64,000 nt of DNA from Desulfobulbaceae bacterium (GTDB taxonomy: Bacteria; Desulfobacterota; Desulfobulbia; Desulfobulbales; Desulfobulbaceae): positions 1 through 64,000 of the forward strand of contig JAMJFO010000007.1 in NCBI GenBank assembly GCA_023544645.1. Reading direction: 5' to 3'. Of this stretch, positions 1-64,000 are shown piece after piece. Position 1 is the first letter of the stretch. Every line of letters starts with the position of its first letter. The notes under the pieces are model-generated. The model saw only the letters and a list, made by a program, of their open reading frames with translations, searched no databases and had not been told where the DNA came from. Both the position numbers and the translations under genes were made by a program.

Positions 1-158
1 TGATATTCCGGGGTCAGTGTAGATAATGTATTATTCACTTCTTCCGCCATATCATAACAAAGAATTAAAAATGAAAATAATGGTTTGTTTTTTTTGATAT
101 TTAAAATCTTTTCTATAATCATAAAAAGTATGGTCTCAGTGCTGTTTCTTTTTATCAT
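1..158 (-). CDS. Partial hypothetical protein running off the left edge
   Basis: On the minus strand an ATG at 158-156 is preceded by a strong GGAGG (168-164) with 5-nt spacing. The frame then stays open for 52 codons to the window edge, starting MIKRNSTETI and containing a lysine/isoleucine-rich stretch. It is AT-rich, unlike most of the window. I do not recognise a family. The support is only the ribosome-binding site and the uninterrupted frame. It could be a short non-conserved ORF, and the rest of it lies outside the window. Confidence 0.42.
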   Translation of the reverse strand, partial: MIKRNSTETILFMIIEKILNIKKNKPLFSFLILCYDMAEEVNNTLSTLTPEY

Positions 159-574
159 AATCACCTCCTGCCGTAATATGAAATTTAACGGAAGGAAGTG
201 TCCACGATTATGCTACCATCTCAAAATGACGTGGTCCACGTAAAAATTGGCACTTTGCCAAGCCCCTTTTTTCATGCTCTGCATTTTTTCATATTCTTTC
301 AGGCGAAAGCGATGGGATTCTTCCAGGCCAGTGGGCCGAGTTAACTGCCGGCAGAGAATGGGCTTGATTTTGTGACGGAAAAGTGTCTATAAAAACAGAG
401 AAAATGAAAATCCGGCAAGCGTCCTGTTTCTTCAGCGAACCCGGAAAAAGCGATTTCTTGTTACCTGCACATTGAAAACCATGATGATGTCAACATCGTC
501 TGGAGCATTACTCGTTGCGATGATTCATTCTGCTCATAATTTTCCAGGATATAAATAAGGACAGGAAGAAATAT
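159..574. other. Intergenic region before the glycosyltransferase gene
   Basis: No coding frame with a ribosome-binding site was found here apart from the divergent gene start at its left end. The stretch is AT-rich. An imperfect inverted pair around 199-242 (GTCCACG near 200 and CGTGGTCCACG near 231) is the only structured element noticed. No convincing promoter or transposase remnant could be assigned. Confidence 0.5.
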
Positions 575-1429
575 ATGATTTTAGTCATGTCTTTACTTGT
601 TAAAGATGAAGTGGATGTGATCAGAGAGAACATAGAGTATCATCGAAAAATAGGGGTAGACCATTTTCTGGTCATTGATAACGCTTCGACTGACGGCACA
701 ACAGATATTCTGGACGAATACAGGCAAAAAGGCTATCTGGATTACACGGTAGAGCCAGGACCATATTCACAAAGCGAATGGGTAACCGGGTTGGCGCGCC
801 GGGCATTCTGCGATTTCAATGCGGACTGGATAATCAACAATGATGGTGACGAGTTCTGGTGGTGTGACTGCGCAAATTTAAAACGAGAGTTTGCCAAGTA
901 CTCTAAAAACATACAAAAAGTTAAAGCCAGGCGTCATAACATGTTGCCGTCAGGTTCACCTTCCAGTGCGCCGTTTTATAAAAGAATGATAAAACGAAGA
1001 AAGGTCTCAATCAATTCCGCCGGTAAATTTTTACTACCCAAAGTGGCTGGCAGAGGGGCTGTTGATATCGTGGTTCATGCCGGATCGCACGATATTTCCT
1101 ATTCCAGTCCTGCGGCTTCAGCTCGCTCAGGTATTGAGATATTCCACTATCCGTACAGAAGCCATGAACAGCTTGTCAGCAAGGTTATCAATATTGGTCA
1201 GGGGTATGCGCGAAATCCTCAAATTGATCCAAAAACCGGGCGGAAGCTCGGTGGCGTAATGAGATCGTTATATGCTGAGTACCTTAACGATCCAATATCA
1301 TTGAAACGATTCTATGAAGGACAGATTTTTACCAATGCCGGGGCCTGGCAGGAACAGAATCCGATAGTAGAAGATCTGCGCATGTGCAACGCCATATCTT
1401 CCGCCATGAGTTCGAATAAATCCATATGA
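575..1429 (+). CDS. Family 2-type glycosyltransferase (Glyco_tranf_2_4-like)
   Basis: Probably a cytoplasmic glycosyltransferase acting on a surface polysaccharide or glycolipid; donor and acceptor are unknown. The 284-residue protein starts MILVMSLLVKDEVD, typical of the Glyco_tranf_2_4 group. DNASTDGT at 35-42 matches the nucleotide-binding turn, and NNDGDEFWW at 88-96 supplies the acidic metal-binding residues. AGGAAG lies just upstream of the ATG. Its stop overlaps the next start (ATGA, 1426-1429), so it is translationally coupled to the acyltransferase fusion. The family call is firm, the substrate is not. Confidence 0.8.
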   Translation: MILVMSLLVKDEVDVIRENIEYHRKIGVDHFLVIDNASTDGTTDILDEYRQKGYLDYTVEPGPYSQSEWVTGLARRAFCDFNADWIINNDGDEFWWCDCANLKREFAKYSKNIQKVKARRHNMLPSGSPSSAPFYKRMIKRRKVSINSAGKFLLPKVAGRGAVDIVVHAGSHDISYSSPAASARSGIEIFHYPYRSHEQLVSKVINIGQGYARNPQIDPKTGRKLGGVMRSLYAEYLNDPISLKRFYEGQIFTNAGAWQEQNPIVEDLRMCNAISSAMSSNKSI

Positions 1430-3108
1430 AGATGAAGTTCAAACTTCGGTTGTTTATTTTACAGACCTCGAGCAGAGTGCTCGACGCTGTTGCCGGAGAT
1501 CCTTTTGGCCGAGAGCCTTGGCTGTTTGCAAAAAATTCAAATGCGCTGGACAGGCTCGCGCAAAAATTACGAGAACGTCTCTTGTCGCTGAAGGGCAAGT
1601 GCAGTTTTTCGCGGAATGTCTATATCTCCTCCAGGGCGACCATCTCTCCCAGGCATCTGAGAATTGGCGAAAATTCGGTCATAGGGAGCGAAACACAGGT
1701 TGGTTACGATATCAAGATAGGCGCTAATTGCACAATTAATGCAGGCGCAATAGTCCGCGGTAAAGTACGGCTCGGAAACGAGGTCCGTGTGGCGAGTGGT
1801 GCCCAGATACTCGGTTTCAACCATACATTTGATGATTTGCTTCGGCCTGTTTATAAACAGCCTATTGAACGACAGGGGATCGAGATTGGTGATGATGTCT
1901 GGATTGGCGCCAATGCAATTGTTGTAGACGGTGTGGAAATTGGCTCACATTCGATAGTCGGTGCTGGCTCAATTGTTACCAGGAGCGTACAAGACTGGGC
2001 TGTAGTTGCCGGCAATCCGGCAAAAATAATTCGTTCACGTTTAACAGATGAAAGTCTTCGTAATCTCTACGAAGACTTTACACATAACTTGACGCGCGAC
2101 ATCCCGGCAATTTTACAAAATCACCGTGACGCAGACGGTTTTAAGGCCGTGCCGGGTGTCGGAGGAAAGTCTCGGGCATGGACTGATTCCATTGAGCTTG
2201 CGGCAATGGTTAATCAGAATCTCCTGGATTATGAAAGCCGCGACTTGATAAAAAAATTACAAGCATTTCAGGACCCGGAAACAGGATTGGCCCATGGGCC
2301 ATACGGTGAAGGAAAATTGCATAAGGGCGGAAAATATGTGGACATGTTGGAGTGCGCCCATTCCGCATATATGACGATGGCCACCGGTTATGCGCTGGAA
2401 TGTCTAGGATCGTCACTGATGTATCCGATTTACGTTGTAGACGAAATCGTGGAAGAAAAATTGTTCGATTATCTTGATAGACTGCCATGGGCAACAAACG
2501 CTTGGCAAGCTGGCGCCTGGGTGGATCACTTTGCGAGCGCCTGTTATTTCAATGCAAGATATTTCGGCTCCGGAAACGCAATCTCCAGTCTATTTTCCTG
2601 GCTGGAGCAGCATATTGATGCGCACAGTGGTATGTGGGGCGATCCGTATCCTGAAGGCGATTGGTCCCAGCCGGTCAATGGCTTTTACCGACTCACTCGC
2701 GGAACGTATACCCAGTATGGCAAATCTTTACAAATGCCGAATCAGGCTATAGACACAATATTGAATCATTCTGAAAGTTTAAAGTATTTCTCCCCTCGCA
2801 GCACAACCGCCTGCCATGTACTGGATATTATGCAACCGCTCTGGCTATGTCTTAAGGAAACTGATCATCGCCGGGAAGAAATCATGGATCTTGCCGGGAA
2901 GTGGCTTGTAAGAACCATACAGCGCTGGGACTCTGAGCGGGGATTGAGTTTTGAAACAGAAGAAAACGCAAAGCCCAGTGTCAAAGGAACTGAAATGTGG
3001 CTGAGTATTATTTGGTATTGCGCTGATACTCTCAAATTAAATCCCTCTTGCACTCACTTCAGTCCGAAAGGCATTCATCGGCCGGAGACTGTCTGGGCCA
3101 TACGATAG
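1426..3108 (+). CDS. Hexapeptide-repeat acyltransferase fused to a large C-terminal domain of unknown function
   Basis: This 560-residue protein has two parts. Residues about 62-205 form a left-handed beta-helix acetyltransferase of the maltose/xenobiotic type: repeated I-G-x-x hexapeptides, a candidate catalytic His at 133 in FNHTFDD, and the closing VVAGNPAKIIR. Residues about 235-545 are a second domain rich in Trp, His and Tyr (CAHSAYM, WQAGAWVDH, GMWGDPYPEGDW). By its helical character it resembles an alpha/alpha-toroid (terpene-cyclase or glycoside-hydrolase-like) fold, but I cannot name the family. Typical members of the acyltransferase family are about 180-220 residues, so this is a real fusion. 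It overlaps the upstream glycosyltransferase by 4 nt, suggesting glycan modification. Confidence 0.75.
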   Translation: MKMKFKLRLFILQTSSRVLDAVAGDPFGREPWLFAKNSNALDRLAQKLRERLLSLKGKCSFSRNVYISSRATISPRHLRIGENSVIGSETQVGYDIKIGANCTINAGAIVRGKVRLGNEVRVASGAQILGFNHTFDDLLRPVYKQPIERQGIEIGDDVWIGANAIVVDGVEIGSHSIVGAGSIVTRSVQDWAVVAGNPAKIIRSRLTDESLRNLYEDFTHNLTRDIPAILQNHRDADGFKAVPGVGGKSRAWTDSIELAAMVNQNLLDYESRDLIKKLQAFQDPETGLAHGPYGEGKLHKGGKYVDMLECAHSAYMTMATGYALECLGSSLMYPIYVVDEIVEEKLFDYLDRLPWATNAWQAGAWVDHFASACYFNARYFGSGNAISSLFSWLEQHIDAHSGMWGDPYPEGDWSQPVNGFYRLTRGTYTQYGKSLQMPNQAIDTILNHSESLKYFSPRSTTACHVLDIMQPLWLCLKETDHRREEIMDLAGKWLVRTIQRWDSERGLSFETEENAKPSVKGTEMWLSIIWYCADTLKLNPSCTHFSPKGIHRPETVWAIR

Positions 3109-3183
3109 CAAGCCGGACAGCTGGAAATTATACCATTGTATGGTCTTTGTTGAGTTGTCAACCATTAACGGAGGTCTTTTGTT

Positions 3184-3747
3184 ATGCTGACAGCATTTGT
3201 CGCGATCCTGGCCATTGGAGCCGCGCTGGTTCTCTGGTTTGTTGCCGTCTACAACAAGCTTATCAGGCTGCGCAACATGAAGGAAGAGGGGTGGAGCGGC
3301 ATCGATGTGCAGCTTAAGCGCCGTTCAAACCTTATTCCCAACCTGCTTGAGTCGGTGAAGGGATACATGGGGCATGAGCGTTCCGTGCTGGAAAAGGTGA
3401 CTGAAATGCGAAGCAGGTCCATGAACGCCTCCAGCGTCGATGCCAAGATTGCCGCTGAATCGGCCCTGACCAAGAGCCTTGGCAGACTGTTCGCCGTTGC
3501 CGAGAACTACCCCGACCTGAAGGCAAACCAGAATTTCATTGATCTCCAGCAGCAGTTGGCAGAGATCGAGGACCAGATCCAGATGGCCAGGCGGTATTAT
3601 AACGGCACGGTGCGCAATCTCAATGTCGGCATCGAGACCTTCCCCAATTCCATTGTCGCCGGCATGTTCAATTTTGCCAAAGGCGAGTTTTTTGAAATAG
3701 AGGATAAAGCGGACCGGGCCCTTCCCAAGGTCGATTTCACTTCCTGA
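3184..3747 (+). CDS. lemA: LemA family protein
   Basis: A 187-residue membrane-anchored protein with one N-terminal helix (about 3-27) followed by the LemA signature: a Tyr-Asn start to the helix bundle, then RRSNLIPNLLESVKGY, and near the end NGTVRNLN and FPNSIVAG. LemA proteins form an external or periplasmic helical bundle of unclear biochemical role. GGAGG precedes the ATG by 8 nt. It lies 23 nt before a DUF2207 gene, a widely conserved pairing that supports both calls. Confidence 0.92.
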   Translation: MLTAFVAILAIGAALVLWFVAVYNKLIRLRNMKEEGWSGIDVQLKRRSNLIPNLLESVKGYMGHERSVLEKVTEMRSRSMNASSVDAKIAAESALTKSLGRLFAVAENYPDLKANQNFIDLQQQLAEIEDQIQMARRYYNGTVRNLNVGIETFPNSIVAGMFNFAKGEFFEIEDKADRALPKVDFTS

Positions 3748-3770
3748 ACCGGTTCATGGAGTTAAGCGCA

Positions 3771-5708
3771 ATGACGTTTCCGCGCCCTTTATATCTCCTG
3801 TTCATTGTCCTGTCTGTATGTGGATTATTCTGCCTGGCCCCGGCGCCGGTTTTCGCCCAGCCGGAGGCGTCGCAGGAGCGGATTACCGGTTTTGACAGCT
3901 GGATAGAGGTGGAGTCAGGCGGTGGTATCAGGGTTGTTGAAACGATCTCGGTCGTTGCCCGGGGCGACAGGATTAAAAGGGGAATTTACCGGGATTTTCC
4001 CACAAAGTACACCAGCCCCTCCGGTGGCCGGTTCAAGGTTGATTTCACTGTCCTGGATGTCCAGCGCGACGGCCGCTCCGAACCATACCATACCGCTGCC
4101 CGGGATAACGGCATCAGGGTGTATATAGGCAGGGAGGATGTTTTTCTCGATTCCGGTCCGTACACCTATACCATCATCTACCAGACCGACCGGCAGATAG
4201 GGTTTTTTGCTGAGTACGACGAGCTCTACTGGAATGTCACCGGCAATGGCTGGGAGTTCCCCATCGATGTGGCCACCGCGACCATCAATCTGCCAAAACA
4301 GGCGAAAATCAAACAGTACAGTGTCTATACGGGGAGCCGGGGCTCCACCGCATCCAACGCCGAGGCAACGGTTATCTCCGACAGCGAGATCCGTTTCCGC
4401 ACAACAGAGCCGCTTGCACCCCGGGAGGGGCTGACCGTTGCCGCAGGCTGGCAGAAGGGGGTGGTCAGGCAGCCGGAATTCAAGGACGAGGCAGCCTATT
4501 TTTTCCGTGACAACCGCTTTCTCGTGCTCGGTTTCCTGGGTCTGTTTGCTCTGTTGTGCTATTATGGCATTGTCTGGAACAGGGTCGGCAGGGATCCGGA
4601 ACCGGAGGCCATCATCCCCCGCTTTGACCCGCCGGAAGGATACACCCCGGCAGCTGCCCGCTTTATCATGCGCATGGGGTTTGACAACAAGGCATTTGCT
4701 GCCGCCCTGGTCAACCTGGCAGTCAAAAAATACTTGGTCATCGACAATGATAAGCGCACATTCACCCTGAAGCGTTCAGATAAAGCGACAAAAAACATGC
4801 TCTCCGCCGGGGAGGGGAAAATTGCCGACCAACTTTTTGCCCGTTCCGGCACCCTGGAGCTCAAGCAGAGCAATCACAAGGAAATCAGAGCGGCAATTAC
4901 CGCATTCAAGAAGAGCCTGCAGTCTGATTTCGAAGCGCTGCACTTCAAGCGCAACAGCAAATTCATGGTGCCGGGTGTTCTTCTTGCCATCCCCATAATC
5001 GCTTTAATAATTGCCTCGTCCCGGGAAAAGGAAGTTGCCCTGTTCATGTCTGTCTGGCTCTCGGCCTGGACCGCAGGCTGTTATGCCCTGCTGCTTAAAG
5101 TCTATAATGCCTGGAAGATCGCCAGGTCGGAAGCATCGGGCCTGGGAGAAAAAGGCGCGGCGCTTTTTGTAACCATTTTTTCACTGCCGTTTCTGGGGGG
5201 CTGGATAGCCGGTTTTTCGATCTTTGTTTTTCAGGTCTCGTTCATGGCAGTTTTGGTCCTGGCAGCAGTGCTTATCGTCAACGTTCTTTTTTATCATCTT
5301 CTCAAGGCGCCGACCATCATGGGCAGAAGGGTGATGGACCAGCTGGAAGGGCTGAAAATGTATCTTTCGGTTGCCGAAAAGGACCGGCTCAATCTCCTCA
5401 ATCCGCCGGAGAAAACACCCGCGCTTTTTGAAAAACTCCTCCCCTGGGCCATGGCTCTGAACGTGGAACAGGAATGGGGGGAACAGTTCAATGATATTCT
5501 TGCCCGGGCAGCACAGAAGGGGGAATATTCTCCTTCCTGGTACAGCGGTCACCATCATTTCACCCCTTCCTCGTTGGCCTCCAGCCTCGGCACTTCCCTG
5601 TCGGCAACCATATCCTCATCGTCCACTGCCCCCGGTTCAAGCTCAGGCAGCGGCGGCGGCGGTTCTTCCGGCGGTGGTGGAGGAGGAGGCGGCGGTGGCG
5701 GCTGGTAG
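3771..5708 (+). CDS. DUF2207 domain membrane protein with a poly-glycine tail
   Basis: Role unknown; it is the conserved partner of LemA. I chose the ATG at 3771, not the in-frame ATG at 3756, because GGAG at 3758-3761 sits 9 nt ahead of it and a clean signal peptide follows (ending near PVFAQ). An extracytoplasmic DUF2207 domain comes next (RGIYRDFPTKY, YWNVTGNGWEFPI), then a helix near residue 245 and a further cluster of helices around 400-520. The C-terminus is a Ser-rich linker ending in an unbroken glycine run and a final Trp. That tail is common in this family and may be an export or surface feature. Confidence 0.88.
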   Translation: MTFPRPLYLLFIVLSVCGLFCLAPAPVFAQPEASQERITGFDSWIEVESGGGIRVVETISVVARGDRIKRGIYRDFPTKYTSPSGGRFKVDFTVLDVQRDGRSEPYHTAARDNGIRVYIGREDVFLDSGPYTYTIIYQTDRQIGFFAEYDELYWNVTGNGWEFPIDVATATINLPKQAKIKQYSVYTGSRGSTASNAEATVISDSEIRFRTTEPLAPREGLTVAAGWQKGVVRQPEFKDEAAYFFRDNRFLVLGFLGLFALLCYYGIVWNRVGRDPEPEAIIPRFDPPEGYTPAAARFIMRMGFDNKAFAAALVNLAVKKYLVIDNDKRTFTLKRSDKATKNMLSAGEGKIADQLFARSGTLELKQSNHKEIRAAITAFKKSLQSDFEALHFKRNSKFMVPGVLLAIPIIALIIASSREKEVALFMSVWLSAWTAGCYALLLKVYNAWKIARSEASGLGEKGAALFVTIFSLPFLGGWIAGFSIFVFQVSFMAVLVLAAVLIVNVLFYHLLKAPTIMGRRVMDQLEGLKMYLSVAEKDRLNLLNPPEKTPALFEKLLPWAMALNVEQEWGEQFNDILARAAQKGEYSPSWYSGHHHFTPSSLASSLGTSLSATISSSSTAPGSSSGSGGGGSSGGGGGGGGGGGW

Positions 5709-5830
5709 TATTCTCCTCCTATTCTCTGGTGTAGTATTTGCATGATAAAGGGGAATGGATGATATTAACAGACAGCTGGAAATAACCGGCAAATTCAAGT
5801 GCGCCTATCTGGCCGGACAGGGGTGAAGTG

Positions 5831-5968
5831 ATGAAAGTACTGACGTTCAACGGCAGCCCCGGGAAAAAATGGAACACGGCCGTGCTGCTTGGAAAAGCAG
5901 TTGAGGCGCCGCCTCACCGGGGGCGGAAACCAGGCTGGTTAATTTCACTGCGGAAAAGGAGAAAGTAA
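5831..5968 (+). pseudogene. Remnant of an NAD(P)H-dependent FMN reductase / flavodoxin-fold gene
   Basis: A 45-codon frame begins MKVLTFNGSPGKKWNTA, matching the N-terminal FMN phosphate-binding segment of NADPH-dependent FMN reductases (usual form NGSPRKxxNT). After residue 28 the frame loses similarity, but the +1 frame near 5922-5950 reads GAETRLVNF, the continuation expected for that family. The gene therefore carries a frameshift and then runs into the stop at 5966-5968, directly before the aldo/keto reductase. Intact members are about 180-200 residues. A 23-codon frame at 5755-5826 just upstream may belong to the same debris. Confidence 0.6.
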
Positions 5969-6985
5969 ATGAAGACAGAAAACATCGAACTTGGACAATT
6001 GGGCAACAGCGGAATTTCCGTCAGCAGAATCTGTCTGGGGACCTGGGCTATCGGCGGCTGGATGTGGGGAGGCACCGAGGAGGATGAATCAATCCGCACT
6101 ATCCTGACCGCGTTGGACAAGGGAATTACCTTCATTGACACGGCGCCGGTTTACGGGTTCGGCCGCTCTGAGGAAATCGTTGGCAAAGCCCTCCTCAATG
6201 GGAACGTGAAGCGCGATCAGGTCGTGGTCGCCACCAAATGCGGTCTGGAGTGGAGCGATAAAGGAAAAATCTCCAGAAATTCCAGCCGCGGGAGGATCCT
6301 CCAGGAGGTTGAAGATTCGCTGCGCAGGCTGCAGACCGACTACATTGATCTGTATCAGATCCATTGGCCCGATCCTGACACGCCGTTTGAGGAAACCGCG
6401 CAGGTCATGACCGAACTGCTGGCGGCGGGAAAAATACGGGCGGTGGGCGTCAGCAATTATTCGCCGGCGCAGATGGATGAATTCCGTAAGGCAGCGCCGC
6501 TGCACTCTGTCCAGCCGCCCTACAATCTTTTCGAACGCGGGATTGAGGCCGATGTGCTTCCCTATGCGAAAAAGCACGGAATCGCAGTGCTGGCCTATGG
6601 GGCTATCTGTCGGGGCCTGCTCTCGGGCAGGATGAAACCGGATACAACATTTGAGGGGGATGACCTGCGGCGGCATGATCCCAAGTTCAGGGAGCCCCGC
6701 TATGCCACATATCTTCAGGCCGTATCCGAGCTTGATGAACTGGCGAAAAAAGAACATGGCCGCAGCGTACTTGAACTTGCTGTCCGCTGGGTGCTGGAAC
6801 AGGGGGCGATCGCTCTCTGGGGAGCCCGTCATCCCGGACAGCTGGAGAACGTCAACCAGGTCTTTGGCTGGTCCCTGAGTTCCCTGGAGCTGGAGGAGAT
6901 CGATGATGTGATCAGCAGAAATATTCCGGACCCCGTTGGCCCGGAATTCATGGCTCCGCCGGAGGGTGATGCGGGCTCCCGCTAA
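5969..6985 (+). CDS. Aldo/keto reductase
   Basis: NAD(P)H-dependent reduction of aldehydes or ketones in the cytoplasm; substrate unknown. The 338-residue TIM-barrel protein carries the full catalytic tetrad: Asp57 and Tyr62 in IDTAPVYG, Lys90 in VVATKCG and His132 in YQIHWPD. RxGAxxPxQ-type cofactor residues appear near WGARHPGQ. AAGGAG precedes the ATG by 7 nt. The gene follows a decayed flavoprotein reductase gene, so it may once have been in a two-gene redox operon. Confidence 0.93.
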   Translation: MKTENIELGQLGNSGISVSRICLGTWAIGGWMWGGTEEDESIRTILTALDKGITFIDTAPVYGFGRSEEIVGKALLNGNVKRDQVVVATKCGLEWSDKGKISRNSSRGRILQEVEDSLRRLQTDYIDLYQIHWPDPDTPFEETAQVMTELLAAGKIRAVGVSNYSPAQMDEFRKAAPLHSVQPPYNLFERGIEADVLPYAKKHGIAVLAYGAICRGLLSGRMKPDTTFEGDDLRRHDPKFREPRYATYLQAVSELDELAKKEHGRSVLELAVRWVLEQGAIALWGARHPGQLENVNQVFGWSLSSLELEEIDDVISRNIPDPVGPEFMAPPEGDAGSR

Positions 6986-7077
6986 AAAACAACGCGGTGA
7001 TAACTACGTTTTTCTCCGGATTGATCGGCAGGGCTGGCCCCCGGAACGGAGGGGGCACACCGGACATGCAAGCGGAC

Positions 7078-7740
7078 TTATTGCCGCCGGCGGAACAGCT
7101 GGGGATTGCGGTCAACAAATTCGCGGATCCACCGTTGCAGAAATGACTTGTTGCCGGTGGTTTTGAGATAACTGTACCCGAGCACCGATATAATAAGGGC
7201 GCCCAGGGTATCGACGATCAGGTCCCACATGGTATCTGTCAGCCCGGAAGGATCGCCCAGCATTGGCTTCTGCATATTGGTGCCGAGGAAATGATCCATG
7301 CCGAATTCGAAGATTTCCCAGATCGCGCCCATCCCCACTGCGAACAGAAAGGCGAAAAAGGCCACGAAGCCGGGCTTCATGTGCAGGTCTATCTCTTCCA
7401 TTTCATTGAGAACGTGGACCAGCAGAAAGCCGACAATGCCGAGGAGAAATCCGGAAGCGGTATGCAGCAATATGTCCCACCACCAGAAACGAACGTAGTA
7501 GCCGCGGACCTCGCCGAGAAACAGGGACGCGAAGATAAAGGCAATGGCCAGCAGCTCGAATTCAGGGGGAATGAAAACGTGCAGTCCTTTTTTGAGAAAC
7601 AGGGGAACCAGGGTAATGATAATGATGCCGGCGGTGATCACCGCGGTCAGCCACTGTTGTTCCCAGACAGCGCCAACGGCGCCGGCAAGCAGAATTGCCT
7701 GCAGGACAAAGGTTGAGCGATGACGGATTAACAGTCCCAT
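7078..7740 (-). CDS. DUF2238 (YjdF-like) integral membrane protein
   Basis: A 220-residue polytopic membrane protein with about six helices. Characteristic features are WWDILLHTASGF, GAIWEIFEFGMD and TDTMWDLIVDTLGAL, the conserved Asp/His/Glu-bearing helices of the DUF2238/YjdF family. Function is unknown. The C-terminus is short and basic. No strong Shine-Dalgarno precedes the ATG at 7740. It is transcribed divergently from the P-type ATPase operon, across a 347-nt gap. Confidence 0.78.
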   Translation of the reverse strand: MGLLIRHRSTFVLQAILLAGAVGAVWEQQWLTAVITAGIIIITLVPLFLKKGLHVFIPPEFELLAIAFIFASLFLGEVRGYYVRFWWWDILLHTASGFLLGIVGFLLVHVLNEMEEIDLHMKPGFVAFFAFLFAVGMGAIWEIFEFGMDHFLGTNMQKPMLGDPSGLTDTMWDLIVDTLGALIISVLGYSYLKTTGNKSFLQRWIREFVDRNPQLFRRRQ

Positions 7741-8087
7741 GAGAATGCTGAATGTTGAGGGTTGAATTTTTCGCGGATTTCCATCTCACCACGGGAGGAT
7801 TTGGCCATGGTGAATCCTGAATTTCTTTTCCTATTGTACGCAATTCGTCGCCCTAATTCATGTTTTTTTCCTTCCCTGTTCAGGATTCATGCATAACGTT
7901 TACTCCATCGATCGTATTTCCTCGTCAACACCATGATGTTCACAACTCCTTGCTCTAAGACCTGCAATGGCTTATCGTGTTTATTGCGTTGCTCAAATCT
8001 GCGGCACCTGGGACCATTTGCAACTTCGTGGGTAATCATATCGTTCAGGTACATGCCCTGTGGGGAGTTGCACGGAGAGAGGTATAA
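7741..8087. other. Divergent intergenic region with an 11-bp inverted repeat
   Basis: No gene is seen. TGAATCCTGAA at 7811-7821 is exactly inverted as TTCAGGATTCA at 7879-7889, with a 57-nt AT-rich spacer. This could be a distant operator pair or the remains of a dispersed repeat. The region should hold the promoters for both flanking genes, but no near-consensus promoter stands out. Confidence 0.5.
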
Positions 8088-10757
8088 ATGAACTGGTATC
8101 AGCTTGGCGCAAAAGAAGCACTGGACAGACTTGACACTTCCGAAAACGGGTTGTCCCCTGAAAAGGCGGCTAAAATGTTTGCCCGGCACGGTCCGAACAA
8201 GCTGGTTGATGAAGAAAAAATCAGCAGGCTGAAGATACTGCTCCATCAATTTACCAGCCCCCTTATCTACATCCTGATCATCGCCGGCATAGTTACATTA
8301 CTGTTGGAAGAATACATAGATTCAGGGGTTATTGCCGCCGTGGTGATCCTCAACGCACTAATCGGCTTTTTTCAGGAATACAAAGCCGAGGAGAGTGTCC
8401 GGGCGCTCAAAAGGATGGTTGTGCCGAAGGCCCGGGTAATCAGGGACGGCAGGGAAAAAGAGATCAACAGCGAAGAGCTGGTGCCCGGAGATATCGTTGT
8501 GCTTGCATCCGGCGCCAAGGTCCCCGCCGACCTCCGCCTGGTCCATGCCATCGAGTTGCGGGTCGATGAGGCGATGCTCACCGGCGAGTCCGTTCCCGCC
8601 GAAAAAACAACCGAGCCCATGAGCGCGGAAAACCTCACTCCCGGCGACCAGAGAAACATGGCGTTCATGGGAACGGCTGTGGTCAACGGTCGGGCAAAGG
8701 GAGTTGTCACTGCAACGGGAACCGGGACAATCCTGGGAAATATTGCCCGGGAAGTCAGGGAGATAAGCGCGGTGACGGCGCCGCTGCAGGAAAAAATTAA
8801 CGATTTTGCCAAGGTTATCGGCCTGATCGTGCTCGGGTCCTCGATTTTCCTGTTTTTTACCGGGTATTTTTTGGGCGAGAGCGCCAAGGATATGTTCATG
8901 ACTGCTGTCGCGGCGGCTGTTGCAACTATACCCGAAGGCCTTCCCATCGTGGTGACGATTGCCATGGCAGTGGGGGTGTCAAGGATGGCCCGGCAGAATG
9001 CCATTGTGAGAAAACTGCCGGCAGTGGAGACCCTTGGCAGCACCACGGTGATCGGTTCCGATAAAACCGGAACCCTGACCAAAAATGAGATGACCGTCAA
9101 GCTGGTCTACGATGGAACACATGTCTATGAAGTCAGTGGCAGCGGTTATGAACCGAAAGGTGAAATCATTCATCAGGGCAGGGACATAAAGCCGAAGGAC
9201 TTTGCCGAGCTCGAACAGGTGCTGAGGATAGGGCTTTTGTGCAATGAATCGGAACTCTCTGAAGAGGAAGGCCGACACAAGGTTGATGGCGATCCCACGG
9301 AAGGAGCGCTCATCGTTTCGGCAATGAAGGGTGAACTTGCAGCAAAGGAAGAAAAGAGGAAATATCCGCAGACCGGGATTGTCCCGTTCGAGTCTGACAG
9401 AGGATATATGGCGACACTGCACAAACACGGGTCCGGTGAACTGATATTCGTCAAAGGCGCTCCTGAAAAGGTCATGGAGATGTGCGTTAAAGACATGCGG
9501 GACAGGGATGTCGCCAGGAAAGAGATCATGGACATGGCGACGGGATTTGCCGGGGATGGTCTCCGGGTGCTGGCCTTTGCCTTCAAGGAGGCGCCGGATG
9601 ACATGGCCGAACTGGCACACCAGGACGCAGAATATGGTCTTATTTTTGCAGGGCTCCAGGCAATGATGGATCCGCCGAGGCCTGAGGTGATAAAGGCCAT
9701 TGAGGGATGCACAAAGGCGGGAATCCGGGTGGTCATGATCACCGGGGACCATGCCGTCACGGCCAGGGCAATTGCCGAAAAACTCGGATTGTCCGTCCAG
9801 GGGGCCGAAGTGGTTGTCGGCAGTGAAATGGAGGAGATGACCGACGATGAGCTCCTGGTCAGGACGGAATCGGTGAATGTCTATGCCAGGGTCTCGCCCC
9901 AGCATAAATTAAGGATCACCGAACAATTTCAGAAACAGGGACATATTGTGGCGATAACCGGGGATGGGGTGAATGACGCGCCGGCCCTCAAGGCGGCCCA
10001 TATCGGCATTGCCATGGGAAGAACCGGCACCGATGTGGCAAAGGAGGCATCCGACATGGTCCTGACCGATGATAATTTCGCCTCCATTTTCAATGCGGTG
10101 AAAGAAGGCAGGATCGTCTTTGACAACATCCGTAAGGTCACCTTCTTTCTCATTCCCACCGGTGTCGCGGCCATCCTGTCCATATTGGGCACGGTGGTCA
10201 TGGGCATGCCCATACCGTATGTGCCGGCTCAGCTCCTCTGGGTCAACCTGGTCACCAACGGTCTCCAGGATGTGGCGCTTGCCTTTGAACCCGGTGAGAA
10301 AGGAATAATCGACCGGCCGCCCAGGGATCCGAAAGAAGGCATCATGTCCAGGGTTCTTATAGAGCGGACCATCTTGGTGGGGTTGATCATTTCGGCCGGC
10401 GTTGTCTACAATTTCATTACCGCCCTCCATGCCGGGGACTCCCTGGAAAAGGCCAGGACAGTCGCTGTTACCACCATGGTTTTTTTCCAGTTCTTCCAGG
10501 CATGGAACAGCCGCTCCGAACTTGAGTCAATATTCCGCATCAGGCTCTTGAGCAACCCCTTTCTGTTTTTCAGCATGATCGCCGCTTTTCTCGCCCAGCT
10601 GGCCGTCATTTATGTGCCGGCTTTGCAGTGGGTATTCAGAACCGAACCGATTTCAATGTCCGAGTGGATGCAGATACTGGTCGTTGCTTCTTCCGTCATC
10701 GTCGCAGTGGAGGCGGACAAATTCCTGAGAAGAAGAAAAACCGGTAACTTTAATTGA
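8088..10757 (+). CDS. P-type cation-transporting ATPase (type II)
   Basis: ATP-driven cation pump in the inner membrane. Seen: N-terminal cation ATPase domain, actuator loop TGES (165-168), M4 PEGLP (282-286), phosphorylated Asp325 in SDKTGTLT, and the hinge TGDGVND (624-630). The length of 889 residues is normal for type II. Compared by eye with SERCA, M4 keeps its Glu, M6 reads VNLVTNGLQDVALAFEPGE (Asn where SERCA has the key Asp), and M5 lacks the Asn-x-x-Glu pair (PTGVAA). Calcium specificity should therefore not be assumed; Na+, H+ or another cation is possible. First gene of a four-gene operon. Confidence 0.9.
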   Translation: MNWYQLGAKEALDRLDTSENGLSPEKAAKMFARHGPNKLVDEEKISRLKILLHQFTSPLIYILIIAGIVTLLLEEYIDSGVIAAVVILNALIGFFQEYKAEESVRALKRMVVPKARVIRDGREKEINSEELVPGDIVVLASGAKVPADLRLVHAIELRVDEAMLTGESVPAEKTTEPMSAENLTPGDQRNMAFMGTAVVNGRAKGVVTATGTGTILGNIAREVREISAVTAPLQEKINDFAKVIGLIVLGSSIFLFFTGYFLGESAKDMFMTAVAAAVATIPEGLPIVVTIAMAVGVSRMARQNAIVRKLPAVETLGSTTVIGSDKTGTLTKNEMTVKLVYDGTHVYEVSGSGYEPKGEIIHQGRDIKPKDFAELEQVLRIGLLCNESELSEEEGRHKVDGDPTEGALIVSAMKGELAAKEEKRKYPQTGIVPFESDRGYMATLHKHGSGELIFVKGAPEKVMEMCVKDMRDRDVARKEIMDMATGFAGDGLRVLAFAFKEAPDDMAELAHQDAEYGLIFAGLQAMMDPPRPEVIKAIEGCTKAGIRVVMITGDHAVTARAIAEKLGLSVQGAEVVVGSEMEEMTDDELLVRTESVNVYARVSPQHKLRITEQFQKQGHIVAITGDGVNDAPALKAAHIGIAMGRTGTDVAKEASDMVLTDDNFASIFNAVKEGRIVFDNIRKVTFFLIPTGVAAILSILGTVVMGMPIPYVPAQLLWVNLVTNGLQDVALAFEPGEKGIIDRPPRDPKEGIMSRVLIERTILVGLIISAGVVYNFITALHAGDSLEKARTVAVTTMVFFQFFQAWNSRSELESIFRIRLLSNPFLFFSMIAAFLAQLAVIYVPALQWVFRTEPISMSEWMQILVVASSVIVAVEADKFLRRRKTGNFN

Positions 10758-10774
10758 AGCAGAAAAAGGCGACA

Positions 10775-11794
10775 ATGCTGCGGAAAAGATCGTTTATCAT
10801 TGCCATCGGCCTTACTCTGACCCTCCTCTCCCTGGGGCATGTCCTGATTTTTCAGAATCTGTCTCCCCACGTGGTCCTTGAGGAGCTGTATTACATTCCG
10901 ATTTTTCTCGCCGCGCTGCGTTTTGGACTGAAAGGCGCCCTGTTGACATACCTGTTTACGTCCCTGCTCTACCTGCCCTTCTTCTTCGGCCAGTGGTCCC
11001 CGACATACCTGGATCTGGTCGACAGGATACTGCATATGATATTCACCGGCATGTTCGCCTTCCTTGCGGGGTATCTCATTGACCGGGAGCGGAGATTGCA
11101 GAAACAGGCGGAACATGACCGGTCTCTCAATGGCATTGGGCAGGCTGTCACGGCAATCGTCCACGATCTCAAGAATCCGCTCATCACGATTATCGGCTAT
11201 GCGCGGAGAATCCGGGAGAAAAAAGGTGATCCTGTGCAGGCGGCCCGGACCATATCCGAGTCGGCTGAAAATATGCAGGCAATTGTCCGCGACGTGCTCG
11301 ACTTTGGCAAACCGATGCGGTTGGCATGCAGCGAAGAGGACGTCAATGTCCTTGTCAGGCAGGCCGTGGATATGTGCATAGCCCGGGCTAAAGAGTCCGG
11401 GGTGACCTTGGCGGCTGAATTTTCCGATCAGTCGATGAGGGTTGACGTGGACCCTGTTCAGTTGCAGAGAGCGCTGGTGAATCTCATCAACAATGCCATA
11501 GAGGCTTCTGATGATGGGCAGCGGGTCAGGATCTCTGTTGTTCCAGGGAAAAAATTTCTGGACATCGTCATCAGGGATAATGGCGCAGGCATGGACAGGG
11601 AGACATTGGAGTCCTTGTTTACGCCCTTTTATACCAGGAAAAGCGGCGGCACAGGCCTGGGCATGTCCATTGCCAGGAAGATTGTCGAAAGCCATGGCGG
11701 CAGGATCAGTGTTAGCAGCCGCCCGGGAAAGGGGGCGGCTGTAACCGTGAATTTGCCCTGTACAGCTACCACGGACGGTGAGAGGGAAAAGTGA
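10775..11794 (+). CDS. Membrane sensor histidine kinase without a neighbouring response regulator
   Basis: Autophosphorylating signal-transduction kinase. The N-terminus has about four helices (residues 5-100) of the compact membrane sensor type (EELYYIPIFLAALRFG). A HisKA domain follows with His130 in AIVHDLKNP, then an ATPase domain with N box LINNAIEAS, G1 DNGAGM and G2 GTGLGMSIARKIVESHGG. I chose the ATG at 10775 (AAAGG upstream). A TTG at 10754 overlapping the ATPase stop is the alternative. No response regulator is encoded nearby, so its partner must be elsewhere. Its position suggests sensing of ion or redox state of the membrane. Confidence 0.88.
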   Translation: MLRKRSFIIAIGLTLTLLSLGHVLIFQNLSPHVVLEELYYIPIFLAALRFGLKGALLTYLFTSLLYLPFFFGQWSPTYLDLVDRILHMIFTGMFAFLAGYLIDRERRLQKQAEHDRSLNGIGQAVTAIVHDLKNPLITIIGYARRIREKKGDPVQAARTISESAENMQAIVRDVLDFGKPMRLACSEEDVNVLVRQAVDMCIARAKESGVTLAAEFSDQSMRVDVDPVQLQRALVNLINNAIEASDDGQRVRISVVPGKKFLDIVIRDNGAGMDRETLESLFTPFYTRKSGGTGLGMSIARKIVESHGGRISVSSRPGKGAAVTVNLPCTATTDGEREK

Positions 11795-13113
11795 GCATAC
11801 AACTGGTTTTACGGAGCGGTTTCTGGATAGGGGTCTATTTTGCAGTGGTCATGGCGCCACTCGTGGCCATGCTTATCGGCTCGATCCCGCCGGGCCGCGG
11901 ATTCTGGCGGGAATTTGCCGTGGGGATCGGTTTTGCCGGACTGTCAATGATGGGCCTGCAGTTCTTTCTCACGGGGAGGTTCAAGAATATCACCGCCCCC
12001 TACGGAATTGATGTTGTCTATCATTTTCACCGCGCTATCTCGCTGATTGCTTTTTTCCTTATTCTGCTGCACGCAGTGATCATTTTCGCAGTCAGTCCCG
12101 GGACTCTTGTCCTGCTGCATCCCGCTTCGGCCCCGTGGTGGATGGTGGCCGGATTGTTCGGACTTCTGGCCTTTGGCGTGGTGATAGCAACATCGCTCTA
12201 CCGGATCAAACTCGGTCTTCTGTATGAGCGCTGGCGTGTCATTCACGGCTATGTATCGGTTGCGGGCGTGGGGCTGGCTATGGCGCATGTCGTCGGTGTC
12301 GGCTACTACGCCCAGGGCCCTGTAAAACGGGGTCTGTGGATTGCCCTGGCAGTCTCCTGGGTGCTCGCACTGGTGTATGTACGGGCAGTCAAGCCCTGGA
12401 TGATGTCCAGGCGGCCCTACCGGATAGAGGAGATTGCCCGGGAGCACGGCAGCTCATGGACGCTGACCCTGACCCCCGATGGCCATGGAGGCATGAAATT
12501 CAATCCCGGTCAATTCGCCTGGTTGACCATAGGCAGGCCGCCCTTTTCCATAAGGGAGCATCCTTTTTCCTTTTCTTCAAGCGCCATGGAACCGGACAGG
12601 ATCCGGATAACCATCAAGGAGCTTGGAGATTTTACTTCCCGGATCAGGGAAGTGGCTCCGGGAACCCGTGCTTACCTCGATGGTCCATATGGAAGTTTTA
12701 CCATCGACCGGTATGCAGCGGTCGGTTATGTCTTTATTGCCGGCGGTGTCGGCATCACTCCTGTAATGAGCATTCTGCGCACAATGGCCGACCGGCATGA
12801 TGCGCGACCCGCGCTGTTGATATACGGCAGCAGGACATGGGCAGACGCCACCTTTCGTGAAAAGCTTGAAGGGCTCAGGGCGAGGTTGCATCTGCGGATC
12901 GTTCATGTTCTCGAGGAACCGCCGGAGGAGTGGCGTGGTGAGTGCGGACGGATAACGGCCGAACTTCTGGCGCGGCAGCTTCCGGAAAACAGGATGGAGC
13001 GGGATTATTTTATCTGCGGCCCGGAACCGATGCAAAAGGCGGTCAAGGAGGCCCTGGACAGACTCGGCCTGCCCATGGAGCATGTGCAGTCGGAGAGCTT
13101 TAACTTTGTTTGA
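11791..13113 (+). CDS. Ferric reductase-like heme/FAD/NAD(P)H transmembrane oxidoreductase
   Basis: Moves electrons from NAD(P)H through FAD and membrane heme to an acceptor across the membrane. The N-terminal six-helix ferric-reductase-like domain carries His-rich helices (YHFHRAISL, LLHAVIIF, VIHGYVSVAG, AMAHVVGV) for heme b. An FAD-binding domain (REHPFSFSS) and an NAD-binding domain (GGVGITPVMSIL, FICGPEPMQKA) follow. The GTG start at 11791 overlaps the kinase stop (GTGA). The downstream cytochrome may be its electron acceptor. Family members include ferric reductases and NADPH oxidases; the true acceptor is unknown. Confidence 0.88.
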   Translation: MSIQLVLRSGFWIGVYFAVVMAPLVAMLIGSIPPGRGFWREFAVGIGFAGLSMMGLQFFLTGRFKNITAPYGIDVVYHFHRAISLIAFFLILLHAVIIFAVSPGTLVLLHPASAPWWMVAGLFGLLAFGVVIATSLYRIKLGLLYERWRVIHGYVSVAGVGLAMAHVVGVGYYAQGPVKRGLWIALAVSWVLALVYVRAVKPWMMSRRPYRIEEIAREHGSSWTLTLTPDGHGGMKFNPGQFAWLTIGRPPFSIREHPFSFSSSAMEPDRIRITIKELGDFTSRIREVAPGTRAYLDGPYGSFTIDRYAAVGYVFIAGGVGITPVMSILRTMADRHDARPALLIYGSRTWADATFREKLEGLRARLHLRIVHVLEEPPEEWRGECGRITAELLARQLPENRMERDYFICGPEPMQKAVKEALDRLGLPMEHVQSESFNFV

Positions 13114-13131
13114 CATCCGGAGGCAGATACC

Positions 13132-13593
13132 GTGAGAGAGCAGTATTCCATGCGATTGGCAATAACAACCGGGGCTCTGATCCTGTTGGTCGCCGTTGTT
13201 TTTGCCTTGTTCCAGTCCCCCGAGCTGCTGGATTTCCCGGAAACGGCCGCGGTGAAGTCCGCCGGCATGGTTTTGCACCCCATCGAGAAACGGCGTGACT
13301 GCACCGGTTGCCATGGCCGGGACGGTGTGAAGCCGTATCCTCTCAAGCATGCCGGCTGGAGTATCGGCAGCTGCACGCGCTGCCATACCCCGGCCTCGGG
13401 CGCCGCTCCGGACAGCGGTGCGTCCGAAGCCCGGATTGATGAAAAAACAGGAACGGCCCGGCCGACGCCGCATCCTCTACAGGGGATGGAAGAGTGCGGC
13501 GCATGTCACGGGCTCGACGCTGATCATTCTTATCCGGAAGATCATGCCGGCCGGCCTGATGTCAGCTGTACAGAGTGCCATACATTATTATAA
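13132..13593 (+). CDS. Membrane-anchored tetraheme cytochrome c
   Basis: Periplasmic electron carrier. An N-terminal signal-anchor helix (about 7-27) precedes four CxxCH heme c motifs: CTGCH, CTRCH, CGACH and CTECH, with extra His residues (HAGW, HPLQ, HSYP) as likely distal ligands. GTG start at 13132 with GGAGG at 13119-13123. It lies 18 nt behind the ferric reductase-like gene, its probable electron donor. The last 32 nt overlap the oppositely transcribed antiporter gene, so the fourth heme motif is encoded opposite that protein's C-terminus. Only 3 residues follow the last heme motif. Confidence 0.9.
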   Translation: MREQYSMRLAITTGALILLVAVVFALFQSPELLDFPETAAVKSAGMVLHPIEKRRDCTGCHGRDGVKPYPLKHAGWSIGSCTRCHTPASGAAPDSGASEARIDEKTGTARPTPHPLQGMEECGACHGLDADHSYPEDHAGRPDVSCTECHTLL

Positions 13594-15322
13594 ACAGGAA
13601 GATGCAGATAAGCAGGTAGAACAGATAGACCACTGACCATCGGCCCAGTACTTTTTCCCACTTACCGGGTCCCCTGGTTCTGATGAAGTCCCGGAGATTC
13701 TCCTGCCGGGAAAGCCAGGATTCCATGGCATGCCGCAGTCCGGCAAAGAAATCTGTAACCGCTACCAGGATTTGCATGAATCCGCCAGACAGTGAGCGGG
13801 CCAGATAATCAAAATCAGCCACATCCCGGTTCCTTGCCGGCAGCCGGCTGCCGGTTGCAAACCAGACAAGGGCCAGCACGGTACCCAGGGCCACCGGCCA
13901 CAGCGATTGAGCCAGGGCCTGCCATTGCAGGGAATGGCGGCCGAGATTGTGCAGGGGCGGCCAGAGCCAGGGCGTTGCCGCAACCAGCGCTATACTCGCT
14001 ATCCATAACCTGGCGGCAACAGTTGTATTTCCCTCTCCGTTTGATCTGTTATGCTGCCGGAGCAGGCGGGCGCAGTGCAGCATCAGAACTGTCGTGCCCA
14101 TGGAACTGATGGGCAGAAAAACCTTGCCGAACAGGTACCATGAGCCGCCGCCCATGGCGACAAGCTCTTTCAGGGCTCCCTTGACCATTGCGCCGCTGGT
14201 CAGCGGGAAGCCGGCAAGCGAGAGGCATGGCAGCAGCAATCCGGCCAGCAGAAAAATTCCGGACACTCTGCCGCCCCGGTCTATCATGTCATAACCCAGG
14301 AAAAGACTGGTCTTGGCCAGGGAATGATGCATGGCGAACAGGGCCATGAGGGTCAGGGCCGCCTGCCCGGCTTCATCCGATAACAGGCCGTAGCCGGCAA
14401 TAACCGTTACCAGGCCCATCTGGCTGATGCTTGACGATGCCAGCGCCCGTCCGGGCTTGTCCTGGTACAGCCCGAAAATGACCCCGTAAATGGCGGCCAA
14501 TGAACCCATAACGATAAAAAAAATACCTCCTCCGGGCAGAACAATATGGCCCAGGGGAATAAACCGCAGCCAGCCGAGGATGCCGGCATTGACCATGGCC
14601 CCGGCCAGGGCGGTGGCTGCCGGTATCGGCGCCTGCTGGTAGGAAAGCGCCATCCAGGACTGCAAAGGCAGCGCGCCGATTTTGACGCCGAAGGCAATGA
14701 ACAGCAGAAAGAGCAGGAGGGGGGAAAAATCCGCGGCAGGGATGGCGCTGATCGATGGGGTCTCTCCCCGGGCCGACAGGAAAACCAGAGCGGTAAACAT
14801 GGCCAGTTCGGAAAGAAAAACCAGAACCAGATAGACCCGCCCCGCTTTCCTGGTCATTTCCGTGCGGTTGTGGTTGATCAGGCCGTAGGCGCTGAAACTC
14901 ATCAGGGCAAAAAACAGATAAAATCCCAGAACATCCCGCGCCAGAATCAGGCCGAAATTTCCGCTCATGGACGCGAGAAAAAAACCGGCAAACCTGAAAC
15001 GATGGGGATCCTGTCTGAATTTTTCATGGACCGACAGGGCGGCGAACAACCAGACACAGGCGGTCAGGGTTAGAAAAATTCGTCCCATGGCATCAAGTTC
15101 CATGGCCCCGCCCATGAAAAACCATCCCACTTCCACCTCCACCCCGGGAGGAATGAACAGCACGGCCAGCAGCGCAGGCAGAACGGACAAAGGCAGCAGC
15201 CGGAAACTTGCCTCCCGGAGGGGGCGGAGACAACAGCCGGCCATCAGCAGCAGCGGGGCTCCGGCCACCAGAGACAGGCCCAGCGTATGCATGATGACGT
15301 TCTGGAAAGCGGGAAAAACCAT
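13562..15322 (-). CDS. Antiporter-like proton-conducting membrane subunit (NuoL/HyfB type)
   Basis: A 586-residue polytopic protein of the Nuo/Mrp antiporter family, last in the Mrp-like operon. I chose the ATG at 15322-15320 because it overlaps the upstream stop by one base (TGATG); in-frame starts farther upstream lie inside mrpD. The mid-membrane Lys is kept in FGVKIGALPLQSW, and a TM12-region Lys in SGAMVKGAL. Where MrpD and NuoM have the TM5 Glu, this protein reads YLFFALMSFSAYGL, with alanine. A C-terminal extension carries an amphipathic stretch and a final helix. It could be a structural or non-pumping subunit. Confidence 0.82.
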   Translation of the reverse strand: MVFPAFQNVIMHTLGLSLVAGAPLLLMAGCCLRPLREASFRLLPLSVLPALLAVLFIPPGVEVEVGWFFMGGAMELDAMGRIFLTLTACVWLFAALSVHEKFRQDPHRFRFAGFFLASMSGNFGLILARDVLGFYLFFALMSFSAYGLINHNRTEMTRKAGRVYLVLVFLSELAMFTALVFLSARGETPSISAIPAADFSPLLLFLLFIAFGVKIGALPLQSWMALSYQQAPIPAATALAGAMVNAGILGWLRFIPLGHIVLPGGGIFFIVMGSLAAIYGVIFGLYQDKPGRALASSSISQMGLVTVIAGYGLLSDEAGQAALTLMALFAMHHSLAKTSLFLGYDMIDRGGRVSGIFLLAGLLLPCLSLAGFPLTSGAMVKGALKELVAMGGGSWYLFGKVFLPISSMGTTVLMLHCARLLRQHNRSNGEGNTTVAARLWIASIALVAATPWLWPPLHNLGRHSLQWQALAQSLWPVALGTVLALVWFATGSRLPARNRDVADFDYLARSLSGGFMQILVAVTDFFAGLRHAMESWLSRQENLRDFIRTRGPGKWEKVLGRWSVVYLFYLLICIFLFIIMYGTLYS

Positions 15323-16818
15323 CAGCGGGTATACTCCTGCACGACAAATTCCACCCAAGCCAGGGGGCTGAACTGGGCGTTGGCAATGATGCCGGCCACA
15401 ATGACCGCCAGGGCGGTGACCAGTGGCGGGGCCAGCAGCATCCAGTGGGTTTCGAACCTGCCGAAATTTTTTTCCCGGGGCCATGATCCCTGTTGTTTTC
15501 CGAACCAGGCGGTGATGATAATCGGCAGAAAATAGGCGCCATTGAGCAGGCTGCTGATGACCAGCACTACGATCACCCACCAGTTGTGTGCCGTAATCCC
15601 GCCGAGACAGAGATACCATTTGCTGACAAATCCGATTGTCGGCGGGATGCCGATCATGCCCATGGCGCCGATGGTGAAGGCTGCCATGGTCAGCGGCAGG
15701 CGGCGCCCCACGCCGGCCATCTCACTGATTTTGTGAATGCCTAGAGTTTCCGCCAGATTTCCGGCACAGAAAAACAGGGTGATCTTCATCAATCCCTGGT
15801 GAACAAGGTGGACCAGGCCGCCTATCAGCGCCAGCCGGTGATCGGCCAGGCTGATGCCCAGCGCGATATAGGATATCTGGCTGACCGTGGAATAGGCCAG
15901 CCGTTGTTTCAGGCCGTCCTGCTGCAGGGCTCTGAGGGAGCCCCAGATGATGGTGATCGAGGAGAGGGTCATAAGCCACGGCAACAGCCCGAGCTGAATG
16001 ATGTTTTTTATGCCGTACACGTCGAGAACGATGCGGGTGATGCCGAAGGCCCCGGCCTTGACCACCGCCACCGCATGCAGCAGGGCGCTTACCGGCGCCG
16101 GGGCCACCATGGCCCTGGGCAGCCAGCCGTGGAGCGGTACCAGGGCTGCTTTTACTCCTACCCCTGCAATCATCAGCAGAAAAATAAACCGCAGGACCGG
16201 GGCGTCATTGTCGATCAGCTGCGGGGTGAAACCCGCCGAGGTGAAATCCGCAGGGCCGGCCAGCGTATGCAGCCAGATGACCGCAAACAGAAAAACCCCA
16301 CCGCCGCCGAAGGCATAAAACAGATAGCTGCGGCCGGCCGCCAGCGCCTCATCGGTGCCGCGGTGGATGATCAGGGGATAGGTGGCCAGGGTAAGCATTT
16401 CGTAAAAAAGCAGAAAGGTGATCAGGTTACCGGCCATGGCAATGCCAATGGTCACGGTGACGCACAGGCTGAAATAACCGAAAAAATGGCTGCGGTTGGG
16501 GGAGCCCTCCAGATAGCCCACCGCATAAATGGTGGTCAGGAGCCAGAGGACGCTGGACAGGGTGGCGAACATGGCAGAAAGAGGGTCGGCGTTTAAAAAC
16601 AACTCCACTCCCTCCATGAGTTCCAGCCGCATGTGAAAAACCCGGCCATAGTAAATGGCAAGATCCATGATAACCACCAGCGTCATCTTGAGCAGGGCGC
16701 CGAACAGGTTGAGGCTGGTTCGCAGTCCGGTGCTCTTTTCCGGCAGCATGAAGATGATGATGCCGGGCAGAAAAGAGCTCATCAGAATGGCGACTATCAA
16801 TGCATTTTCCCAGCTCAT
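15322..16818 (-). CDS. mrpD: Mrp-type Na+/H+ antiporter subunit D (copy 2)
   Basis: 498-residue, roughly 14-helix antiporter subunit. The TM5 Glu is present in FYEMLTLATYPL, the central Lys in VGVKAALVPLHGWLP and the TM12 Lys in GFVSKWYL. It is a second D-type paralogue placed 2 nt after the first. In Mrp complexes such subunits carry the proton channel. Two D-like genes plus a third antiporter-like gene may compensate for the missing large MrpA antiporter module. Confidence 0.9.
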   Translation of the reverse strand: MSWENALIVAILMSSFLPGIIIFMLPEKSTGLRTSLNLFGALLKMTLVVIMDLAIYYGRVFHMRLELMEGVELFLNADPLSAMFATLSSVLWLLTTIYAVGYLEGSPNRSHFFGYFSLCVTVTIGIAMAGNLITFLLFYEMLTLATYPLIIHRGTDEALAAGRSYLFYAFGGGGVFLFAVIWLHTLAGPADFTSAGFTPQLIDNDAPVLRFIFLLMIAGVGVKAALVPLHGWLPRAMVAPAPVSALLHAVAVVKAGAFGITRIVLDVYGIKNIIQLGLLPWLMTLSSITIIWGSLRALQQDGLKQRLAYSTVSQISYIALGISLADHRLALIGGLVHLVHQGLMKITLFFCAGNLAETLGIHKISEMAGVGRRLPLTMAAFTIGAMGMIGIPPTIGFVSKWYLCLGGITAHNWWVIVVLVISSLLNGAYFLPIIITAWFGKQQGSWPREKNFGRFETHWMLLAPPLVTALAVIVAGIIANAQFSPLAWVEFVVQEYTR

Positions 16819-16820
16819 GC

Positions 16821-18323
16821 TCAGCCTCCAATCACCTGCACGACCTGGGGAGCCATGCCGGTATCAAGCAGGCGCAGGGGATAGGGCGCGATAAGGCCCA
16901 TCAGCAGGGAAATCAGGGCCAGGATCAAGGCAGGCCATTCCAGGAGTCCGGCCCGCGGGTGGCGTTCAATAAACGGCGCGTCGGGGGGGATGACAAAAAG
17001 CTGCTCCACCACCCGGAAGACGTAGGCTACAGCCAGAAAACTTCCGGCCAGCAGAACAAGGGCCCAGAGCCACTGATGGGTGGACAGCGAGGCTATGAGC
17101 ATCATCCATTTGCCGATAAAGCCGCCGGAAGGGGGCAGTCCCATGAGATTGACCCCGGCTGCGGCATAGGCAAAGGCGGTGACCGGCAGATAAGCCCTGA
17201 TACCCGCCAGTTCCCTGATGCGGTCGTGCCCTAGGTGGAGCATTATGGTTCCGGCGCTCATGAACATGGCGATTTTAGCGCAGGCGTGACCTGAAGCCAT
17301 GAACAGGACAGCGCTCCATGTCTGACTGTTCCCCCCGGTAAATGCCAGCGGAAAAGCGATCAGGAGATATCCCAGCTGCGATATGGTGGAATAGGCGATC
17401 AGCAGTTTCAGGCGCTGCTGGCGCAGGGCCTGTATACCTCCCCAGAGAATGGCTCCGGCTCCGAGCGCTCCCATCAGGCTGAATGCCGTATGGGGCAGGG
17501 CCGGCGAAAAAATATCGAACCACAACCTGAACAGCAGGAAAAATGATCCTTTGACCACCAGTCCGGAGAGGATTGCGCTGACCGGAGCCAGAGCATTGGC
17601 ATGGGCCGGCGGCAGCCAGAAATGCATGGGGAATATCGCGGTCTTAAGCAGCAGTCCCACACTCATAACCGCCAGGGCGGCGATGACGCCCGGTGTCGGG
17701 CCCGCCATTTTCTGCAGCAGGCCGAGATCAAGCACCCCGTATGTCTTATAGAGAAACACCACTCCCAGCAGATAGCTCATGGATCCGAGAAGAGAAACGA
17801 GCAGATAACGCAGAGCGGCAGTGATGGAAGCTGATTTGCCCGAGAGGGCGGCAAGGCCGGCCGCTGAAACACCGATCAGTTCAAGGGTCACATAGATGTT
17901 GAAGATATCGCCGGAAAGAAACAGGCCGTTCAGACCGGTCAGTTGAAGCATCCACAGCGGCCAGAAAAAACGCTCCTGTTTTTCCGGCCGGCCGGCGCGC
18001 GCGGGCTGGTCGATCCGGAAAGAAAAATATCCCCAGGCATAAAGGGAAATTGCCACTCCGGTCAGGCCGGTGAGCACCAGCATGATCAGGGCTGGTCCGT
18101 CTGTGCGCAGAGAGATGCCGAGAGGCGGGTCCCATCCGCCAACGGCATACTGGGCAGGGCCGCTGACAAAAAACTGATTGACCAGAATGGCGGCAGCCAG
18201 GACATTGATAATGGCGGCCGCCAGAGAGATGAAGAGCGAGCCGCGCCGAACCAGGAATGAAAGCAGGGCCGCCGCCAGTGGAACAACAACCGGAACAGCT
18301 ATCCAGGATTCGGCAGATACCAT
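16821..18323 (-). CDS. mrpD: Mrp-type Na+/H+ antiporter subunit D (copy 1)
   Basis: 500-residue antiporter subunit of the MrpD/MnhD type. Key residues are the TM5 Glu in YVTLELIGVSAAGL, the central Lys in LLKTAIFPMHFWLP and the TM12 Lys in GGFIGKWMML. It immediately follows mrpC; the stop and start share a base at 18323. Position after mrpC and the classical FNIYVTLELIGVSA motif make this the canonical MrpD. Expected to translocate protons in the multisubunit complex. Confidence 0.92.
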   Translation of the reverse strand: MVSAESWIAVPVVVPLAAALLSFLVRRGSLFISLAAAIINVLAAAILVNQFFVSGPAQYAVGGWDPPLGISLRTDGPALIMLVLTGLTGVAISLYAWGYFSFRIDQPARAGRPEKQERFFWPLWMLQLTGLNGLFLSGDIFNIYVTLELIGVSAAGLAALSGKSASITAALRYLLVSLLGSMSYLLGVVFLYKTYGVLDLGLLQKMAGPTPGVIAALAVMSVGLLLKTAIFPMHFWLPPAHANALAPVSAILSGLVVKGSFFLLFRLWFDIFSPALPHTAFSLMGALGAGAILWGGIQALRQQRLKLLIAYSTISQLGYLLIAFPLAFTGGNSQTWSAVLFMASGHACAKIAMFMSAGTIMLHLGHDRIRELAGIRAYLPVTAFAYAAAGVNLMGLPPSGGFIGKWMMLIASLSTHQWLWALVLLAGSFLAVAYVFRVVEQLFVIPPDAPFIERHPRAGLLEWPALILALISLLMGLIAPYPLRLLDTGMAPQVVQVIGG

Positions 18324-18649
18324 TATCCTTCCGCTGCTCCGCCCTCATTTTTTTTCTCCCGCCGGTTCATTGCCCGGTTTGCCGACTGCTGCAGGCGGGT
18401 GGCCAGAACCAGGGCCACGGCGGTTATGCTTACCGAGACGACGATGCCGGTCAGCACCATGGCCTGGGGGACGGGATCAATAGATGCTGTATCGGTACGA
18501 TAGGATGTAGCAACCAGAAAAAGAAATATGCCGGTGGACATGACATTTCCCCCCAGTATTTTTCGCAGGGGATGAGGACAGGAGATTAACGCGAACAGGC
18601 CGAAGACGAAAAGGATCAGGCCGGTAAAACTGTAGAGCATGTTGGTCAT
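18323..18649 (-). CDS. mrpC: Mrp-type antiporter subunit C (NuoK-like)
   Basis: 108-residue three-helix subunit homologous to NuoK. Motifs seen: GGNVMSTGIFLFLVA and DPVPQAMVLTGIVVSVSITAVAL, the latter diagnostic for MrpC. The start at 18649 is chosen because AAGGAGG lies just upstream and the ATGA overlaps the previous stop (18646-18649). The tail is short and charged. It forms the membrane core with MrpB, D and F. Confidence 0.93.
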   Translation of the reverse strand: MTNMLYSFTGLILFVFGLFALISCPHPLRKILGGNVMSTGIFLFLVATSYRTDTASIDPVPQAMVLTGIVVSVSITAVALVLATRLQQSANRAMNRREKKNEGGAAEG

Positions 18650-19689
18650 GATCCCTCCTTTTCCGTATCCGGCTGGTCTGTCTGGTACGGCTTTTCCCGG
18701 AGATCTGATGCCGGTCTGCCGCCGGCAAAAAAAGCGGCCAGGGACAGGCCGATGCTGATCGCGCAGGCTGCTTCCAGAAACAGCAGAAATGCTCCTGCCT
18801 GTTCCGGGGGAAACCTGAGCAGGGCATTCTCGGTAATTATTCCCAGCACGGCCATGGAGAGAAACACCAGCGGCCCCAGGACCATGCCCATGCGCAGCGG
18901 CAGGGAGTGCATATCCGGCAGCCACAGGAAATCGGAAATCAGCAGCAGCACCAGGGCGGCCGACAGGACCGCGCCGCCCTGGAAGGCTCCCCCGGTCTGA
19001 TAGGCCCCCTGCCAGACAAGGTAGCCCCCTGTCAGGCAGATGAGAGGCAGCAACAGGCGAACGGCGGATTTCTGTACAGGACTGGTATCCGGGAGCCTGG
19101 GAGGAAAGGGCGCATGGGTAATCGACCAGATGGTGATCGCCCCCAGCAGGAGAACCATGACTTCCAGCATGGTATCATATCCCCTGAAGTTGAGAAGAAC
19201 CGCGGTGACCGCATTGTCCACCCCGCTTGCGCCAAGGTGAGCGGCTGTCTGTTGGGCCAGGCCGGGCAACGGCCGGGGAATTATCCATACCGTCCGGATC
19301 AGCAGGCCGGCAAAGCAGAGCGTGAGAGCCGCCACTATCCACATGAGGGGGCTTGCCTCTCTACTTCGTACCTGCCAGCGCTTGTCGGGATTATCCCGTT
19401 TTTCCTCTGGATCAAACCGTCGTTCTTTTTTTTGCTTTCGCTCCATTTTCCGCAGCGCCGCGAGGAACAGCGGCCCGGTCAGCCCCGCGCCAATGGCCGC
19501 TTCCGCCAGAGCCACATCAGGCGCATGCATCCGCACCCAGGCAATGGCCATCAGCAGACCAAAGCAGATAAAAAAAATTATTGCCTTGAAAATATCCGTA
19601 GACCGGAGCAGCTGCCAGGCCAGCCACAGCAGGGTGGCGGAGAGCAGGAGGTCGAAACCGGTAAGAATAATGGTCATTGCGCTGTCCAT
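18646..19689 (-). CDS. mrpB: Fusion of MrpA C-terminal (DUF4040) and MrpB domains
   Basis: 347-residue membrane protein. The first ~80 residues form a DUF4040 module (MHAPDVALAEAAIGAGLTGPLFLAAL), the NuoJ-like end of MrpA. A charged linker (KQKKERRFDPEEK) follows. After that come a short region with a VDNAVTAVLLNFRGYDTMLEVMVLL motif and an MnhB domain (GGAFQGGAVLSAALVLLL). The start at 19689 has AAAGGAA upstream; an ATG at 19677 overlapping the mrpG stop is possible. The large antiporter half of MrpA is absent from this protein. Confidence 0.88.
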   Translation of the reverse strand: MDSAMTIILTGFDLLLSATLLWLAWQLLRSTDIFKAIIFFICFGLLMAIAWVRMHAPDVALAEAAIGAGLTGPLFLAALRKMERKQKKERRFDPEEKRDNPDKRWQVRSREASPLMWIVAALTLCFAGLLIRTVWIIPRPLPGLAQQTAAHLGASGVDNAVTAVLLNFRGYDTMLEVMVLLLGAITIWSITHAPFPPRLPDTSPVQKSAVRLLLPLICLTGGYLVWQGAYQTGGAFQGGAVLSAALVLLLISDFLWLPDMHSLPLRMGMVLGPLVFLSMAVLGIITENALLRFPPEQAGAFLLFLEAACAISIGLSLAAFFAGGRPASDLREKPYQTDQPDTEKEGS

Positions 19690-19976
19690 GGCCGGATTCC
19701 TTTCATCAGTGCTCGGCGGGCAACCAGGTGACAGGAAGCGGAGCTGGCAATCAGCACCAGTACCCAGATGAGCACCAGCTTGATGACGATGAACCAGTCA
19801 TTTGCCTGCAGGCACAGGCCGAGGATGAGAAATCCCAGGCCGACATTGTCCGCCTTGGTCAGGGCGTGGAGGCGGGTGAAAATATCCGGAAACCGCAGCA
19901 TGCCCACCGTGCCGGACAAAAAAAACGGCAATGCGACGGCAATGCTGACCAGGCCGATGATTTCAGGAATCGTCAT
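19674..19976 (-). CDS. mrpG: Mrp-type antiporter subunit G
   Basis: 100-residue three-helix subunit with the MnhG signature GTVGMLRFPDIFTRLHALTKADNVG. The start at 19976 is chosen over a more upstream frame start because AGGAGG precedes it by 6 nt and the added N-terminal residues are charged and atypical. It overlaps mrpF by 14 nt. MrpE, F and G form the small-subunit flank of the complex. Confidence 0.93.
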   Translation of the reverse strand: MTIPEIIGLVSIAVALPFFLSGTVGMLRFPDIFTRLHALTKADNVGLGFLILGLCLQANDWFIVIKLVLIWVLVLIASSASCHLVARRALMKGIRPWTAQ

Positions 19977-20232
19977 TTTTTTCCTCCTCGTACCAGACCC
20001 GCCGGACAAAGGTCATTGTTGCCAGAGCCGCCAGCAATGAAAATGTCAGGGCAATATCTATTAATTCGGGCATGTTCATTCCCTGGGCCAATACCAGCAG
20101 AATGGCCAGACCGCTGGTGCCGAAGAGCTGAGCAGCCATCATCCGGTCGGCCACGGTGGGGCCGGCAATAATCCGGATCATCCCCAAAACTACCGTCAAC
20201 AGGAGAAAAAGCGCCACCCCTACATAGATCAT
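19963..20232 (-). CDS. mrpF: Mrp-type antiporter subunit F
   Basis: 89-residue three-helix protein with the MnhF signature RIIAGPTVADRMMAAQLFGTSG. It overlaps mrpE (start 20232, mrpE stop 20229) by 4 nt and mrpG by 14 nt, so the three small subunits are tightly coupled. In structures of related complexes MrpF sits at a proposed ion path; the conserved Asp in VADR is present. Confidence 0.93.
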   Translation of the reverse strand: MIYVGVALFLLLTVVLGMIRIIAGPTVADRMMAAQLFGTSGLAILLVLAQGMNMPELIDIALTFSLLAALATMTFVRRVWYEEEKNDDS

Positions 20233-20762
20233 TTTAATTCTCCCGCTGGTGGTTGGTCAGGAAAAATACGGGCAATACGGCGTTCCAGGTTCTGGATGGT
20301 AGATTGAACCGGCATCTCCGTATCCAGGACATGGATGACTATCGTGTCCTCTACCAGGTCGGCGCTCAGGGTGCCGGGCTGCAGACTGATAACGTTGGCC
20401 AGCAGAATGCGGGCGCCGCCGTCCAGCGCGGTTCTGTAAGTGACTATGCCCGGATTGATTTTTGGCACCAGGGCGAAAGTGCGGCGTAACACATCGATGC
20501 CGCTGGTGATGGATAGCAGGATGAAGTGAGGCATGAACAACAGAGCGGCGGCGGGGTTAAGGACAAAACCGGAACCGGGGGAAAGGAAAATGGAGACAGC
20601 AACAGCCAGGAGCACCGAGGGTATTCCTATGATCCAGCTTGCCGCATCAGGCCCGGCAAGTATAAACCATATCAGGGAATACATAAAAATCAGTCTGCAT
20701 ATGCGCCAGCCGAACCGTAATGCTTTCCGGGCCGGGGGCTTGGATCGTGGTTGCATCGTCAT
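20229..20762 (-). CDS. mrpE: Mrp-type antiporter subunit E
   Basis: 177-residue subunit, first in the operon. Two N-terminal helices precede a cytoplasmic domain with the MnhE signature PGIVTYRTAL, NVISLQPGTLSADLVEDTIVIHVLD. The start at 20762 is chosen because AGGAGA precedes it by about 8 nt; a farther in-frame ATG at 20810 has no such site. The upstream 330 nt separate it from the sulfatase gene on the same strand and should contain the operon promoter. Confidence 0.92.
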   Translation of the reverse strand: MTMQPRSKPPARKALRFGWRICRLIFMYSLIWFILAGPDAASWIIGIPSVLLAVAVSIFLSPGSGFVLNPAAALLFMPHFILLSITSGIDVLRRTFALVPKINPGIVTYRTALDGGARILLANVISLQPGTLSADLVEDTIVIHVLDTEMPVQSTIQNLERRIARIFPDQPPAGELK

Positions 20763-21096
20763 GTACCGGTTCTCCTGCCACCGGGGAAGTCTTGTCGATA
20801 CAACTTCCACAGCAGTCGTTCAGCTTATTGCATTCAGGGGCAATAATCAACTTTCAGCAAATGTCATGCCGAAAATCCGCTTTCCATCCATTTGGCAGTT
20901 GACGGTGGTCTGTATGCTTCCCCAGTACCGTACTTGTTAATTGTAAACCCAATTGACCGGTGGAAGCAACTCCATTATTGGCGCCATGGGAAACTCACAG
21001 CAGCTGCTTCCAGTCATGAAACTGGTGAACCAGGACAAATTGCCTCTCTATTTCTTTTTTCGTGTCTTGAGATGGGCAGTCCGGGACCCGGGCAAT

Positions 21097-22869
21097 TCAG
21101 TTGGCGCGGGCTTCCCGGTAATCGAAGCGGGAAAAGATCGGTCCTCCGTCCATGGCATGGGCCATAATCGTCATGTATTGCTCCCGGAGACTGGTCATGG
21201 CGATACTTTTTTCCTCAGGATCAGTGTTCTGGACAAACATTTGGCCGGACCTCTTCCGGGTTACATAGTTGAGAATAAGGCGGGGAACATCGTAGTGATG
21301 GATGGTGTCGTACTGTACGGGATTACCGTTTTCGATGATGTAGATACGGTTCAGATGAATGGAGTTGCTGGTGTTATCGAGATAGTGGAGATCTTTATAG
21401 GTATTGGGCCCAAAGGTGAGGGACGGCAGATGGTCACTCACCAGAATAATGATGCTGCTCGGATCGATTCGAATGAGCTGCTTTACATAGGCGGCGATGG
21501 CTTGGGTACGGTAGTAGTACTGGTTCACTGCCCTTTCCAGCTGATCATCACGGAATGTTCCCATACCCTCGAACTCGACGACCTTGGGCCGTTTATCGCG
21601 GTTAATCTGGTGGGGTGCATGACCGTAGATTGTCAGCATGTAGTTCAACAGCGGCCTGCCCGGATTCCGTCGGATCCAATCACTGACAAAGGCAATATTC
21701 TGGGAGAACAGGTCGCCATCGTACATATATTCTTCGTCGGTCACATCACCTGCGCTGAAATAAGTTTCCATTCCCAGTGCATATTCACTGGGATAGTAGA
21801 TATTTTCAAACCCTGCCCCCCTGTACCCTTTCGTGGAATTAAAGAAATCGGGCAAAAAGGCATTGGTGGCCATGGTGCTATATCCCGCCTGGTTGAGGAT
21901 ATTGGGCAGACACAGGGTCTGGGCGCCGGTGAACACATCGAATTCGATGCCGGAAAGCTCCCGCATGGCTGGAACCCCGCACAGCACCTCAAACTCCGCC
22001 TGGGCGGTCCCGCCGCCGAACACCGGAGAGATCGAAAGTCCCCCATTGTCTTTGAAAAGAGCTTCAAAGGAAGGATGCCCGGGACTGCGGGAAAAACTGG
22101 CGTTGTGCAACAGGTCGGGATCGAGAAAGCTTTCCAGCACGATTAAATGAACGTTATTTTTCTGCACAACATTCCTGACTTTCTGCACTACATCGCCATA
22201 GGCATTAAGAAAAGGGATATTGTCCCGATAGGCCGCTGTTTTTTCCAGGGAATTTATTCTTCGTGCCTCGTTGTAAAAGGCCATGCTGATCCGGCCGTTA
22301 AAGCCTGCGCTCCTGGCGTCCGACATCCAATCGACTGGTTTCTGGGTCCGCTCAAAACCCGCCATGAAATAGGCCGGAAATACCTCTACCGCCACCACAA
22401 GCGCCAACAGCGGCACTGCCCCCCATATCAGTGGACGCGGCCGGCGCCATTGCACTGAGCGCAGAAAAATTCCCAGGGGCAGGCACACGGCCAGGCTCAG
22501 CAATATCTTGTTCAGCAAGGGCATGACTAAAAACATCTCAGGCAACTCGGTCACTTCGGTGATGCGCACCAGTCTGCCGAACAGCACATGGTAGGTGTCG
22601 AAGATGGCGTAGATCAGGAAGATGGGCAGGGCCGACGTCAGGTACTGCCATCGCCAGGGCCGGCTGATCCTATTGAAATAGAAGTAGAGATAAAGGAGCA
22701 GCGGAATCTCCATGCGCCACGCCTGGAGTATTGAAGGCAATCCGCCGAAGCGATGGGCAATAAGCGTGTAGGCCATTAAAAACAGCAGAAACCCGATATA
22801 GCGGATCGCCGGAGGTTTGGGCGCAACCAGGAATGAGCGCAGGGATGAAACGGCAGGTGAAGTCATCAT
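21097..22869 (-). CDS. LTA synthase-like membrane sulfatase/phosphotransferase
   Basis: 590-residue protein with about five N-terminal helices (20-165) and an external alkaline-phosphatase-fold domain. Conserved metal-site elements: Glu246 in IVLESF, the presumed nucleophile Thr288 in FGGGTAQAEFEV and SDHLPS near 480. Relatives transfer glycerol phosphate or phosphoethanolamine onto envelope glycolipids or glucans. The organism looks Gram-negative, so a phosphoglycerol transferase acting on periplasmic glucan or a lipid is more likely than teichoic acid synthesis. It stands alone. Confidence 0.85.
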   Translation of the reverse strand: MMTSPAVSSLRSFLVAPKPPAIRYIGFLLFLMAYTLIAHRFGGLPSILQAWRMEIPLLLYLYFYFNRISRPWRWQYLTSALPIFLIYAIFDTYHVLFGRLVRITEVTELPEMFLVMPLLNKILLSLAVCLPLGIFLRSVQWRRPRPLIWGAVPLLALVVAVEVFPAYFMAGFERTQKPVDWMSDARSAGFNGRISMAFYNEARRINSLEKTAAYRDNIPFLNAYGDVVQKVRNVVQKNNVHLIVLESFLDPDLLHNASFSRSPGHPSFEALFKDNGGLSISPVFGGGTAQAEFEVLCGVPAMRELSGIEFDVFTGAQTLCLPNILNQAGYSTMATNAFLPDFFNSTKGYRGAGFENIYYPSEYALGMETYFSAGDVTDEEYMYDGDLFSQNIAFVSDWIRRNPGRPLLNYMLTIYGHAPHQINRDKRPKVVEFEGMGTFRDDQLERAVNQYYYRTQAIAAYVKQLIRIDPSSIIILVSDHLPSLTFGPNTYKDLHYLDNTSNSIHLNRIYIIENGNPVQYDTIHHYDVPRLILNYVTRKRSGQMFVQNTDPEEKSIAMTSLREQYMTIMAHAMDGGPIFSRFDYREARAN

Positions 22870-23350
22870 GTTTTCCTATAGCACCGATCATCTGAATTTT
22901 CAACAAGTTGGAACAACTTCGATTCGATCTCGTTTCTCGTGCCTATGAATGGAGGTGGGCAGTCTTTTGATTTGTGCTTGTTTGTAATGGGGAAAATTCA
23001 GGTGAAATTCGGTGAATTCAGCGAAAGTTCGATGGCTGGATTTTTCCTGACAATGGCCGGCCGATCCATTACGTCGTTAATGAGTCCGATTTCACAGGAC
23101 AGGATTCCTGCATGACAGGATTAACAAGGATTTTTTTTGTCCAGAAAAGAGCTGAAAAATGAAAATATCCAAGAACTTCTTTTGATATATATTTGTTTAT
23201 TGTGATCGTTTTTGCAAATTTCGCCCAACAAAGGATGTCTGGCATAAAACTTGTAATACACTGTGGTATTGTAGAGGTTGCTCGGAAATTGTAACGGCCG
23301 GCAGCACAAGCTGACAATGTAAAAATATACTTATCCACAGGAGAACTACA
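22870..23350. other. Intergenic region between sulfatase and osmC-like genes
   Basis: No gene is supported. A 9-bp direct repeat GACAGGATT occurs at 23098-23106 and 23114-23122, overlapping a small hairpin (CAGGATTCCTG). This looks like a fragment of a dispersed repeat. The right part is AT-rich and probably holds the osmC-like promoter, for which no close consensus was found. Confidence 0.5.
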
Positions 23351-23920
23351 ATGACGCAATTAATAAAGGAAAAGGAAGTCAATGGAGTAAACGTCGATCA
23401 GTTATTTAAAACCATCGACATGGTCAAGGACAATCCTGAAATTGCCCGGTTTAAATTTCGGGCGACCAACGAATGGATCAGCGGGACCCATTGCCGCGGG
23501 ACGATCAAGGATTTTTACGGCGCCCTGCAGGCGGACGACAGCCGGCCGCCAATGAGTTATGACATGGATGAACCTCCTGTCCTTCTGGGCAATAACCAGG
23601 GCCGAAATCCAGTCGAATATCTTCTCGTTGCCCTGTCCGGCTGTCTTACCACCGCAATGGTTGCCCATTCATCAGCCAGGGGAATCGAAATAAAGGGGGT
23701 CCGGTCCAGATACGAAGGCGACCTGGATCTCCGCGGGTTCCTTGGAATTTCAGAGGATGTTCCGGTGGGATATCAGGAAATCCGGGTATATTTCACCATA
23801 GACGCGGACGTCTCCGAGGAGGAAAAGGAAGAGATGATCAGGATGGCCCAGAAATACTCGCCGGTGTTCAACACGATCACCAGGTCGGCCCCGGTCTCTG
23901 TTCATCTCGATAAAGAATGA
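23351..23920 (+). CDS. OsmC family protein
   Basis: 189-residue OsmC/Ohr-fold protein. Family members are thiol peroxidases or of unknown function. The usual catalytic Cys is in VALSGCLTTAM. At the second cysteine position the protein reads KYSPVFNTI, with serine in place of the Cys of peroxidase members, as in many OsmC-like proteins that probably are not classical peroxidases. AGGAG precedes the ATG by 7 nt. Its stop codon is the first base set of a long palindrome that may end transcription. Confidence 0.88.
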   Translation: MTQLIKEKEVNGVNVDQLFKTIDMVKDNPEIARFKFRATNEWISGTHCRGTIKDFYGALQADDSRPPMSYDMDEPPVLLGNNQGRNPVEYLLVALSGCLTTAMVAHSSARGIEIKGVRSRYEGDLDLRGFLGISEDVPVGYQEIRVYFTIDADVSEEEKEEMIRMAQKYSPVFNTITRSAPVSVHLDKE

Positions 23921-24046
23921 TGGCGTCGTAAAAAGTCCGATCTACTGCGTCATAGCGGGTACGGCCAATGCTCGACGTGCCATATGTACGCCTCCGCTTG
24001 GCCGACACCACTATTCCTTGTATATCGAAATTTTTACTTAGCCATC
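23919..24046. repeat. 128-nt imperfect palindrome (candidate dispersed repeat/terminator)
   Basis: The sequence is almost its own reverse complement, centred on CATATG at 23981-23986. Matching arm blocks: GATGGC 23919-23924 with GCCATC 24041-24046, TAAAAA 23929-23934 with TTTTTA 24031-24036, CGAT 23938-23941 with ATCG 24024-24027, CGGCCAA 23962-23968 with TTGGCCG 23998-24004. It begins on the osmC stop codon. The GATGGC...GCCATC ends suggest a mobile or dispersed element of the genome. This is inferred; no second copy is in the window. Confidence 0.75.
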
Positions 24047-24057
24047 TTTGAGTGTAT

Positions 24058-24080
24058 GATGGACTATTTACGAGTCCATC
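24058..24080. repeat. Perfect 8-bp stem-loop next to the long palindrome
   Basis: GATGGACT (24058-24065), 7-nt loop ATTTACG, AGTCCATC (24073-24080). The GATGG/CCATC ends resemble those of the 128-nt palindrome 11 nt to its left, so both may be parts of one composite element. No T-tract follows, so a classical terminator is not supported. Confidence 0.6.
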
Positions 24081-24250
24081 AAAGAATAATTCGACAAAGA
24101 GTGTTTTTTGGTTCATGTCTGGTACATTCCCCTTGGTCTTTGAAAGGGATGGGCGGTTGCCGGCACCGAGCCAACAGAAAACCCGGGCAGGGAAAAAGAT
24201 GGCTATGGCAGTGTCCAGGATCCGCATTGATCCTGAACACTGCCCTCTGT

Positions 24251-24931
24251 CTATGGTGATTCCCGGCCAAGCCAGTCCAGCACATCCTGGTCGGTAAGGT
24301 CGTACCAGTTGTCGTAGGCACTGGCAACCGCAAAGGGATAGTTTTCCCTGATATTGAGGCAATAGAGGAGATCCACCTCAGCGGCAATCCTGTTGCATGT
24401 ATCCAGTACTCCGGTGGGGACGGCAACGGTGATGGAGGAGGGATTGCGTCTGCGGGCGAACCGGATCGCAGCCAGCATGGTAAAGCCCGATGCCAGTCCA
24501 TCGTCAACAATGATGATATTTTTGTTGATAATATCCGGAAAAGGTCTGCTGCCGCGAAAAAGTTTTTTGCGCCGGGCAATGGTCTGCAAAGTCCTGTCAA
24601 CCTGGCGCTCCACCTCCTGTTCCGTTAAATTCAAGGAGTTGAGCAAAGGCTCATTGAATATCCGGTCGCCGTCCATATTAACGGCGCCGAAGCCTGCTTC
24701 CGTGTTCCAGGGGATCTGCACCTTACGGACCAGGAGCAGGTCCAAAGGCCAGCTGATATGCTCCTGCATGGCAGCCGCCACCGGCACTCCGCCGGAAGGA
24801 ATGGCCAGCAGCAGTCCATCGGTTGGCGTCTTTTCCCGGACAATCCGGCCGAGCCTGCTGCCGGCTTCGGACCGATCAACAAAAATAAACTCCCGGTTAT
24901 GGAGCTGAGGATCTTCGATAATATTTTTCAT
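24251..24931 (-). CDS. Phosphoribosyltransferase-domain protein
   Basis: 226-residue protein with a type I PRTase fold. The PRPP-binding motif is IIIVDDGLASGFTML near 145-159, and a flexible PSGGVPVAAAM loop lies near 45-55. This stand-alone group includes predicted PRTases often found with dienelactone hydrolase or stress genes. Substrate is unknown. The protein is cytoplasmic, without membrane segments. It stands alone, divergent from the downstream amidohydrolase pair. Confidence 0.85.
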   Translation of the reverse strand: MKNIIEDPQLHNREFIFVDRSEAGSRLGRIVREKTPTDGLLLAIPSGGVPVAAAMQEHISWPLDLLLVRKVQIPWNTEAGFGAVNMDGDRIFNEPLLNSLNLTEQEVERQVDRTLQTIARRKKLFRGSRPFPDIINKNIIIVDDGLASGFTMLAAIRFARRRNPSSITVAVPTGVLDTCNRIAAEVDLLYCLNIRENYPFAVASAYDNWYDLTDQDVLDWLGRESP

Positions 24932-25341
24932 GATCTCTCTTTTTCCTGTTTCCTGACCGACATTGAGGCCGATCTTTCAGGAGTCATCTCCCAGCGCTGT
25001 GCGAGTGTCGGCATCAGACTGCCGGACCCTTTAATCCAGTATCCTCCATCCCGCTGCTGCCGGAAGGAGTATTATTTGCCCTATCAAGATCCGTGCCACC
25101 GGCGGGAGGAATGGTTCGTCAGGATCCTGCCGGATATTTCAGGATGCATGACCTGTCAGCAATGTGCCGGTTGTGCCCACAATACATCTGCAGCGAAAAG
25201 AATATGGACAGGCAAGGCAGCGGACCAGAGAAAAAAGGATCGAATATGGAACCAGCGGTTGTTTATACGGCTTGTAAATCAACGCACACCAAAGAGCGGA
25301 TATTGACAGGGTAAGGAGAAGAAGATAGCATTGCAACACAC
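24932..25341. other. Intergenic region with cysteine-rich open frames, none supported
   Basis: Two overlapping plus-strand frames here are rich in Cys pairs (one reads CMTCQQCAGC near 25144-25173, the other MCRLCPQYIC near 25161-25190). Neither has a start codon with a ribosome-binding site, and they cannot both be coding. I leave the region unassigned. It probably holds the promoters of the two divergent flanking genes. Confidence 0.4.
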
Positions 25342-26184
25342 ATGGCGCATAATCCGTTTGATCAGGAGATCGATTTCCCGATGGAGCTGAAAGAGCTGCT
25401 TGTCGTTATCTCCCATAGCAGCATTGTCATTCCCGAAGAGATTCCTCTGCAGAGTCTTTCGGAACGTTTCCCCCTCCTGCTGAAGAATGTGGACTGGTAT
25501 ACAAACTGGTTGTATGATTTCAGGGATCTGCTGGATAGCCGGCAGGTCGTTTTCCCTTACTGCAGCCTCATTCTCGATGCAAACCGGCATCCCGATATCA
25601 TTGAAGACAGCGTGCCTTTGCGCGATATGCACGATGAACCTGTTTACCGGAGCGGGGCCGAGCCCGACGGCCGGCTACGCAGAACTCTTGCCGGTAAATA
25701 TCTGGCGCCCTTCAACAAAGCCATAGAAGATTATATTGTATCCGGGGCAGGATTTCTCCTGGACGGACATGCAACGGTGACCGCCCGCGGTGTCGCCGAT
25801 GACCAGATTGATCTGATGAACGTGCAGCATTCCGCCCTGGACGACGAACCGTGCAATTTTTGCCCTGATATTTATATAGAAGCGTATGCGGCAGAATTGC
25901 GCAAAAGGCTGCCGGAGGTCAGGGTGACTGTCAATGGTTCCGAGTATTTTTCCGTATATGGTCATGTGTGCGCCCAACACTCGGTCAATGCGATGGGCAG
26001 GGTCGGCAGGCGGGTGCCGGCAATCCTCCAGGAGACCAATCAGCAGCTGTACATGAATCCGGATAATACGCCGGACATGGCGGCAATCAACCGGTTGCGT
26101 CGCATATTTGCCCAATCTCTTTATGCGGCCTGTCTCGCGGTTCGCAGTCTCAGTGAGGAGCGTGCCCATGATCAACCTGCATAG
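25342..26184 (+). CDS. N-formylglutamate amidohydrolase family protein
   Basis: 280-residue protein of the N-formylglutamate amidohydrolase (HutG-like zinc hydrolase) family. Seen: ISHSSIVIPEEI near 23-34, ILDANRHPD, LLDGHATVTA and a late Asn/Glu-rich end. Known members hydrolyse N-formyl-glutamate or related amide substrates. No histidine-degradation genes are nearby. It overlaps the C39-like protease gene by 17 nt, so the two are probably made together. The start has no close Shine-Dalgarno; an ATG at 25381 is an alternative. Confidence 0.8.
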   Translation: MAHNPFDQEIDFPMELKELLVVISHSSIVIPEEIPLQSLSERFPLLLKNVDWYTNWLYDFRDLLDSRQVVFPYCSLILDANRHPDIIEDSVPLRDMHDEPVYRSGAEPDGRLRRTLAGKYLAPFNKAIEDYIVSGAGFLLDGHATVTARGVADDQIDLMNVQHSALDDEPCNFCPDIYIEAYAAELRKRLPEVRVTVNGSEYFSVYGHVCAQHSVNAMGRVGRRVPAILQETNQQLYMNPDNTPDMAAINRLRRIFAQSLYAACLAVRSLSEERAHDQPA

Positions 26185-26695
26185 CGGCAGGCAGACCTTT
26201 GAATTTGACTGCGGCGCCAAATGTCTCCAGATTGTCATGGCCTACTACGGGGTTGATATCCGGGAAGACGAATTGATCAGGGCCCTGGGAACGGGAAAGG
26301 ACGGCACCCGGGTGGATAAGATGATTTCGGTGGCTGAAAATCATGGCTTCGTGGTGGAAGCAAAGGAGCATTGGACCATCAGGGAGGCGAAAAAGTATAT
26401 TGACCAAAAGCATCCCGTCATTATCCTGCTCCAGGCATGGGCCGACAGGTTCATGACCCAGAAGGAGTGGCGGAACGATTTCGATGACGGCCATTATGCT
26501 GTCCTGATCGGTTACGCCAGGGGCGTTCTGCTTTTTGAGGATCCGGCGACATTTCGGATGACCTGGCTCCGGGAGTATGAATTGCTGGCGCGGTGGCACG
26601 ACCTGGATCGCAGCCGGAACCGGAAATATGAGCAATTCGGCATGGTCCTGCAGGGCCGGGAGCCCATGCTGCAGATGGCTGATCATATGGATTGA
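26168..26695 (+). CDS. C39-like papain-fold cysteine protease
   Basis: 175-residue protein with the peptidase C39-like fold. The catalytic Cys is in FDCGAKCLQIVMAYYG, His in DDGHYAVLIGY and Asp in FEDPATFRM. These domains usually remove leader peptides at a double-Gly site, but this one lacks an ABC transporter. The ATG at 26168 has GAGGAG 8 nt upstream. It overlaps the preceding amidohydrolase gene by 17 nt. No signal peptide is evident, so it acts in the cytoplasm. Substrate unknown. Confidence 0.82.
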   Translation: MINLHSGRQTFEFDCGAKCLQIVMAYYGVDIREDELIRALGTGKDGTRVDKMISVAENHGFVVEAKEHWTIREAKKYIDQKHPVIILLQAWADRFMTQKEWRNDFDDGHYAVLIGYARGVLLFEDPATFRMTWLREYELLARWHDLDRSRNRKYEQFGMVLQGREPMLQMADHMD

Positions 26696-26863
26696 ACATG
26701 AATATTGGCAGTGCCTGCAGACAGGATTACCAGGCATATTTATTGCAGCTCTTTGTTTGCTGTTGCCGTGCGTATGATCGGTGGGAAAGCGGAATATACA
26801 AACGTTGCGACCAGGATTCATTGTGCCACAATGTGAACAACGTGTTGTATCTTCATTTCTTTT
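26696..26863. other. Intergenic region upstream of the NosL leader promoter
   Basis: A 64-codon frame starting at 26701 is open but Cys/Leu-rich, has no ribosome-binding site and no recognisable family, so I do not call it a gene. The rest of the gap (26864-27069) is described under the promoter, leader and terminator entries. Confidence 0.45.
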
Positions 26864-26893
26864 TTGACTTGTGTCCCGCTGGTCCCGTATAAT
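26864..26893 (+). promoter_or_regulatory. Strong sigma-70 type promoter
   Basis: TTGACT at 26864-26869, an 18-nt spacer, and a perfect TATAAT at 26888-26893. Transcription should begin near 26900, about 170 nt before the NosL-like start codon. This is one of the two best promoter matches in the window. Confidence 0.68.
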
Positions 26894-26899
26894 GAGATT

Positions 26900-27014
26900 A
26901 AGGAACGGGGAGAAAACCGGAGAAAAAGGCGCACCTGTTGTCCAGCAGGTGCGGAAAACCATGGATCCATGAGATGAACGGGCCCCCTCGGAGAGAGGCG
27001 GCCCGGCTTTTTTT
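26900..27014 (+). ncRNA. Structured leader or small RNA ending in an intrinsic terminator
   Basis: Between the promoter and the NosL-like gene lie an 8-bp hairpin (26930-26937 with 26946-26953, 8-nt loop), a 12-nt palindrome CATGGATCCATG (26960-26971), and a terminator hairpin. The layout fits either a cis-acting attenuator/riboswitch or a free-standing small RNA of about 115 nt. I could not match it to a known riboswitch class by its sequence. Confidence 0.5.
26980..27014 (+). terminator. Intrinsic terminator inside the NosL 5' leader
   Basis: GGGCC (26980-26984) pairs with GGCCC (27000-27004), CCTC (26986-26989) with GAGG (26995-26998), one mismatch between them, 5-nt loop. Seven T residues follow at 27008-27014. 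It stands before, not after, the coding start at 27070. Confidence 0.7.
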
Positions 27015-27069
27015 CACCATGGCAATAAAAGATGGAAATAAATATAACGGTACCGGAAAGGAGGTAAAC

Positions 27070-28068
27070 ATGAATACGCAACGAAGTCTGCAATCGCGAA
27101 CAAATATTTTTCCGCAGGCCCTGGTCGCCCTGCTGGCGCTAGGGGCCTTCATGGTGATCGGAGGCGCTTTTACCAGTGCGTTCGCCATGGAGCACGGCCA
27201 GCCTGAAATGAAAAAGGAGCAGCAGGTGCCGGATGTGGAACACCCTATGATGAAACCGAAGATGTACAGTAAGGAGATGAGGTGTCCGAATTGCGGCATG
27301 ATGATTAACATGTGGGCCCGGACCAGGCATTCGTTTCATCATCTCGAGGGTGATTTCACCACATGTTCTATTCGCTGCATGGCAGACAAGGCTGTCAGCT
27401 CCGAAGCCGAACCCTCTGCGGCCCAGGTTGCGCTGTATCTTGATCCTGATACAATGGTGCCGGTTGAGAAAGCTGTTTACGTCATTGGTTCAACAGCGCC
27501 CGGCACCATGACCATGCAATCGAAGATAGCCTTTGCCGACACTTTGTCGGCAGAGCAGTTTGCCGCAACCTATGGCGGCGAAGTTGTGGATTTTCAGGGC
27601 GCGTATCTTGCGGCCAAAAAAGAGCTGGCGAAATCCAGGATGCTCATCGATCAGAAGAGAAAGAAAACAGGAAAAATCAAGGAGCCAACTGAAACTGATA
27701 CCTGTGTTGTTTGCGGTATGTATCCGGCAAAGTACCCGAAGCATCATAATCAGATATGGGCTAAGGACGGAAGCACTCTGCATTTTTGCTCAACCCAGTG
27801 CATGGTCAATTTTAACGCTGATCCGGCAAAATATAAGCAGGAGCCGGTTCAGACCAATATGGCCTGGGTCACCCTTTATTCCGACGGGATGTATGAAAGC
27901 GCTTTTGGGGTGTATTATGTTGTCGGCTCAAATGTTGACGGCCCCATGGGCAAGGAGGCAATTCCCTTCAAACTCAAAAAGAACGCGAATGAATTTGTCG
28001 CTGTCCATGGGGGAAAAATAGTCAGCTTCTCCCAGTTGACCCCTGAGCTGGTAATGGATGGGAAGTAA
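27070..28068 (+). CDS. Exported tandem NosL-like protein (two metal-binding domains)
   Basis: 332-residue protein with a signal/anchor helix (about 17-39) and two NosL-type domains. The first has CPNCGM followed by TCSIRCMADK; the second has CVVCGMYPAKYPKHH followed by HFCSTQCMVNF. NosL is a copper(I)-binding lipoprotein involved in nitrous oxide reductase maturation, but no nos genes are here and no lipobox is evident, so a general copper or heavy-metal binding role is more likely. Met-rich stretches also fit copper. AAGGAGG precedes the ATG. A structured leader lies upstream. Confidence 0.85.
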   Translation: MNTQRSLQSRTNIFPQALVALLALGAFMVIGGAFTSAFAMEHGQPEMKKEQQVPDVEHPMMKPKMYSKEMRCPNCGMMINMWARTRHSFHHLEGDFTTCSIRCMADKAVSSEAEPSAAQVALYLDPDTMVPVEKAVYVIGSTAPGTMTMQSKIAFADTLSAEQFAATYGGEVVDFQGAYLAAKKELAKSRMLIDQKRKKTGKIKEPTETDTCVVCGMYPAKYPKHHNQIWAKDGSTLHFCSTQCMVNFNADPAKYKQEPVQTNMAWVTLYSDGMYESAFGVYYVVGSNVDGPMGKEAIPFKLKKNANEFVAVHGGKIVSFSQLTPELVMDGK

Positions 28069-28128
28069 TATGTAAAGTGTGCGGTGCTGCCTGGTTGTAT
28101 ATCCTGCGCAAGGGCATCTGCCGGGAGA

Positions 28129-28968
28129 TCAGGATATCTGTTGAACGACCCTGCCGTCTTCATCCAGGCGGCAGGCTTTCATAAAGGGGTCGTGGTAAAA
28201 GGTGAACCAGCATTCCTGATCACGGTAATGGGGAATAAGGTTTTCCTTTTGTTCGATGAGGTCCAGGGGAAAGTTGTCATAGGCCATGATCCACAGAGGG
28301 TTGGTATGGGTGTGGGTGGGAAGCACGTCGCCCAGATGGATTGCGCATCCCTCGCTTCCCCGGATCACCACTGCCTGGTGGCCGCGGGTATGGCCGCCGG
28401 TGTGGCGCGTCGTAACCCCCGGCACTATTTCCCTGTCACCTTTTATCGTTACCAGGTTCCCCCCTGAATTGAGGCCGGCAAAATTGGCCGGCCAGTAGGT
28501 ATGGGCCGCCCTGCTGTTGGGATGCATGATATCGTGCCACTCCATGGATTGAATGACATGCTTGGCTGCGGGAAAGGTTAATTCAGGGGCGCCTTGGGCA
28601 TCGTGCATGACAATGCCGCCGGCATGATCAAAATCGCCATGGGTGAGGATGACATAGTGGATGTCCTGGCGCTGCAGGCCGAGCTTTTCCAGGCTCTCCG
28701 GTACTGACCAGGGGTGACGGACCCGGAAAATCTGCTGCTGTTTTTCAGTCAGTTTGTTGCCGAGGCCTGTGTCGATAACCAGGTTGAATTCATCGGTCTG
28801 CACCAGGAGCGGGGCATTGGGCATCCTGATGTAATTCTGCTCATCTGCCGGAAACCGTTTCTGCCACAGCGCCTTGGGGACCGCACCATACATGGTGCCC
28901 CCATCCAGTTCAAAAATCCCCCCTTCAAGCCAGGTTATGGAGATGTCTCCCAGTGATAATCGGTTCAT
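28129..28968 (-). CDS. MBL-fold metallo-hydrolase
   Basis: 279-residue metallo-beta-lactamase-fold hydrolase. The metal motif reads THGDFDHAGG, with Asp where the second His of HxHxDH usually stands. Further ligands are in RHTGGHTRGH and HLGDVLPTHTH. The group includes lactonase-like and other hydrolases; substrate unknown. It lies 38 nt downstream of pccA on the same strand and could be a last gene of the propionate operon or separately expressed. It converges on the NosL-like gene. Confidence 0.85.
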   Translation of the reverse strand: MNRLSLGDISITWLEGGIFELDGGTMYGAVPKALWQKRFPADEQNYIRMPNAPLLVQTDEFNLVIDTGLGNKLTEKQQQIFRVRHPWSVPESLEKLGLQRQDIHYVILTHGDFDHAGGIVMHDAQGAPELTFPAAKHVIQSMEWHDIMHPNSRAAHTYWPANFAGLNSGGNLVTIKGDREIVPGVTTRHTGGHTRGHQAVVIRGSEGCAIHLGDVLPTHTHTNPLWIMAYDNFPLDLIEQKENLIPHYRDQECWFTFYHDPFMKACRLDEDGRVVQQIS

Positions 28969-29006
28969 GTCCTATCGTTTAGGTTTATTTGTAGTATAAA
29001 AATAAT

Positions 29007-31001
29007 CTATTCAAATTCCAGGATAACCTGGTCGACATGCAGGCTGTCACCGAGTTGAACGACGATTTTCGAAATGACCGCGTCCCGGGTTGCCCGTAGC
29101 ACGTTTTCCATCTTCATGGCCTCGATAATGGCCAGCTCCTCACCGGCTTTGACCTCCTGTCCTTCCTCGACCGAAAGTCTGACGAGCAGGCCGGGCATGG
29201 GCGCCAGCAGGAAACCGGCCATGCCGGTATCATCCTGCGCGGGCATGATCCGGTACAGTTCCGCCGCCCTTGGGGTCATGACCATGCCGTCCGTTCGCAG
29301 GCCGCGGTGGGTAATGGCGTAGCGGATTCCGCGCCGTTTGACCTGGAAGCAGCACGACTGACCGTTAATTGTCCCGCGGAAGAGGGGTTGGCAGAAACAC
29401 CAATCCGTGTGGATGGTATAATGCTCACCCTGGTATTCAACGTGATGCTCGCTTTTTGCCTGGAAAGGGCTCACCTTGACCTGGTGGTGTTCATTGTCGA
29501 TGATCACCACCCATTCATCCATGACCCGGCGTTCATGCCCGGCCAGTTGGCCGCTTAATTTTGCCGCCCGGTCCATGTACAGCCGGTGCATGACGCTGAG
29601 CACGACAATCCGCAGAGCCGGGTCATCCTGGACTATGTCCTCCTTCTGAAATCCGTCCGGATATTCCTGGGCGATAAAGTTGGTGGAGAGCCTCCCTTCC
29701 CTGAAGCGGGGATGGGCCATGATGGCCGCGAGAAAGCCGATGTTGTGCTTGATGCCGCGGATGAGGTATTCATCCAGGGCATCCTGCATGAAGCGGATGG
29801 CGGAATCGCGGTCTTCGCCCCAGGTGATCAGTTTGGCGATCATCGGGTCGTAGTACATGGAAATTTCCCCGCCTTCAAATACACCGCTGTCAACACGGAC
29901 CCTTTCCGCTTCCTGTTCGGGCGGTTGATAGTAGACCAGCCGGCCCATGGAGGGCAGGAAGTCCCGAAACGGATTCTCAGCGTAAATACGGGACTCTATG
30001 GCGCTGCCGTTCAGCTTGACATCCTTTTGGGAGAGGGGCAGTTTCTCGCCGGCGGCAACCTTGAACATCAGTTCAACCAGGTCCAGGCCGGTGACCATTT
30101 CGGTGACCGGATGCTCAACCTGCAGCCGGGTATTCATCTCCAGAAAATAGAAATTCCGCTCCTGATCAACGATGAATTCAACCGTGCCGGCCGAGGAGTA
30201 GTTGACTGCCCGTGCCAGCGCTGCAGCCTGCTCGCCCATGGCCCGGCGGGTATCTTCGTCAACAAAGGGAGAGGGGGCCTCCTCGATGATTTTCTGGTGG
30301 CGCCGCTGGATCGAGCATTCACGTTCGCCCAGGTAGATGATGTTGCCATGGGTGTCGGCCATGATCTGGATTTCGATGTGCCGGGGTTCTTCGATGAACT
30401 TTTCAATCAGGATGCGGTCATCACCAAAATAGGACATTGCTTCGCTGGCGCATCGCTCAAAGCCTTCCTGACACTCCCGGTCGCTGCGGGCGACGCGGAT
30501 TCCCTTGCCGCCGCCGCCTGCCGAAGCCTTGAGCATGACCGGATAGCCAATTTCGCGGGCTACCCTGACAGCATGGTCCTTGTTACTGATTATCCCGTCA
30601 AAACCCGGAATGGTATTGACCCCGGCGTCGGCGGCGATCCTCTTGGAGGTGATCTTGTCGCCCATGGCCGTGATTGCGTCGGCGGGCGGGCCGATAAAGG
30701 TGATTGACTCCCGTTCGAGCAGTCGGCAGAATTCGGGATTTTCAGACAAAAAGCCATAGCCCGGATGAATTGCCTGGGCTCCGGTTTCCCGGCAGGCCTG
30801 GACGATCCTTTCCATATTGAGGTAACTGTCCCTGGCCGGGGGCGGACCGATATTGATGCTTTCATCAGCCTTCTGCACGTGCAGAGCTCCCCTGTCGGCA
30901 TCGGAATAGATCGCGACAGTGGCAATGCCCATGGCCCGGGCCGTTTTGATGACCCGGCAGGCAATTTCACCCCGGTTGGCAATGAGAATGGTAGTGAACA
31001 T
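29007..31001 (-). CDS. pccA: Acyl-CoA (propionyl-CoA) carboxylase alpha: biotin carboxylase plus BCCP
   Basis: ATP-dependent carboxylation of biotin and transfer of the carboxyl group. 664 residues: biotin carboxylase N-domain (ILIANRGEIACRVIKTARAMG), ATP-grasp (KASAGGGGKGIRV), C-domain (EMNTRLQVEHPVTE), a linker domain, and a C-terminal biotinyl domain with EAMKMEN carrying the biotin Lys. The layout equals PccA/AccA3-type subunits. Context with pccB, epimerase and methylmalonyl-CoA mutase makes propionyl-CoA the likely substrate. It starts 10 nt after pccB. Confidence 0.92.
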   Translation of the reverse strand: MFTTILIANRGEIACRVIKTARAMGIATVAIYSDADRGALHVQKADESINIGPPPARDSYLNMERIVQACRETGAQAIHPGYGFLSENPEFCRLLERESITFIGPPADAITAMGDKITSKRIAADAGVNTIPGFDGIISNKDHAVRVAREIGYPVMLKASAGGGGKGIRVARSDRECQEGFERCASEAMSYFGDDRILIEKFIEEPRHIEIQIMADTHGNIIYLGERECSIQRRHQKIIEEAPSPFVDEDTRRAMGEQAAALARAVNYSSAGTVEFIVDQERNFYFLEMNTRLQVEHPVTEMVTGLDLVELMFKVAAGEKLPLSQKDVKLNGSAIESRIYAENPFRDFLPSMGRLVYYQPPEQEAERVRVDSGVFEGGEISMYYDPMIAKLITWGEDRDSAIRFMQDALDEYLIRGIKHNIGFLAAIMAHPRFREGRLSTNFIAQEYPDGFQKEDIVQDDPALRIVVLSVMHRLYMDRAAKLSGQLAGHERRVMDEWVVIIDNEHHQVKVSPFQAKSEHHVEYQGEHYTIHTDWCFCQPLFRGTINGQSCCFQVKRRGIRYAITHRGLRTDGMVMTPRAAELYRIMPAQDDTGMAGFLLAPMPGLLVRLSVEEGQEVKAGEELAIIEAMKMENVLRATRDAVISKIVVQLGDSLHVDQVILEFE

Positions 31002-31011
31002 GAGGATATAC

Positions 31012-32544
31012 CTACAGGGGAATATTCCCGTGCTTCCGCCACGGGTTTTCCAGTTTTTTGTCTTTCAGCATGGCCAGGGACCGGCAGATTCGTTTGCGGG
31101 TATGGCGGGGCATGATGACATCATCGATAAAACCCCGGCTGCTGGCCACAAAAGGATTGGCAAAGCGTTCCATGTAGTCACTGGTGCTCTGCCGGATTTT
31201 TTCAGGGTCGGCGGCATCCTTGCGGAAAATAATTTCCACCGCCCCCTTGGGCCCCATGACCGCGATCTCTGCCGTGGGCCAGGCAAAGTTGACGTCACCG
31301 CGCAGATGCTTGGAGGACATAACATCATAGGCGCCGCCGTACGCCTTGCGGGTGATCAGGGTAACCTTGGGAACCGTGGCTTCGGCATAGGCATACAACA
31401 GTTTTGCCCCGTGCTTGATGATGCCCCCGTATTCCTGGGAAGTGCCCGGCAGAAAGCCCGGGACATCGACAAAGGTGATAATGGGAATGTTGAAAGCGTC
31501 ACAGAAGCGCACAAATCGTCCTGCCTTGCGGGAAGAGGCAATGTCGAGACAGCCGGCCAGGACCATGGGTTGGTTGGCGACAATGCCGACAGTGGAGCCC
31601 TGCATGCGGGCAAAGCCGATGATTATATTGGCGGCGTATTCCGGCTGCAGTTCAAAAAAATCTCCTTCATCCACCACCTTGTAAATCAGTTCCTTCATGT
31701 CATAGGACTTGTTGGGTTCATGGGGTATCAGGGAGTCCAGGGATTTTTCCATGCGGTCGGCCGGGTCATTGCATGGCCAGGTGGGCGGTTTTTCCTTGTT
31801 ATTGGACGGCAGGAAGTTGATGAACCGCCTGAGCATCAGCAGCCCTTCCACGCCATTGGAAAAAGCAAGGTCGGCAACCCCGGAACGCCGGGAATGGGTT
31901 AAAGCTCCGCCCAGGTCTTCGGCGGTGACTTCTTCATGGGTCACGGTTTTGACGACCTCCGGGCCGGTGACAAACATGTAGGAGCTGTTTTTGATCATGA
32001 AAATAAAATCGGTCATGGCCGGCGAGTAGACAGCGCCGCCGGCACAAGGCCCCATGATGATCGATATCTGCGGAATAACACCGGATGCCAGCACATTGCG
32101 CTGAAAGACGTCGGCATATCCGGCCAGGGCGTCAACCCCTTCCTGGATGCGGGCTCCGCCTGAATCGTTAAGGCCGACCACCGGGGCGCCGACCTTGATG
32201 GCATGGTCCATGATCTTGCAGATCTTTTCCGCATGGGCCATGGAGAGTGAACCGCCAAAGACGGTGAAATCCTGGCTGAACACAAAAACAAGCCGGCCGC
32301 AGACAGTTCCGTAACCGGTAACCACTCCGTCCCCGGGGATTTTCTGATTGTCCATGTCAAAATCGACACAGCGGTGCTCGACAAACATGTCCCATTCTTC
32401 GAAGCTGCCTGCATCAAGGAACAGTTCAATCCGTTCGCGGGCGGTCAGCTTGCCCTTGGCATGCTGCTGGTCTATACGCCGCTGTCCGCCTCCCAGGCGG
32501 GCGGCGGCGCGTTTTGCGTCAAGCTGGAGTATGATATCCTGCAT
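31012..32544 (-). CDS. pccB: Acyl-CoA (propionyl-CoA) carboxylase beta: carboxyltransferase
   Basis: 510-residue carboxyltransferase with tandem crotonase-fold halves. Seen: [10 protein letters not shown] near the N-terminus, [18 protein letters not shown] and [16 protein letters not shown] for the first acyl-CoA oxyanion site, and [16 protein letters not shown] and [13 protein letters not shown] for the second. The sequence type fits PccB/MmdA. It could instead form part of a transcarboxylase or a sodium-pump decarboxylase, but the adjacent biotin carboxylase favours an ATP-dependent carboxylase. It begins 13 nt after the epimerase. Confidence 0.92.
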
Positions 32545-32557
32545 AGTTTACCTCAGA

Positions 32558-32959
32558 TCACCCTTTGGAACATATTTCAGTCAGGACGCCGTGGGTGGAT
32601 CCAGGGTGGAGAAAAGCGATGCGCTTCCCCCCTGCTCCTGCCACGGGTTTTTCATTGATGAGTTGACAGCCATGTTCATCGGCACGGTCAAGTTCCTCCT
32701 CAATATTGTCGCTCAGGTAGCCGATATGATGGATTCCTTCCCCGCGTTTTGCGAGAAACCGGGCGATGGGACTGTCCGGGCCGGTGGGTTCGAGAAGCTC
32801 AATATGGGTTTCACCCACCGTGAAAAAAGCGGTCCGCACCATTTGCGACGCAACTTCTTCCACGCGTTCACAGGTAAGCCCGAGAACCTCTTCATAAAAA
32901 AGCCTGGCCCGGGCAATGGAATGCACCGCTATGCCCAGGTGATCAATTTTTTTTATCAT
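32558..32959 (-). CDS. mce: Methylmalonyl-CoA epimerase
   Basis: 133-residue glyoxalase-fold metalloenzyme interconverting (S)- and (R)-methylmalonyl-CoA, the stereochemical bridge between the carboxylase and the mutase. It starts with KKIDHLGIAV, includes THIELLEPTG and GIHHIGY, with His and Glu metal ligands, and ends near GVLTEI. Length is normal. It sits between the mutase and carboxyltransferase genes (gaps 15 and 13 nt). Confidence 0.93.
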   Translation of the reverse strand: MIKKIDHLGIAVHSIARARLFYEEVLGLTCERVEEVASQMVRTAFFTVGETHIELLEPTGPDSPIARFLAKRGEGIHHIGYLSDNIEEELDRADEHGCQLINEKPVAGAGGKRIAFLHPGSTHGVLTEICSKG

Positions 32960-32974
32960 ATGCTATTTTACCTG

Positions 32975-34621
32975 TTACCGGCGGTATTCACCAAAAACTT
33001 TTCGTAAAACATTGCAGATTTCGCCAAGGGAACAGTAGCTGCGAACCGCTGCCATGACCGGCTCCATGAGTGACGAATCGCTGCCGGCAGTCCGTTCAAG
33101 CTCCTGCAGGGCGTTTGCGGCGTCATGCCGGTTCCGCCCGGATTTGACCTCGGCCAGCCGCCTGATCTGCTGCTCTTCCACCCGGGCGTCCACCCGCATG
33201 GCGGGCACGGATTTTTCCTCGGCCACCCTGAACTCGTTGACCCCGACAATGATCCGCTTCCCCTGTTCAATTTCCTGCTGGTAGCGGTAGCTGGCATCCT
33301 CAATCAGACTCTGGATGAAACCGGACTCAATGCAGGCGACAACGCCGCCGGCGTCGTCGATCCGGTTGAGAAGGGCAACGGCTTCATGCTCGATACCGTC
33401 GGTGAGCTGTTCGATATAATACGAACCGGCCAGCGGGTCAACTGTATCTGCAACGCCTGATTCATGGGCGATAATCTGCTGGGTCCGCAGGGCCGTGCGC
33501 ACCGAGTCCTCTGTGGGCAGGCCCAGGGCTTCGTCGCGGGAGTTGGTATGCAGGGACTGGGTCCCCCCCAGTACCGCGGCAAGGGCCTGGATAGTCACCC
33601 GGACGATATTGTTGTCGGTCTGCTGGGCCGTCAGGGTGTTGCCGGCAGTCTGGGTGTGGAAGCGGAGCATCATCGAGGCCGGGTCGGCGGCGTTGAACCG
33701 GTTTTTCATGATCCTGGCCCAGAGGCGCCGGGCAGCCCGAAACTTGGCTGCCTCCTCCAGCAGGTTGGAAGAGGCGTTAAAGAAAAAGGCCAGCCGTTTG
33801 GCAAAAACTTCCAGCTCCAGGCCGGCATCCAGGGCGGTCTGGACATAGGTAATGCCGTTGGCCAGGGTAAAGGCGACTTCCTGGGCCGCTGTTGAGCCGG
33901 CCTCGCGGATGTGGTAGCCGGAGATGGAGATGGTGTTGAACTGCGGCGCATGCTCGGCGCACCAGCGGAAAATATCGGTGATCAGGCGCAGGCTGGGGCG
34001 GGGCGGGAAGATATAGGTGCCCCTGGCAACATATTCCTTGAGAATATCGTTCTGGATGGTCCCCCGCAGTTTCCCGGATGAAACTCCCTGCCTCTCGGCC
34101 ACTGCAATATACATTGCCAGCAGGATCATGGCCGGGGAATTGATGGTCATGGAGGTGGATATTTTATCAAGGGGGATCTGGTCAAAGAGAATTTCCATGT
34201 CCGCCAGGGTGTCGATGGCAACACCGACCTTGCCGACTTCGCCGAGGCTCATGGGATCATCGGAATCGTAGCCGATCTGGGTGGGCAGGTCAAAGGCGAC
34301 GGACAGGCCGGTCTGGCCCTGGTCAAGCAGGTAGCGGTACCGCTGGTTGGACTCGGCCGCCGTGGAGAATCCGGCATACTGGCGCATGGTCCAGAGCCGG
34401 CCCCGGTACATGGTCGGCTGGACCCCGCGGGTAAAGGGGTAGCGGCCGGGAAAACCGATATCTTCCAGGTACCTGTCGTTTATCTCGTCCGGGACGGCAA
34501 GCCGGGGAACAACCTGTTCCCCGTGGCGGGTGAACCGGTCTTTCCGTTCCGGAAACCTGGCCAGGCTTTCGGCAAGTTCATTGTCGATCCATTCCTGATG
34601 AGCGGGATTTTTTGCAGTCAT
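32975..34621 (-). CDS. mcmA1: Methylmalonyl-CoA mutase, catalytic subunit
   Basis: 548-residue TIM-barrel half of adenosylcobalamin-dependent methylmalonyl-CoA mutase. Seen: [23 protein letters not shown], where Tyr and Arg contact the CoA substrate, then [26 protein letters not shown] and [17 protein letters not shown]. The B12-binding domain is on a separate gene (35535-35948), a split arrangement seen in archaea and many anaerobes. It overlaps meaB by 4 nt. Confidence 0.95.
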
Positions 34622-35526
34622 TGGCTGGATTCCTGTCCAAGTTTTTTCACTATTTCCTGTGCCGCAAGCCTGGGGTCGGTTTTTCCGCCCGGCGCAATCA
34701 GCCCGGATATTTTCGGACGCAGCATCTCCATGGCCCAGTCCATGGTTTCAAGGGCAAATGAGTGCTGCCGTCTTTTCTGCAGGGTGTTGTCCTGGCGGAA
34801 TTGTTTTGCCATCAGCATGATGCGGTCCAGCACCATGTCCAGCCCCCGGTCTTCACTGGCAACTGTCCTGAGCAGTCGCAAATCCCGGTCGGCGGTGTCG
34901 GTAAAAACGGCTCCCAGGTCCAGGGCCAGCTTGTCGGCGCCCGGCTGATCGGCTTTGTTGATCACCAGCAGGTCCGCCACCTCGAGTATTCCGGCCTTCA
35001 TGGCCTGAACGTCGTCGCCGAACCCCGGCGCCAGCACCATCACAGTCATATCGGCCAGCCTGATGATATCCATTTCGGTCTGACCGACGCCAACGGTTTC
35101 TATGATGACGGTCTGGCAGCCGCTGGCAGCCATGATCCGGACTGCGGCCCCGGCCGACGCGCACAGGCCGCCAAGCCTTCCGCGGGTGGCCATGGAGCGG
35201 ACGACAACCTCCCTGTCCAGTGCGTGGGCCATCATCCGGATGCGGTCGCCGAGGATCGCTCCGCCGGATACCGGGGAGGAGGGATCAATGGCAACAATGC
35301 CGACCCGCTGGTTCTGATCGCGCAGATGGCGGATGAGGCCGGCGGTCAGGGTTGATTTGCCCACGCCGGGCGGGCCGGTGATGCCGACCACCAGGGATTG
35401 TTCGATCCTCGTCTGGTCCAGTCCCGCAAGGATCCGGGCGGCGGCAGGATCCTGATCCTCGACCAGGGATATGGCGCGGCCGATGCTCCGGGAGTCGCCG
35501 CGGTGCAGTTGTTGAAGGAGCTCCAT
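34618..35526 (-). CDS. meaB: MeaB/ArgK family G-protein chaperone of methylmalonyl-CoA mutase
   Basis: 302-residue GTPase that gates adenosylcobalamin loading and protects the mutase. The P-loop is GPPGVGKST (51-59), then [18 protein letters not shown], the switch III and base region [21 protein letters not shown]. It lies between the catalytic and B12-binding mutase genes, overlapping the former by 4 nt and following the latter by 8 nt. This order strongly supports the assignment. Confidence 0.95.
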
Positions 35527-35534
35527 GGTGTCCG

Positions 35535-35948
35535 TCAGCTACGATGGCTGTGATGTTTGCGGCAGGCTGAGCGAAAGGCCTCGATGATCGTTTCAATCGG
35601 GGTGCCGGGGGTGAAGATAGCCTCGATCCCTGCCTGTTTAAGCGGTTCGATATCCTCGTCCGGAATAATGCCGCCGCCGAGAACCGGGATGTCCCCCGCC
35701 CCGGCATTTCGCAGGGCCTCAATGACCGCGGGGAAAAGGCGGACATGGCCGCCGGACATGGAGGAAAGGCCGACCGCGGCGACATCCTCCTGGACTGCGG
35801 AGGCGGCAATTTCTTCCGCGGTTCGCCGGATGCCGGTATAGACAACTTCAAATCCCGCATCGCGCAGGGCCCGGGCGATGAATTTGGCGCCGCGGTCATG
35901 GCCGTCAAGGCCGGGTTTTCCGATCAGAACCCTGTATTGTTGAGCCAT
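35535..35948 (-). CDS. mcmA2: Methylmalonyl-CoA mutase, B12-binding subunit
   Basis: 137-residue cobalamin-binding domain. DxHxxG is present as DGHDRG (15-20) with His17 as lower cobalt ligand, followed by SSMSGGH and GGGIIPDED, the standard B12-fold loops. Start at 35948 abuts the sucD stop. It pairs with the catalytic subunit at 32975-34621. Confidence 0.95.
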
Positions 35949-36824
35949 TTACATCCCCTGAAAGATATTTTTACAGAATTTGCCGATGGTTCCAAGGTTT
36001 TCGCAGACCTGGATGCCGTGTTCGCCCATGGCCTTTATTTTAGCCTGGGCTGTGCCGGATCCGCCGCTGATGATCGCGCCGGCATGGCCCATTCTTCTTC
36101 CTGGAGGGGCGGTCAGCCCGGCAATAAAGCCGACAACCGGTTTGTCCAGGTGAGCGCCGATAAACGCTGCCGCCTCTTCTTCGGCATTGCCGCCGATCTC
36201 GCCGACCATGACGATACCCCTGGTCCGGGGATCGTCCCTGAAGGCGGCAAGGCAATCAATGAAACTGGTGCCGATCACCGGGTCGCCGCCGATACCCACA
36301 CAGGTTGACTGGCCCAGCCCAACGCTGGTGAGCTGGTGGACGACTTCGTAGGTCAGGGTGCCGGACCGGGAAATAACGCCGATGGAACCAGGGGTGTGGA
36401 TGGATCCGGGCATGATGCCGATCTTGCAGACACCGGGGGTGATTATGCCGGGACAGTTGGGTCCGATCAGGCGGCAGTCAGTGGTTTTGAGATAGCGGTA
36501 GGTTCGCAGCATATCGTGGACCGGAATGCCCTCGGTGATGCAGACAACGAGTTTGATGCCCGCGTCAGCTGCCTCGAGGATGGCATCGGCGGCAGACCCC
36601 GGCGGAACAAAGATCAGCGAGGTGTTGGCGCCGGTTGTATCAACCGCCTTGCGGACGGTGTTGAAAACAGGCACGCCATTGATGACCTCTCCTTCCTTGT
36701 TCGGGGTTACTCCGGCAACTATGCGGGTGCCGTAGCGCAGACACTGCCCGGCATGAAAGCTTCCTTCCCGGCCGGTTATTCCCTGGACAACGACCCTGGA
36801 GTCCTGATCTGCAAAGATGCTCAT
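35949..36824 (-). CDS. sucD: Succinyl-CoA synthetase alpha subunit
   Basis: 291-residue ADP/GDP-forming ligase subunit. Seen: [20 protein letters not shown], the CoA-binding NxP-type loop [27 protein letters not shown] and [17 protein letters not shown] with the phosphorylated His. It interconverts succinyl-CoA and succinate with nucleotide. It overlaps sucC by 4 nt and abuts the mutase B12 subunit, so succinyl-CoA from the mutase is passed to this enzyme within one operon. Confidence 0.95.
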
Positions 36825-37984
36825 GGCCTGGCCGCGATTGCTGAAATTTTTGTTGCCGCATCATTGAGGTCCCGGGCGGTGATCAGGTCCAGGCCCGACT
36901 CGGCAAGGATCCTGCGGCCCTCTTCTTCATTGGTGCCTTCCATGCGGATGACCACCGGCACCCTTAAGCCGACCTTCCCGGCCGCTTCAACCACCCCCCT
37001 GGCCAGGACATCACAGCGCAGAATGCCGCCGAAGATATTGATCAGGATTCCCTTGACCCTGGCATCGGAGAGAATGATGCGAAAGCCGTTTTCGATCATG
37101 TCGGCATTGGCGCCGCCGCCGACATCAAGGAAATTTGCCGGCTCGGCGCCGGCAAGCTTGATGATGTCCATGGTCGCCATGGCCAGCCCGGCCCCGTTGA
37201 CCATGTTGCCGATATTGCCGTTCAGGTTGATGTAGTTGAGGTTGTGCCTGGCCGCTTCCGCCTCCAGTGGATCCGTGTTTTCGGATTCTTTCATTGCCGC
37301 CATTTCCGGATGACGAAAAAGGGCGCTGCCGTCAACCTCGACCTTGCCGTCAAGGGCGATGATCCTCCGGTCGGTGGTGATGACCAGCGGATTGATTTCG
37401 GCCAGGAGAAGATCTTTGCCGATCACCAGCCGGTAGAGCCCGGCCAGCAGTGAGCTGAAGCCGCGGAGGAGTTCTCCCTGCAGGCCGAGGCCGAATCCGG
37501 CCTGCCGGAGATGAAAGGGTTGCACTCCCAGGAGCGGGTCAATCATGATCCTGATGATCCTGTCCGGATCAGCGGCCGCCACTTCCTCAATATTCATCCC
37601 CCCCTCACTGGAGGCGATAATGGCAATCCCGGCGCTGGTCCGGTCGGGAAGGATCGAGAGATACAGTTCCCGCTCGATGGCAACCCCCTGCTCAACCAGG
37701 ACCTTGCTGACCGTGAACGTCTGCGAGCCGGTCTGGGCCGTCTGCAGGTTCATGCCAAGGATTTCTTCCGCTGCCTGGCGGAGTTCCGCCATGCTGTGCG
37801 CGACCTTGATGCCTCCAGCCTTGCCCCGTCCGCCGGCATGGACCTGTGCCTTGACTACAACGGGAAACGCGAGCCGGTTGGCGGCCTCTTCGGCCTCCTG
37901 GACCGTTGAGGCGATCAATCCTTCAGGTACGGCGATGCCGGCGCTGCGAAACAGCTCCTTGGCCTGGTATTCGTGGAGTTTCAC
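36821..37984 (-). CDS. sucC: Succinyl-CoA synthetase beta subunit (ADP-forming)
   Basis: 387-residue ATP-grasp subunit. It starts [17 protein letters not shown], has [16 protein letters not shown] for nucleotide binding, LAEINPLV for magnesium, and [12 protein letters not shown] and [10 protein letters not shown] for the alpha interface and succinate site. It overlaps prpE upstream and sucD downstream by 4 nt each. The ADP- versus GDP-forming preference is assumed from bacterial homologues. Confidence 0.95.
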
Positions 37985-39873
37985 TCAGGGTATCCAAGGG
38001 TTTTCAGGTCCCGGGTTATCTCGTCCAGGATGGTCGGATCGTCAATGGTTGACGGCATGCGGTATTCTTTGCCGGCGGCGATGGAGCGCATGGTGCCGCG
38101 CAGGATCTTGCCGGACCTGGTTTTGGGCAGCCGTTTGACCACCGCGGTTTCCCGGTAGCAGGCAATGGGCCCGATCTGGTGGCGGACCATCTGGACAAGC
38201 TCGTTCTTGATCTCTTGCTCATCCCTGGCAACGCCGGCCTTGAGCACGATGAGCCCAATGGGTTTCTGTCCCTTCACTTCATCGTCGGTGCCGAAAACAG
38301 CGCATTCGGCAACGTCCTGATGGGTGGCGATGACCTCTTCCATGGCTCCTGTTGACAGCCGGTGGCCGGCGATATTGATGACATCGTCCATCCTGCCCAT
38401 GACGTAGACGTAGCCGTCTTCGTCGATGTAGCCGCCGTCGCTGGTCTCGTAGTAGCCGGGAAAGGTTTTCATGTAGGATGAAACGAATCGGTCGTCGTTG
38501 CGCCAGAGGGTGGCCAGGGTGCCGGGAGGCAGGGGCAGTTTGACAACAATATTTCCTTCAACGCCGGGCCCCACCTCCTTGCCGGCATGGTCCAGGACCC
38601 GCACGTCATAGCCTGGAACCGGTTTGGTCGGCGATCCTGCCTTGACCGGGAACTCTTCGATACCCATGGGGTTGGCGACGATTGCCCAGGCAGTCTCGGT
38701 CTGCCACCAGTGGTCGATGACCGGCACCTGCAGGAGCCTGCCTGCCCAGTGATAGGTGTCCGGGTCCAGCCGTTCTCCGGCAAGGAACAGGGTTTGAAAA
38801 TCGCTGAGGTCGTATTGCTTGCGCAGCTGCCCGTGGGGATCCTCTTTTTTGATGGCCCGGAACGCGGTCGGTGCGGTGAACAGCACCTTGACCTTGTGCT
38901 GGTTGATGACCCGCCAGAATGCCCCGGCATCCGGGGTGCCGATGGGCTTGCCTTCGTAGATGATGGTGGTGCAGCCATGCAGCAGCGGAGCGTACACGAT
39001 GTAGGAATGACCGACGACCCAGCCCACGTCGGAGGCTGCCCAGTAGACGTCGCCCGGGTTCACGTTGTAGATGTTCTTCATGGACCACTTAAGGGCCACG
39101 GCATGGCCGCCGTTGTCCCGCATTACCCCCTTGGGCATGCCGGTTGTTCCGGAGGTGTAGAGAATGTAGAGCGGATCGGTGGCCTTGACCGGCACACAGT
39201 CCACAGGTTCCGCTTCCCGGACAATATCGGTCCAGCTGAGGTCGCGGCCGGCCTGCAGTTCAGCGGTCACGAAGTCACGTTGAAAAACGATGCATTTTTC
39301 CGGCTGGTGATCAGACTGACTGATGGCATCGTCGACCAGCGGCTTATAGGCCAGGGTCTTTTTTCCTTCGATCGCTCCCGAGGCAATGATGATTGCCTTG
39401 GGCCGGGCATGGTCGATGCGGATGGCCAGTTCATGAGCGGCAAACCCGCCGAAAACAACGGAGTGCACCGCGCCGAGGCGGGCGCAGGCCAGCATGGCTA
39501 CGGCGGCCTCCGGGATCATCGGCATGTAGATAATAACTGTGTCGCCCCGGTTGATGCCTTGGCCGCGCAGGGCGCCGGCAAAAGTCGCCACCTGCTCCTG
39601 GAGCTCCCGGTAGGTGATTTTGCGGACAGTGCCGGTCACCGGGCTGTCATGGATAATGGCGGTCTGATCGCCCCGGCCGTTCTCCACATGCCGGTCAACG
39701 GCATTGTAGCAGGTGTTCATCTCGCCGCCGCTGAACCACCGGTAGAGCGGGGGTTTAGACCGGTCAAGCACAGCATCCCATTCTTTGTGCCAGTCAATGT
39801 CTCGGGCCGCTTCCGCCCAGAATCCTTCCGGATCTTCGAGACTTTTCCGAAATGTTTCTTCGTAGGCTCCCAT
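37981..39873 (-). CDS. prpE: Propionyl-CoA (acyl-CoA) synthetase, PrpE-like
   Basis: 630-residue AMP-forming acyl-CoA synthetase. Seen: AIIHDSPVTGTVRKITYREL, typical of PrpE, YTSGTTGMPKG for ATP, DHWWQTETAW, and GKILRGT with the acetylatable catalytic Lys near the end. I chose the ATG at 39873 (GGAG about 9 nt upstream); an in-frame ATG at 39912 is possible. First gene of the propionate operon. Context favours propionate activation, but acetate as substrate cannot be excluded from sequence. Confidence 0.9.
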   Translation of the reverse strand: MGAYEETFRKSLEDPEGFWAEAARDIDWHKEWDAVLDRSKPPLYRWFSGGEMNTCYNAVDRHVENGRGDQTAIIHDSPVTGTVRKITYRELQEQVATFAGALRGQGINRGDTVIIYMPMIPEAAVAMLACARLGAVHSVVFGGFAAHELAIRIDHARPKAIIIASGAIEGKKTLAYKPLVDDAISQSDHQPEKCIVFQRDFVTAELQAGRDLSWTDIVREAEPVDCVPVKATDPLYILYTSGTTGMPKGVMRDNGGHAVALKWSMKNIYNVNPGDVYWAASDVGWVVGHSYIVYAPLLHGCTTIIYEGKPIGTPDAGAFWRVINQHKVKVLFTAPTAFRAIKKEDPHGQLRKQYDLSDFQTLFLAGERLDPDTYHWAGRLLQVPVIDHWWQTETAWAIVANPMGIEEFPVKAGSPTKPVPGYDVRVLDHAGKEVGPGVEGNIVVKLPLPPGTLATLWRNDDRFVSSYMKTFPGYYETSDGGYIDEDGYVYVMGRMDDVINIAGHRLSTGAMEEVIATHQDVAECAVFGTDDEVKGQKPIGLIVLKAGVARDEQEIKNELVQMVRHQIGPIACYRETAVVKRLPKTRSGKILRGTMRSIAAGKEYRMPSTIDDPTILDEITRDLKTLGYPE

Positions 39874-40080
39874 GTTTTTCGCTCCATTTTTGTCAGGTTG
39901 CAGGGAAAACAATGTACTTGATTATGTGTATACCTAATCGGCTGAACGAAGGCAAGAATTTGCGTTAAAATACCATGATGTGTCGCCGGCCCTGGCTTGG
40001 CTGTGGACAATGATTGAATTATTTTTAATTCTTACAGAAATTAAAGTGGAAGGGAAGAAAAAGGAAGCCTGTTGGATTCT

Positions 40081-40102
40081 AAAGCGCCGGTCAGGGCGCT
40101 TT
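40081..40102 (-). terminator. Hairpin overlapping the prmA stop codon
   Basis: AAAGCGCC (40081-40088) pairs perfectly with GGCGCTTT (40095-40102), with a 6-nt loop containing most of the prmA stop codon. No T-tract follows on the minus strand, so this is a possible 3' stabiliser or Rho-assisted end and not a classical intrinsic terminator. Confidence 0.4.
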
Positions 40103-41023
40103 CTGCAGGAGCATTGCCGTCCATTCCTCTTCATGTTCGGAGCGGACGAGGCGCATGCTGTTTTCCTGAAAAACATGCGCGATGTTCTTTTCCTGGTCCC
40201 CGGTGAGAATGCCGGAAAGGATAATATGGCTGTTGTTCCCGGCAAGCCGCATGATACGCGGGGCCATGTCGACCAGCACATCGTGGACGATATTGGCGCT
40301 GATAAGATCGTAGGGCCCTTCCAGTTCCTCCAGGGGACGGGTGGAAACACCGATGTTCCAATCAAAGTGGTTGGCGACAACATTATGCCCGGCAACAGTG
40401 ACTGCTTCAGGGTCGTTATCGATGGCCATTATCTGGTCGGCGCCGTAGGCGGCTGCCGCCATGGCCAGGATGCCTGTGCCTGTGCCGATATCCAGGACTC
40501 TTCGCGGTTTCCGGCTGTGGTCGGTGTCGAAACAGGATGCGATGAGCATGAGCGCCAGCCTGGTTGAAGCATGCTGGCCGGTGCCGAAAGCCATGCCGGG
40601 ATCCATGGTGATCACATGCTGGTTGGGATCAGGGGTGTATTTTTCCCAGGAAGGCCTGATGACCAGTCCGGGGATTATCTCCACGGTGGAGAAAAACTGC
40701 TGCCAGCTGGTTGCCCAGTCCTGGTCGTCAATAATTGCGGTGACCGGCTCATGCAGAATAAGGTTGTAGATGGCAAAAAGCTTTTCCAGTTCCCGGGTGG
40801 CTTTCTCCAGGGTTTTTGCTGCTTCCTGTTCAATATTTTTCGCGGAATTGTTTCCTTCTAGGGCAAAAAAGCCGGTGATTGCTTGTTTGTCGGATGAGGG
40901 CAGGGGGCGGATTTCAACGCCAACGCCGCTCATCACGCCCATCTGGTCGGCAACAGCTTCGGCTAATTTTTCCGGGCAGGTCACGGTTACGGTCAACCAT
41001 TTTTTTGTTGATTTCGCTGGCAA
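40091..41023 (-). CDS. prmA: Ribosomal protein L11 methyltransferase
   Basis: 310-residue SAM-dependent methyltransferase that methylates ribosomal protein L11. Seen: GMAFGTGQHASTRL before the SAM domain, DIGTGTGILAMAAAAYG for SAM binding, and SANIVHDVL as the NPPY-like motif variant. The TTG start at 41023 is supported by AAGGAG 7 nt upstream; the nearby ATG is out of frame. Divergent from the RamA-like gene. Confidence 0.9.
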   Translation of the reverse strand: MPAKSTKKWLTVTVTCPEKLAEAVADQMGVMSGVGVEIRPLPSSDKQAITGFFALEGNNSAKNIEQEAAKTLEKATRELEKLFAIYNLILHEPVTAIIDDQDWATSWQQFFSTVEIIPGLVIRPSWEKYTPDPNQHVITMDPGMAFGTGQHASTRLALMLIASCFDTDHSRKPRRVLDIGTGTGILAMAAAAYGADQIMAIDNDPEAVTVAGHNVVANHFDWNIGVSTRPLEELEGPYDLISANIVHDVLVDMAPRIMRLAGNNSHIILSGILTGDQEKNIAHVFQENSMRLVRSEHEEEWTAMLLQKAP

Positions 41024-41129
41024 CGGTTTTCTCCTTCATTGAATCTGCAGCACTTTTGTGCTATGAATTGGAGTTTACTTTATTATTTTATATGATTGCA
41101 GATTGCTTCAAGACGAGCTTGTATAACGC

Positions 41130-43058
41130 ATGAAACATACCGTAGAATTTCAACCGGATAATATAACCGTTACCGTCGAAGAGGGCGAGAACTTATTAAG
41201 CGTCGCCGCTGCCGCCGGTGTCTATATCCATGCCTACTGCGGTGGGGACGGCGTTTGCGGCAAGTGCAGGATCAAGGTCGACCAGGGCGAGGTGTATGCC
41301 GACAGGGCCAGCCTGAAGCAGGAAGAGTGGGACCAGGGCCTGCGTCTTGCCTGTCAGGCCGCTGTTAAGTCGGATTTGAAAATAACGGTGCCGGAGAAAT
41401 TATCGGATGGCCGCAAGGCGCTGAAGCGAAAACCCAAGACCACCAGGACCATTGCCGCCCGTTCCCTGGAAGCTCTGACCGGCACCTGGGATATTGATCC
41501 GCCGGTCACCAAGCTTTTTCTCGAACTCAAGCCGCCGACCATTGAGGATAATATTTCCGACATGCAGCGCGTTATGAGAGGCTTTAAACAGGCCCGGCCC
41601 GGGGAAAGTGACCCCTCCTACGATCATCCGGAGCTGATCCGGGAGCTGCCGGCGGTCCTGCGCGAATCCGACTGGAGGGTCACCCTGCTGCTGCTTCATG
41701 GCAGGGGGGAAAACGAACCGGTCAGGATCATCGATGTCGAGCCCGGCGATACCACCGCCCGCCTGTACGGCCTCGCCGTTGATATCGGGACCACAACCTG
41801 CAGCGGCGTGCTCATCGACCTCAATACCGGCAAGGTCATCGCCGAAGCGTCGGGCTACAATGCCCAGATCAGGTATGGCGAGGATGTTATCTCCCGGATT
41901 ATTTACGCCGGCAGGGCAGGAGGGCTGCGGGCGCTGCAGGACCGGGTCATATCCACCATCAATGGGATTATTGAGGATATCTGCCGCAGTGTGATCATCA
42001 GCCCGGCCGATATCAGCTATATAATGGCGGCGGGCAACACGGTCATGTCGCATCTCCTGCTGGGGCTTGATCCCAAATATATCCGCGAAGCGCCCTATGT
42101 GCCCAGTGTCAGCCTGTTCCCGCTGACCAAGGCGGCAGGCCTGGGTATCCATGCTCATCCAAGCGTCCGGCTCTTTCTCTATCCGTGTATTTCCAGTTAT
42201 GTGGGCGGCGACATTGTTTCCGGCGTCCACGCCTGCCAGATGGCCAAGTCCGAGAAGATAACTCTGTTCATCGATATCGGCACCAATGGCGAGATCGTTG
42301 TCGGCAACCGGGACTGGATGGTCTGCACCGCCTGCTCCGCCGGACCGGCATTCGAGGGCGGCGGGATAAAATACGGCATGCGGGCATCGCACGGGGCCAT
42401 CGAAAATTTTCATATTCACCCGGAAACCTATGATCCGATGATTATCACCATCGGCCGGATAAAGCCCAGCGGGATCTGCGGATCCGGATTGATCTCCATT
42501 GTTTCCGAGCTGCTGGAGGCCAAGGTCATCGACCAGCAGGGCAAATTCAACCGCAGTCTTGATCATCCCCGCATAAGGGAGGGGGCGGATGGCTGGGAAT
42601 ATGTTCTCGCCTGGGGTCAGGATTCGCTGCTTGGCGAGGATATCGTCATCACCGAGGTTGACCTGGACAACCTGTTGCGGGCCAAGGGAGCCATGTACGC
42701 CGGATACCAGACGATCCTGTCCTCGGTGGGGCTGGGGTTCAATGATCTTGACCGGGTGATCCTTGCCGGTAATTTCGGTGCTTTTATTGATCTGGAGCGG
42801 GCCATCTGCATCGGTCTGCTGCCCGATATCGACCGCGACCGGTTTTATTACCTGGGCAATGCCTCCATGCTGGGCTGCCAGATCAGCCTCACCGATGTGA
42901 AGCGGTTCAGAGAGAGGGTCCAGGTTCGTCAGCTTATCACCAACATGGAGCTTTCGGAAAATCCGGAGTTCATGACCTTTTACATGGCATCGCTTTTCCT
43001 GCCGCATACGGACATGAGTCTTTTTCCGAGTGTGCAGGGCAAGCTGGAGCGTGAGTAA
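41130..43058 (+). CDS. 2Fe-2S ferredoxin plus ASKHA domain corrinoid-activation protein (RamA/DUF4445-like)
   Basis: 642 residues: an N-terminal plant-type 2Fe-2S domain with Cys37, Cys43, Cys46 and Cys75 (AYCGGDGVCGKC, LACQ), a linker, then a DUF4445 ASKHA ATPase domain (LAVDIGTTTCSGVLIDL, FIDIGTNGEIVVGN, ILAGNFGAFIDLERA). Relatives reductively reactivate corrinoid proteins of methyltransferase or acetyl-CoA pathways using ATP. No methyltransferase or corrinoid protein is adjacent, so its target is elsewhere in the genome. Single gene, followed by tRNA-Gly. Confidence 0.87.
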   Translation: MKHTVEFQPDNITVTVEEGENLLSVAAAAGVYIHAYCGGDGVCGKCRIKVDQGEVYADRASLKQEEWDQGLRLACQAAVKSDLKITVPEKLSDGRKALKRKPKTTRTIAARSLEALTGTWDIDPPVTKLFLELKPPTIEDNISDMQRVMRGFKQARPGESDPSYDHPELIRELPAVLRESDWRVTLLLLHGRGENEPVRIIDVEPGDTTARLYGLAVDIGTTTCSGVLIDLNTGKVIAEASGYNAQIRYGEDVISRIIYAGRAGGLRALQDRVISTINGIIEDICRSVIISPADISYIMAAGNTVMSHLLLGLDPKYIREAPYVPSVSLFPLTKAAGLGIHAHPSVRLFLYPCISSYVGGDIVSGVHACQMAKSEKITLFIDIGTNGEIVVGNRDWMVCTACSAGPAFEGGGIKYGMRASHGAIENFHIHPETYDPMIITIGRIKPSGICGSGLISIVSELLEAKVIDQQGKFNRSLDHPRIREGADGWEYVLAWGQDSLLGEDIVITEVDLDNLLRAKGAMYAGYQTILSSVGLGFNDLDRVILAGNFGAFIDLERAICIGLLPDIDRDRFYYLGNASMLGCQISLTDVKRFRERVQVRQLITNMELSENPEFMTFYMASLFLPHTDMSLFPSVQGKLERE

Positions 43059-43134
43059 GCATATATTGCGACCTCGCCTGGATCGTTCCGGAAGTCCGTA
43101 AGATTTCGAAAATGGTGCGGCAGTTTGATCCATG

Positions 43135-43163
43135 TTGACAATACAATGCTTATTGTTTAATAT
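43135..43163 (+). promoter_or_regulatory. Consensus sigma-70 promoter of tRNA-Gly
   Basis: TTGACA at 43135-43140, 17-nt spacer, TAATAT at 43158-43163. The expected start near 43170 lies about 18 nt before the mature tRNA 5' end. It may also drive the downstream rimP operon by read-through. Confidence 0.72.
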
Positions 43164-43187
43164 GGTATTCTTTTGATGAGTTGACAT

Positions 43188-43263
43188 GCGGGTGTAGCTC
43201 AGCTGGTAGAGCACAAGCTTCCCAAGCTTGGGGTCGCGGGTTCGAGCCCCGTTGCCCGCTCCA
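43188..43263 (+). tRNA. tRNA-Gly(CCC)
   Basis: 76 nt with a complete cloverleaf: 7-bp acceptor stem with two G-U pairs at its base, D arm GCTC...GAGC, anticodon stem CAAGC/GCTTG with loop TTCCCAA giving anticodon CCC, T arm with TTCGAGC, discriminator T, and an encoded CCA tail at 43261-43263. It reads GGG glycine codons. It lies directly before rimP-nusA-infB, where E. coli has metY. Confidence 0.96.
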
Positions 43264-43343
43264 ACGTTGGGCCTGTCAACTTGCCGGTCTGTTTTGCAGC
43301 GCAAGGCGGGCCGGATCATACGCGGTTTAGTGCCGCTTGTGAA

Positions 43344-43366
43344 AGTGGGCTCTGCCCGCTTTTTTT
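43344..43366 (+). terminator. Intrinsic terminator/attenuator between tRNA-Gly and rimP
   Basis: AGTGGGC (43344-43350) pairs with GCCCGCT (43354-43360) around a 3-nt loop, followed by seven T residues. It stands 40 nt before the rimP start, so it both ends the tRNA transcript and could attenuate the nusA-infB operon. Confidence 0.75.
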
Positions 43367-43406
43367 ATTGTCTGCAGACAGGCGAAGCGCGAGAGAAGAC
43401 AGAACA

Positions 43407-43868
43407 GTGAGTACCGGATCAGAAAGGGTTTTGGCGGCCATTGAAGAATATGCGGCGTCTGTGCTTGACAGCATGGGCATTGAGCTGGTTGAAGTCCAGT
43501 ACAGACGCGAAGGGCATGGCTGGGTGGTGCGGTTGTATATAGACAGGGAAGAAGGCGTTACCATTGATGATTGCGCCGCGGTCAGCCGGGAAATCAGCAC
43601 CTGGCTGGACGTGGAGGATCTCATCGAGCACGCATATCATCTCGAAGTCTCTTCTCCCGGACTTGAGCGCCCTTTGAAAAAAGTGAAGGATTTTGAACGG
43701 TTTGCCGGCCGCAAGGCCCGGGTCAAGCTGCGGGTGCCATTGAACGAGCAGAAGGTTTTTATCGGCATCATTGATCGGGTCGACGAGGAGAATGTTGTTC
43801 TGGATGTCGACGGGAAACCGATGAGTTTGTTATTTGATAATATTGCCAAGGCAAGGCTGCTGCTGTAA
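43407..43868 (+). CDS. rimP: Ribosome maturation factor RimP
   Basis: 153-residue factor for 30S subunit assembly. N-terminal alpha/beta domain (DSMGIELVEVQYRREGHGWVVRLYID) and SH3-like C-terminal domain. SSPGLERPLKKVKDF in between is the family signature. The GTG at 43407 is chosen as start because family similarity begins there; the frame is open upstream through the terminator hairpin, which would be unusual coding sequence. First protein gene of the superoperon. Confidence 0.92.
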   Translation: MSTGSERVLAAIEEYAASVLDSMGIELVEVQYRREGHGWVVRLYIDREEGVTIDDCAAVSREISTWLDVEDLIEHAYHLEVSSPGLERPLKKVKDFERFAGRKARVKLRVPLNEQKVFIGIIDRVDEENVVLDVDGKPMSLLFDNIAKARLLL

Positions 43869-43941
43869 GCAGCCTGCCGTAAATATGGAGTAGAGGATAC
43901 TCTGAGCAGGTGATGGCAACTGTGCCAGGTGGAGCAGAAAC

Positions 43942-45324
43942 ATGAATACAGAAAATTTAAAACGGATAATTGATCAGATCAGCCGCGATAAGGGTATTGA
44001 CCGGGCACTGCTGGTTGAGGCTATTGAAGAGGCTGTCAGGTCGGCGGCCCGGAAAAAATATGGCAGCCGGCGGGATATCGAAGTGCAGTTCAACGAAGAG
44101 ACCGGCGAGATAGAGGTCTTTCAATACCGTACTGTTGTGGAAACCGTTGAAGACGAGGAAACCGAAATTTCTCTGGATGAAGCCAGGCGGCTGGACCCGG
44201 ATGTTGAGGTTGAAGACGATCTGGGAGAAAAAATTCTCGATATAGGTGATCTCGGCCGGATCGCCGCCCAGTCGGCAAAGCAGGTCATCATCCATCGCAT
44301 GCGCGACGCGGAGCGTGATGTTATTTATGATATGTTCCGCGACCGGCAGGGATCAATCGTCAACGGTATTGTGCAGCGATTCGAGCGGGGCAACATGATC
44401 ATTAACCTGGGCCGGACCGATGCGGTGCTTCCCAGGGACGGCCAGATACCCAAACGCTCTTTTAAACAGGGGGACAGGATTCGGGCATACCTCCAGGAGG
44501 TTCGCCAGGAGAGCCGGGATTCCCAGCTGGTCTTGAGCCGCACCTGCAATGAGTTCCTGACCAGGCTGTTTGAAATGGAAGTCCCGGAAATTGCCGAGGG
44601 AATCGTAAAAATAATGGGTGTGGCCCGGGAGCCGGGTTTCAGGGCCAAGATAGCCGTCTCTTCAAGCGAGTCCGATGTGGACCCGGTGGGCGCCTGTGTC
44701 GGTATGAAAGGCTCCAGGGTGCAGAACGTGGTCCAGGAGCTGCAGGGAGAGCGGATTGATATCGTTCCCTGGAGTCCTGATCCGGCAAAATATGTATACA
44801 ATGCCCTGGCGCCCGCAGAGGTGTCCATGGTTATTGTTGACGAGGACAATCACCAACTGCTGGTCGTGGTCCCTGATGACCAGCTGTCGCTGGCCATCGG
44901 CCGACAGGGGCAGAACGTCCGGCTTGCGTCACGGCTGATGAACTGGCGCATTGATGTGAAAAGCGAGACGCGCTATGCCAATCTGGATGACCCGGGCTAC
45001 AAGAATCTGGTGGCCGTGGAAGGGGTCGATGAAAGCCTTGGCGATAAGCTTTTCGCCGCGGGTATCAAAAATTCGGCCATGCTTGCCGCGGCAGATATTG
45101 AAACGATAATGACCATTGCCAGGGTTGATGAAGAGGCAGCCGAAAAGCTCAAGGATCAGGCCACGCTCAAAGCTGCATCCGGTGTGCCTGAAGTGGCGGC
45201 GCCCGAGTCGGAGGAAGAGGTTGTTGCGCAAGAGGTTGAGGCTGCTCCTGATGAGGACAATGACGGTAATCCCGATGCGGGGAGTGAATTTGATGCGGGC
45301 AGTGAAGAGCCTGCGGAGAAATGA
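43942..45324 (+). CDS. nusA: Transcription termination/antitermination protein NusA
   Basis: 460 residues: N-terminal RNA polymerase-binding domain, S1 domain (GSIVNGIVQRFERGNMIINLGRTDAVLPR), KH1 (VGACVGMKGSRVQNVVQELQGE) and KH2 (AIGRQGQNVRLASRLMNW), then a helix-hairpin-helix-like segment and an acidic tail. NusA modulates pausing, termination and antitermination, and in E. coli controls its own operon. The terminator ahead of rimP is a plausible target here. GGAG 8 nt before the ATG. It overlaps rnpM by 4 nt. Confidence 0.96.
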   Translation: MNTENLKRIIDQISRDKGIDRALLVEAIEEAVRSAARKKYGSRRDIEVQFNEETGEIEVFQYRTVVETVEDEETEISLDEARRLDPDVEVEDDLGEKILDIGDLGRIAAQSAKQVIIHRMRDAERDVIYDMFRDRQGSIVNGIVQRFERGNMIINLGRTDAVLPRDGQIPKRSFKQGDRIRAYLQEVRQESRDSQLVLSRTCNEFLTRLFEMEVPEIAEGIVKIMGVAREPGFRAKIAVSSSESDVDPVGACVGMKGSRVQNVVQELQGERIDIVPWSPDPAKYVYNALAPAEVSMVIVDEDNHQLLVVVPDDQLSLAIGRQGQNVRLASRLMNWRIDVKSETRYANLDDPGYKNLVAVEGVDESLGDKLFAAGIKNSAMLAAADIETIMTIARVDEEAAEKLKDQATLKAASGVPEVAAPESEEEVVAQEVEAAPDEDNDGNPDAGSEFDAGSEEPAEK

Positions 45325-45575
45325 CGTGGATGAAACGTGGTCATGTGCCGATCAGGACCTGTAGAAGTTGCAGAAGAAAAGCGCCGAAACATGAGCTGAG
45401 CAGATTTGTCCTGGAACATGGACGCCTGGTGGATGATGATCAGGGCCAGGGCCAGGGCCAGGGCCGGGGATACGGTTTTTATTGCTGTCCTGATACTGCC
45501 TGCCGGACAATGATATATAAAAAACTCAGAAAACAAAAAATAGTCAGAGCCGATAAGGAACGAGGACGGGAGTAA
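45321..45575 (+). CDS. rnpM: RNase P modulator RnpM (YlxR)
   Basis: 84-residue basic RNA-binding protein of the YlxR family; recent work links the family to RNase P modulation. Seen: CRSCRRKAPKHELSRF and CCPDTACR, the paired Cys motifs. Between them is an unusual (QG)4 stretch coded by four exact CAGGGC hexamers at 45441-45464. The ATG at 45321 overlaps the nusA stop; an ATG at 45330 is an alternative. The position between nusA and infB is the usual one. Confidence 0.9.
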   Translation: MTWMKRGHVPIRTCRSCRRKAPKHELSRFVLEHGRLVDDDQGQGQGQGRGYGFYCCPDTACRTMIYKKLRKQKIVRADKERGRE

Positions 45576-45578
45576 TTA

Positions 45579-48278
45579 ATGAGCAAGGTTCGCATTTATG
45601 AACTGGCCAAAGAGGCTGGGCTCAAGAGCAAGGAATTGGCTGATAAACTGATTGAACTTGGTTATCCGATTAAAAGCCACAGTTCAACGGTTGATGAGGA
45701 TACTGCCACTGATATCCGCCGTAAAGTACTTGGCAAGGCCACCGTAGAGGTCACCGAGAAACGGATAAAGGTCAAGAAGAGGCCCGAGGAAGACAAAAGG
45801 CGGACCACTGTTGTCCGGCGGCGTTCAAAAGCGGATAAGGAAGAGTTGGCCAGGCAGGTCGAGGAAGCCGAAGCTGAAACTGAAATTGAAGCTGAAGCCG
45901 AAGTCGATAGCCGAGTCGAACCTGAACCCGAAGCCGCATCCGGAATTGAAGCAGACAAAGAGAGCGGGGAAGCCGCAGGGCAGGAAGCGGAAGTGACTGT
46001 CGAAGCGGAAACGGCGCAGGAAGAGGTTGAAGAGGCTCCCGGGATCGAAGAGCCGCTTGAAGAAGATGTCGAAGCTGCCGGTGAAGAAGATCTTGAAGAG
46101 CCGCCGGTGGAAGGAGATGCATCGAGAAAACCGGTCAAAAAGGAAAGTAAAAAGCCCCGGAAGCTGGCCAAAGTTGTCGGCAAGGTTGACATTGATGTTG
46201 CTGCCGAGACAAGGCCGAGGCCGGTGCGCCGTCCCGCCCGCCCCGCCCCGGTTGGAAAGGACGTGACCGGCGCTCCGGTTCAGGAAGCGGAACCGGCCGG
46301 CGGCAAGGGCAAGAAGAAGGGCAAAAGAGTTGTCTCCATCCAGATGGATGATAATGAACGAGTACGGCGAACCGGTAAGCTGCCGACAAAGAAAGGCCGC
46401 CAGCGCGTTGATTTTAAGAGCGGCGGAGATGTTGAATTTATGCGCCCCCGCAAAGGGCGCAGGAAAAAAGATATGGGCCGCCGGGAAAGGGAAGCCCAGA
46501 CTCCGGTTGCTGAAACCAAGGCCATTAAGAAGCGGATCAAGGTTTTTGAGACCATATCCGTCGGCGACCTGGCCAAACGCATGGGAGTCAAATCCAGCGA
46601 GGTTATTGCCAGGCTGATGTCCCTGGGAGTACTGGCAACGGTGAACCAGGCCCTTGATGTTGAAACGGCGACCCTGGTGGCCTCGGATTTTGGATTTGAG
46701 GTTGAGCAGGGCATGACCCAGGAACTGGAAGTTATCAGTCTGCAGGAACAGGAGGAGGGCGGTGAGGCGGCGCCCAGGCCGCCGGTGGTTACGGTTATGG
46801 GGCATGTTGATCACGGTAAAACGTCGATTCTCGATGCCATCCGGAAAACCGATGTAGCCGAAGGCGAGGCGGGCGGAATTACCCAGCATATCGGTGCCTA
46901 CCACGTTCAGGCGCCTTCGGGGGAAATCGTTTTCGTTGATACTCCCGGTCACGCTGCTTTTACCGAAATGCGTTCCCGCGGCGCCAAGGTAACCGATATC
47001 GTTGTCCTGGTGGTTGCCGCGGATGACGGCGTTATGGAGCAGACCAAGGAGGCCATCGCCCATGCCAAGGCCGCGGAGGTTCCAATCGTCGTTGCGGTGA
47101 ACAAGATCGATAAGGATAATGCCGATCCGGAAAGAGTTAAACGCGAGTTGAGTGACTACGGCCTCATACCGGAAGGTTGGGGCGGAGATACGATATACTG
47201 CGAGACATCGGCCAAGAAGAATATCGGCATTGATGAACTTCTGGAAAACATTCAGCTCCAGGCAGAGGTTCTCGAGCTCAAGGCCGATCCCAAGCGAAAA
47301 GCGCGGGGAACGGTCATAGAGGCGCAGCTGCATAAAGGCCGCGGTCCGGTGGCAACGGTTCTGGTGCAGCAGGGAACGCTGCGGAGCGGCGATTATTTTG
47401 TCTCCGGTCAGTTTTCCGGCAAGGTGCGATCGCTCTCCAATGATCGAGGCGTCCAGGTTCAGGAGGCCGGGCCTTCAATGCCGGTGGAAGTCCAGGGACT
47501 TTCGGGCGTGCCCCAGGCTGGTGATGAATTTATTGTCGTGACTGACGAGAAAATGGCCAAAAGCGTCAGCGAATCACGTCAGCTCAAGGCCCGTGAGCAT
47601 GAACTGGCTGCCGCATCCAAGGTGTCTCTTGACAACCTGTTTGAAAAGATGGCCGAGCAGGAGCTCAAGGAGTTGCGGGTTGTTCTGCGGGCAGACGTTC
47701 AGGGTACCCTGGAGGCGTTTGGACAGGCAGCGGAAAAACTCTCCACCAGCGAGATCCGGGTCCGGGTCCTTCATGAGGGCGCTGGTTCGATCACCGAGAA
47801 CGATGTTCACCTGGCTGCTGCTTCGGATGCGATCATTATCGGCTTCAATGTTAGGCCGACGGTGAAGGTTAAGGAGCTGGCCGAACAGGAGCATGTGGAT
47901 ATCCGGTTTTATGACGTTATCTATCACGCCCTTGAGGACATTGAAAAAGCCATGGTGGGGATGCTGGAGCCGACCTTTGAGGAAAAGGTCATCGGCACGG
48001 CGGATGTCCGCCAGACCTTTCATGTGCCCAAGATCGGAACCATTGCCGGGTGCGCAGTCATCGACGGCAAGATAGAGCGCAACGCCAAAGTTCGCGTGTT
48101 GCGGGACGGCGTTGTCATTTATACCGGCAATATAGGTTCGCTTAAACGATTCAAGGAGGACGCCAAAGAAGTCCTCACCGGATATGAGTGCGGAATCGGG
48201 GTGGAAAACTTCAACGACATCAAGGTGGGCGACCAGCTTGAGGCGTTTGTGATGGAGGAGGTTGCGGCAACCCTGTAG
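45579..48278 (+). CDS. infB: Translation initiation factor IF-2
   Basis: 899-residue GTPase that brings initiator tRNA to the 30S subunit. N-terminal IF2_N module ([17 protein letters not shown]), then a long Glu/Ala-rich acidic region (about 80-190) and a Lys/Arg-rich linker. A second IF2_N follows ([20 protein letters not shown]). The G domain has GHVDHGKT (407-414), DTPGHAAF and NKID, and domains II-IV follow. GGGAG precedes the ATG by 7 nt. The N-terminal region is of low complexity and longer than the minimum in the family. Confidence 0.97.
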
Positions 48279-48359
48279 CATGAGAGGATGCAGGCGATTC
48301 GGGGACCGGTTGCAACAGGTCCGTTTCGCTGTATGCGGTTGAAGTAGTTCGGATATACA

Positions 48360-48761
48360 ATGGGATTTGATTTTACACTGCCCGGCCTGGGCAAACCGGA
48401 AAGCTCTCGCCCCAAGCGGGTCGCGGAAGCGATCAAAAACGAGCTGTCGATCCAGCTGCTGCAGAGAGTGAGGGACCCGCGCCTGCGCGAGGTGACCATT
48501 ACCCGCGTCGAGGTTACTCCCGACCTGAAGCTGGCAAAGGTCTATTTTGACGTTCCTGCCGGCAAGCAAGCCGGCGAGGCCGCCAAGGGATTGAAAAGGG
48601 CCAAGGGCTTTTTTCGCAGCCATCTCGCCAAACAGATGAACATGCGGTATACGCCTGACCTGGTTTTTTACCATGACCGGCATTTCGAGGAAACAGAGCG
48701 CCTTGAAGACCTGTTTCGGCAGATTGCCGAGCAAAGGAGTTCCGATGAAGACCCTGCCTGA
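48360..48761 (+). CDS. rbfA: Ribosome-binding factor A
   Basis: 133-residue KH-fold factor for 30S maturation and cold adaptation. Seen: SSRPKRVAEAIKNELSIQLL at the N-terminus, VTITRVEVTPDLKLAKVYF in the core and MRYTPDLVFYHD at the end, all diagnostic. A short N-terminal extension precedes the core. Its last 17 nt overlap nrnA. It follows infB by 81 nt. Confidence 0.95.
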   Translation: MGFDFTLPGLGKPESSRPKRVAEAIKNELSIQLLQRVRDPRLREVTITRVEVTPDLKLAKVYFDVPAGKQAGEAAKGLKRAKGFFRSHLAKQMNMRYTPDLVFYHDRHFEETERLEDLFRQIAEQRSSDEDPA

Positions 48762-49737
48762 GTCCCTGTTGCAGATCATCCGCAAGACAAATAACATAGT
48801 TCTGGTGACGCACATCAACCCGGATGGCGATGCCCTGGGATCCCTCATCGGTCTGGCGGATACGCTGGAGAGGATGGGCAAAAAGGTTTTCAGGTACCTG
48901 GAAGAGCCGGTTGCACACCTGTACGAGTTTCTTCCCGACACCGGCCTGATGCAGACCGAAATTCCTGCCCTGCATGATTTTGTCCGCCAGGCAGGTGAGG
49001 ACGTTCTCTGCATCTCGCTTGACTGCGGAGACCGAAAACGTCTTGGCATGAACGCCGATGAGCTGATGAAGATCCGGCCGTTCGTGGTGATCGATCACCA
49101 TATGAATAACAACGGATTCGGCGATACCGCATGGATCGACTCCCAGCGGGCGTCAACCGGGGAAATGGTTTTTGATCTGGCCGAAACCCTGGCCCCCCAG
49201 ATATCCGAAAAGGCGGCGTTAGCTCTTTTTGTGGCCATAGTTACCGATACCGGTTCATTCAGATACGAGTCGACCAACGCCCACACATTTAACGTGGCCA
49301 GGAAGCTGGTCGACTACGGGGTCAAGCCCGGCTGGGTTTCAGGACACCTGTATGATAATTATTCGGTTGGGAGATTGCAGCTGCTGCAGAAAGTGCTGGC
49401 CACCCTGGAAGTGCTCGGAAATGGACGCGTCGCCATCATCAGGGTTACCACGGATATGCTTGAGAGCACCGGGTGCACCCTGGAGGATACGGAAAATTTC
49501 ATTAACCTGCCCCGGTCCGTCACCTCGGTCAAGGTTGCTGTGTTTCTGAAGGAAACAGGTTCTGATCGGGTTTCAGTCAGCCTGCGGGCCAAGGACACCT
49601 GTGATGTGGCTGCGGTGGCTTCACGGTTTGGCGGCGGCGGGCATCGTAATGCCGCCGGTTTCAGGGCTGCCGAAACAACTGTTGATGAAGTGCGCGACAG
49701 GGTGCTATCTGTGCTGTTGGACGAGTTCAGCTGCTGA
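48745..49737 (+). CDS. nrnA: DHH/DHHA1 phosphoesterase NrnA (oligoribonuclease / pAp phosphatase)
   Basis: 330-residue manganese-dependent phosphoesterase degrading very short RNA and 3'-phosphoadenosine 5'-phosphate. Seen: VTHINPDGDALGSL, SLDCGD, the DHH motif in FVVIDHHMNN, and the DHHA1 GGGGHRNAAGF near the end. The ATG at 48745 has AAAGGAG just upstream, so earlier in-frame starts within rbfA are rejected. It overlaps rbfA by 17 nt and precedes truB by 3 nt. Confidence 0.93.
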   Translation: MKTLPESLLQIIRKTNNIVLVTHINPDGDALGSLIGLADTLERMGKKVFRYLEEPVAHLYEFLPDTGLMQTEIPALHDFVRQAGEDVLCISLDCGDRKRLGMNADELMKIRPFVVIDHHMNNNGFGDTAWIDSQRASTGEMVFDLAETLAPQISEKAALALFVAIVTDTGSFRYESTNAHTFNVARKLVDYGVKPGWVSGHLYDNYSVGRLQLLQKVLATLEVLGNGRVAIIRVTTDMLESTGCTLEDTENFINLPRSVTSVKVAVFLKETGSDRVSVSLRAKDTCDVAAVASRFGGGGHRNAAGFRAAETTVDEVRDRVLSVLLDEFSC

Positions 49738-49740
49738 GAG

Positions 49741-50559
49741 ATGGATGATTGCGGGACCGATGTCCAGGAGCCTGACGATTTTACCGCCGGGATTTTTCTG
49801 GTCGATAAGCCCCGGGGAGTCACCTCGTTCAGTGTGGTGCGCCAGGTCCGGCGTCTGCTGGGAATAAAGAAAGTCGGGCATGCCGGGACCCTTGATCCCT
49901 TTGCCACCGGTCTGCTGATAATCTGTGCCGGGCGGCCGGCGACCAGACTGATCGAACGTTTCATGGCCGGGACAAAGATATACAGGGCATTGCTGCAGCT
50001 CGGCCAGGAGACCGAAACCCTTGATCCGGAAGGAGAGGTTTTCCGGACCTCGCCGGTTCCGGAATTGACCGGGCAAGAGATCAGAACCTGCCTGGGAGAT
50101 TTTACCGGCCGTCAGCAGCAGGTGCCGCCCAGATATTCGGCGGCCAAATACAAGGGCAAGCCTCTGTATCACTATGCCAGAAAAGGTATAGATGTGGTAA
50201 AGGAGCCGAAGGAGATCGAGATATTTTCCATCGACTTCAATGGGTACGATGCCGGCGCTGGCAGGATCGATATAACAGTTGCCTGCAGCCGCGGGACCTA
50301 TATCAGGGTGCTGGCGGCAGATATCGGGGAAAAAATCGGCTGCGGTGCCCACCTGGTTGAACTCAGGAGGCTCGGCAGCGGTATGTTTTCGGTGGCTGAC
50401 AGTCTGCCCGGCGAGTCACTGCTGGAGTCGGAAGGCCTGCAGGCGTTGCTGGCAGGGATGATTACCGTGGACAGGGCAGTTGTCATGCTTGATGCAGAGG
50501 ATGAACGAACGGCCGCGGCAGGACAGGAACCGGTGGAGGCCGGAAGTGATAATAAATGA
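49741..50559 (+). CDS. truB: tRNA pseudouridine-55 synthase
   Basis: 272-residue enzyme making pseudouridine 55 in the tRNA T loop. The catalytic Asp52 lies in GHAGTLDPFATGLL. FLVDKPRGVTSF and SAAKYKGKPLYHYAR, RGTYIRVLAADIGEKIG are further family motifs. Length is normal, with a short extension at both ends. The start follows the nrnA stop by 3 nt without a strong Shine-Dalgarno, which suggests coupling. Confidence 0.95.
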   Translation: MDDCGTDVQEPDDFTAGIFLVDKPRGVTSFSVVRQVRRLLGIKKVGHAGTLDPFATGLLIICAGRPATRLIERFMAGTKIYRALLQLGQETETLDPEGEVFRTSPVPELTGQEIRTCLGDFTGRQQQVPPRYSAAKYKGKPLYHYARKGIDVVKEPKEIEIFSIDFNGYDAGAGRIDITVACSRGTYIRVLAADIGEKIGCGAHLVELRRLGSGMFSVADSLPGESLLESEGLQALLAGMITVDRAVVMLDAEDERTAAAGQEPVEAGSDNK

Positions 50560-50664
50560 ATGCAACCGTGAGGTTGATGCTTGTTTCAGTTGAATGTTTT
50601 TCAATCAATGGTATAGAGTGAAAAAAACTTCCAGTGATTTGGGAAGAAAAAATGGAGGTGCGAA

Positions 50665-50934
50665 GTGGCACAGCAAGGAATGAAGAAAAAAGAAATAATT
50701 GAAAAGTTCAAGACACACGATACCGATACCGGATCTTCTGAAGTGCAGATAGCCCTGCTTTCAGACCGGATCACCTACCTGACTGATCATTTTCAGACCC
50801 ATAAGAAGGATCATCATTCCCGACGCGGTCTGCTGAAACTGGTCGGACAGCGCCGCAGTCTTCTGCAGTACCTGAAGAGCAAGGACATAAACAGGTATCG
50901 TACCTTGATCAAGGAGCTGAACATCCGCAAGTAG
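50665..50934 (+). CDS. rpsO: 30S ribosomal protein S15
   Basis: 89-residue ribosomal protein with the S15 signature [51 protein letters not shown] start at 50665 with GGAGG 7 nt upstream. In E. coli S15 represses its own translation by binding its leader; the 105-nt gap after truB here could serve the same purpose, though no pseudoknot was worked out. Confidence 0.97.
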
Positions 50935-51042
50935 CTGGTTCGGCTCAATTTTTCCATCTGGAAGAAGGCGTATCTCGTTGGCAATAACAGCACGCATTGT
51001 CCTGTCAGGATGATCGGCGGTTTTGTTGTTCTGTTGGTAGAG

Positions 51043-51064
51043 TCACCGGTCGGGAGACCGGTGA
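51043..51064 (+). promoter_or_regulatory. Perfect 9-bp hairpin in the rpsO-pnp spacer
   Basis: TCACCGGTC (51043-51051) and GACCGGTGA (51056-51064) with a GGGA tetraloop. No T-tract follows. In E. coli the pnp leader has an RNase III-cut hairpin through which PNPase represses itself; this stem is a candidate for the same role. A second small stem (AGCGTT/AACGCT) lies near 51172-51186, just before the pnp ribosome-binding site. Confidence 0.55.
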
Positions 51065-51205
51065 ACCATCACCGGCAGGCGTTCGGTCAAGAGCGGTCAG
51101 TTTTACAGAGGAAAACAGTGAGAATCCGATAGGCGGGTTCTGGAGAAAGTCCTTCACTTTTTGAAGGCAGAGCGTTCCGAACGCTTCAGACTGCAAGGAG
51201 TATGC

Positions 51206-53290
51206 ATGTATAAGAAAACAGACGTCGAGATCGGCGGCAAGACAATAACCTTTGAGACTGGGAAGATTGCCAAGCAAACCGACGGTTCCGTTGTCGTGAC
51301 AAGCGGCGACAGTATCGTTCTGGTCACCGCCGTTGCGGATAAAAAACCAAAAAATATGGGGTTTCTGCCCCTGACAATCGAATACCAGGAGCGCATGTAT
51401 GCTGCCGGCCGTATTCCGGGCAGTTATTTTCGCCGGGAGATCGGCCGGCCCAGTGAAAAGGAGGTGCTGACCTGCCGTCTTACCGACAGGCCCCTTCGGC
51501 CCCTTTTTCCCGATGGATACATGTGTGAGACGCAGATTATCTCCACGGTTTTTTCGGCGGATCCGGAAATTGATCCGGATGTCCTGGCCATGAACGGCGC
51601 TTCCTTTGCCCTGACTATATCGGATATTCCGTGGAATGGGCCCATTGCCGCGGCACGGGTTGGTTACATTGACGGTGAATTCGTGCTTAATCCCACCACC
51701 AGCCAGCTGGAAAAATCAGCCCTGGATCTGGTCATTGCCGGAACCAGGACCGCGGTCGTTATGGTTGAAGGCCGGGCAGGAGAACTGAGCGAAGAGGTGA
51801 TCCTTGATGCTATCTTTTTTGCCCATCAGGGCATCCAGCCGCTTATTGACATGCAGAATCAGCTGCGTGAAGAGATAGGCAAGCCCAAGCGGCAGGTCGA
51901 ATCGCCGGCAGTTAATGAACCGCTCAAGGCCAGGGTCGAGGAACTGGCGGCTGACCGTATCCAGACGGTGGTGACAACCGTGGACAAGATGGAGCGCTAT
52001 GCCGCATATGATGAACTGAAGGCATCGATACTGGAGCAGGTTGACGAGGAATTGTACGAAAGCGAGTCAGAGGTCTTTGAGATGCTCGACGGATATAAGA
52101 AAAACCTCATGCGCGGCCGGATTGTCAATGAAGGTCAGCGGATTGACGGCCGCACCTTTGATGAAGTCAGGCCCATCAGCTGTGAGGTCGGGGTCCTTCC
52201 TCGCGCGCACGGTTCTGCTCTTTTCACCAGGGGTGAAACCCAGGCAATGGTCATCGGAACACTGGGCAGCGAACGCGATGAGCAGCACCTGGAGGGACTT
52301 GGCGGCGATGTGTACCGCCGTTTCATGCTTCATTATAACTTTCCCCCCTTCTGTGTGGGTGAAGTGCGTTTCCTGCGCGGTCCGAGCCGGCGTGACATCG
52401 GTCATGGCAACCTTGCCCGGCGAGGGGTGCAGGCGGTTCTTCCCGAAGCCGAGGCGTTTCCCTATACCTTGCGGGTGGTCTCCGAAGTGCTGGAGTCCAA
52501 CGGCTCGTCTTCCATGGCAACGGTCTGCGGCGCCAGCATGGCCCTGATGGATGCCGGTGTGCCGTTGAAGGCTCCGGTCTCCGGAGTTGCCATGGGCCTG
52601 ATCAAGGAAGGGGACAAGGTTGTAGTGCTGACCGACATTCTCGGCGACGAGGACCATCTCGGCGACATGGATTTCAAGGTTGTCGGCACCAGCAACGGCA
52701 TCACTTCCCTGCAGATGGATATAAAGATTGAAGGGGTTGATCGTGAGATCATGGGCAGGGCCTTGAGCCAGGCCCGCGACGGCCGCTCTCACATTCTGGA
52801 AAAGATGGCTGAGGCCATAGCCCTTCCCCGTCAGGATGTTTCGGAACACGCGCCCAAATATATCACCATCAAGATACATCCGGACAAGATCCGCGACATC
52901 ATCGGCCCGGGCGGCAAGATTATCAGGGAACTGAGCGCCGAATTCGACGCTAAAATCGATGTGGATGATGACGGCACCATCAAGATATTCTGCAGCAATG
53001 ACGAGTCGGCTAAGGGCCTGAGAGAAAAAATTGAAGCTATTACCGCCATGCCCGAGGTGGGAAGGATCTATGAAGGCCTGGTTCGAACAATCAAGGACTT
53101 CGGCGCCTTTGTCCAGATCCTGCCGGGAACCGATGGGATGGTGCATATTTCAGAGCTTGCGCCGCAACGGGTCGAAAAGGTCACTGACATCCTCAAGGAA
53201 GGGGATAAAGTCAGGGTCAAGGTCATTGAAATAGATGGTCGCGGCCGCATCCGGCTGAGCCGTAAAGCGGCTATGGAGGAAGAAAAATAA
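51206..53290 (+). CDS. pnp: Polyribonucleotide nucleotidyltransferase (PNPase)
   Basis: 694-residue 3'-5' phosphorolytic RNase. Two RNase PH-like halves (GRIPGSYFRREIGRPSEKE, then HGSALFTRGETQAMVIGTLGS and DILGDEDHLGDMDFKV in the active second half), a KH domain (IHPDKIRDIIGPGGKIIREL) and an S1 domain (YEGLVRTIKDFGAFVQILPG). The ATG at 51206 has AAGGAG upstream, so a TTG at 51161 is rejected. Spacer hairpins upstream fit autoregulation. Confidence 0.96.
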   Translation: MYKKTDVEIGGKTITFETGKIAKQTDGSVVVTSGDSIVLVTAVADKKPKNMGFLPLTIEYQERMYAAGRIPGSYFRREIGRPSEKEVLTCRLTDRPLRPLFPDGYMCETQIISTVFSADPEIDPDVLAMNGASFALTISDIPWNGPIAAARVGYIDGEFVLNPTTSQLEKSALDLVIAGTRTAVVMVEGRAGELSEEVILDAIFFAHQGIQPLIDMQNQLREEIGKPKRQVESPAVNEPLKARVEELAADRIQTVVTTVDKMERYAAYDELKASILEQVDEELYESESEVFEMLDGYKKNLMRGRIVNEGQRIDGRTFDEVRPISCEVGVLPRAHGSALFTRGETQAMVIGTLGSERDEQHLEGLGGDVYRRFMLHYNFPPFCVGEVRFLRGPSRRDIGHGNLARRGVQAVLPEAEAFPYTLRVVSEVLESNGSSSMATVCGASMALMDAGVPLKAPVSGVAMGLIKEGDKVVVLTDILGDEDHLGDMDFKVVGTSNGITSLQMDIKIEGVDREIMGRALSQARDGRSHILEKMAEAIALPRQDVSEHAPKYITIKIHPDKIRDIIGPGGKIIRELSAEFDAKIDVDDDGTIKIFCSNDESAKGLREKIEAITAMPEVGRIYEGLVRTIKDFGAFVQILPGTDGMVHISELAPQRVEKVTDILKEGDKVRVKVIEIDGRGRIRLSRKAAMEEEK

Positions 53291-53313
53291 AGGCTCATAT
53301 GCCTTGCGTTCAT

Positions 53314-53348
53314 GCCGGTCACCGATTGCGGGGGCCGGCTTTTTTTTT
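53314..53348 (+). terminator. Intrinsic terminator after pnp
   Basis: GCCGG (53314-53318) and CCGGC (53335-53339) form the stem, with a GC-rich loop, followed by nine T residues at 53340-53348. It closes the rimP-to-pnp superoperon. Confidence 0.8.
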
Positions 53349-53389
53349 GATTTTTCCTCAATAATCTTACTATATAGTACAGGAGAGTC

Positions 53390-53848
53390 ATGCAGGTAGT
53401 GGAGATTGAATTTGCCTGGCTTGATCCAGAGGGATCAGGGGATCTGGATCTGCCCGGTTATCATTCCGAACTCGCCTCCGGCATGGATGTTGCCGCGGCA
53501 GTGGATGAACCGGTGACCATTGAACCCGGAGACATCGCTCTTATTCCTTCCGGTTTTGCCGTTGCCCTGCCGCCGGCCTATGAACTGCAGGTGCGGCCCC
53601 GGTCCGGCCTGGCCGTCAAGCATGGAATCACCATTGTCAACGCCCCCGGGACCATTGATGCCGATTACCGGGGTGAAGTCAGGATCGGGCTGGTCAATCT
53701 CGGCAGGAAACCGTATACGGTGAACCGGGGCGACCGGATCGCCCAGCTGGTTCTGGCGCCGGTCTGTCATGCCGGGATCAGGGTGGTGGCGGACTTGGAG
53801 CAGACAAAACGGGGCGCCGGCGGCTTCGGCCATACCGGCCGAAACTGA
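53390..53848 (+). CDS. dut: dUTP diphosphatase
   Basis: 152-residue trimeric dUTPase hydrolysing dUTP to dUMP. All five motifs are present: SGMDVAA, RPRSGLAVKHGI, NAPGTIDADYRGE, NRGDRIAQLVLAP and the C-terminal GAGGFGHTG that closes over the substrate. It starts after the pnp terminator with AGGAGAG upstream of the ATG, so it has its own promoter or is expressed by read-through. 26 nt ahead of the MBL gene. Confidence 0.95.
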   Translation: MQVVEIEFAWLDPEGSGDLDLPGYHSELASGMDVAAAVDEPVTIEPGDIALIPSGFAVALPPAYELQVRPRSGLAVKHGITIVNAPGTIDADYRGEVRIGLVNLGRKPYTVNRGDRIAQLVLAPVCHAGIRVVADLEQTKRGAGGFGHTGRN

Positions 53849-53874
53849 GTGTACTTCAGGAAAGGCGGAACAGA

Positions 53875-54663
53875 ATGAAGATATGTGTCCTGGGGAGCGG
53901 CAGCAGGGGGAACTGCACCCTGATCGAGTCCGGGGACACCGTTGTCCTGATTGATGCCGGGTTTTCCGGAAAGGAGATCCGGCGGCGGCTGCAGCTCATC
54001 GACCGGCAACCCCAAGCGATTACCGCGGTGCTGGTCACTCACGAACACAATGATCATATCAGCGGCGCCGGAATATTGTCCCGCCAGGCGCAGATCCCTC
54101 TCTATGCCAACAGCGGCACTTACAGGGCCGCAGACAGCCGGCTCGGCAAGCTGTTTGGCCGCCGCGAATTCGGGACCGGCGAGCCGTTCACCCTGTCAGG
54201 CCTCCAGATCCATCCCTTTGCCATTTCCCATGATACTGCCGACCCGGTGGGATTCGTTATTACCGATGGAACCTACAAGGTCGGATACTGTACAGACACT
54301 GGAAAGATAACCACTTTAATCGAACATCACCTGCAGGGGTGCGAAGCCCTGGTGCTTGAAAGCAACCATGACCCGAAAATGCTGCGGGATGGGCCGTATC
54401 CGCTGTACCTGCAGCAGCGGGTCAAATCCAAACATGGACATCTTGCCAACGAGGATGCGGCACGGTTTATCTTGAAAATGGCTCCCCGCGGACTCAGGCG
54501 TGTTGTGCTGGCACATCTCAGTGAAACCAATAACCTGCCTGAACTGGCGCTGCAGTGCGCCTGCAGGTATCTTGACGGTTATGCCCCTGGGGTGCAAATA
54601 CTTGCGGCTTCGCAGCATGCGCCCTCCCCGCTTATGGATCTGTCATGGGTGGGGTGCGTATAG
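53875..54663 (+). CDS. YycJ/WalJ-like MBL-fold metallo-hydrolase
   Basis: 262-residue MBL hydrolase with a complete HxHxDH motif (VTHEHNDHISG). It starts ICVLGSGSRGNCTLIES, typical of YycJ-type predicted exonucleases, and has ISHDTADPVGF, ESNHDPKML and LSETNN. Firmicute members are linked to the WalRK system or DNA repair; here there is no such neighbour. The neighbouring dut hints at a nucleotide or DNA-related task, but this is weak. Confidence 0.88.
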   Translation: MKICVLGSGSRGNCTLIESGDTVVLIDAGFSGKEIRRRLQLIDRQPQAITAVLVTHEHNDHISGAGILSRQAQIPLYANSGTYRAADSRLGKLFGRREFGTGEPFTLSGLQIHPFAISHDTADPVGFVITDGTYKVGYCTDTGKITTLIEHHLQGCEALVLESNHDPKMLRDGPYPLYLQQRVKSKHGHLANEDAARFILKMAPRGLRRVVLAHLSETNNLPELALQCACRYLDGYAPGVQILAASQHAPSPLMDLSWVGCV

Positions 54664-54998
54664 TTCCGCTACACTCCGGCATCTCAATTTTCCCTTATCG
54701 TTTCCCCCTCCATTCGCTGCCAAAAAAATGATTTTTTTTAAAAGGCATTGGCTGGTTATTTGTTGAATTTTTTTGGTGCATTCCTCGGGTACGGATGGTA
54801 ATTGCTGATTTTGAAAGCCATTGACATGGCAGAAGGGTTTGACGTGAACGCGCAGCACGGCTGGAGATGGTAAGGATGTTCAATTATTCCCGGGCATTAC
54901 AATGAAATATGGCTGCCGGATGAGCTGCAGCTTCCGGCAACAGCCGTTCGGTAATTAGAGTGGGTTTGACTCGGTTTTGTGCATGAGGAGGTATGGGC
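54664..54998. other. Intergenic region before the LysW-like gene
   Basis: No gene is seen. A GC-rich hairpin TGCCGGA (54914-54920) with TCCGGCA (54933-54939) encloses a smaller AGCT-GC-AGCT stem; there is no T-tract. TTGACA-like boxes occur near 54823 and 54846 without a good -10. Promoter and regulation of the zinc ribbon-speB-speA group probably lie here. Confidence 0.45.
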
Positions 54999-55193
54999 GT
55001 GGGCAAGCGGAACAAGCGGTATGAAAAAGAGCATCGCGCCGGTCGGTGCGAACTATGTGATGGTGATGTTGAGTTGGAATTTTATGTGGAGAGAGGCGAT
55101 GTTGTCGCCTGCACCAACTGCGGGGCGGAATATGTGCTCAAGGCTCTCCAGCCGGTCCGTTTGAAGCTTATCGAGGAAGAGCCGGAGCCGTGA
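54999..55193 (+). CDS. LysW-like zinc-ribbon small protein
   Basis: 64-residue acidic-tailed protein. A basic N-terminus (GKRNKRYEKEHR) is followed by CELC and CTNCGAEY, a zinc ribbon. The spacing and the VERGDVVACTNCGAE and LQPVRL segments match the LysW amino-group carrier family by eye. LysW proteins end in EDWGE, whose last Glu carries the substrate. This one ends EEEPEP, so that residue is not terminal. The GTG at 54999 is 7 nt from GGAGG; the ATG at 54993 is only 1 nt away and is less likely. It lies 84 nt before speB. Confidence 0.7.
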   Translation: MGKRNKRYEKEHRAGRCELCDGDVELEFYVERGDVVACTNCGAEYVLKALQPVRLKLIEEEPEP

Positions 55194-55277
55194 ATCGGGT
55201 TTGCGTTGGCCGGGTAACCGATGGAAAAGAGAAGCGGCTTCAGGGTCCGGCAGCTTTGGGTTAAATAGGGGTGCGGC

Positions 55278-56123
55278 ATGAAATTTGGTGACTTTCCCGA
55301 ACAATATACAGGGTATGAGCAGTCGGCGATCATTGTTCTTCCCGTTCCGTACGACAATACTTCGACCTGGCTCAAAGGAGCGGACCGGGGGCCGGAGGCG
55401 CTGCTCAGGGCCTCCGCCCACCTGGAGCTGTATGATATTGAGACCGCCACCGAGGTGTTTCGCAGGGGGATATGCACTCTTGATCCGGTGGATTGCCCGC
55501 AGGATCCGGAGGAAATGGTTGAAGTGGTGCGGAAGAATGCCCTGGCGCATTTTCAGGCCGGTAAGTTTGTGGTCGGTCTGGGCGGCGAGCACTCGGTTTC
55601 CATTGGTCTGGCTCGTGCCGCGGCCGGCTGTTTCAGTGACCTGAGTGTCCTGCAGTTCGATGCCCACAGCGATCTGCGCGATTCATATCAAGGCAGCCGC
55701 TATAACCATGCCTGCGTCATGGCAAGGATCAATGAGCTGTCCAGTTCCGTGCAGGTCGGTATTCGAAGCATGGACCGCGAGGAGGTGGACAGGGTGGATC
55801 GTGATCGAGTGATCTTTGCCCATGATCTCCACAAATACGGGATGAATGCCGCCTCCGAGGCCCTGGAAATGTTAAGTGATACGGTGTATCTGACCATTGA
55901 CCTGGATGTGCTTGATCCATCGGTTATGCCGTCAACAGGAACGCCGGAGCCCGGCGGCCTGGACTGGTATACCCTGACCGGTCTTATCCGCAGGGTCGTC
56001 CGGGAAAAAAAGGTCATAGGCATGGATGTGGTGGAACTGCTGCCCCGGGAACATGATCCTGCTCCGGATTTTCTGGCAGCGAAGCTGATTTACCGAACCC
56101 TCAGCATGATATATGCCGCATAA
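55278..56123 (+). CDS. speB: Agmatinase
   Basis: 281-residue manganese ureohydrolase converting agmatine to putrescine and urea. Metal ligands: GGEHS, DAHSDLRD and DLDVLDPS. The YNHACVMARI segment fits agmatinase more than arginase. It overlaps the speA upstream frame region and is followed directly by speA, which makes its substrate. Arginase or another ureohydrolase is less likely in this context. Confidence 0.93.
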   Translation: MKFGDFPEQYTGYEQSAIIVLPVPYDNTSTWLKGADRGPEALLRASAHLELYDIETATEVFRRGICTLDPVDCPQDPEEMVEVVRKNALAHFQAGKFVVGLGGEHSVSIGLARAAAGCFSDLSVLQFDAHSDLRDSYQGSRYNHACVMARINELSSSVQVGIRSMDREEVDRVDRDRVIFAHDLHKYGMNAASEALEMLSDTVYLTIDLDVLDPSVMPSTGTPEPGGLDWYTLTGLIRRVVREKKVIGMDVVELLPREHDPAPDFLAAKLIYRTLSMIYAA

Positions 56124-56157
56124 CCGCAAACCTATACATTTATATGGTGGAGAGCAG

Positions 56158-58089
56158 ATGGGGAAAGATGTGACAGTTCCGGGAGCCCTTAACATGAGGG
56201 AGATGGCCAACGGGATCTACAATATTGAGGGGTGGGGTATAGGTTACTTCGATATCGATGATCAGGGTTTCATGAGGGTAAGCCCGTCCCAGGATCCGGA
56301 GCAGTCCATCAGGATCATCGACATTGTCCAGGAGGCCTATGATGAAGGGTTGCGGCCGCCATTGCAGATCCGTTTTCAGGACCTGCTGCGCCACCGGGTT
56401 ATCAGTCTCAATCAGGCATTTGCCGCGGCAGGAGAGTCTTTTGGCTACAAGGGAAGCTATTCCGGTGTTTTTCCGCTCAAGGTTAATCAGCTGCGCGAGG
56501 TTGTCGAGGAAATAATCGATGCCGGCGAACCGTTCAACTTCGGTCTGGAAGCGGGCAGCAAGCCTGAACTGCTTGCCGCGCTTTCCATGCATACCAATTA
56601 TGATTCATTGATTGTCTGCAACGGCTACAAGGATGAATATTTTATCCGGCACGCTCTGCACGGCACCCGGTTGGGTAAAAAAGTCGTCCTGGTTGCGGAA
56701 AAAATGGGAGAGATCAGGACTATTATAGAGATGGCCTCGGCCATGGGAGTGGAGCCCCTGATCGGTATGCGCATCCGGCTCAATGCCAAGGCTTCAGGCC
56801 AGTGGGGAGCTTCAGGGGGCAGCTCGGCCAAGTTCGGCCTGAGCACCGCTGAAATTCTTGAGGCCGTCAACCTGCTGCAGGAATCGGGTTTTGGCTCCTC
56901 CTTCAAGCTTCTTCATTTCCATATCGGTTCGCAGATCCCGGAGATCAGGGACATCAACCGGGCGGTCCGGGAAGGAGCCAGGTATTATGCCAAGTTGCGG
57001 CAGTACGGCTGCAATGTTGAGTATATTGATGTCGGCGGCGGCCTGGGAGTTGACTATGACGGATCGGCCAGTGTTTTCAGCTCGTCCATCAACTATAGTC
57101 TGCAGGAGTATGCCAACGACATCGTTTCGTCCATCGTGGATGTCTGCGGCGAGGAAAAGGTGCCGCATCCCAATATTATCAGTGAAAGCGGCAGGGCGCT
57201 TGTGGCGCATCACTCCATGATCGTGGTTGATGTTTTCGGCACCATTGAAAAAGCGGGTGTCGCCCCGCCAAAGGTGACAAATAAAAGCCATAAACTGGTC
57301 AGGCGCATGCAGGATATCAGCAGGAGGCTCAGTCCTGATACCCTGACCGAATGCTATCATGACCTGCTGTCCATTCATGAGCGGACCCAGTCCATGTTTC
57401 TGCTCGGCATGATGGATCTTGAGAGCAAAGGGGCGGTTGAAACCCTGTTCTGGAAGATTGCCGCGGAGATCGTCGCCCAGTACGAGAAGGAACCGTTTAT
57501 GCCCGAGGAAATTGCCGAGCTGAAAATCACACTTGCCGAGCAGTATATTTGTAATTTTTCGGTATTTCAATCCCTTCCCGACTACTGGGCCCTTGGCCAG
57601 CTCTTTCCCATTGTTCCTATTCACCGCCTCGACGAGGAGCCGACCCATGAGGCTACCATAGCGGATATTACCTGTGATTCGGATGGCAAGGTCAACAAGT
57701 TCATCGATCTGAAGGATGTGAAGGAGAGTCTGCCCTTGCATTCATTGACCGATGAGCCATATTTCATCGGCCTGTTCATGACCGGCGCCTATCAGGACGT
57801 AATGGGTGATCTGCACAATCTGTTCGGCCGGGCCAACGAAGTGCATGTCTACCTGGATCCCGACGAGGAGCAGGGATGGTACATCGAGGAGAAGGTCAGG
57901 GGTAGCAGCATCCTTGAGGTCCTGGAGATGAACCAGTATCACCGCAACCAGCTGGTCAAGGACATGAAAAGGCAGGTCGACAAGGCGATCAAGGCGGACG
58001 TTATCAAACCCAGCGCCGGCATTAAACTGCTCAATGCCTATGAAAAGGCCCTCAAGGATTATACCTACGTCTCGCCCGTGAAAAAGTAA
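56158..58089 (+). CDS. speA: Biosynthetic arginine decarboxylase
   Basis: 643-residue PLP-dependent decarboxylase of the SpeA alanine-racemase-fold type. The PLP Lys is in SGVFPLKVNQ; HFHIGSQIPEI and DVGGGLGVDYDGS bind the cofactor phosphate, and ESGRALVAHHS follows. The start at 56158 has GGAG 5 nt upstream; the frame extends to 56113 inside speB. It makes agmatine for SpeB, giving a two-step route to putrescine. It is 35 nt after the speB stop. Confidence 0.94.
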   Translation: MGKDVTVPGALNMREMANGIYNIEGWGIGYFDIDDQGFMRVSPSQDPEQSIRIIDIVQEAYDEGLRPPLQIRFQDLLRHRVISLNQAFAAAGESFGYKGSYSGVFPLKVNQLREVVEEIIDAGEPFNFGLEAGSKPELLAALSMHTNYDSLIVCNGYKDEYFIRHALHGTRLGKKVVLVAEKMGEIRTIIEMASAMGVEPLIGMRIRLNAKASGQWGASGGSSAKFGLSTAEILEAVNLLQESGFGSSFKLLHFHIGSQIPEIRDINRAVREGARYYAKLRQYGCNVEYIDVGGGLGVDYDGSASVFSSSINYSLQEYANDIVSSIVDVCGEEKVPHPNIISESGRALVAHHSMIVVDVFGTIEKAGVAPPKVTNKSHKLVRRMQDISRRLSPDTLTECYHDLLSIHERTQSMFLLGMMDLESKGAVETLFWKIAAEIVAQYEKEPFMPEEIAELKITLAEQYICNFSVFQSLPDYWALGQLFPIVPIHRLDEEPTHEATIADITCDSDGKVNKFIDLKDVKESLPLHSLTDEPYFIGLFMTGAYQDVMGDLHNLFGRANEVHVYLDPDEEQGWYIEEKVRGSSILEVLEMNQYHRNQLVKDMKRQVDKAIKADVIKPSAGIKLLNAYEKALKDYTYVSPVKK

Positions 58090-58120
58090 GCGGTCGCCGG
58101 TCGCCGCATTTCCGGCTGGA

Positions 58121-59038
58121 CTATCCCCGGGGATGATATCGCTGATGGGTTGACTTGAGCCGCCCGGAGTCGATTTTGGTGTATATCTGGGTGGTTGATA
58201 TGTCCGAATGGCCAAGCATCATCTGGACCGCCCGAAGATCGGCGCCCCCGGCCAGCAGGTGGGTGGCGAATGAATGGCGCAGCATGTGGGGGCTGATGCG
58301 CTTGCGGATGCCCGCGTTGACCGCCAGCGCATTGATTATCTGCCAGAATCGTGCCCTGGTCATGGCCGTTCCCCGGTTGCTGATAAAAAGGAACGGACTT
58401 GATTTTTTCTTGAGCAGCGCCGGCCGCGCCTGCTCAACATAAGCGCGTATACGCTCGCCGGCCGCCTCGCCGAACGGAATGATTCTCTCCTTGTTGCCTT
58501 TGCCCAGCACTCGTACATGACCACTGGTCATGCTGCAGTTGACCACCGGCAGCTGCACCAGTTCCGAAACCCGCATTCCGGTGGCGTAGAGCAGATAGAG
58601 CATGGCATGATCACGGAGGATGAGCGGGGAGGTCCGGGATGGTGGGGCCAGCAGCTGATCCACCTCGGATACGTTCAGGGCCTTTGGCAGGATGTTGCCG
58701 GTTTTGGGCCGATCAATGTCGCTGACCGGATTGCTGTCGAGCAGTTTTTCCCGAACCAGGTAGTCGAAAAATGCCCGCAGTGCCGCCAGCCTTCTGGCAT
58801 TGCTGCGTGAAGATATCTGTTTGCGATGGCAATGGAGAAAGAAGTCGCGGACATGTTTGCTGGTGACCGTTGACGTGGTTGCCCCAGGCGCGACCCGGTC
58901 CAGGTAGGCAAGAAAAAAGCGGAGATCCGAACCATAGGAAGCAACGGTGTTGCCCGCCAGCCTTCGTTCGGCAATGAGATGGTGAAGAAAGGCGTCCAGG
59001 TAATGGGATAGGGTGTTGCTGCTCAGGGCCTTGGCGAT
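58121..59038 (-). CDS. xerD: Site-specific tyrosine recombinase XerD, without a canonical start codon
   Basis: XerD resolves chromosome dimers with XerC and FtsK. The catalytic domain is complete (ATGMRVSEL, GKGNKERI, HMLRHSFATH, LGHSDISTTQIYTKI). The N-terminal SAM-like domain reads well in the same frame (HHLIAERRLAGNTVASYGSDL, RRLAALRAFFDYL) back to about 59038. In that frame there is no ATG, GTG or TTG before an internal GTG at 58663, which would remove the whole N-terminal domain. Candidate starts are ATC at 59038 or CTG at 59026. The frame is contiguous with the rpsU stop (TAG, 59101-59099). Start given is provisional. Confidence 0.75.
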   Translation of the reverse strand: MAKALSSNTLSHYLDAFLHHLIAERRLAGNTVASYGSDLRFFLAYLDRVAPGATTSTVTSKHVRDFFLHCHRKQISSRSNARRLAALRAFFDYLVREKLLDSNPVSDIDRPKTGNILPKALNVSEVDQLLAPPSRTSPLILRDHAMLYLLYATGMRVSELVQLPVVNCSMTSGHVRVLGKGNKERIIPFGEAAGERIRAYVEQARPALLKKKSSPFLFISNRGTAMTRARFWQIINALAVNAGIRKRISPHMLRHSFATHLLAGGADLRAVQMMLGHSDISTTQIYTKIDSGRLKSTHQRYHPRG

Positions 59039-59062
59039 GGTTGAATTGACTGGTGCTAAAGC

Positions 59063-59091
59063 AAAAGGCCCGTCGTGATGAACGACAGGCC
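59063..59091 (-). terminator. Intrinsic terminator of rpsU
   Basis: A 10-bp stem, read on the minus strand as GGCCTGTCGT (59091-59082) with ACGACGGGCC (59076-59067) around a 5-nt loop, followed by four T. It separates rpsU from the xerD reading frame. Confidence 0.78.
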
Positions 59092-59098
59092 TTCCGGA

Positions 59099-59293
59099 CT
59101 ACATTTTGCTTTTCATGCGGTTGAACTTGCGAAGTTTACGCAGAGCTTCAGCGCTTTTCCGGCGTTTCTTGACACTTGGTTTCTCATAGTATTCACGCCG
59201 CTTGAGTTCGCGCTTGATCCCGTCAATCTGGAGTTTCTTTTTCAGCTGGCGGATCGCGTACTCAATATCGCCTCTGACTTCTACTTCGATCAT
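59099..59293 (-). CDS. rpsU: 30S ribosomal protein S21
   Basis: 64-residue basic ribosomal protein: VRGDIEYAIRQLKKK then KRREYYEKPSVKKRRK, typical of S21. The start at 59293 gives the normal length; the frame extends to 59341 but those residues are atypical. The TAG stop is in frame with the downstream xerD sequence. A terminator hairpin follows directly. Confidence 0.94.
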   Translation of the reverse strand: MIEVEVRGDIEYAIRQLKKKLQIDGIKRELKRREYYEKPSVKKRRKSAEALRKLRKFNRMKSKM

Positions 59294-59426
59294 AATAAAA
59301 TCACATCCTTTGTTGTTGAATAGTGATGAACCCCTGTCCATCGTTCAATGGAAAATGAAAAACGCAATTCCTTAATTTATTCGCAGCAGGTCTGTTTGTC
59401 AACGCAATTATGCCTGATTCCACTTA

Positions 59427-60803
59427 TCAGGGCTCGGGGAGTATCTTTCCCGGGTTGAGAACGGAGTTGGGATCAAAGAGATGTTTGATCCGCTGCATGA
59501 GTTCTATGGCGGTATGATCAAGTTCCAGGGAGAGGAAGGGCGACTTGGTTATGCCCACGCCGTGCTCGCCGGACATGGTTCCCCCCTGCCCGATCACGAA
59601 TTCGAACAATTTTGTTCTGGCGGCAAGGCCCCTGGTATATTCCTGTTCATTTTCCCTGTCCACCATGATGTTGACGTGGATATTGCCGTCTCCGGCGTGG
59701 CCGAAGGTGAGAATGACAAGGTCAAGGGAGCGGGCCAGCTCTTCGGCAAAGTTGACCAGGGCGGGAATTTTTGATCTGGGCACAACAATGTCTTCACTGA
59801 TTTTGTGCGGTTTCAGTGAAAAGGTGGCCGGGGATATGGACCGCCTGGCTGCCCAGAGTTCATCGTGATCTTTGCTGCTGTGGGCCCTGCGGAAATTTAT
59901 GGCGTTTTCTTGCAGGTACTGTTCTACCTGTTGGGTTTGCTGTTTGACTTCCCGGTCTGTCCCGTCCACTTCGAGCAGAATGAGGGCCGCGGTTTCAGCC
60001 GGCAGGTTCAGGGGGATATGGGAGCGGACAATTGAAATGGCTGTTCTGTCCATATATTCGAGAGTGCAGGGGGAAATGCCGGCACCAAGGATCTGCGTCA
60101 CCAGCTCCGTTGCCCTGTTCAGGGAGGGAAAGGTCAGGAGGAAGGTCGCCTTGATTTCCGGCAGGGGAAGCAGCCTGAGTATCAGTCTGGTAAAGATGCC
60201 CAGGGTTCCCTCGGAGCCGATAAACAGCCTGGTCAGGTCATAGCCGACAACTCCTTTCTCGGTGCGCACTCCTGTCTGCATGATATCACCGGTGGGCAGC
60301 ACGACTTCAATGCCGAGCACGTAATCCTTGGTAACGCCGTATTTGACGGCGCTGGGGCCGCCGGCGCATTCGGCGGCATTGCCCCCGATGGTGCAGAATT
60401 TGAGGCTGGCCGGGTCCGGAGGATACATGAGTCCGGATTTTTTCAGTTCAACCTGGAGGTCTCCGGTGATAACCCCGGGTTCAACCACGGCGATCATGTT
60501 GTCCCGGTCGATTTCCAGGATCCGGTTCATCCTGCTGGTGACCAGCACCAGCCCTCCGCGGACCGGGAGGCTGCCGCCGGTCATGCCGCTGCCGGCGCCC
60601 CTGGGCACCACCGGGAAGCCATGTTTGTTGGCAGCCTTGAGGATGGCGGATATTTCCTGAGCGGACTGCGGAAAAGCGACCGCTTGGGGCAGAAAGATCT
60701 GTCCGGTCCCGTCATAGCTGTAGCAGCTCAAGTCCTCGGGAGCGGTGGAAAGATTATCCGGGCCGACAATGCGGGCGAGTTCTTCGATAACTGATCTGTC
60801 CAT
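59427..60803 (-). CDS. glcD: FAD-linked oxidase, glycolate oxidase GlcD / D-lactate dehydrogenase type
   Basis: 458-residue flavoprotein. N-terminal FAD_binding_4 domain (PRGAGSGMTGGSLPVRGGLVL, GGNAAECAGGPSAVKYG, GSEGTLGIF) and C-terminal FAD-linked oxidase domain (FGHAGDGNIHVNI, SGEHGVGITK). It oxidises a 2-hydroxy acid such as glycolate or lactate. GlcD normally works with GlcE and the iron-sulfur GlcF, none of which is adjacent, so it may use an electron-transfer flavoprotein or a distant partner. Confidence 0.88.
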   Translation of the reverse strand: MDRSVIEELARIVGPDNLSTAPEDLSCYSYDGTGQIFLPQAVAFPQSAQEISAILKAANKHGFPVVPRGAGSGMTGGSLPVRGGLVLVTSRMNRILEIDRDNMIAVVEPGVITGDLQVELKKSGLMYPPDPASLKFCTIGGNAAECAGGPSAVKYGVTKDYVLGIEVVLPTGDIMQTGVRTEKGVVGYDLTRLFIGSEGTLGIFTRLILRLLPLPEIKATFLLTFPSLNRATELVTQILGAGISPCTLEYMDRTAISIVRSHIPLNLPAETAALILLEVDGTDREVKQQTQQVEQYLQENAINFRRAHSSKDHDELWAARRSISPATFSLKPHKISEDIVVPRSKIPALVNFAEELARSLDLVILTFGHAGDGNIHVNIMVDRENEQEYTRGLAARTKLFEFVIGQGGTMSGEHGVGITKSPFLSLELDHTAIELMQRIKHLFDPNSVLNPGKILPEP

Positions 60804-60880
60804 AATGGAAGGATACTGAAATCAGCGCTGATAAACCATATTTTTTCAGAAAATTCTTGAAAATGTTTGCGGACGCATCA

Positions 60881-60889
60881 TGATAGAAT
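60881..60889 (+). promoter_or_regulatory. Possible extended -10 promoter of ddl
   Basis: TGATAGAAT fits an extended -10 (TGnTAGAAT), about 39 nt before the ddl start. No -35 lies at the right distance (TTGAAA at 60857-60862 is too far), so this is weak. Confidence 0.33.
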
Positions 60890-60927
60890 GAATTTAATCC
60901 AAACAACTCTATGTATATGAGGAAAAT

Positions 60928-61869
60928 ATGAGCAGACTGAGAGTGGCGTTAATCGCCGGCGGCGTATCAAGAGAGCGGGAAGTGTCGTTAAACGGGGCCC
61001 GGGAGGTGGAAAAGGCGCTTGATCCCGGAAAATACGAGGTTGTCCGTTATGACCCGTCCACAGACCTGGGCCGTATAGCGGCAGATGCCGATAAGATTGA
61101 TGTTGCCTTTGTCCTCCTGCATGGCATGCACGGGGAAGACGGGACCATGCAGGGTTTTCTCGAATTGCTGGGCATTCCGTACCAGGGATCGGGGGTGCTG
61201 GGCAGCGCCCTGGCCATGGATAAAAACCTGGCCAAAATGGTGTACCGGCTGCATGGGTTGCAGGTGGCCGACTGGGAGATGGCCTGCCGTGATGATATCG
61301 CTGACCCCGGACGTCTGCTTGCGTCCCTGCGGCTGCCGCTGGTCATTAAACCGGTGCGCCAGGGTTCAAGCATCGGCATGTCGATCATCAGGGAGGAGGC
61401 AAAGTTATCACCAGCCCTGGAGCTGGCCTTTGAACATGACAGCGAGGTTATGGTCGAGGAGTATATTTCCGGGCGGGAGATAACGGTCGGAGTGTTGGGA
61501 AACCGTGATCTTGCCGCTCTGCCCCTGGTGGAGGTTATCCCGGACGGGAAATATGAGTTTTTTGATTACGAGGCCAAGTATATGCCGGGTGCGACTAAAG
61601 AGGTCTGCCCAGCCGAGGTAAGTGAGGATATACGGATTAAAGCCCAGGAATACGCGGTGACCGCTCACCGCGCCTTGCAGCTGCGGGGATATAGCCGGAC
61701 GGACATGATCGTTTCGGGCAGCGATATATATGTCCTTGAAACCAATACCATTCCGGGTATGACATTGACCAGCCTTCTGCCGCAGGCGGCGGCCCGGTTC
61801 GGCCTCTCTTTTCCGGCTCTGGTCGACCGGCTCATTGAACTCGCCCTGGAAAAACCCCGGAATCCGTAA
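60928..61869 (+). CDS. ddl: D-alanine--D-alanine ligase
   Basis: 313-residue ATP-grasp ligase making D-Ala-D-Ala for peptidoglycan. Seen: AGGVSREREVSLNGAREV, HGMHGEDGTMQGFLELLGIPYQGSG, VIKPVRQGSSIGMS and LETNTIPGMT with the magnesium ligands. Length is normal. AGGAAAAT lies before the ATG. Divergent from the GlcD-like gene. Confidence 0.95.
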   Translation: MSRLRVALIAGGVSREREVSLNGAREVEKALDPGKYEVVRYDPSTDLGRIAADADKIDVAFVLLHGMHGEDGTMQGFLELLGIPYQGSGVLGSALAMDKNLAKMVYRLHGLQVADWEMACRDDIADPGRLLASLRLPLVIKPVRQGSSIGMSIIREEAKLSPALELAFEHDSEVMVEEYISGREITVGVLGNRDLAALPLVEVIPDGKYEFFDYEAKYMPGATKEVCPAEVSEDIRIKAQEYAVTAHRALQLRGYSRTDMIVSGSDIYVLETNTIPGMTLTSLLPQAAARFGLSFPALVDRLIELALEKPRNP

Positions 61870-62193
61870 CGGCCCGATTAAAAACATTGCCTGCGCCGGT
61901 GGCGGGAATTAATTTTCGTCGTCAAAAAACAAGAAAAATATCTTGACATGAAAGTTTGCCGTAATTAATTATAAACAGATAATTAGCTGAAATTATTATA
62001 AATTATAAATTTAAATTTGCAATTTACGGCACAGCTTCTATTTTCAGAAGTTGATGTATCCTACTCATTAGACACAGAATTTTTATGTTCGGGTTAAATC
62101 CAAACGTATATATTGTGGATACAATTTACCGGTCACGAGCAGGAACGTTTCAGGTGAGTTGAACAGAGTAATCTCTGGTCAAGGAGGTGCCGC
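61870..62193. other. AT-rich intergenic region before the PilZ gene
   Basis: No gene is supported. The middle (61920-62030) is strongly AT-rich, with repeated AATTAT/ATAAAT words that suggest a bendable promoter region. TTGACA at 61943-61948 with a 17-nt spacer to TAATTA is the best promoter candidate. Confidence 0.5.
61943..61971 (+). promoter_or_regulatory. Candidate sigma-70 promoter for the PilZ gene
   Basis: Perfect TTGACA at 61943-61948, 17-nt spacer, weaker TAATTA at 61966-61971. It would give a leader of about 215 nt before the TTG start. Confidence 0.4.
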
Positions 62194-62706
62194 TTGTTCT
62201 ATCGTCCCGAATTAATGGTCTATTTGTGGATGCTGCCGGTGGCGGGAATGGTCGTTGTCCCGGTTCTATGGGCAATGACCCGTTTGTTGTATCAGAAGTT
62301 TGAACGGTCCCGTCTCGGTGATGTGCGGGGGTTTATTGATCTCAACGGCGCCGGACCTGCTGATCGGGAAAACCGGGAGAGACGAAGTGACCCCCGAGTC
62401 AGCATCGAAGGTTGCAGGGCAAACGTGGCCAGGCAGGTGAGATGCTGCCGGGCACAGGTGGCCAATATTTCTCCCCGGGGAATTTGTTTCACCAATATAC
62501 CAGGGCAAATGTGCCATGAGGAGGACGGAAAGCTGAAAGTCGTGTTGCGCACCCGTGAACGCGACTATACAATGCAGGTCCGGCCCCGCTGGAGAAAATT
62601 GCATGAGAAGGGCTATATGATCGGCGCTGAAATTGTTCGGGTTCCCGCCGGCTGGCATTATTTTGTCAATGATTTGTCCAGGCTCGCCATGGCCCGGGCG
62701 GCATAA
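62194..62706 (+). CDS. Membrane-anchored PilZ-domain protein
   Basis: 170 residues: one N-terminal helix (about 8-30), then a PilZ-like beta-barrel with the c-di-GMP motifs RRSDPR near 64-69 and NISPRG near 89-94. PilZ proteins convert c-di-GMP levels into changes in motility or surface behaviour. The TTG start at 62194 is well supported by AAGGAGG 6 nt upstream; an ATG at 62215 lacks such a site. No neighbouring diguanylate cyclase is seen. Confidence 0.78.
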   Translation: MFYRPELMVYLWMLPVAGMVVVPVLWAMTRLLYQKFERSRLGDVRGFIDLNGAGPADRENRERRSDPRVSIEGCRANVARQVRCCRAQVANISPRGICFTNIPGQMCHEEDGKLKVVLRTRERDYTMQVRPRWRKLHEKGYMIGAEIVRVPAGWHYFVNDLSRLAMARAA

Positions 62707-62780
62707 TCACTACGTTGTTTTCGCTGTGTCCGGTCTGTGTGCCGGTTCTCCACCGGGCAGGGGTGCTTGCGAAAGATGAA

Positions 62781-62810
62781 TAAAAAAATGCCGGGGAAAT
62801 ATCCCCGGCA
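62781..62810 (-). terminator. Intrinsic terminator of the small coiled-coil gene
   Basis: TGCCGGGGA (62789-62797) and TCCCCGGCA (62802-62810) form a perfect 9-bp stem with a 4-nt loop. On the minus strand it is followed by seven T residues (A run at 62782-62788). It suits the gene ending at 62855. Confidence 0.8.
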
Positions 62811-62854
62811 GCATGCTTGCTTTGGCACCTGATTTATTGCAGCGGCCCGGATGA

Positions 62855-63154
62855 TCAGCCGCCAAAATCATAATCGAATAATTCATTGCTGCTCAGTCGT
62901 TCCTCCACTCTGCTTCCTTCCGGTCTTTTTCCCTCCAGGCTGTCAAAGCTCTCAACGCTGTCGCACGCAGTTACCAGATCGCACAGCCTGTCATCAAGCT
63001 CGGTCATGATAATATGCAACTCGTCGATCTGAGGTTGGAGTTTATATTTGTCGATAGAGGCGATGCCGTCTATCTCGCTGGAAAGTTTATGCAGCCGTCG
63101 GCTCCAGTATTCCAGTTCCCCTGACACGTTTGAACAATAATATCTGCTTGCCAT
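62855..63154 (-). CDS. Small acidic, probably coiled-coil protein of unknown function
   Basis: 99 residues. Heptad-like leucine and isoleucine spacing in the middle (LHKLSSEIDGIASIDKY, IDELHIIMTELDDRL) suggests helices or a coiled coil; the end is acidic (FDYDFGG). I do not recognise a family. AAGGAGG precedes the ATG at good spacing and an intrinsic terminator follows, so the gene is well delimited. No signal peptide is seen. Confidence 0.65.
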   Translation of the reverse strand: MASRYYCSNVSGELEYWSRRLHKLSSEIDGIASIDKYKLQPQIDELHIIMTELDDRLCDLVTACDSVESFDSLEGKRPEGSRVEERLSSNELFDYDFGG

Positions 63155-63454
63155 GACGTACCTCCTTTTCCAGAGGTTTTGCGGTTAATTCTGCTGAAGA
63201 AATATCTCATGCAGCACCTTTATTTTCTTTGCTGAGATATCCCTACCCTTACTACTAACTATAAGAATCATTCCTATGCGTGCAATGGGCGAAAAGCGTG
63301 AAAAACAGTGGGTGGAGAAGTGGAGAGATTCCCAGGCGGCTGCGACGCAGGTCCGCGGTACCCTGCAGCCGCAGTAAATGTTGGTAAAAGGCAAGGTTCG
63401 GTTGCTGTTGCCGTGAGTATTTACGGTTGGGCTGTGTCGGCGGCCGGCAGGGCT
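63155..63454. other. Intergenic region left of the cyclic-nucleotide-binding gene
   Basis: No gene with a start and family support was found. A plus-strand frame entering from 63308 is a shadow of the opposite-strand cNMP-binding gene. The region should hold the promoter of the small coiled-coil gene, but none is evident. Confidence 0.45.
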
Positions 63455-64000
63455 TTAGCGGATCAATTTTTTAATGATCCGCTTGACATGTTTGCTGGTG
63501 TTGCTCACAGGCTGGGCTTCACTGGTACCCCGGACCAGTTCGGCCTCTGCCAGGCGCTGCTCGACAATGGCCGCATAATGGTCGGCCAGGTCGGGATGGT
63601 TGCGAAGCACCTCCTGCATGCATTCAAGGCCGACGCGGATCAGGGTCACATCGGTCAGAGCCCGGTATTCAAAAATGGAGGGCTGATTGGTCAACATGGA
63701 AATCAGGCCGAAATACTGCCCGGGGTTCAGTTGTCCCAGGTAGGTTTTCTGGCCGTCAGAGGTCTTCATTCGTGATTCGACTATGCCGCTGGTGATAATA
63801 TCCAGGGAGTCCTGACTGTCGCCCTCCAGGACAATCTTGCTGTCAGCGTCATAATTCAATTGCTGGCTTGAACGGGCAATTTCTTCGATTTCATCATCGG
63901 GAAAACTGTTAAACAGATCCAGACTTTTCAGGGCCAGGTAAAGGGTCGGCGGCTCAGCCGTGGGGATCTCGGCCCGTCGGGTCCGCCATTCGTGGATGTC
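63455..64000 (-). CDS. Cyclic-nucleotide-binding domain protein, partial (right edge)
   Basis: The frame is open to the window edge for 182 codons. It carries a cNMP-binding domain (LKSLDLFNSFPDDEIEEIA, IVLEGDSQDSLDIITSGIV, LNPGQYFGLISMLTNQPS). The segment before it (EWRTRRAEIPTAEPP) resembles the end of an MscS-type channel, so this may be a cNMP-gated mechanosensitive channel or a cNMP regulator. The PxG-type pocket reads GLISMLTNQPSIFEY, less canonical than in CRP. The N-terminus is outside the window. Confidence 0.72.
   Translation of the reverse strand, partial: DIHEWRTRRAEIPTAEPPTLYLALKSLDLFNSFPDDEIEEIARSSQQLNYDADSKIVLEGDSQDSLDIITSGIVESRMKTSDGQKTYLGQLNPGQYFGLISMLTNQPSIFEYRALTDVTLIRVGLECMQEVLRNHPDLADHYAAIVEQRLAEAELVRGTSEAQPVSNTSKHVKRIIKKLIR

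Follow-up and report, generated by a model that had tools for sequence, protein, structure and literature searches.

The locus described here raises the question of why a gene for a small zinc-ribbon protein resembling LysW stands directly before the genes for agmatinase and arginine decarboxylase in a Desulfobulbaceae bacterium, and whether its product serves polyamine metabolism as a carrier or in another way. To our knowledge, all LysW-type proteins of studied function are covalent carriers. The window (the whole stretch of 64,000 nucleotides that was analysed) encodes the three genes on the same strand, with gaps of 84 bp between the LysW-like gene and speB and of 34 bp between speB and speA (Table 1), in agreement with the original prediction, which had placed a 64-residue open reading frame directly before this pair. 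The translation of the LysW-like gene is MGKRNKRYEKEHRAGRCELCDGDVELEFYVERGDVVACTNCGAEYVLKALQPVRLKLIEEEPEP, with a basic N-terminus (MGKRNKRYE). An in-frame ATG at 54993 lies just one base from the AGGAGG, and it is the GTG position that corresponds to the start in relatives and orthologues. The product of speB has the metal motifs of the arginase family (GGEHS, DAHSDLRD, and DLDVLDPS). Neither a sigma-54 site nor an Rfam match was found in the 335-bp gap upstream of the LysW-like gene, the Rfam search of the window stretch gave no match, and the counts of sigma-70 and terminator patterns in that stretch are at chance level.

Table 1. Features of the LysW-like/speB/speA locus in the window
Feature	Position	Strand	Remarks
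Gap 5' of the LysW-like gene, likely promoter region	54664-54998	+	335 bases; downstream of a metallo-beta-lactamase-fold (mbl) gene
Strong Shine-Dalgarno AGGAGG, from sequence	54986-54991	+	7 bases 5' of the GTG
LysW-like zinc-ribbon protein gene	54999-55193	+	GTG start; 64 aa; CxxC...CxxC; tail IEEEPEP
speB, agmatinase	55278-56123	+	281 aa; TIGR01230, 227 bits > 174.3
speA, biosynthetic arginine decarboxylase	56158-58089	+	643 aa; TIGR01273, 732 bits > 624.1; PRK05354, 825 > 369

Homology and fold of the LysW-like protein

By profile, by PDB sequence search, and by predicted fold, the window protein is a true LysW homologue. It scores 30.6 bits with the Pfam family Zn_ribbon_LysW (PF21344; cut-off 27; E = 2.5e-7), and the PDB sequence search gave the T. 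thermophilus LysW (3wwl; E = 8.6e-5). In the AlphaFold2 model, which was built from 51 sequences and has a mean pLDDT of 77, the ribbon core reaches 86-91, and LysW/ArgW chains take all of the top six places in a Foldseek search with this model (probability 0.98-1.00; TM (target) 0.65-0.82), with a clear gap below them and no other structure close. The relationship that had been read from the sequence at the outset is thus upheld, and the profile search places the protein in the LysW family rather than in an unrelated zinc-ribbon family. It resembles the LysW/ArgW carriers of T. thermophilus (3wwl), S. tokodaii (3vpb), and T. kodakarensis (5k2m) in its zinc-ribbon fold with CxxC...CxxC, and also in length, in core segments (PxxL after the ribbon), and in an acidic core. 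Orthologues from its own genus are about 60% identical, and the four cysteines are invariant in A3 and conserved in relatives.

Linkage to polyamine genes across the Desulfobulbia

Relatives were recovered by a profile search of contigs from 258 genomes spanning the class Desulfobulbia; a single-sequence scan gave none. Seventy genomes were positive, and after subtraction of the genuine LysW of G365, LysW-like proteins were present in 69 of the 258, with 1-6 copies each. Matches in G022, G060, G096, and G007 were set aside, since they are zinc-ribbon or other LysW-like proteins whose settings differ. The loci were mapped in 68 of the 69 genomes, and 87 LysW-like relatives were compared.

Adjacency of the LysW-like gene to polyamine genes is far above chance in these relatives. 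The genes for SpeA, SpeB, CASDH, or CANSDC lie in the same locus as the LysW-like gene in 35 of the 68 mapped genomes, with a median gap of 76 bp, and pot genes only are found beside it in 2 further mapped genomes (a pot match of 25% in G337 was left out of the count). Where both genes are present, the LysW-like gene is within 10 kb of speA in 17 of 62 genomes, compared with about 1 at most expected. SpeA itself occurs in 62 of the 69 genomes with a LysW-like gene and in 95 of the 189 without (Fisher 1.4e-9, uncorrected for shared ancestry). The arrangements are diverse, with about 10 gene orders that include lysW-speB-speA, lysW-speB-yitT-pot, speB-lysW-speA-CASDH-CANSDC, activator<>lysW-orf-speB-speA-CASDH-CANSDC, speA-CASDH-CANSDC-speB-lysW, lysW-orf-speA-CASDH-CANSDC-speB, CASDH-CANSDC-speA-speB-lysW, and lysW divergent from speA. 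This variety speaks against a single inherited block, and polyamine-linked members occur in all main sequence groups of the LysW-like proteins.

Within the family of the window organism, 37 of 74 genomes have a LysW-like gene. Most Desulfobulbus carry it directly upstream of a gene for an agmatinase that shares about 43% identity with the window SpeB; in several of them a gene for a YitT membrane protein comes after speB and is itself followed by potABCD, and in two (G315 and G329) the LysW-like gene is accompanied by yitT and potABCD with speB not beside them. The linkage is not universal. Neither polyamine genes nor an activator were seen near the LysW-like gene in 16 of the 68 mapped genomes, some of these cases being due to contig ends; four genomes (G349, G351, G354, and G356) have the LysW-like gene and an activator with no SpeA match, and the LysW-like gene is absent from many genomes that bear speA. 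The conserved adjacency to speAB anticipated from the window is borne out. That the protein could be a helper of polyamine metabolism had also been proposed, and the link to polyamine genes holds and is considerably wider than claimed, extending in relatives to CASDH, CANSDC, pot genes, and a sigma-54 activator; the carrier role proposed with it is not supported, as discussed below.

The sigma-54 activator and predicted promoters

A narrow-type sigma-54 activator is encoded in the LysW-like locus of 24 of the 68 mapped genomes. In the class, 16 genomes encode a close orthologue (at least 69% identity) of the activator in locus L114, and every one of these 16 has a LysW-like gene; relatives of this activator with 57-62% identity occur in five genomes, all lacking the LysW-like gene. 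Near-consensus -24/-12 sites (TGGCAC-N5-TTGCT) are predicted before 18 of the 87 LysW-like genes, mostly 55-85 bases upstream of the start, against an expectation of 1.4 when the background of these loci is taken as reference. Such sites are concentrated at genes with an activator in the locus (15 of 36, vs. 3 of 51 elsewhere). In L114, L131, and L137 the LysW-like gene is the first after the predicted site in a joint operon. In L128, L129, L130, and L133 the site is predicted before speA or CASDH, at the head of a polyamine operon that finishes with speB or speA-speB and then the LysW-like gene. Some Desulfobulbus loci are flanked by a sigma-54 regulator of the GAF type; it is of a different type and adjoins acetoin-dehydrogenase-like genes, and was not counted with the activator.

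It could be argued from these data that the protein is a transcription partner whose zinc ribbon contacts either nucleic acid or the sigma-54 activator and thereby makes expression of the pathway respond to polyamine status, especially as the LysW-like gene adjoins the conserved activator, often divergently. However, a close orthologue of the activator was not found in the window genome, in its genus, or in Desulfobulbus, though the LysW-like/polyamine pair is kept there, and no sigma-54 site was found at the window LysW-like gene; the activator is thus not needed for the role of the protein in the window genome and its genus. Moreover, the closest fold by Foldseek is LysW and not that of known nucleic-acid-binding ribbons. 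We regard a role as transcription partner as unlikely.

Dispensability and possible enzyme contacts

In two genomes of the window's own genus (G358 and G359) the speB-speA pair is intact and the LysW-like gene is absent, the mbl gene standing directly before speB. The LysW-like protein is therefore an accessory. It may act as a scaffold or by docking, but a fold prediction of the read-through LysW-SpeB polypeptide gave a pTM of 0.75, about what would be expected if SpeB alone (281 of the 376 residues) were confidently folded, with no sign of contact between the LysW-like and SpeB parts. The window SpeB (pI 4.9) and SpeA (pI 5.2) are both acidic, so that docking by charge on the acidic core of the LysW-like protein is not obvious.

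Agmatinase requires manganese, and the protein might accordingly be pictured as a metal helper for this enzyme or as a zinc/manganese buffer, a picture that suits the conserved cysteines and the fact that speB comes next both in the window and in the majority of Desulfobulbus. Yet a CxxC/CxxC ribbon normally has a structural role, the gene also lies next to CANSDC or speA, or beside pot genes without speB (G315 and G329), and SpeB is encoded without it in G358 and G359. Such a metal-related function seems to us improbable.

Absence of carrier features

By the tests available, the window protein falls outside the carrier family as this is defined, and carrier features are absent. Its tail, which ends in EEEPEP as first noted, has neither the C-terminal Glu nor the EDWGE motif. 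The NCBIfam LysW models are not passed (TIGR01206, 26.8 bits vs. a cut-off of 53.2; NF041070, 34.6 vs. 75 bits); as a positive control, the genuine LysW of G365, which is from the same order (L141, 170-328; tail EEEDWGE), does pass TIGR01206, at 59 bits. Glu is the final residue in only 5 of the 87 LysW-like relatives; most have an acidic tail, often with an aromatic residue close to the end, and the tails vary even inside the window genus (EEEPEP, KQDGT, and KQGGI). In further contrast to LysW/ArgW, no LysZ/Y/J/K genes lie beside the window gene, the LysW-like genes sit in polyamine operons, and the window's group has the extra basic N-terminus. The observation that no LysX is adjacent was confirmed, and a search of the window genome (G000) for LysX/ArgX found none: of 9 RimK-family matches only one is above the TIGR00768 cut-off, and this is the S6 ligase RimK (PRK10446, 465 > 331; LysX_arch, 127 < 275.6). 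In the Desulfobulbus genomes, no RimK-family protein is above the family cut-off. A RimK-like gene adjoining the LysW-like gene in G352 was rejected as LysX, as it is a RimB-RimK fusion.

The substrates of SpeA, SpeB, CASDH, and CANSDC are free small molecules, and consequently no carrier step is missing in the pathway. In published LysW and ArgW proteins the Glu at the end of the EDWGE tail is conjugated and required, and the E54A change in NgArgW abolishes function (PMC10433800). An amino-group carrier whose tail holds an amine such as agmatine or putrescine, attached by an unrecognised ligase, would fit the LysW fold and the acidic tails of most relatives with their aromatic residues, but the missing and unconserved attachment residue and the lack of a LysX/ArgX in the genome make it very improbable. 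The carrier idea of the original prediction was not sustained on these grounds, to which the free substrates of SpeA and SpeB and the two same-genus genomes without the LysW-like gene add further weight. That the LysW-like gene is a chance neighbour with an unrelated housekeeping role, as the genomes without linkage (16 of 68) and the many speA genomes lacking the gene might suggest, is already disfavoured and hardly credible in view of the variety of gene orders, the short median gap, and the predicted shared promoters.

A probable accessory of polyamine supply

We lean towards the view that the window protein is a LysW-descended zinc ribbon, no longer an amino acid carrier, that serves polyamine supply in the Desulfobulbales as a dedicated accessory protein. 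The part of this reading that makes it a polyamine accessory other than a carrier is likely to be correct. The LysW fold was probably repurposed as an accessory of polyamine supply with a regulatory role. As to how it might act, recognition of LysW-type carriers by their enzymes depends on charge (PMC9303977). Modulation by protein contact is accordingly the most natural reading, although we put this specific step forward tentatively. The zinc-ribbon surface, which in true LysW docks on enzymes, would then contact a protein partner, and this contact would modulate a polyamine enzyme, an uptake system, or the regulation of the pathway, in the manner of an antizyme or of feedback control. In the window, the LysW-like protein would be co-produced with agmatinase and arginine decarboxylase and would tune the output of putrescine. 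Antizyme-type control of polyamine enzymes offers a parallel, which is apt only if the regulatory reading is right and implies no sequence relation.

The Streptomyces AmCPs such as Vzb22 are likewise LysW-type proteins outside lysine and arginine synthesis (PMC9303977; PMC6225789); they belong to a biosynthetic cluster and their substrate is attached to the C-terminal Glu, which is absent in the window protein. The enzymes of the alternative spermidine pathway SpeA-CASDH-CANSDC-SpeB are encoded next to the LysW-like gene in relatives, and CASDH is also encoded by the window genome. No description of a LysW-like component of this pathway was found in the literature searched. Nor were reports found that join LysW with agmatinase, in a search that covered few subscription journals, so that earlier notice is possible, or that join carboxyspermidine with sigma54 in those spellings; the papers naming both LysW and spermidine appear from their titles and abstracts to be unrelated. 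The fold is thus a known one and those of its members that have been studied are carriers, but its setting here is new to the literature searched, which included few subscription journals. Conceivably, a family of LysW-derived zinc ribbons gave up the carrying of metabolites and came to regulate, as small proteins, both the synthesis and the uptake of polyamines, in several lineages together with a sigma-54 activator of their own, and this might constitute a bacterial polyamine control system not described before. If true, it would clearly exemplify the reuse of a carrier fold, with the LysW fold kept across an order for another task and tied to polyamine genes, and it would give a first handle on polyamine control in these sulfur-cycling bacteria.

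Other features of the loci

Several further features were seen in the loci of the relatives. A YitT-family membrane protein (PF02588, PF10035) is encoded after speB or after the LysW-like gene in L064, L065, L069, L070, L015, and L068, and in those Desulfobulbus loci its gene precedes potABCD where potABCD is present. A protein of about 90-100 aa with the pattern KxIxLxGIL...DxxxxGxxxxFxLxTDDExxYxL, which looks OB-fold-like by eye, is encoded close to the LysW-like gene and often separates it from the polyamine genes (L114, L116, L118, L129-L132, L137, L074, L076, L154, and L155); the copy in L129, the only one searched against Pfam, gave no match. Six LysW-like copies lie within about 40 kb in G404 (L117 and L118) and four or five in G389 (L116), where copies of different sequence groups are interleaved with activators and polyamine genes. 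In another family (f24), a LysW-like protein ending in EEEEK is followed by NlpC/P60-like and Mur-ligase-like proteins, named by eye (L019, 9160-11651; L022, 6364-8844), and these form a separate trio conserved in both genomes. Finally, a c-di-GMP-I riboswitch lies directly 3' of CANSDC in G388 (L114, 12806-12884).
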